19,225 nucleotides of DNA from NCBI GenBank assembly GCA_007117145.1, contig SKHC01000094.1, positions 1 through 19,225 on the forward strand, read 5' to 3'. Below, in pieces: positions 1 through 19,225 of the stretch; position 1 is the first letter of the stretch; every line of letters starts with the position of its first letter. The notes under the pieces were generated by a model. The model saw nothing but the letters and a program-made list of their open reading frames with translations. It did no database searches and was not told the origin of the DNA. The translations under genes and the position numbers were made by a program. This stretch comes from Candidatus Woesearchaeota archaeon (GTDB taxonomy: Archaea > Nanobdellota > Nanobdellia > Woesearchaeales > 21-14-0-10-32-9).

Positions 1-218
1 AGCTTGAAATCATCACTAATTGCTACCATGTGCGCATTTCCATATTTAGTTTCTGGATGTATAGATTCTCTTTCATACGCCTTTCTTAGTGCGTATTGAG
101 GCACAAGTGCAGTAGCAGTAGTTCCGAAGTATTTTTGGACTTTGCTTAATATGTCGGCTTCTTCGTGTTTTATTCTCTGTCCAAAGTTCAATTCATCCAA
201 TATTCGAATGTCAATCAT
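1..218 (-). CDS. Hypothetical protein, 5' part only (runs off the left edge)
   Basis: An open frame on the minus strand starts at the ATG at 218 and stays open to the window edge, giving 72 residues that begin MIDIRILDELNFGQR. I do not recognise the family. The visible part is a soluble, mixed-charge sequence with no signal peptide or membrane segment; it includes LVPQYALRKAYERESIHPE and a probable strand HMVAISDDF. The start is supported by a TATA-like box (241-250, minus orientation) about 27 bp upstream, so the mRNA would be leaderless. It is divergent from the gene at 302. Coding is likely, but the function is open because the C-terminal part is missing. Confidence 0.6.
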   Translation of the reverse strand, partial: MIDIRILDELNFGQRIKHEEADILSKVQKYFGTTATALVPQYALRKAYERESIHPETKYGNAHMVAISDDFK

Positions 219-240
219 GAATATGTGGTAAACAAAACAG

Positions 241-250
241 ATTTATAAAG
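241..250 (-). promoter_or_regulatory. TATA box for the gene starting at 218
   Basis: Read on the minus strand the box is CTTTATAAAT, centred about 27 bp upstream of the ATG at 218. That is the archaeal TATA-to-start-site distance, so transcription should begin at or next to the start codon (leaderless). Confidence 0.55.
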
Positions 251-270
251 TTTTACTTCGCAGTAGTAAC

Positions 271-280
271 TTTTATATAG
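271..280 (+). promoter_or_regulatory. TATA box for the gene at 302
   Basis: TTTTATATAG is centred about 27 bp before the ATG at 302. The predicted transcript would start at the ATG, which argues against an upstream GTG at 287 as the start. Confidence 0.6.
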
Positions 281-301
281 TAGTTAGTGATTTTACGAAT
301 T

Positions 302-961
302 ATGTCATTAACATTATTAGGAGTAGACACCTACGATATAGAGGGTTATGAGCGTTTAAAAAAGTATTTGGAAATAGTTCAACCAAACAAACTAATATTA
401 AATATAACCTCTGATGATTTTGGACAAGACCTTAAGTATTTAAAACAAGCAAAAGAATACGTTGAAAATGAAATTGATTCTCTGCCCAAAAAATACTTAA
501 AAACAGCCATTAAAAAATACATAGATACATCTAATTTTGTAACTTTAAATGCGATCAACTACTATAAAACTAGAGCAAACCATACAACTATGCTCTTTAC
601 CAATATTCCATTAGAGCCAAGACTTCCAAAACTCCCTTTAAATATGGATTCGAAAAAATTCTACACAAACTTGCTAGCTACAAGCTACACAATTGCCAAA
701 TTAATAAAAGAGCAACGAGTAAAGGAGTATGGTACTTTTAGTCAAACAATAACTGTAAAGGACAGATTTTCCATACCTGATTACTCTCAAGAAAACATAG
801 AAAAACTAGCAAAAAGCATAGAAGTCAACCACAATAATGGAGATACAACAACAGTTATAGGTCATCAAATTCCATTGATAGAATACACTGATTTATCAGA
901 TAGAATCAAACACTTAAATCCTCATAAAATATCTCTTGAAGATATGGATAACTATCTTTAA
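302..961 (+). CDS. Possible divergent TraB/PrgY-like protein, 219 aa
   Basis: The start is set at ATG 302 because a TATA box lies 27 bp upstream; an in-frame GTG at 287 would lie between the TATA box and the predicted transcript start. By eye the ends resemble the TraB/PrgY (pheromone shutdown-like) domain. The N-terminus, LLGVDTYDIEGYERLKKYLE then QPNKLILNI, recalls the family's GTxH strand followed by a helix and a strand. Near residues 184-219, TVIGHQIPLI followed by a helix and HLNPHKISLEDM recalls the family's C-terminal GAGHVPG region. The N-terminal histidine is absent (GVDT) and there are no membrane helices, unlike many TraB proteins. The TraB assignment is inference only. The gene stands just upstream of the membrane/AAA+ operon but has its own promoter. 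Confidence 0.45.
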   Translation: MSLTLLGVDTYDIEGYERLKKYLEIVQPNKLILNITSDDFGQDLKYLKQAKEYVENEIDSLPKKYLKTAIKKYIDTSNFVTLNAINYYKTRANHTTMLFTNIPLEPRLPKLPLNMDSKKFYTNLLATSYTIAKLIKEQRVKEYGTFSQTITVKDRFSIPDYSQENIEKLAKSIEVNHNNGDTTTVIGHQIPLIEYTDLSDRIKHLNPHKISLEDMDNYL

Positions 962-969
962 AGAGGAAT

Positions 970-978
970 ATTTAAATA
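970..978 (+). promoter_or_regulatory. TATA box for the 1019-2602 operon
   Basis: ATTTAAATA follows a purine-rich BRE-like stretch (AAGAGGA). It predicts a transcript start near 1000, which leaves a leader of about 19 nt before the GTG at 1019. This is one of the few promoters here that is not leaderless. Confidence 0.55.
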
Positions 979-1004
979 ATTCTAAGCAGTTACTACTACA
1001 TAAT

Positions 1005-1009
1005 AGGTG
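1005..1009 (+). promoter_or_regulatory. Shine-Dalgarno motif deciding the GTG start at 1019
   Basis: AGGTG lies 9 nt before the GTG at 1019 and matches the archaeal anti-SD sequence. It overlaps the alternative upstream GTG at 1007, which makes that codon an unlikely start. Confidence 0.5.
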
Positions 1010-1018
1010 TTAATCATC

Positions 1019-1246
1019 GTGGAAATAACTACTTTATTCAAAATACCGGCATTTTTACTAGTCATCGCTGTACTTGCATTTACAACCTATTATTTTACAA
1101 GTACAAGGCAAGGTCTGACCATTAGAATAAAATGGCTCAATAAAAAGATAGATTACAACACAAAGAAAGGTTATTACGTTAAAGCTTCAAGGCAGACAGG
1201 AAAAGTGTTTAACCTACAAAAAAGATTGGATAGCAAGGAGTATTAA
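1019..1246 (+). CDS. Small single-span membrane protein, 75 aa
   Basis: This is the first gene of a three-gene operon with two AAA+ ATPases; its stop is one base from the next ATG. The start is GTG 1019, chosen for the AGGTG motif 9 nt upstream. Residues 9-27 form one hydrophobic segment (IPAFLLVIAVLAFTTYYF). It is followed by a basic tail beginning STRQGLTIRIKW and rich in Lys/Arg, which by the positive-inside rule should be cytoplasmic. There is no class III or Sec cleavage motif, so it is probably an N-out anchor. I do not recognise the family. Its position suggests it could tether the two ATPases to the membrane, but that is inference from operon order alone. Confidence 0.65.
   Translation: MEITTLFKIPAFLLVIAVLAFTTYYFTSTRQGLTIRIKWLNKKIDYNTKKGYYVKASRQTGKVFNLQKRLDSKEY
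1236..1240 (+). promoter_or_regulatory. Shine-Dalgarno motif for the AAA+ gene at 1248
   Basis: AGGAG lies 7 nt before the ATG at 1248, inside the 3' end of the membrane-protein gene. This supports operon translation by an SD mechanism. Confidence 0.55.
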
Positions 1247-1247
1247 C

Positions 1248-1958
1248 ATGAGTTGGTATAAAAAATTTCAATTGTCAAGGAATCCGTTTTTGAAAAATCC
1301 TAAGATAAACGCAGATCTAATAGTTAAAGACATTCCAAAACTAAAAGACCTATTATACTACGTGGAGTCAGACAGTATAGTAATAGTTAGAGGTGAGAAA
1401 AATTCAGGTAAGACTCGTTTCGCATTAGAAGTATTAAATACAATTAAACCAAAACAAAAAAATCTATACATAGACCTAAAGCATTACAACAAGAACGTAG
1501 ACATAGAAGACATTCTTCTCTCAGTGCAACCAATGCATAGAAGGCTATTAAAATTATATCCAAAGAACATAGTGCTAATAATTGATAACGCTTTCAATTT
1601 CAATCCCAAGTTTTATCACAGGCTACAATACTTCTACGATCAAGAATACATAAAGTCAGCCGTAATCATTTACAAAGCAGATGAATTAGTTGAAATCCCT
1701 CCAAGTATTATGAGTAGAGTTGGTAGTAAATACATCGATTTATCAAATATGACAAAAGATTCAGCAATTAAAATAGTCTCAAACAGATTAAAAGGTAAAA
1801 TATTCAATGATGAGCATCTTGATGTAATTTATTCAAAATCAAAAGGATTTGAGGACTTTTTAAGCAACTGTGAAAAAATCGCAGTTCACTATGCTAATTC
1901 AAGGAAAGATTTTTCAAGAAAGATAGATATTCATTTTATTAGGAGGATGTTAATTTGA
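1248..1958 (+). CDS. AAA+ ATPase (ExeA/Orc1-Cdc6-like), probably hydrolysis-defective paralog
   Basis: This 236-aa protein opens with WYKKFQLSRNPF, like the start of ExeA-type AAA+ ATPases. Walker A is intact (GEKNSGKT, 49-56). Walker B is IVLIID (108-113), but the next residue is Asn114 where the catalytic Glu is expected. A lid region follows (TKDSAIKIVSNRL, about 169-181). At the sensor-2 position, where related proteins have a G/T-x-P-R motif, it has G200-F-E202-D. It keeps Arg157 in IMSRVGS, the area where Cdc6/ORC-type proteins carry a conserved Arg. It should bind ATP but may hydrolyse it poorly. The next gene is a paralog with the opposite pattern, overlapping by 4 bp. Whether the pair acts in replication, secretion or another role cannot be told from sequence. 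Confidence 0.8.
   Translation: MSWYKKFQLSRNPFLKNPKINADLIVKDIPKLKDLLYYVESDSIVIVRGEKNSGKTRFALEVLNTIKPKQKNLYIDLKHYNKNVDIEDILLSVQPMHRRLLKLYPKNIVLIIDNAFNFNPKFYHRLQYFYDQEYIKSAVIIYKADELVEIPPSIMSRVGSKYIDLSNMTKDSAIKIVSNRLKGKIFNDEHLDVIYSKSKGFEDFLSNCEKIAVHYANSRKDFSRKIDIHFIRRMLI
1941..1946 (+). promoter_or_regulatory. Strong Shine-Dalgarno motif deciding the TTG start at 1955
   Basis: AGGAGG lies 8 nt before TTG 1955. The nearby ATG at 1947 runs into a stop after three codons, so the rare TTG is the start, and the strong SD probably compensates for it. Confidence 0.65.
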
Positions 1959-2602
1959 CTTGGTATAATGAGTTAGGATATAAGAAGAACCCTTTTTCAA
2001 TAAAGCCAAACACAAAGTACAAGTTGTTTTTTGATGACAAAGACGTGTTAGGACTTATTAAGAAAAGTTTAGAAGCTAATCATAACGTGTTGTTAAAAGG
2101 TGTTTATGGTACAGGTAAAACCACGATTTTAAAGCAAATAATTAAGCTTTATGGTGGGAAGAGAAAAATTTTTTACTACAATGCTTTTTCAAAAGAAGAG
2201 TTAAACTACGATAAAATAATAAAAAATGCAGGTAACATATTTTCTAGGCTCTTTAAAATAAAGTCAGCTGAAGTAATTGTTTTCGTTGATGAAGCTCACA
2301 AAGTCCCTATAAGTCAAGCTTTTTCTTATAAAAATCATGAAAATAAGATAAAATCCATATTGTTTGTGAGTAGTGATACAAGTTTCATAATACCTAAAGG
2401 CTTTGAGCAAGATTTTCAAGTCATAATAAACTTAGATAATTTTACTCAAAAAGATGCTATAAATATAGTAAAAGACAGGTTAGGTGAGTCTCAAGACATC
2501 ATACCACATAATGCTATAATAGAGTTATACAATAAAAGTTATACTCCAAGAGATTTCATTTTAAGCTGTGAGTCTTATTGTAAAAACAACATATTATCAT
2601 AA
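1955..2602 (+). CDS. AAA+ ATPase (ExeA/Orc1-Cdc6-like), catalytically complete paralog
   Basis: This 215-aa protein is a paralog of the preceding gene: same opening (WYNELGYKKNPF), Walker A at the same residues (GVYGTGKT, 49-56), and similar C-terminal helices. Walker B is intact with its catalytic Glu (VIVFVDEAH, Asp112-Glu113). Sensor 1 is probably Ser139/Ser140, and sensor-2 Arg199 is present in TPRDF. In contrast, Gln152 stands where the sister protein has Arg157. The start is TTG at 1955, set by AGGAGG 8 nt upstream; its first four bases overlap the stop of the sister gene. The 3' end overlaps the convergent Lhr gene by 6 bp. The two proteins look like products of one tandem duplication that divided active-site roles. 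The cellular role is unknown. Confidence 0.8.
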   Translation: MTWYNELGYKKNPFSIKPNTKYKLFFDDKDVLGLIKKSLEANHNVLLKGVYGTGKTTILKQIIKLYGGKRKIFYYNAFSKEELNYDKIIKNAGNIFSRLFKIKSAEVIVFVDEAHKVPISQAFSYKNHENKIKSILFVSSDTSFIIPKGFEQDFQVIINLDNFTQKDAINIVKDRLGESQDIIPHNAIIELYNKSYTPRDFILSCESYCKNNILS

Positions 2603-5221
2603 TTTTTTGTTTTTCAGTGCTATTTTTGCTTGTACGTATTCGTGCATTCGTTTTAGAAATGCTTGTTTGTCATCCATCTTCATTATATCTCCGTACCCCA
2701 TACTTATGAGGTTAAATGCAAATGGACTTGGTACATCTCCAAAAGTTTCGACGACTCTTACCTTTCCAGAGTTTATATCTTCTAAGACAATGCCTGCACT
2801 TACAATATCCATTAAGTCTTCCATTACCTCTCTTTTTGCTTCTTTTAATATGATGAAGTTAGGGTCAATTCGTCTAACAGCGCTTATCAAAAGTTTACTG
2901 TTTAGTTGTTGCCTACTAACACTTTTGCTATTTCCTTTATAGTTTTTTATAATCATAAGTGCTCTACTGGCACAATGCCTAAATCTTCTACTTAAAACCT
3001 CAGTTTTGTCTAGTGCTCTACTCATAACATCTCGAAGGTTTTCTTCGTTTAACATACTAAATATCTTCATCATTTGAATATTTACAGATTTAGGTACGAT
3101 AACATAAAATCCGTTATCATTAATGTTCATTTCCACATCTCGTTTGTGATATCTTCCAATCATATAACTTATAGCTCTGCTAAGTACATCGTTTACCCTT
3201 CGTCCATATAAACTGTGGAATATGAAATACTTATTTTTCTCATCAGTATAATGTTCCAATACCAACTTGTTTTCGTGTGGAATTTGGCTAAACAAGAATT
3301 GCTCTTTAAAATACTCATATATGCTATTAACTCCGTTTTCATCCACATATAAATAATCCCTAATAAAATTCTTAACATCTAAAGAGTCAACTCCGCTTTC
3401 AAAGTATTCGTTCATATATCTTCTAAATACTTGTATTTCCATTGCCAAATCAAAACTAAGTGGGAGCATTTCGCTTTGCCAACTTGGAACTGTTGGAGGT
3501 CTTCTAACATCTGCGTTTACAAAAGCAGTAAGTCCCTGAGCATACCTAAATTCATATGTTTGTCCTCCTAAAACAAACACATCTCCTTTGTTTAGTCTCT
3601 CAAGAAAACCTTCGCTGATAAATCCAACCACGACGCCTCCAACTTTTACTCTGACATTAGTTTCATCAGGGATTGTGCCAACGTTAGTCATGTATATGAC
3701 TCTTGCAAGTTTTCCTTTCTTGCCAATCATACCATCATCTATCCATATCTTAGCGTAAACGTTTCTCTCTTCAAGACTTACATATTCTCCTGCTAAATAC
3801 TTAAGTACTTCTTTGAAATCTTCAATTCCAAGTTCACTATAACAATAGCTCCTTCTAATCAGCCTATACAAATCATCAATACTAATCTTGTCTTCAATTG
3901 CAATCCCAAAGATTTGCTGGGCCAAAACATCGTACGCATTTTTTTGAATTCTTATCTTGTCAATCTTTTTTTCTACAGCGCTTTTAAGCAATACGCTACA
4001 TTCAACCAAGTCATCTCTGTCAAGTACAATAATTCTGCCTTGGCTAACTTCAGCTAATCCGTGGCCCGCTCTTCCAATCCTTTGAAGTGCTCGAGCAGTG
4101 CTCTTTGGACTTCCAAGAAGCACTACCAAGTCTATGCTTCCAATGTCGATTCCAAGCTCTAAACTCGTACTGCAAACAACAGCTTTAAGTCTGCCTAATT
4201 TCAAGTCAGTTTCTATTTTAATCCTATGCTCTAAACTTAAGCTTGCGTGGTGAGCTCCAATTAACTCTTGACCTTCTACTCGATACACCCCAGGATATTT
4301 TTCTTTTAAGTTGTAAACAACCCTTTCAGTTGCGCTTCGAGTATTAGTGAATACAAGAGTTGTTTTATGGGCTGAAATCAAGTCATTTAGAATTCTATAA
4401 GTATTTCTTTGTATATTCTTAAAATCTTCAAGTATTAAGTTTTCAGCAGGACTTATAACCTTTAAATCGTGTTTTTTAATTTCAGTCACATCAACGATGT
4501 CACATGCTCTAACCTTTTCTCCTTCAAATCCTACCAAGAACTTAGCAACCTCTTCCAGTGGACTTACCGTTGCACTCAGACCAATCCTGCAAAAATCACT
4601 TTTTTGTGCTAGTCTTTCAAGACTTATACTAAGATGCACCCCTCTTTTGTTTCCAGCTAAACTATGAATTTCGTCTATGATAACCCATCTTGCTTTAGCC
4701 AGTTTTTCTTTAAACACCTTACTAGTAAGCATTATAGCCAAACTCTCAGGAGTAGTTATAAGAATATGAGGAGGTTTTCTAACCATCCCGCTCTTTTTAC
4801 TTTGGCTAGTATCTCCAGTTCTAACCCCAACTCTTATCTTTAACTTGTTCTTTTTATCTTTAATCTTCTTATCATAAATCTGTTTAATCTCTTCTAAAGG
4901 CTCGTTTAAGTTCCGTTCTATATCATTACTTAATGCTTTAAGAGGACTTACATATATACAGTAAACTTGATCTTCTAACTTATTTAAAGCGCTAAGACTG
5001 CAAAGCTCGTTAAGAATAGATACGAAAGCACTTAAAGTCTTACCACTACCTGTTGGACTGCTAATCAGCGTATTTTTAAAATTGTGAATATTTACTATGC
5101 TATACTTTTGCGGGGGGCTAAACCTTTCAAATCTAGAGTTCCACCATTGCTTTATAACTGGGTTAAAAGTCTCATAAATCTCTTTGTCACTAAAAGGTTT
5201 TTTTAAAAGCTCAATAGTCAT
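2597..5221 (-). CDS. lhr: Lhr-core DExH-box helicase, 874 aa
   Basis: An ATP-dependent superfamily 2 helicase of the Lhr-core (archaeal Lhr) type, a cytosolic nucleic-acid translocase linked to DNA repair or RNA processing. Visible motifs are the Q motif around F34-SPPQ, motif I SPTGSGKT (55-62), SPLKAL (92-97), TTPESL (156-161), motif II DEIH (183-186) and motif III SAT (216-218). Motifs IV-VI follow: LVFTNTRSATE, then STSLELGIDIG and QRIGRAGHG near residues 350-390. After these come winged-helix and Lhr-specific C-terminal regions; the length fits Lhr-core (about 850-900 aa) rather than long bacterial Lhr. The start at ATG 5221 is supported by a TATA box 25 bp upstream (leaderless). Its 3' end overlaps the AAA+ gene by 6 bp. 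A phosphoesterase of the type often linked to Lhr-core lies about 2.8 kb away. Confidence 0.93.
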   Translation of the reverse strand: MTIELLKKPFSDKEIYETFNPVIKQWWNSRFERFSPPQKYSIVNIHNFKNTLISSPTGSGKTLSAFVSILNELCSLSALNKLEDQVYCIYVSPLKALSNDIERNLNEPLEEIKQIYDKKIKDKKNKLKIRVGVRTGDTSQSKKSGMVRKPPHILITTPESLAIMLTSKVFKEKLAKARWVIIDEIHSLAGNKRGVHLSISLERLAQKSDFCRIGLSATVSPLEEVAKFLVGFEGEKVRACDIVDVTEIKKHDLKVISPAENLILEDFKNIQRNTYRILNDLISAHKTTLVFTNTRSATERVVYNLKEKYPGVYRVEGQELIGAHHASLSLEHRIKIETDLKLGRLKAVVCSTSLELGIDIGSIDLVVLLGSPKSTARALQRIGRAGHGLAEVSQGRIIVLDRDDLVECSVLLKSAVEKKIDKIRIQKNAYDVLAQQIFGIAIEDKISIDDLYRLIRRSYCYSELGIEDFKEVLKYLAGEYVSLEERNVYAKIWIDDGMIGKKGKLARVIYMTNVGTIPDETNVRVKVGGVVVGFISEGFLERLNKGDVFVLGGQTYEFRYAQGLTAFVNADVRRPPTVPSWQSEMLPLSFDLAMEIQVFRRYMNEYFESGVDSLDVKNFIRDYLYVDENGVNSIYEYFKEQFLFSQIPHENKLVLEHYTDEKNKYFIFHSLYGRRVNDVLSRAISYMIGRYHKRDVEMNINDNGFYVIVPKSVNIQMMKIFSMLNEENLRDVMSRALDKTEVLSRRFRHCASRALMIIKNYKGNSKSVSRQQLNSKLLISAVRRIDPNFIILKEAKREVMEDLMDIVSAGIVLEDINSGKVRVVETFGDVPSPFAFNLISMGYGDIMKMDDKQAFLKRMHEYVQAKIALKNKKL
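2603..2614 (+). terminator. Poly-T terminator of the membrane/AAA+ operon
   Basis: TTTTTTGTTTTT begins directly after the TAA stop at 2600-2602. Archaeal RNA polymerase terminates on such T tracts. The tract lies within the 3' coding end of the convergent Lhr gene, where it encodes lysine/asparagine codons. Confidence 0.5.
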
Positions 5222-5240
5222 AAAAATAGAAACATTCGTT

Positions 5241-5250
5241 TTTATATAAA
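5241..5250 (-). promoter_or_regulatory. TATA box for lhr
   Basis: The element TTTATATAAA reads nearly the same on both strands. It is centred about 25 bp upstream of the lhr ATG at 5221, predicting a leaderless transcript. Confidence 0.6.
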
Positions 5251-5279
5251 ACTAATCTACAACAACCTACACTACCTAA

Positions 5280-5290
5280 AAATATTTAAA
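5280..5290 (+). promoter_or_regulatory. TATA box for the thyX-tmk operon
   Basis: AAATATTTAAA predicts a transcript start near 5312. This leaves a leader of about 23 nt that carries GAGGTG (5313-5318) and a second GTGAT element just before GTG 5335. Start selection here is therefore SD-guided. Confidence 0.5.
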
Positions 5291-5334
5291 CAATAAACAA
5301 ATTCATTAACTTGAGGTGGGGGATGTGATTCAAA

Positions 5335-6981
5335 GTGAACAAGCAATTAAACCTCAAATATTCTAGTCATTTTCCAGCGAAAGGTTTATCCCTGTTAGAG
5401 ATAACTGATGATAAATCAGGTTTTTCTTTAATATCCAGTCATGGCAACCCTAAAGTTAGGAGCGCAGCATATAAGGGTTGGCTTGCTGCAAGGCATAGTA
5501 GAGCACCAGGAGATACAAAAGCTATTGCTATAGAGATGGGAGAGAAAGGTGTTGACCCCGATGCTAAACTAGATGTTACATATAAAGGTTATGGCCATGG
5601 CAGTGTTGCTGATGGTGCAAGATTAGATGTTCATTTTAACAATGTACCTATGATTGTCCCTTTCGCTTTGTTTCACAGAGGTTACATTAATAGTGGTCAA
5701 GAAAAATCTACAAGATACCAAGTCGAGTTCACTGATAAACCATTACATGAAATCAAAAATTATGTTCCGATAGATTTAGATTCTAAAGACTTAGAATTAT
5801 TAAGCAATGAATATCAAAGTATTGGTTTTGCTCAACTTAAGAATTTTCAAGGTTTTCTAGCTGATATTCAAGAAAAATATGAAGATTTTTATGGACCTGT
5901 CCCAAAAAAGGCGAAAAACGCATTTACTTCAAGAAGTCTTGACACCGCAAGGTTCATGTTGCTCCTTGGTCAAAACACAGGATTTGCTTATGAAACCTCA
6001 GCTAGAGATTGGGAGAGACACATAAGCTACATGAAAGGACACGACATGGAAATATTTAGAAGAACTGGCTTTTTATTGAACAACCTTCTAGCTCCAGATA
6101 CATTCATTGAAGAAGATCTAGGCATTAAAGCAGAAGCACCTACATTACTTAAATATACAAAGCCAAATACCACAACTAAAAATCTGATTAAAGAATTGAC
6201 AACAAATGATAGACAAACTAGATTTAAAAGTGTGAAATTAAATGAGCAAAAAACAGCTCTTTCAAATTCAGATATGGCTTTAGCTGCAATCACTCAGTTA
6301 TATCTTGCTAACGTGCCAAACTTGAATTCAAGAAATAAAATCATGAATTGGATTGATAATTTAAGTTTAAATAAGAAAAAAGCGTTAAGTCAGCATATTT
6401 TTTCCAACTACACGCATCACGATGAGTTGCCAGGTATATTTAGAACCACTGGATTAGTAGCAACCCTTGATACTCAGCTTGGAGAAATAAGAGATTGGAA
6501 TCGCCACAAGTCAGTTGGTAGATTTATTCAAGGCTTGCCTACAATATATCAGCTTGGCTTAACGAGAACCACAGCAAAAGAAACGGTAAATAATGGGTTT
6601 GGTGTTCCGTCCTATCTAAACATCCCAGAATTTGAAGAATTAAAAGTTAATTACTTAGATCTTATGAATAGGCATTATGATAACATAGTAGATTTCCAAG
6701 ACACACTAGAAAAAGTAGTTGGTAAAGAAAGTGATTACTCAGTTATTCAAAATCTTTTGCCTTTAGGTCATTCAGCTAGGATAAGTATGCATATGACTCC
6801 TCAGGATGTAAATTACATAACAAAGCTTAGAACAAGACCTGGAGGGCATATAAATTATAGAGAGCAAGCACACAAGTTAGGTCAGCTTATAGAAAATATT
6901 AATCCTTTGCTTTCAGGTTTAAAGTTAAAAGATGAAAAGCCAGATCCAAGTTCAAAACAACAGTTTTATGATAGAGGATGA
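5335..6981 (+). CDS. thyX: ThyX-like flavin-dependent thymidylate synthase, double-domain form, 548 aa
   Basis: ThyX makes dTMP from dUMP using methylenetetrahydrofolate, FAD and NADPH. Here two ThyX-like halves are joined, against about 220-250 aa for the usual single-domain enzyme. Half 1 has GHGSVAD (87-93, family GHGSxxEH) and a signature region R115-GYINSGQEKSTRY. This aligns with RHRxxSxNExSxRY but replaces HR by GY and N by Q, while Ser120, Glu123, Ser125, Arg127 and Tyr128 match. Later come SLDTARFMLLLG and YETSARDWERHISYM, as in ThyX cores. Half 2 has DWNRHKSVGRF and LPLGHSARISMHM, then LRTRPGGHINYREQAH. The GTG start is forced because in-frame upstream codons reach a stop. The thymidylate kinase that follows overlaps its stop and supports the pathway assignment. 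Catalytic competence of each half is uncertain. Confidence 0.8.
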   Translation: MNKQLNLKYSSHFPAKGLSLLEITDDKSGFSLISSHGNPKVRSAAYKGWLAARHSRAPGDTKAIAIEMGEKGVDPDAKLDVTYKGYGHGSVADGARLDVHFNNVPMIVPFALFHRGYINSGQEKSTRYQVEFTDKPLHEIKNYVPIDLDSKDLELLSNEYQSIGFAQLKNFQGFLADIQEKYEDFYGPVPKKAKNAFTSRSLDTARFMLLLGQNTGFAYETSARDWERHISYMKGHDMEIFRRTGFLLNNLLAPDTFIEEDLGIKAEAPTLLKYTKPNTTTKNLIKELTTNDRQTRFKSVKLNEQKTALSNSDMALAAITQLYLANVPNLNSRNKIMNWIDNLSLNKKKALSQHIFSNYTHHDELPGIFRTTGLVATLDTQLGEIRDWNRHKSVGRFIQGLPTIYQLGLTRTTAKETVNNGFGVPSYLNIPEFEELKVNYLDLMNRHYDNIVDFQDTLEKVVGKESDYSVIQNLLPLGHSARISMHMTPQDVNYITKLRTRPGGHINYREQAHKLGQLIENINPLLSGLKLKDEKPDPSSKQQFYDRG

Positions 6982-6983
6982 AA

Positions 6984-7724
6984 ATGACAAATAATTTATT
7001 TATTACATTTGAGGGAATTGATGGTTCAGGTAAGAACACGCAAGTTACAAAGCTAGTTGATGCTATAACTAATGATGAGAATAATTTCATTGGAGATAAG
7101 TATTCAACGTTTTGGCTTTCAAGAGAACCTACAAAGAAAACTTCTTATGGTAAAAAGATATGTGCAGGTATTAGAACAGATGAAGGAGTTGAAGGGACTA
7201 CAGCTGCTAAGCTTTTTGTTAATGATAGAAAGTTGCATACTCATAATTTTATTTTGCCAAGACTTGCAGAAGGAGACTATGCTCTTATTAACAGGTATGA
7301 TTTGTCTACTCTTTCGTATCAGCTAACTCAAGGTATTGAATTTGATAAACTCTATGATATGCATGGGTACAAGAAAGATTATGGTGCAATTATTCCTCAT
7401 TTGACACTTGTTTTTGATTTACCTGTAAGTGAAGCTCTAAAAAGAAAAGAAAAAAGACGAGGTGTGACAGAGCAATTTGAAGAAGAAAGATTTCAAGAAA
7501 AACTATATGATATGCAAGAATTAGCTATCGAAAAACTCTTAGCATATCAACCTGAAAGAGAAATACTTAGAATAAATGCGAATCAGTCAATTGATGAAGT
7601 CACTCATGAAATGATAGATAAAATTAGCAGTAGTAAAACAGTAAAAGAAAACACTCATACAGTTTATGGTAAGAATTTTGTGAAGAATCTTAAAAGGCAG
7701 TATTTACACAATAATTTGATTTAG
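6984..7724 (+). CDS. tmk: Thymidylate kinase (dTMP kinase), 246 aa
   Basis: It phosphorylates dTMP to dTDP, the step after ThyX. The P-loop is FEGIDGSGKNTQ (9-20), with Asn where Thr/Ser is more usual after the Lys. SREPT follows, then the DRY-type motif as NRYDLSTLSYQ and a LID-like stretch KRKEKRRGVTEQFE. Asn replaces the first Asp of DRY, an uncommon but conservative change. The start is placed at ATG 6984 because GAGG (6974-6977) lies 6 nt upstream; the ATG at 6978, which overlaps the thyX stop as ATGA, directly abuts that motif. At about 246 aa it is longer than the usual 200-215, with insertions around YDMHGYKKDYG and a basic C-terminal tail. Its stop overlaps the convergent minus-strand gene by 4 bp. 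Confidence 0.88.
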   Translation: MTNNLFITFEGIDGSGKNTQVTKLVDAITNDENNFIGDKYSTFWLSREPTKKTSYGKKICAGIRTDEGVEGTTAAKLFVNDRKLHTHNFILPRLAEGDYALINRYDLSTLSYQLTQGIEFDKLYDMHGYKKDYGAIIPHLTLVFDLPVSEALKRKEKRRGVTEQFEEERFQEKLYDMQELAIEKLLAYQPEREILRINANQSIDEVTHEMIDKISSSKTVKENTHTVYGKNFVKNLKRQYLHNNLI

Positions 7725-7999
7725 CCAATTCTGTATCCTTCTTCTAGTTTTCTAATAATCTTGTCTTCCAATCCTTCGTACTCGTTTTGTGTTCTTTCAA
7801 TCCTAATAAGTCGATCTTTTACCACAGCGTAGTTTCCGGGTTGGTTATCAAAGCGTACAATTCTTTGAATTTTTCCAAGATTTTGATTAAATTCATAAAA
7901 TACGTTTTTTTGAAGATAATCCTTGCAACCATGAATTTTTCCATCATCTATCATAACATCAAGCAATACATACTTAGCTGTTAAGTCTTCTCTTTTCAT
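7721..7999 (-). CDS. Hypothetical protein, 92 aa, third gene of the TFE operon
   Basis: The ATG at 7999 overlaps the stop of the phosphoesterase gene (ATGA), so it is almost certainly translated by coupling from that gene. The protein begins MKREDLTAKYVLLDVMIDDG and appears mainly beta-strand in the first 65 residues (FYEFNQNLGKIQRIVRF, YAVVKDRLIRIERT), followed by a short charged helix (EYEGLEDKIIRKLEEGY). It has no cysteines beyond one, no signal peptide and no membrane segment. I do not recognise the family. Its tight coupling to TFE-alpha and the phosphoesterase hints at nucleic-acid metabolism, but nothing in the sequence proves it. The stop is shared in a 4-bp overlap with tmk. Confidence 0.7.
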   Translation of the reverse strand: MKREDLTAKYVLLDVMIDDGKIHGCKDYLQKNVFYEFNQNLGKIQRIVRFDNQPGNYAVVKDRLIRIERTQNEYEGLEDKIIRKLEEGYRIG

Positions 8000-8694
8000 T
8001 TCATCATCACTTTTAGTTCGCCAACAGTTCCAAATTTCATTCCGTTAGCTTCAGCTACAATTACTTCGAATCCATCCATTCGTTCAAGATATGGACTCAT
8101 CCTATCGTTTAATAATACATTCATCCCCATAGATGTAGGGCTAAATGCAGGTAAAACTATCAGTGTTTTGTCTTTATACTTTCCTTTAAGAAAACACTTG
8201 TACCTTTCTTTGCGTCCGCTCTCAGTTAGTTCCAGTGTTGGGTGTTCGTGGCCAATAACAATAATTGATTTATCATTCTCAATAACCCTATCTCCGTGGC
8301 ATATAAACAATTCGCCAACAACAAAACTATCGTGAATTTCAACTCCGAGTCCCTCTAATATAAATCCGAGCATTACATCGTGATTGCCTTTAATAATTAT
8401 AAGTTCACATCTAGCCATTATATATTTTGCAAGCTTAGTTATGTTTTCTTTTTCACTCTTACTAACTCTGCCATATTCATGCTTTAAATCTCCATTAATT
8501 ACAACCCTTTCAGGTTTTAATTCGTTAAGCATTTCTTTTATTTTAGAGAATACATCATCAAAGTGACTATATGGAATCAAAACACCTTTGCTTTTCATCT
8601 CTTCATCAAATCCTATGTGTAAATCAGAAATGATAAGCGTCTCTTCATAGTATAATCCTAAGTCGAAAATTTCAATGTCATTTAAGAGGTTCAT
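7996..8694 (-). CDS. SbcD/Mre11-related metallophosphoesterase, archaeal type, 232 aa
   Basis: A calcineurin-like phosphoesterase of the archaeal SbcD-related group; bacterial relatives sit beside Lhr-type helicases and DNA ligase. The full metal-binding set is present: SDLHIGF (Asp24, His26), NGDLKHE (Asp69, His72), KGNHD (Asn104-His105-Asp106), CHGD (His133) and IGHEHP (His149, His151). The protein is cytosolic and lacks any Rad50 partner or capping domain, so it is probably a single-domain enzyme acting on nucleic-acid ends or cyclic phosphodiesters; the substrate is not known. Its ATG shares one base with the TFE stop (TAATG), and its own stop overlaps the next ATG. The Lhr-core gene about 2.8 kb away on the same strand fits the known helicase/phosphoesterase association, although they are not in one operon here. 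Confidence 0.9.
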   Translation of the reverse strand: MNLLNDIEIFDLGLYYEETLIISDLHIGFDEEMKSKGVLIPYSHFDDVFSKIKEMLNELKPERVVINGDLKHEYGRVSKSEKENITKLAKYIMARCELIIIKGNHDVMLGFILEGLGVEIHDSFVVGELFICHGDRVIENDKSIIVIGHEHPTLELTESGRKERYKCFLKGKYKDKTLIVLPAFSPTSMGMNVLLNDRMSPYLERMDGFEVIVAEANGMKFGTVGELKVMMK

Positions 8695-9221
8695 TAGCTA
8701 CTACTACCTTCGTCTTTTAAGTCTTTTATCCTTTCACGTAAGAACTCAATAGTTCTAGAATTATCTTGTAAGTTCATAAGCTCACCACATTCAGGACATT
8801 TAAAGCTAAATTCCATTGCTTGGTCAAAATCTACTCTTGTGCAAGCATTCCTGCACAAATAGAATTGGTTATCTTCTTCTCTTTTTAGTCTAAGTTTCAG
8901 TTTTTCAATCTTGTCTTTGTCAATTTTTTTTTCGAGGTGATCTAGCATGTGTTCGTTTAAATCCCAGTAACAAATATACCACCCCTTTATTTTGTCTTTT
9001 TTTCTGATAAAACTGACGATATTGTGCTCTAGTAATTTGTATAGAAGAAACCTCGTTTTATGTATTTCAAGCTCTAATTCTTCTGCTATTATAAACTCAC
9101 TTATCTTAGTTTTTCCTCTTAAATACATCACGATAGGGATTGCTTCTTCGTCTACTAGTTCAATTACTACTTTCTTTAATAGTTCTTTATTGCTCATATT
9201 AACCGTTATACACTCACTCAT
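8694..9221 (-). CDS. tfe: Transcription initiation factor TFE, alpha subunit, 175 aa
   Basis: TFE-alpha helps TBP/TFB and RNA polymerase open promoter DNA. Residues about 12-90 form the N-terminal winged helix (ISEFIIAEELELEIHKTRFLLYK, then the wing ending KGWYICYWDL). A charged helix follows (96-116), then the zinc ribbon with Cys123, Cys127, Cys142 and Cys145 around the family hallmark DFDQAMEFSFKCPECG. A short C-terminal helix closes the protein. Length is normal for archaeal TFE. ATG 9221 is favoured over the internal Met9 because a TATA box lies about 26 bp upstream, giving a leaderless mRNA. It heads an operon with the phosphoesterase and the 92-aa protein, both translationally coupled. 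The assignment is firm. Confidence 0.93.
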   Translation of the reverse strand: MSECITVNMSNKELLKKVVIELVDEEAIPIVMYLRGKTKISEFIIAEELELEIHKTRFLLYKLLEHNIVSFIRKKDKIKGWYICYWDLNEHMLDHLEKKIDKDKIEKLKLRLKREEDNQFYLCRNACTRVDFDQAMEFSFKCPECGELMNLQDNSRTIEFLRERIKDLKDEGSSS

Positions 9222-9240
9222 GTTACTACTTCTTAGTTTT

Positions 9241-9250
9241 AATATATTTA
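9241..9250 (-). promoter_or_regulatory. TATA box for the tfe operon
   Basis: On the minus strand the core is TAAATATATT, centred about 26 bp upstream of ATG 9221. The transcript of the whole tfe operon is therefore predicted to be leaderless. Confidence 0.55.
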
Positions 9251-9254
9251 AATG

Positions 9255-9400
9255 TTTCGCTTTTCCTTATTTCAAGACCTATCTCGATCCTAGATTTAGT
9301 TCCTCTACGTTACTAAAGAATAATCCTATAATACGAGCTTCTATATATATTTTTGTGAAAAATATTGCAAAAATATGATTTATTCTAAAAAGAACCAATA
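9255..9400. other. Intergenic stretch between tfe and the pilin genes, no clear gene
   Basis: Between the tfe promoter and the first pilin promoter lie about 150 bp without a convincing gene. A short minus-strand frame ending in a stop near 9284 would encode a peptide including ARIIGLFFSNVEELNLGSR, which reads like real protein sequence but has no ATG and no SD. It may be a gene remnant or chance. AT-rich TATA-like runs (for example near 9342-9353) are also present. I see no tRNA or box C/D RNA. Confidence 0.3.
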
Positions 9401-9406
9401 ATAACC

Positions 9407-9414
9407 TTTATATA
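9407..9414 (+). promoter_or_regulatory. TATA box for the first pilin-like gene
   Basis: TTTATATA is centred about 26 bp upstream of ATG 9437, and no SD motif precedes the ATG. Leaderless transcription is predicted. Confidence 0.6.
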
Positions 9415-9436
9415 CATTAAATAAAGTATTTTAACC

Positions 9437-9886
9437 ATGTTAAAAGCGCAAGCCTCGATAGAATTTTTATTTACGTATGGATGGGCCGTACTTGCAATAG
9501 CAGTCTCAATTGGGGCTTTAACGTACTTTAACTTAGCAAATCCAGATACCTTCGTGCAACAACGATGTGAGCTCTCAAGCCAAATACAATGTGTTGAGTA
9601 CGCAGTCTACGATAATAACACAGTTCATCTAAAACTTAGAAGTGATTTCCAAACAAGCATAAACATCACCGAAGTCACAGTGAAATACCTAAACGTACAA
9701 GAAAATACTTCAAATTCTTTTATCCTCAGGCCTCGAAGAGTTGAGGATGTTTTCATTGATCTTCCAGTTAACGCTGTTGAAAAAGCCACTGCAAGCATAA
9801 ACCTCGCGTTTTACTTCCAAGCAAACCAAAGCTCAAACACGTATAGAGTCAGCGGAACCATACATTCCCCCATTTCTCCTAGTTAA
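9437..9886 (+). CDS. Class III signal peptide (archaeal type IV pilin-like) protein, 149 aa
   Basis: A surface or pilus-type protein. The N-terminus MLKA|QASIEFLFTYGWAV has the class III signal pattern: a very short charged leader, cleavage by an EppA/FlaK-type prepilin peptidase before QASIEF, and a hydrophobic helix (about residues 10-31) that is both membrane anchor and assembly core. The remainder is a beta-rich extracellular domain with two cysteines (RCELSSQIQC, probably a disulfide) and several N-glycosylation sequons (NNT, NIT, NTS, NQS). It is paralogous to the next gene, sharing the helix, the C-x(7)-C pair, the V-E-[YW]-A-[VL]-Y-D-N segment and the end S-G-T-I. Each has its own leaderless promoter, so they are separately transcribed tandem duplicates. 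No assembly ATPase or platform gene lies in the window. Confidence 0.85.
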   Translation: MLKAQASIEFLFTYGWAVLAIAVSIGALTYFNLANPDTFVQQRCELSSQIQCVEYAVYDNNTVHLKLRSDFQTSINITEVTVKYLNVQENTSNSFILRPRRVEDVFIDLPVNAVEKATASINLAFYFQANQSSNTYRVSGTIHSPISPS

Positions 9887-9894
9887 TAACAATC

Positions 9895-9902
9895 TTTAAA
9901 TA
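9895..9902 (+). promoter_or_regulatory. TATA box for the second pilin-like gene
   Basis: TTTAAATA is centred about 28 bp before ATG 9927, in the 40-bp gap after the first pilin gene. It implies independent, leaderless expression of the second copy. Confidence 0.55.
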
Positions 9903-9926
9903 CCTAATTGTCAATAATTTGCTTCT

Positions 9927-10391
9927 ATGAACAAAAAAAGAGGGCAAGCTTCAGTAGAATTCTTATTCACCTATGGTTGGGCCATAATGGCCATAACTTT
10001 AGCCATTGGAACTTTGATGTACTTTAACATTTTAACTCCAGAAAGATATTTAAATCAGTATTGTGATGTCGGTGCTCAGTTTGATTGCGTTGAATGGGCT
10101 TTATATGATAATGGGACTATACAGTTAGTCATTTCAAATAATCACAGAGTAGACATTAACATAACAAATATCACGTATAGCTCGTCTCACTTCTCAGGAA
10201 ATCATACCGACTCTAAAAGGATAAACAGAGGACAAAACGAAAATATCACAATTAACGCAAATCCAACATCTCAATTGTTATTAGGTGATGTTCAAAGAAT
10301 CAGACTTGAACTTAATTATAAAAGAATTGGGGGGGTAAACAGTTACATGACTTCAGGCACCATTCTAACCCAAGTACTGTCAAGCAATTAG
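9927..10391 (+). CDS. Class III signal peptide (archaeal type IV pilin-like) protein, second copy, 154 aa
   Basis: Paralog of the preceding gene. The leader MNKKRG|QASVEFLFTYGWAIM carries four basic residues' worth of charge and the same QAS[IV]EFLFTYGWA core, followed by a hydrophobic helix to about residue 34. The extracellular part again has a Cys pair (CDVGAQFDC) and sequons (NGT, NIT, NHT), and ends SGTILTQV. Identity to the first copy is high in the first 60 residues and drops after that, typical of pilin pairs under diversifying selection. Which is the major subunit cannot be told. Its TAG stop shares four bases (TTAG) with the TAA stop of the convergent Kae1 gene. Confidence 0.85.
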   Translation: MNKKRGQASVEFLFTYGWAIMAITLAIGTLMYFNILTPERYLNQYCDVGAQFDCVEWALYDNGTIQLVISNNHRVDINITNITYSSSHFSGNHTDSKRINRGQNENITINANPTSQLLLGDVQRIRLELNYKRIGGVNSYMTSGTILTQVLSSN

Positions 10392-11359
10392 TTTCTATAC
10401 TTAATCTCAACTTCGTCAGTCCTAAGATATGGGTCAATATAACTTTTAGCCACTTCAATAGTTTCTAAAGAGTAATGTCCAGCCACAGCTATCATCGCAG
10501 CATTATCAACCAAGAACTCGTTTTCTGGGCTGTAAAAGTCTATACCTCGCTCATCACACATTTTCTTTAGCATTTCTTTAAGCCGTTTATTACAACCAAC
10601 ACCTCCTCCAAGCACGACTTGTTTTTTTCCTGTGTGAGCTATTGCTCTTTCACATACTTCAACTAGCATTGCAAACACTGTTTCTTGTATGCTAAAGCAA
10701 AGATCTTCTAGTTTATATCCTTGGTTTAACTTATTTTTCACGTTTGTAAGCAATCCTCCAAAGCTAACATCCATTCCTTTAACGTTGTATGGTAATTCAA
10801 TATAGTTAGTGCTTTCAAGTGCAAGTTTTTCAATCTTAGGTCCTGCTGGAAATCCAAGTTTCATTGTTCTTCCAACGCTATCTAAGAAGTTTCCAATACC
10901 AATATCTAGTGTTTCTCCAAAAACCCTGTATCTACCACTTTCATAAGCAATAACTTGAGTATTTGCCCCACTAGCATAAAGTAGCAAAGGATCATCAAAC
11001 CCAGATAAAAACCTTCCAATCTCAAGGTGAGCAATGCAGTGATTGACAGGAATTAAAGGTTTGTTAAGCTTTAAACTAAGTGTTCTAGCAAAAACAGCTC
11101 CAATTCTAAGCATATGTCCAATCCCAGGACTGGCACTATATGCAATCACGTCAATATCTTCAAAAGTCATACCCGCCTTTTTTAAAGCCAAACTCATAAT
11201 TTCAGCTCCGTGCTCGACGTGGTGGTCAGCGACTTTTGCTGGAATCATACCTCCACTCATAGTAGTATAAGCTTTTTTTTCGTTGCTAAGTATATTCTTT
11301 CCATCAAACACGCTAGCTCCAAAAGTGTGTGCTGTACTTTCAATTCCAAGTATAATCAT
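10388..11359 (-). CDS. kae1: Kae1, tRNA threonylcarbamoyladenosine (t6A) synthase catalytic subunit, 323 aa
   Basis: Kae1 is the catalytic ASKHA-fold subunit of the KEOPS complex, transferring threonylcarbamoyl to A37 of ANN-decoding tRNAs. The start is ATG 11359 (MIILGIESTAHTFG), where the family begins; a longer frame exists upstream but a TATA box 26 bp before 11359 excludes it. The metal-binding HxxxH is His107/His111 in NHCIAHLEIGR. Other family marks are YSASPGIGHMLRIGA, ASGANTQVI, GPKIEKLA, GGGVGCNKRL and FLVDNAAMIA, which carries the metal-binding Asp. It is a stand-alone Kae1, without the Bud32 kinase fusion found in some euryarchaea, and no other KEOPS gene is in the window. It is divergent from the lysyl-tRNA synthetase gene, so two tRNA-function genes share a 76-bp intergenic region. 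Confidence 0.93.
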   Translation of the reverse strand: MIILGIESTAHTFGASVFDGKNILSNEKKAYTTMSGGMIPAKVADHHVEHGAEIMSLALKKAGMTFEDIDVIAYSASPGIGHMLRIGAVFARTLSLKLNKPLIPVNHCIAHLEIGRFLSGFDDPLLLYASGANTQVIAYESGRYRVFGETLDIGIGNFLDSVGRTMKLGFPAGPKIEKLALESTNYIELPYNVKGMDVSFGGLLTNVKNKLNQGYKLEDLCFSIQETVFAMLVEVCERAIAHTGKKQVVLGGGVGCNKRLKEMLKKMCDERGIDFYSPENEFLVDNAAMIAVAGHYSLETIEVAKSYIDPYLRTDEVEIKYRN

Positions 11360-11380
11360 AATAAACAGTAAAACTAGTTG

Positions 11381-11389
11381 TTTTATATT
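11381..11389 (-). promoter_or_regulatory. TATA box for kae1
   Basis: On the minus strand it reads AATATAAAA, centred about 26 bp upstream of ATG 11359, which supports that start and a leaderless transcript. Confidence 0.6.
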
Positions 11390-11405
11390 GTTTTTGACAA
11401 AAATA

Positions 11406-11413
11406 TTTATAAA
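11406..11413 (+). promoter_or_regulatory. TATA box for the lysS-rtcA operon
   Basis: TTTATAAA is centred about 26 bp before ATG 11436, predicting a leaderless transcript. It and the kae1 TATA box lie about 25 bp apart, back to back. Confidence 0.6.
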
Positions 11414-11435
11414 CATCCAGCGAGTTTTAAAAGCA

Positions 11436-12902
11436 ATGGAACCAATCAACCAATTAATACAAGAAAGATTAAACAAGTTAGATAAAATCTCAAAAATACA
11501 AGATCCTTTCCCTCACAACTTCGAAAAATCAAAACATTCTATTACAAAGATTAAAGAAAATCATCAAAATTTAAAGCCACAAACCCATACAGGCAAAAAA
11601 TACAACGTAGCAGGAAGAATAATTCTTTTAAGAAACATGGGTAAAGTAGTATTTATTACAATTAAAGATGAGTTAGAATCAATACAGCTATTCATAAAAA
11701 AAGATGAAACAAAAAACTTTGAGTTAGTAAAACTCTTAGACATAGGAGACTTTGTTGGAGCAGAAGGTGAGGCATTTACAACGAAAGTTGGAGAACTCTC
11801 AATATACACAGCCAAACTTCATTTCTTATCTAAAAGCATAAGGCCACTTCCAGATAAACACAAAGGCTTGCAAGACGTTGAGCTTAGATATAGAAAAAGG
11901 TACTTAGACTTATTAGTAAACTCAAGCACGCAACAAACATTTATTAAAAGAACTCAAATATTAAACGCAGTTAGAGAATACTTAAACAAACAAGGCTTTT
12001 TAGAAGTTGAAACCCCAATTCTACACCCAGTTTATGGTGGAGCTAACGCTAGGCCTTTCAAAACGTATCATAACGAGTTAAAACAAGACTTATTCTTAAG
12101 AATTAGCCCTGAGCTATATTTGAAGAGGTTAATCATAGGTGGACTTTCTAAAGTCTATGATATAAATAAGAATTTTAGAAACGAAGGAATAGATACAACT
12201 CACAACCCAGAGTTCACCATGCTTGAAGCTTATAAGACATACGCTGATTACAATGATATGATGGATTTATTTGAGAAAATATTTGAGTACACAGCCATCA
12301 AAGCAAATGGTTCAACTAAAGTTAAATATCAAGGCCAATCATTAGATTTTAAGGCTCCTTGGCCAAGAGTTACAATGCTTGATTCAATAAAACAACACGC
12401 AAAAATTGATGCAAGTAAAATGTCTGAGAAACAATTATTAGAACACGTAAAAAAGAATAAAATTAAGTTTGACAAGCAAGAAAGTTGGGGCAATCTAGTT
12501 CAAGCTATATTTGAGCATCATTGTGAGGAAAAAATAATTCAGCCAACATTCATAATAGATCATCCAAAAGAGACCACCCCTCTTTGTAAATTGCATAGAG
12601 AAGATAACAGGTTAATAGAAAGATTTGAGCCTTTCTGTATGGGTATGGAGCTTGGAAACGCTTATTCAGAGTTAAATGATCCATTACTTCAAAAAAAGCT
12701 TTTAGAAGAGCAAGCTAAAGAATTAAAGAAAGGTGATTTAGAGGCAAATCCATTCGATGCTGATTTCATAGAAGCAATGGAGTATGGTATGCCTCCAACA
12801 GGTGGTATCGGGCTTGGAATAGATAGAATGGTTATGCTATTATTAGATCAAAACAGTATTAGAGATGTTATTTTATTTCCGACTTTGAAAAACACAAAAT
12901 GA
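11436..12902 (+). CDS. lysS: Lysyl-tRNA synthetase, class II, 488 aa
   Basis: Charges tRNA-Lys with lysine. It has an N-terminal OB-fold anticodon-binding domain (about 55-135, YNVAGRIILLRNMGKVVF). The linker/dimer region has RYRKRYLDLLVN (151-162), motif 1 is around FLEVETPIL (188-196), motif 2 is FRNEGIDTTHNPEFTMLEAY (247-266) and motif 3 is GGIGLGIDRMVMLL (456-469, Arg464). This is the bacterial/eukaryotic class II type, not the class I enzyme of many euryarchaea. The start at ATG 11436 follows a TATA box at the leaderless distance; the open frame extends upstream but overlaps the divergent kae1 promoter. Its stop overlaps the rtcA ATG (ATGA), so the two are translationally coupled. Confidence 0.95.
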   Translation: MEPINQLIQERLNKLDKISKIQDPFPHNFEKSKHSITKIKENHQNLKPQTHTGKKYNVAGRIILLRNMGKVVFITIKDELESIQLFIKKDETKNFELVKLLDIGDFVGAEGEAFTTKVGELSIYTAKLHFLSKSIRPLPDKHKGLQDVELRYRKRYLDLLVNSSTQQTFIKRTQILNAVREYLNKQGFLEVETPILHPVYGGANARPFKTYHNELKQDLFLRISPELYLKRLIIGGLSKVYDINKNFRNEGIDTTHNPEFTMLEAYKTYADYNDMMDLFEKIFEYTAIKANGSTKVKYQGQSLDFKAPWPRVTMLDSIKQHAKIDASKMSEKQLLEHVKKNKIKFDKQESWGNLVQAIFEHHCEEKIIQPTFIIDHPKETTPLCKLHREDNRLIERFEPFCMGMELGNAYSELNDPLLQKKLLEEQAKELKKGDLEANPFDADFIEAMEYGMPPTGGIGLGIDRMVMLLLDQNSIRDVILFPTLKNTK

Positions 12903-13906
12903 TTGAAATAGATGGCTCTTTCGGAGAAGGAGGTGGGGGGATTTTAAGAAACGCTATAACATTTAGCCTTCTAACTCAAAAACCTTTTAGAATAGTAAAC
13001 ATAAGGAAAAATAGACCAAAAAAAGGTTTAGCTCATCAACACTTAAAATGCTTAGAACTTGCAAAACTAGTTTCGAATTCTAAGATTACGGGAGCTAGTA
13101 TTGGAAGCTCACAAGTAGAATTCTTCCCTGAAAAAATTCAAAAAGGAGGGACATACACGTTAGATATTAAAACAGCAGGTGCAATAACTCTGTTACTTCA
13201 AAGTGTTTTTCTTCCATGCTACTTGTCAGGGCACAGGTTCAAATTTAAAATAATAGGAGGTACAGACGTCCCGTTCAGTCCAGGGTGTGATTTTTTTAAA
13301 CAAATCTATTTGTCCAATTTCAACTTTAAAAACATGAAATTTGAGATAAACAGAAGAGGATATTACCCTAAAGGATTTGGAGAAGTAGATTTTTCGTTCC
13401 AGTCAAATAAAACCAGTAACACTCAAGAGTTAAATTTCAGAGATAGAGGAAGATTGCAAACACTTAGAAGCCAAGCTCATGCAAGCTTTGAACTTCAAAA
13501 ATTGGAAGTCTTAGAGAACTTAAACTCAGCTTTAAACGTGTATCTTTCAGATTTAGAAGCTCCAAGACTTAACCAAAACGTGTATAGTCATAGTTTAAGT
13601 CAAGGCTCAGGATTACTCTTAAAAGCTCAGTTTGAGAACTTTAACATAGGCATATCAAAGATTCATTCAGATATAGATTACTTAGCTAAAAATTCTTCTA
13701 AAGAAATGATTGAGTTGTTAAACACAGGTGAAGGTGTTGATCACTACTTAGCAGATCAGTTAATACCTCTACTTGCAACACAAAAAGGAGTTATTCAGTC
13801 TGATAAAATAACTAATCACATTATAAGTGCAATCTACACTGCAGAAAAATTCTTAGATATAAAAATTAAAATTGATAAAAAAAATTGTGAAATCTCAAAG
13901 ATATGA
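12899..13906 (+). CDS. rtcA: RNA 3'-terminal phosphate cyclase, 335 aa
   Basis: RtcA converts RNA 3'-phosphates to 2',3'-cyclic phosphates using ATP through an enzyme-AMP intermediate. Family motifs are in order: DGSFGEGGGGILRNA (5-19), NIRKNRPKKGLAHQHL (about 34-49), KTAGAITLLLQ, IGGTDVPFSPGCDFF, NRRGYYPKGFGEV and DHYLADQLIP. The adenylated histidine, His309 in E. coli, corresponds to His307 in TNHIISAIYTAEKF near the C-terminus. The length is typical. It overlaps lysS by ATGA and has no SD of its own, so expression depends on lysS translation. The stop lies in the right arm of a palindrome, and the gene overlaps the convergent coiled-coil gene by 12 bp. No rtcB lies in the window. Confidence 0.92.
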   Translation: MIEIDGSFGEGGGGILRNAITFSLLTQKPFRIVNIRKNRPKKGLAHQHLKCLELAKLVSNSKITGASIGSSQVEFFPEKIQKGGTYTLDIKTAGAITLLLQSVFLPCYLSGHRFKFKIIGGTDVPFSPGCDFFKQIYLSNFNFKNMKFEINRRGYYPKGFGEVDFSFQSNKTSNTQELNFRDRGRLQTLRSQAHASFELQKLEVLENLNSALNVYLSDLEAPRLNQNVYSHSLSQGSGLLLKAQFENFNIGISKIHSDIDYLAKNSSKEMIELLNTGEGVDHYLADQLIPLLATQKGVIQSDKITNHIISAIYTAEKFLDIKIKIDKKNCEISKI

Positions 13907-13912
13907 GATTTC
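13877..13912 (-). terminator. Hairpin plus T8 tract for the coiled-coil gene, embedded in the rtcA end
   Basis: GAAATCTCA (13889-13897) and TGAGATTTC (13904-13912) form a perfect 9-bp stem with a 6-nt loop. On the minus strand the stem is followed after 4 nt by eight T residues (plus-strand A8, 13877-13884), which looks like an intrinsic-type terminator. The stop codons of both convergent genes lie at the loop-side ends of the two arms. Confidence 0.5.
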
Positions 13913-15511
13913 TTCGTACAACGATTTTATGCTATCGTAGATTTCTTTCTTCTTTTCTTTATTTACTTCTAAGCTCATAAATTCGTTTCTAACTTCGTTG
14001 TACAACACTTTCGCTTCTTGAGATTTACCTTTCTTTAAGTCAGCTCTAATCTCATCTATCTTACTCTCAATTGGTAATTTGTCTAAGTTAGGCTGGCTTA
14101 TAACCTCATCAGCGTCCGATTCATCATCTAGTTTGACATCAACGTCTAAGTCAGAATCAGAATCTTCAACTTCTGGAGTTGGTTCAGTGTCTTCAACTTG
14201 TATGCTCTCATATGATTTGTTAGATGTTCCTTGAAGTTGTTCAAGTATCTTTTTCTCATTGTCAAGCATTTGTTTTATTTCATACTCTTTAGTCGTTAAA
14301 AGATCTTCCTTTTCTTTTAGTGTTGCAAGGACTTGTCTGCTTTTTCTTTCAAGTTTTGACAGGCTCTCCTTTGCTTTCTTGTTCTTATTTTCAAGCATTG
14401 AAATATTTGATTCTAGACTTTTTTGTTTTGCAAGCCCTGTTTTTTCTATCTTGTCATACTTGTTTTTTGCATCACTAATTTTTTTGTTCATCTCACTAAC
14501 TGCTTTTGATAACTTACTGTTAACATCTTTTTTTTGCTTCGCAAAGTCTGCTTGCAGACCACTTTTTAATTTGTGGTACTTATCCTTTAGCTCTTTTTCT
14601 AAAGTTAAGTGTTTCTTTTGAAGTGCAACAAGTTTAGCTTCTTCAACTTTCAAGTCTCCTTTCAGTTTTACCAATGACTTAGAGCTAGATTCAACGTCTT
14701 TCTTAAGTTTTGTAAGATTTGTTTCTTTTTGCTTAATCTCTTTTGACAGCTTTGCAAGTTCAGCCTTATCTTTTTTTAACTGTTTTGAATGTCTTTCATC
14801 AATTTGAGCAACTTCTTTTTTGTGTCTTTCAAGTTTTTGAAGTTCTTTCAACACAGTTTTCTTCATTTCTTTAAGTTCCTTCATAGATTTCTTTTCTAAG
14901 TCACTTAGTTTTACTCGTTTAACAGTTTTAGGTTTGGCAGCTTTTTTAGTGCTAACAACTTTTTTAACTGTTTTTTTCTTCAAAGGTGTTTTTTTCTTCA
15001 CAGCCAAAGGTTTAGCAACTGTTTTTTTCTTTACAGCTTTAGATTTATTTTTCTTTTTAACTGATGATTTTGGTTTCGCAGTTTTCTTAGTTGCAATTTT
15101 CTTTTTTGGTTTTGCTACTGATTGTTCCAGTTCTTTCTTTTTGTTTTTATTAGCTGATACTAATTGGTCAAGCTCATCGTTTAAGTTTGAGGGTTTGTTT
15201 TCTTTTTCAACTTGGTCTTCAAAGTCTTGTTGGACACTCTTTTTATCTCCACCAATTCCAAGTGCAGTTCTTATGTTTTCTATATCTTCTTCAGTGATGT
15301 TTTCTTCTCCATCAATGGTTTCTTCAGTTGAGACTTCAATTACATCGTCTTTTGGAATATTTGCTTTTGGTTGTTCTTCTTCAAATACTGGAAGTTCAAA
15401 ATCTGTTTTTTCTTCCTTTTTTGTTTTGTCTTTTTTGAATAATTTGCTTAAGAATCCTTTCTTCTCTTTTTTTTCTTCCACATTGTTAAGTGGTGGTAAA
15501 TCATTGACCAT
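13895..15511 (-). CDS. Long coiled-coil protein with histone H1-like lysine-rich segment, 538 aa
   Basis: No known family is recognised. Regions by residue: 1-35 has a short amphipathic, lysine-flanked patch (KKGFLSKLFKK). Residues 36-130 are acidic and probably disordered. Residues 134-200 are Lys/Ala/Thr/Val/Pro-rich (KPKKKIATKKTAKPK and similar), about half lysine, like histone H1 tails. Residues 202-428 are a long coiled coil of heptad-like KLxKLxKEL repeats. Residues 438-470 are strongly acidic (Asp/Glu/Ser). Residues 474-538 form a helical C-terminal module, with LKKGKSQEAKVLYNEVRNEF and a final SLYEEISYL, a style seen at the ends of other DPANN proteins. There is no signal peptide or membrane helix. 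The start is ATG 15511 because GAGGGTG lies 6 nt upstream; the GTG nine bases earlier is part of that SD. It may act in nucleoid or cell architecture, but this is inference. Confidence 0.75.
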   Translation of the reverse strand: MVNDLPPLNNVEEKKEKKGFLSKLFKKDKTKKEEKTDFELPVFEEEQPKANIPKDDVIEVSTEETIDGEENITEEDIENIRTALGIGGDKKSVQQDFEDQVEKENKPSNLNDELDQLVSANKNKKKELEQSVAKPKKKIATKKTAKPKSSVKKKNKSKAVKKKTVAKPLAVKKKTPLKKKTVKKVVSTKKAAKPKTVKRVKLSDLEKKSMKELKEMKKTVLKELQKLERHKKEVAQIDERHSKQLKKDKAELAKLSKEIKQKETNLTKLKKDVESSSKSLVKLKGDLKVEEAKLVALQKKHLTLEKELKDKYHKLKSGLQADFAKQKKDVNSKLSKAVSEMNKKISDAKNKYDKIEKTGLAKQKSLESNISMLENKNKKAKESLSKLERKSRQVLATLKEKEDLLTTKEYEIKQMLDNEKKILEQLQGTSNKSYESIQVEDTEPTPEVEDSDSDLDVDVKLDDESDADEVISQPNLDKLPIESKIDEIRADLKKGKSQEAKVLYNEVRNEFMSLEVNKEKKKEIYDSIKSLYEEISYL

Positions 15512-15517
15512 TAGTTT

Positions 15518-15524
15518 CACCCTC
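15518..15524 (-). promoter_or_regulatory. Shine-Dalgarno motif deciding the ATG start at 15511
   Basis: GAGGGTG on the minus strand lies 6 nt before ATG 15511. An alternative in-frame GTG start at 15520 is contained in this motif and is therefore unlikely. Confidence 0.55.
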
Positions 15525-15566
15525 TTTTATTTGTTTACTATTATTATGTTATTGCACCATCCTTTT

Positions 15567-15574
15567 TTTATAAA
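15567..15574 (-). promoter_or_regulatory. TATA box for the coiled-coil gene
   Basis: TTTATAAA on the minus strand predicts a transcript start near 15545. This leaves a leader of about 34 nt with an SD, in contrast to the leaderless neighbours. Confidence 0.45.
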
Positions 15575-15615
15575 CATTTGTTACAATTATAAAATAGTAT
15601 ATTTTCACCAAAGGT

Positions 15616-15623
15616 TATTTAAA
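15616..15623 (+). promoter_or_regulatory. TATA box for the small coiled-coil gene at 15647
   Basis: The element TATTTAAA is centred about 27 bp upstream of ATG 15647, and no SD precedes the ATG, so a leaderless transcript is expected. Confidence 0.55.
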
Positions 15624-15646
15624 CACCTGTTGTCATCATTATTTCT

Positions 15647-15967
15647 ATGTTAAATGAGCAAATTTCAATTTCGATTAAAAGGTTTAACTCTTTAGAGCAA
15701 GAACAAGAGCTTTTAAGCTATGACATCATATCAAGAGATCAAAACCTTTACGCTTTAAGAGAAGAAATCACGTCTGAAATTAATAAGATGCACGTTGAAT
15801 TAAAACAAATATCTCATTCTATCAGTTTACTTGATGAAAAAAAGCGTGAGGTGACAAAGCTTTTTAAGAAACTGTTGAAAAAACAAGTTTTTAGTCATTT
15901 AGAATCTAAAGTTGAAAAGATTAATTTTGAGAATCTGATTTCAAGAGATGAATTGTACAGGTCTTAA
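15647..15967 (+). CDS. Small coiled-coil protein of unknown function, 106 aa
   Basis: The start at ATG 15647 is set by a TATA box at the leaderless distance. The sequence is nearly all helix, with heptad-like spacing from about residue 4 to 76 (SIKRFNSLEQEQELL, LREEITSEINKMHVELKQIS, LLDEKKREVTKLFKKLL). A short C-terminal part ends RDELYRS. There are no cysteines, signal peptide or membrane segment. It resembles small prefoldin-like or septum-associated coiled-coil proteins in style, but I see no family motif and do not assign a function. It is divergent from the long lysine-rich coiled-coil gene, so the two may be co-regulated. Its TAA stop overlaps the stop of the DUF1385 gene in a TTAA palindrome. 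Confidence 0.7.
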   Translation: MLNEQISISIKRFNSLEQEQELLSYDIISRDQNLYALREEITSEINKMHVELKQISHSISLLDEKKREVTKLFKKLLKKQVFSHLESKVEKINFENLISRDELYRS

Positions 15968-16806
15968 GTAACTTTCTTTAAAGATTGTATTGCAACTTCT
16001 ATTTGCGATGAATCTGGCTCTCTAGTAGTGAGTTTTTGAAACCAAAGTCCTGGTGCCATTAAGAATTGAACAATTCGATAATGATAGTACTTACTTCCAA
16101 ATATGAGTAATTCATAGCTAAATCCTGCAATTAATGGTAAAAGCACAATTCTTATCGCGAAGTTATTCCAAAATCCGAAATGTCCTGGTATCAAAACATA
16201 AAAGAATATGCTAAGCACAAACACCAAAACTACAAACGTAGTTCCACACCTTGGGTTAATCAAGCTTTGTTTTTTTATATTCGAAACAGTGAGTTTCAAT
16301 TTCTTTTCGTAAGCATTTATCGTTTTGTGTTCAGCTCCGTGGTATTCAAATAATCTTTTAGTATCACTAAGCCTGCCAAGAACAACCAAGTAAAGCACGA
16401 AAATACTTGTTTTTATAATCGCATCAGCTATGTTTACAAGTAAGTTTCCTTCAAAGCTAAACGAGGCTATAAACCAAGGTAATAACTTAAATAATCCAAG
16501 CGCTATTAAAAAGCTAAGCAGTATCATAAGTATTGCTTCTTTTACTCCGAGTTGCTCATCTTTTTCTAAGCTTTCATTAGTGCTCCAAATAGTTTCTTTT
16601 ATGCTAATTCCAAGGAACTCAAAAAAGTTAAGCACTCCTCTAATAATTGGTATGTCTAAGTAAGGATATTTTCTAGTTAGGCTTTTGTGTTTAATCGTTT
16701 TAGAGAATATTTTTCCATTTGGTTTTCTAACAGTTGTGCAAAGCTTGTCTCCTTTTCGCATCATTACGCCTTCTACTACTGCAAGTCCCCCTACCCTGTC
16801 TTTCAT
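15964..16806 (-). CDS. DUF1385 family integral membrane protein, 280 aa
   Basis: It matches the DUF1385 family (bacterial YqhQ-type membrane proteins), whose function is poorly known. The signatures are GGLAVVEGVMMRKG (6-19), YHGAEHKTINAYE (155-167) and NPRCGTTFV (184-192). About four hydrophobic segments are visible near 89-110, 124-144, 190-207 and 216-236, so it is an inner (cytoplasmic) membrane protein with a soluble N-terminal part. The conserved His/Glu and Cys residues could bind metal, but this is untested here. The start at ATG 16806 has a TATA box about 27 bp upstream (leaderless), lying just before the 3' end of the upstream nuclease gene. It is transcribed alone and converges with the small coiled-coil gene. 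Confidence 0.88.
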   Translation of the reverse strand: MKDRVGGLAVVEGVMMRKGDKLCTTVRKPNGKIFSKTIKHKSLTRKYPYLDIPIIRGVLNFFEFLGISIKETIWSTNESLEKDEQLGVKEAILMILLSFLIALGLFKLLPWFIASFSFEGNLLVNIADAIIKTSIFVLYLVVLGRLSDTKRLFEYHGAEHKTINAYEKKLKLTVSNIKKQSLINPRCGTTFVVLVFVLSIFFYVLIPGHFGFWNNFAIRIVLLPLIAGFSYELLIFGSKYYHYRIVQFLMAPGLWFQKLTTREPDSSQIEVAIQSLKKVT

Positions 16807-16829
16807 ATTTCTACTAATCCCCTAGATTA

Positions 16830-16837
16830 TTTATAAA
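16830..16837 (-). promoter_or_regulatory. TATA box for the DUF1385 gene
   Basis: TTTATAAA on the minus strand is centred about 27 bp before ATG 16806, in the 36-bp gap after the nuclease stop. The DUF1385 gene thus has its own leaderless promoter rather than relying on read-through. Confidence 0.6.
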
Positions 16838-16842
16838 TGTTT

Positions 16843-18003
16843 TTATAAACTAGTTTTATTCAAGTATAAGCGCTCTATTCTTTTCTTTGTCACATACCTA
16901 TTTAGTGCTTGTTGTTCTATTGCACTTAGTTTTTCAAAGTCCTTTTCAAAAGCCCAAGTATCTAAGTCACTGTAAACTTCAAATAAATTCAAGTTTTTAA
17001 TTTGTTTTATGAATTCTGCTCTGTTAGGATCATTTTTCCCAGGTACTTTAACTGCGTCTTTACTCCATATGTTAACGCACGTTTTATCCCCGTAAAGAGT
17101 TGTCACTTTCTTTTTTTCAGAGTACAGTTTTATTTTTTCTGTGACTTCGTTTAATTTTTTATTCAAGAATTCTTCTTTTGATTTAAGTAATGCGTATCTG
17201 TCAACTAGTTTTCTTCCAAAGTCTTCGCTTGTGTCTATACTTTCAAATAAGTGTTTCCATGCAGGACAAATTTTCTTATACGCGCAGTAATCACATAAAG
17301 GTCCTTTTCTTGGAGAGTACTCTGTTTCTGATTCTATTCTTTTTATATCTTCCAATATTTTTTTTCTAAGCTCTTCCAATTGCTCATCTGTTCTTGTGCT
17401 TCTAATTTCTTTGTTAAATGCTAAGTAGTGCCATACAAGAACTATTTTTTTAGCATCAGGATACTTTTCTTTGACCCCCATGCAATAAATAGCAAGTTGC
17501 CTATCCTCATCAGCTTCTTTTTGAGTTTTTAGACTACTATTAGTTTTATAGTCGTGAATCTCATACACACCTTCTCCCATGTCAACTAATCTGTCAATCC
17601 TGACGTGTATTTGATAATCTTTATCCAAGTTAAAAAAATCAGTGGTTTCAAGCCCGATAGTTTTTCCATCGTCAAAAGGCGTATACTTGTCGTAGTATTC
17701 TTCTATCATTTTCTGGCCTTTTTCTTTGTATTTTTCTGGGCCGTATTCTTTAACAATGAGTATAGCTGAGCTATACTCTGATTCCCACATCTCATCATAG
17801 TATTTAACTAATTCTTCTTTAGAATTTAAAGTCATAAACTGTAAATCCTTATACAATTTTTCAAGCGTTCTGTGAACTAAATCCCCCATGAATGCTTCAA
17901 TTGTGTTTTCGACGTCAGTTTCTACTTTGTCTATGTATTGAAACTGGTATTTCTTAGTACATTGCTGGAAAGTGTTTATTTTAGAATTTGAGTAAGTTAT
18001 CAT
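16843..18003 (-). CDS. PD-(D/E)XK nuclease with Fe-S cluster cysteines (RecB/AddB/Cas4-like), 386 aa
   Basis: A DNA nuclease of the RecB-like PD-(D/E)XK group. Catalytic marks are His44 (DLVHRTLEKLY), Asp137 (RIDRLVD), Asp151-x-Lys153 (IHDYKTN) and the QxxxY motif Gln169/Tyr173 (RQLAIYCMG). Four cysteines typical of a 4Fe-4S staple flank the domain: Cys15 (FQQCTKKYQF) and Cys237, Cys240, Cys246 (PLCDYCAYKKICP). An extra C-terminal part of about 140 residues, helical and with no motif I know, makes it longer than minimal Cas4 (about 200 aa). No helicase domain is fused and no cas genes are near, so a repair or recombination role is more likely than CRISPR adaptation. The start is ATG 18003, preceded by an AT-rich promoter-like element (18021-18030). 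It lies downstream of ftsY on the same strand. Confidence 0.88.
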   Translation of the reverse strand: MITYSNSKINTFQQCTKKYQFQYIDKVETDVENTIEAFMGDLVHRTLEKLYKDLQFMTLNSKEELVKYYDEMWESEYSSAILIVKEYGPEKYKEKGQKMIEEYYDKYTPFDDGKTIGLETTDFFNLDKDYQIHVRIDRLVDMGEGVYEIHDYKTNSSLKTQKEADEDRQLAIYCMGVKEKYPDAKKIVLVWHYLAFNKEIRSTRTDEQLEELRKKILEDIKRIESETEYSPRKGPLCDYCAYKKICPAWKHLFESIDTSEDFGRKLVDRYALLKSKEEFLNKKLNEVTEKIKLYSEKKKVTTLYGDKTCVNIWSKDAVKVPGKNDPNRAEFIKQIKNLNLFEVYSDLDTWAFEKDFEKLSAIEQQALNRYVTKKRIERLYLNKTSL

Positions 18004-18020
18004 ATTATCATAGTATGCCT

Positions 18021-18030
18021 TTAATTAATA
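18021..18030 (-). promoter_or_regulatory. Weak TATA-like element upstream of the nuclease gene
   Basis: On the minus strand it reads TATTAATTAA, about 22 bp before ATG 18003. This is shorter than the 26-28 bp seen elsewhere, so the gene may instead be read through from ftsY. Confidence 0.3.
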
Positions 18031-18055
18031 AGTTTTACGCACAAGTTTCCAGTGC

Positions 18056-19129
18056 TTAGAGCTCTAATGAGTCTATAATTTTTTGTTTGTCGAATTCTTC
18101 TAAGTCTTCATATCTTTGGCCATTTCCAAAGTATAGTATTGGTTTGCCTGTTATCTTACTAACACTTATAGCAGCTCCACCTTTATCGTCAACGTCAACT
18201 TTACTTAAGATTATTCCATCAATTCCAACCATCTCGTTATACGTTCTTGCTTGTTCTACGCAGTCATTGCCAGTTATGCTCTCTCCTACAAATATTTTCA
18301 TGTCTGGTTTGCAAACTCTCTCTAGCTTTTTTAGTTCCATCATCAAGTTGTCATTGCTGTGCAATCTCCCAGCAGTATCTATTATCACAACGTCTATGTT
18401 TTGCTTTTCAGCATGTTTTATCGCATCAAATGCGACCGCTGTAGGGTCTGATTTATAATCGTGTTTTATAAGTTTAATTCCAAGCTTATCTGCGTGTTCT
18501 TGAAGTTGGTCTATCGCAGCTGCTCTGAATGTGTCACTTGCTGCAATTACTATGCTATACTTTTTCTTTAATTTATAGGCAAGTTTAGCCAAAGTAGTTG
18601 TTTTTCCACTCCCATTTACTCCAATCATAGAGATAATATATGGTTTTTTCTTTTCAATCTCTTTTTCTAAGTCAATTTTTTCTTGATCTAAGATTTCTTC
18701 TATACTCTCTTTCAATGTTTCTTTAATTATACCTTCTATCCCTCCTCTATTTATTCTCGTGCTAGTTAAGTTTTCTTTAAGGTCTAATTTTATTTTCTCT
18801 ATGACTTCACTTGCTACGTTGTTTTCCATGAGGACAAGCTCCACATCCCAGAATAATTCTTCGAATTTGTCTTCGCTAAGGCTAGTAGTTGTTATTTTTT
18901 CTTTTACTCTTCCAAAGAATCCTTTTTTTTCTTTAACTTCTACTTCTTTTGGCTCGTCTGCAATTTCTTCTTTTTTTTCAACTTCAACAGCCTTTTCTTC
19001 TTTTTTCGATTTTTCGTTCAAGACTTTATCTTCGTTGACTTCTTCAACTACTTCTTCTGTTTCTTCTTCAACTTCCTTGCTAAATTTTCCAAGGACGTTT
19101 CCAAGTTTTTCTCTAAGTGATTTAAACAT
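18056..19129 (-). CDS. ftsY: FtsY, signal recognition particle receptor GTPase, 357 aa
   Basis: FtsY receives SRP-ribosome complexes at the cytoplasmic membrane. The N-terminal 85 residues are a highly charged, low-complexity extension with amphipathic patches at both ends (MFKSLREKLGNVLGKF and KKGFFGRVKEKI), which may contact the membrane. The N domain follows (86-160), then the GTPase domain: G1 GVNGSGKTT (170-178), DTFRAAA (199-205), G3 DTAGR (251-255), G4 as SKVD (309-312, Ser for the usual Thr) and the closing FGNGQRYEDL (334-343). The insertion-box pattern (DTFRAAA) places it in the SRP GTPases, and the charged N-extension with no M domain marks FtsY rather than SRP54. It overlaps the prefoldin alpha stop by 8 bp, the order also found in other archaea. 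Confidence 0.95.
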   Translation of the reverse strand: MFKSLREKLGNVLGKFSKEVEEETEEVVEEVNEDKVLNEKSKKEEKAVEVEKKEEIADEPKEVEVKEKKGFFGRVKEKITTTSLSEDKFEELFWDVELVLMENNVASEVIEKIKLDLKENLTSTRINRGGIEGIIKETLKESIEEILDQEKIDLEKEIEKKKPYIISMIGVNGSGKTTTLAKLAYKLKKKYSIVIAASDTFRAAAIDQLQEHADKLGIKLIKHDYKSDPTAVAFDAIKHAEKQNIDVVIIDTAGRLHSNDNLMMELKKLERVCKPDMKIFVGESITGNDCVEQARTYNEMVGIDGIILSKVDVDDKGGAAISVSKITGKPILYFGNGQRYEDLEEFDKQKIIDSLEL

Positions 19130-19225
19130 TTTGAGCTCTCTTAGCGTTAGCTAAGCTTTTTTCTACTTCTTTTCTTTGCTTATCAAGTAGCTTTTGGGTT
19201 TCTTCAATAGTTTTAGTAACAACTA
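19122..19225 (-). CDS. pfdA: Prefoldin subunit alpha, 3' end only (runs off the right edge)
   Basis: A minus-strand frame enters at the window edge and ends at the TAA at 19122-19124, inside the start of ftsY. The visible 33 residues, VVTKTIEETQKLLDKQRKEV through a short charged tail, fit the last strand and C-terminal coiled-coil helix of archaeal prefoldin alpha, a jellyfish-shaped holdase chaperone that passes nascent proteins to the thermosome. The pfdA-ftsY order is common in archaea and supports the call. Only the C-terminus is present, so the identification rests on this short stretch and on the context. Confidence 0.7.
   Translation of the reverse strand, partial: VVTKTIEETQKLLDKQRKEVEKSLANAKRAQNV

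Follow-up and report, generated by a model that had tools for sequence, protein, structure and literature searches.

The window, by which we mean the whole 19,225-nucleotide stretch of DNA analysed here, is a single contig from a draft genome of 640 kb whose completeness is estimated at 80%. It carries two tandem AAA+ genes on the same (+) strand, P1 and P2, which overlap by 4 nt at coordinates that the initial annotation had given correctly. A small single-TM protein is encoded 1 nt before P1, and an Lhr-type helicase gene follows P2 in convergent orientation. The features used throughout are as follows.

1007..1246, (+) strand: 75-79 aa single-TM protein with a short basic tail, starting at GTG 1007 or 1019; probable diverged member of the tail family described below
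1248..1958, (+) strand: P1, AAA+ protein of 236 aa, ATG start, Walker A kept; proposed arginine-finger donor
1392..1415, (+) strand: P1 Walker A, GEKNSGKT, residues 49-56
1584..1589, (+) strand: P1 Walker B, Asp113-Asn114
1716..1718, (+) strand: P1 Arg157, arginine finger
1851..1853, (+) strand: P1 Glu202, at the sensor-2 position
1955..2602, (+) strand: P2, AAA+ protein of 215 aa, TTG start, overlapping the P1 stop; proposed catalytic partner
2288..2293, (+) strand: P2 Walker B, Asp112-Glu113
2408..2413, (+) strand: P2 Gln152-Asp153, lost finger position
2549..2551, (+) strand: P2 Arg199, sensor 2

Elsewhere in the window, a 224-aa ORF lies at 287-961; it scored above cut-off with no Pfam family, and 20 other genomes contained no relative. 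Two adjacent small-protein genes at 9437-10391, which share a QASxEFLFTYGWA start and look like a tandem duplicate, appear pilin-like by eye and had no Pfam match at 0.01.

An AAA+ pair without a ready family name

Both proteins are AAA+ cores with a lid and belong to the initiator/clamp-loader branch, nearest in fold to Orc1/Cdc6/RFC; structure comparison of the predicted monomers of P1 and P2 returned Cdc6/Orc1, RFC, MuB and TnsC as the closest folds. Walker A occupies residues 49-56 in P2 as it does in P1. In the model of P1 (AlphaFold), Arg157 is the last residue of helix 152-157, which lies between strands 135-142 and 161-164. AAA+ proteins carry their finger at such a helix end between strands. 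PMC4358337 likewise places the arginine finger at a helix end. When the P2-family profile was aligned to Aquifex DnaA, the finger column fell on chain position 155 and the arginine of the NPR motif on position 202. If the DnaA chain starts at residue 76, these positions are presumably R230 (arginine finger) and R277 (sensor 2). The DnaA alignment thus supports the roles that had been assigned to these residues by eye.

Several family names were considered and set aside. Neither Orc1/Cdc6 initiator nor clamp loader was adopted, given the lack of a C-terminal winged helix in proteins of 236 and 215 aa and of a collar domain in the models, where P1 ends in lid helices and one short helix and nothing follows the lid of P2. 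ExeA was not adopted either, as no peptidoglycan-binding domain was found among the Pfam matches listed (for P2, the best 25 of 36); NCBIfam TIGR03015, the XrtA/PEP-CTERM ATPase, scored 12.1 bits against a cut-off of 324.5, and no ExeA-type model came near its cut-off. A defence origin has little support in PADLOC, where P1 had no match and P2 partial matches only (best 2.4e-5); among relatives, partial matches to the AAA+ core were AbiO at 1.1e-9 (residues 9-145 of one first gene, L065) and mad8 at 5.1e-9 (residues 33-104 of the single-gene protein L142, see below). A phage origin is likewise poorly supported by PHROGs, in which P1 had no match, P2 residues 33-210 matched a clamp-loader family (6.4e-8), and L142 matched a DNA transposition family (1.4e-12).

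Complementary losses across homologous tandem pairs

A profile of the first gene matched 91 of 287 genomes of the window's own order at E 1e-8 and, across the phylum, 78 of 371 genomes at E 1e-20, all 78 from the own order or class; both counts include longer single-gene relatives. Loci were fetched from the own order (20 + 60) and from other orders (20), and with the window they gave 55 own-order and 16 other-order tandem pairs, 71 in total, from 50 + 16 genomes and 15 + 4 families (19 families altogether). Pairs were chosen by family match and adjacency, independently of their active-site residues; residues were then counted per column over the 71 pairs with gaps left out, and because the sequences are related these counts are not independent events. 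Relatives that bear an organism name are assigned to Candidatus Woesearchaeota, Nanoarchaeota, Nanoarchaeia or DPANN. The P1 profile found at least eight proteins in a large protein set, and no relative turned up when named genomes were scanned with only P1 as query.

The initial annotation had described P1 as carrying Asn114, Arg157 and Glu202 and P2 as carrying Glu113 and Arg199, all of which we confirmed in the sequence. It had proposed that P1 supplies a trans-acting arginine to the active site of P2, in an obligate heteromer such as a 1:1 ring, and had named conservation of the pattern in homologous pairs as a check; the upstream membrane protein and the unsplit single-gene form described below were not part of it. 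In the 71 pairs from 19 families the proposal passes this check. A site assembled from the P2 pocket and the P1 finger has all its residues in every pair that can be read (68 of 68), three more being cut by contig ends. The reverse site, from the P1 pocket and the P2 finger, retains none of its three residues in 52 pairs, one in 19, and two or three in none of the 71. The finger Arg is present in 71/71 first genes and 7/66 second genes, the sensor-2 Arg in 7/70 and 68/68, and the Walker B Glu in 5/71 (Asn in 55, Asp in 11) and 70/70, respectively; P2 Glu113 and Arg199 are invariant in an alignment of 118 sequences. Pairs in which both copies keep Glu and the sensor-2 Arg had been named as the contrary case, and no first protein among the 71 pairs keeps both. 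Walker A Lys is found in 66/70 first genes (Arg in 4) and 70/70 second genes. These losses, and their constancy across the class, can be read directly from the sequences.

Three details of the earlier description were refined by the larger sample. Asn at the catalytic Walker B position is the rule in the own order (54/55 first genes), but the 16 first genes of other orders have mostly Asp (10) or Glu (5), with Asn in one. Loss of the sensor-2 Arg is common to most first genes, but the Glu that replaces it is particular to the window's P1, Lys being found in 39/70 first genes. Finally, P2 does lack an Arg opposite P1 Arg157, but the alignment pairs Arg157 with Asp153, one residue away from the Gln152 first proposed.

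When 186 columns were ranked with none chosen in advance, that of the finger came first in P1-specific conservation, and at the P2-specific end sensor 2 came second (third in a slightly different column set). Further columns specific to the first gene are Tyr37 (70/71), Asp131 (71/71) and Lys127 (64/71; Gln in the window's P1), and on these alignments we take Lys127, Asp131 and Arg157 to be parts of a first-gene trans face.

These columns bear on where P2 would obtain its finger. Another protein or another arginine of P2 might provide it, P1 then being an ATP-binding regulator that does not complete the P2 site. The Arg that 7/66 second genes keep at the finger column would fit such an arrangement, as would the Arg kept there by the contig-edge gene L068, which the tree places among the second genes. 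We nevertheless regard this source as improbable: the P1 finger Arg is without exception, and Asp131 and Lys127, conserved specifically in first genes, recur in all four unsplit proteins described below.

Decay offers a different account of the first gene, in which P1 is a paralogue losing residues by drift. Some pairs do look degraded: the first gene of the first pair at L094 is cut by a stop codon, that at L116 has no Walker A, and Arg replaces the Walker A Lys in the four first genes noted above. Across 19 families, however, first genes keep the finger Arg and Asp131 throughout and the Walker A Lys nearly so, and drift would not spare exactly the trans face; we therefore consider decay very improbable and reject it on the conservation of the first gene. 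A second, divergent pair was seen in the genomes of L080 (9324-10921) and L094 (7690-9178).

Phylogenetically, the second genes form one clade (support 0.971), and the first genes join the longer single-gene relatives at a support of 0.317 only, so that the tree does not separate the two. The longer relatives (L072-L076, L118-L136) occur with all catalytic residues in many genomes of the order: Glu and the finger Arg are present in 24/24 and the sensor-2 Arg in 23/24. They end in a winged-helix-like region; of four scanned with Pfam, a helix-turn-helix model was above cut-off in L164, below it in L072 and L075, and absent from L118.

A second unsplit form occurs in one family, f95 (L142, L143, L146 and L154), in which a single AAA+ gene combines Glu, the finger Arg and the sensor-2 Arg and lies directly after a tail gene of the kind described in the next section. 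At the 10 most P1-specific columns the four f95 proteins match the P1 consensus in 33 of 40 cells and the P2 consensus in 8, and at the 12 most P2-specific columns they match the P2 consensus in 37 of 48 cells and the P1 consensus in 14. Because they follow P1 at P1 columns and P2 at P2 columns, the f95 proteins carry both halves, including the equivalents of Arg157, Asp131 and Lys127 in all four. One of the f95 genomes, G293, contains another AAA+ match besides, to one of the longer single-gene relatives, which has the full catalytic set and a Pfam helix-turn-helix region; the other three f95 genomes have one match each at E 1e-20, among seven candidates scored per genome. The simplest history would be duplication of an f95-like motor followed by loss of the opposite face in each copy; the reverse course is also possible, and f95 is a single family of four loci.

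A hairpin-bearing membrane protein upstream of the pair

The gene directly upstream of the first gene often encodes a TM helix and a conserved C-terminal cytosolic hairpin, here called the tail, with a consensus of the kind RRAKKHHKLAEKYYxxGxxxEAxxHYxLAxxYREKA. A tail model was grown from one seed and used at i-E < 0.01; it was trained on pair-linked loci, which favours linked matches. In the window and 80 loci it recognised 32 proteins, each encoded on the strand of a pair and upstream of it at distances of -151 to +436 nt, the farthest (L090) having another small ORF in between. A tail gene thus precedes 32/55 own-order pairs, and 23/55, including the window's, have none that the model recognises. 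In other orders a tail gene is present in 17/20 loci, among them all four f95 loci, and none is recognised in 3/20; one more, non-adjacent match there was a 40-aa frame in L153 (8e-4). No tail gene was found at i-E 0.01 in the loci of the longer single-gene relatives (L072-L076, L118-L136).

A tail search of the 287 genomes gave 37 matches in 35 genomes, of which 31 adjoin a pair, one lies inside the same adjacent protein and five lie elsewhere (G160, G041, G139, G008 and G063). By hand count, a pair or a contig-cut member of one is present in 32 of the 35 tail-positive genomes against 53 of 287 overall; the corresponding hypergeometric probability (3e-27, for 32 of 33 stronger genomes) takes no account of relatedness or of the model having been trained on linked loci. 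At 1e-5 the tail profile found 10 small proteins in a protein set, and wherever an organism is named it is a member of Woesearchaeota. Nine proteins were scanned with Pfam, and all matches of the hairpin (TPR_2, TPR_11, MIT and DUF1771) were below cut-off. Three surface-type proteins carry the same hairpin at L161 2649-3362, L162 3098-6499 and L163 4723-7695, with no AAA+ gene of the P1/P2 family in the fetched 6.5-8.5 kb; for L163 (G008), no first-gene match was found in the genome at E 1e-8.

In size, the hairpin proteins extend from mere TM stubs up to giants of some 2,000 residues that carry adhesin-like domains. Frames of about 65-110 aa have almost no extracellular part, those of about 200-320 aa have Cys-rich stretches (by eye), and the largest upstream proteins reach about 1,700-2,300 aa; among the giants scanned, L062 and L063 have Ig-like or PKD domains, L066 an atrophied Ig and a beta-helix, and L067 InlB-type repeats. 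This range bears on the possibility that the AAA+ complex acts in secretion or assembly of surface proteins in the manner of ExeA/GspA of type II secretion, without a stable tether. In favour of such a role, JGI names the relatives P0009 and P0064 ExeA, and large upstream proteins have Ig-like, PKD and beta-helix domains; many upstream proteins, however, are the short frames with almost no ectodomain, and we judge this role rather unlikely.

A further alternative is a DNA-acting complex, an initiator or a clamp-loader-like assembly of the Cdc6/Orc or TnsC/MuB type, for which the membrane gene would be an unlinked neighbour. Such a complex would be in keeping with the closest folds, with the clamp-loader match of P2 in PHROGs and with the winged-helix-like ends of the longer relatives, which were above the Pfam cut-off in one of four scanned. 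The models of P1 and P2, on the other hand, show no winged helix beyond the lid, and in several families a gene for this same hairpin stands in front of the AAA+ genes, in split and unsplit forms alike, so that we consider action on DNA unlikely.

The window's own 75-79 aa ORF has one hydrophobic segment and a short basic tail and is not recognised by the tail model (3.0 bits with the TM segment, -0.6 without). In a direct comparison with the 32 tails, its tail does not clearly exceed chance: of 300 shuffles, 19 scored as well. A relative from a 1.8-kb contig, P0127, links the two: its AAA+ part is about 50% identical to P1 and is preceded by 39 extra in-frame N-terminal residues, a tail-like stretch that runs into a first AAA+ protein. 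Over 22 residues this leader matches the tail model with 12 bits (E 8e-6 for a search of a single sequence); it also matches the tails (0/300 shuffles as good), and it matches the window's tail with a score of 51 against a shuffled mean of 23 (0/5000 shuffles as good). Since the leader matches both, the window's upstream protein is probably a diverged member of the tail family, a link that runs through this one intermediate. From its reading frame, P0127 may also be a single polypeptide, a natural fusion that physically ties tail and AAA+ part.

The ends of the AAA+ proteins vary as well. Zinc ribbon-like ends, with two or more CxxC after residue 200, occur in 21/71 first genes, and charged linkers with an acidic-aromatic terminus (...AEKYY, ...GDEQYY, ...PEYNIVFYNE) are found at the end of many first or second genes. 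Both kinds of end may serve as docking parts on the tail, a suggestion judged by eye and confounded by ancestry.

The window's genus has a second pair, and in three genomes a gene for signal peptidase II (Pfam Peptidase_A8, at E 3e-27 or better) lies near it, on the strand opposite to that pair (L057 4342-4851, L058 7041-7478 and L059 2168-2581). Genes for a TM protein and for a small protein that looks soluble lie in between. LspA-type genes are unusual in archaea.

Known split ATPases and a proposed membrane-recruited motor

The principle of a split active site is already known. TorsinA is eukaryotic and belongs to a different AAA+ branch. According to PMC4358337, Torsin is a finger-less AAA+ ATPase activated by LAP1, a finger-bearing, membrane-linked partner, for which an alternating 1:1 hexamer ring has been proposed. 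TorsinA-LAP1/LULL1 resembles the arrangement proposed here for P1 and P2, in which a finger-less ATPase would be completed by an AAA+-like finger donor beside a presumed membrane anchor. Three further features differ: LAP1 lacks Walker A and B whereas P1, like most first genes, keeps Walker A; LAP1 bears the TM helix itself whereas the presumed anchor of P1/P2 is a third protein; and P1/P2 have an unsplit relative. In ORC, whose fold together with that of Orc1/Cdc6 is closest to P1 and P2, several paralogues divide the catalysis, and the Orc1/4 site has an arginine finger (PMC7450096); unlike these, P1/P2 have no winged-helix domain and are linked to genes for membrane or surface proteins. Paralogues of RFC, also among the best folds, share sites through trans-acting arginine fingers, according to PMC8893722. 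In RFC and the bacterial clamp loaders this sharing is similar to that proposed here, but P1/P2 comprise two subunits and have no collar domain.

The N-terminal W/Y-x-x-x-G-x-x-x-NPF-x-x-x-P stretch of P1 and P2 resembles that of ExeA/GspA, TniB/TnsC and MuB type ATPases, of which TnsC and MuB are among the fold matches. P1/P2 differ from ExeA/GspA in having no peptidoglycan-binding domain among the listed matches, and we know of no two-gene split system among ATPases of these types. The titles and abstract openings of the open-access literature searched contained no description of a P1/P2-type pair, and nothing like it was found in passages of PMC6393860, which lists archaeal families still without a characterised member.

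On the sequence evidence, an obligate heteromer of P1 and P2 is strongly supported. From the conserved residues and the gene context we infer catalysis in trans, the stoichiometry, physical tethering and action on a surface protein. Together these make up our preferred reading, to which we give a probability of about three in four: a membrane-recruited, obligately heteromeric Cdc6-type AAA+ ATPase in which the P1 finger completes the P2 pocket and the upstream protein is the tether. P2 would be the working pocket, with Walker A, the Walker B Glu and the sensor-2 Arg, and would be unable to fire alone. The trans face of P1 (Asp131, Arg157 and neighbours) would pack on this pocket and supply the arginine finger, and P1 itself would probably bind ATP without hydrolysis, as a structural ligand. 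Both sets of losses would fall on one silent interface, where the P1 pocket faces P2, as expected for an alternating ring, a short filament or a dimer. From the gene context, it is probably the cytosolic helical hairpin of the upstream single-TM or surface protein that tethers the complex to the membrane, at its inner face. ATP turnover would then assemble, cluster or reset that protein; whether the ATP cycle serves to assemble, cluster or release surface proteins is a matter of guesswork.

More broadly, we think there is an even chance that Nanoarchaeia-type archaea possess an unnamed three-part membrane machine, in which a hairpin protein recruits a Cdc6-type motor that is a single, self-sufficient protein in one lineage and split into trans-face and cis-face paralogues in most of those seen, so that ATP turnover there needs both subunits, and which may control the display or use of adhesins by these symbiont-like cells.

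The pair is a clear-cut natural example of a single AAA+ active site shared out over two genes, and an unsplit relative occupies the same setting. It predicts which residues matter and which are dispensable, and with the unsplit f95 relative the order and the cost of the split become testable. If the membrane link is true, the system would offer a way to approach the function of surface proteins in Woesearchaeota-type archaea, about which almost all knowledge comes from genomes.
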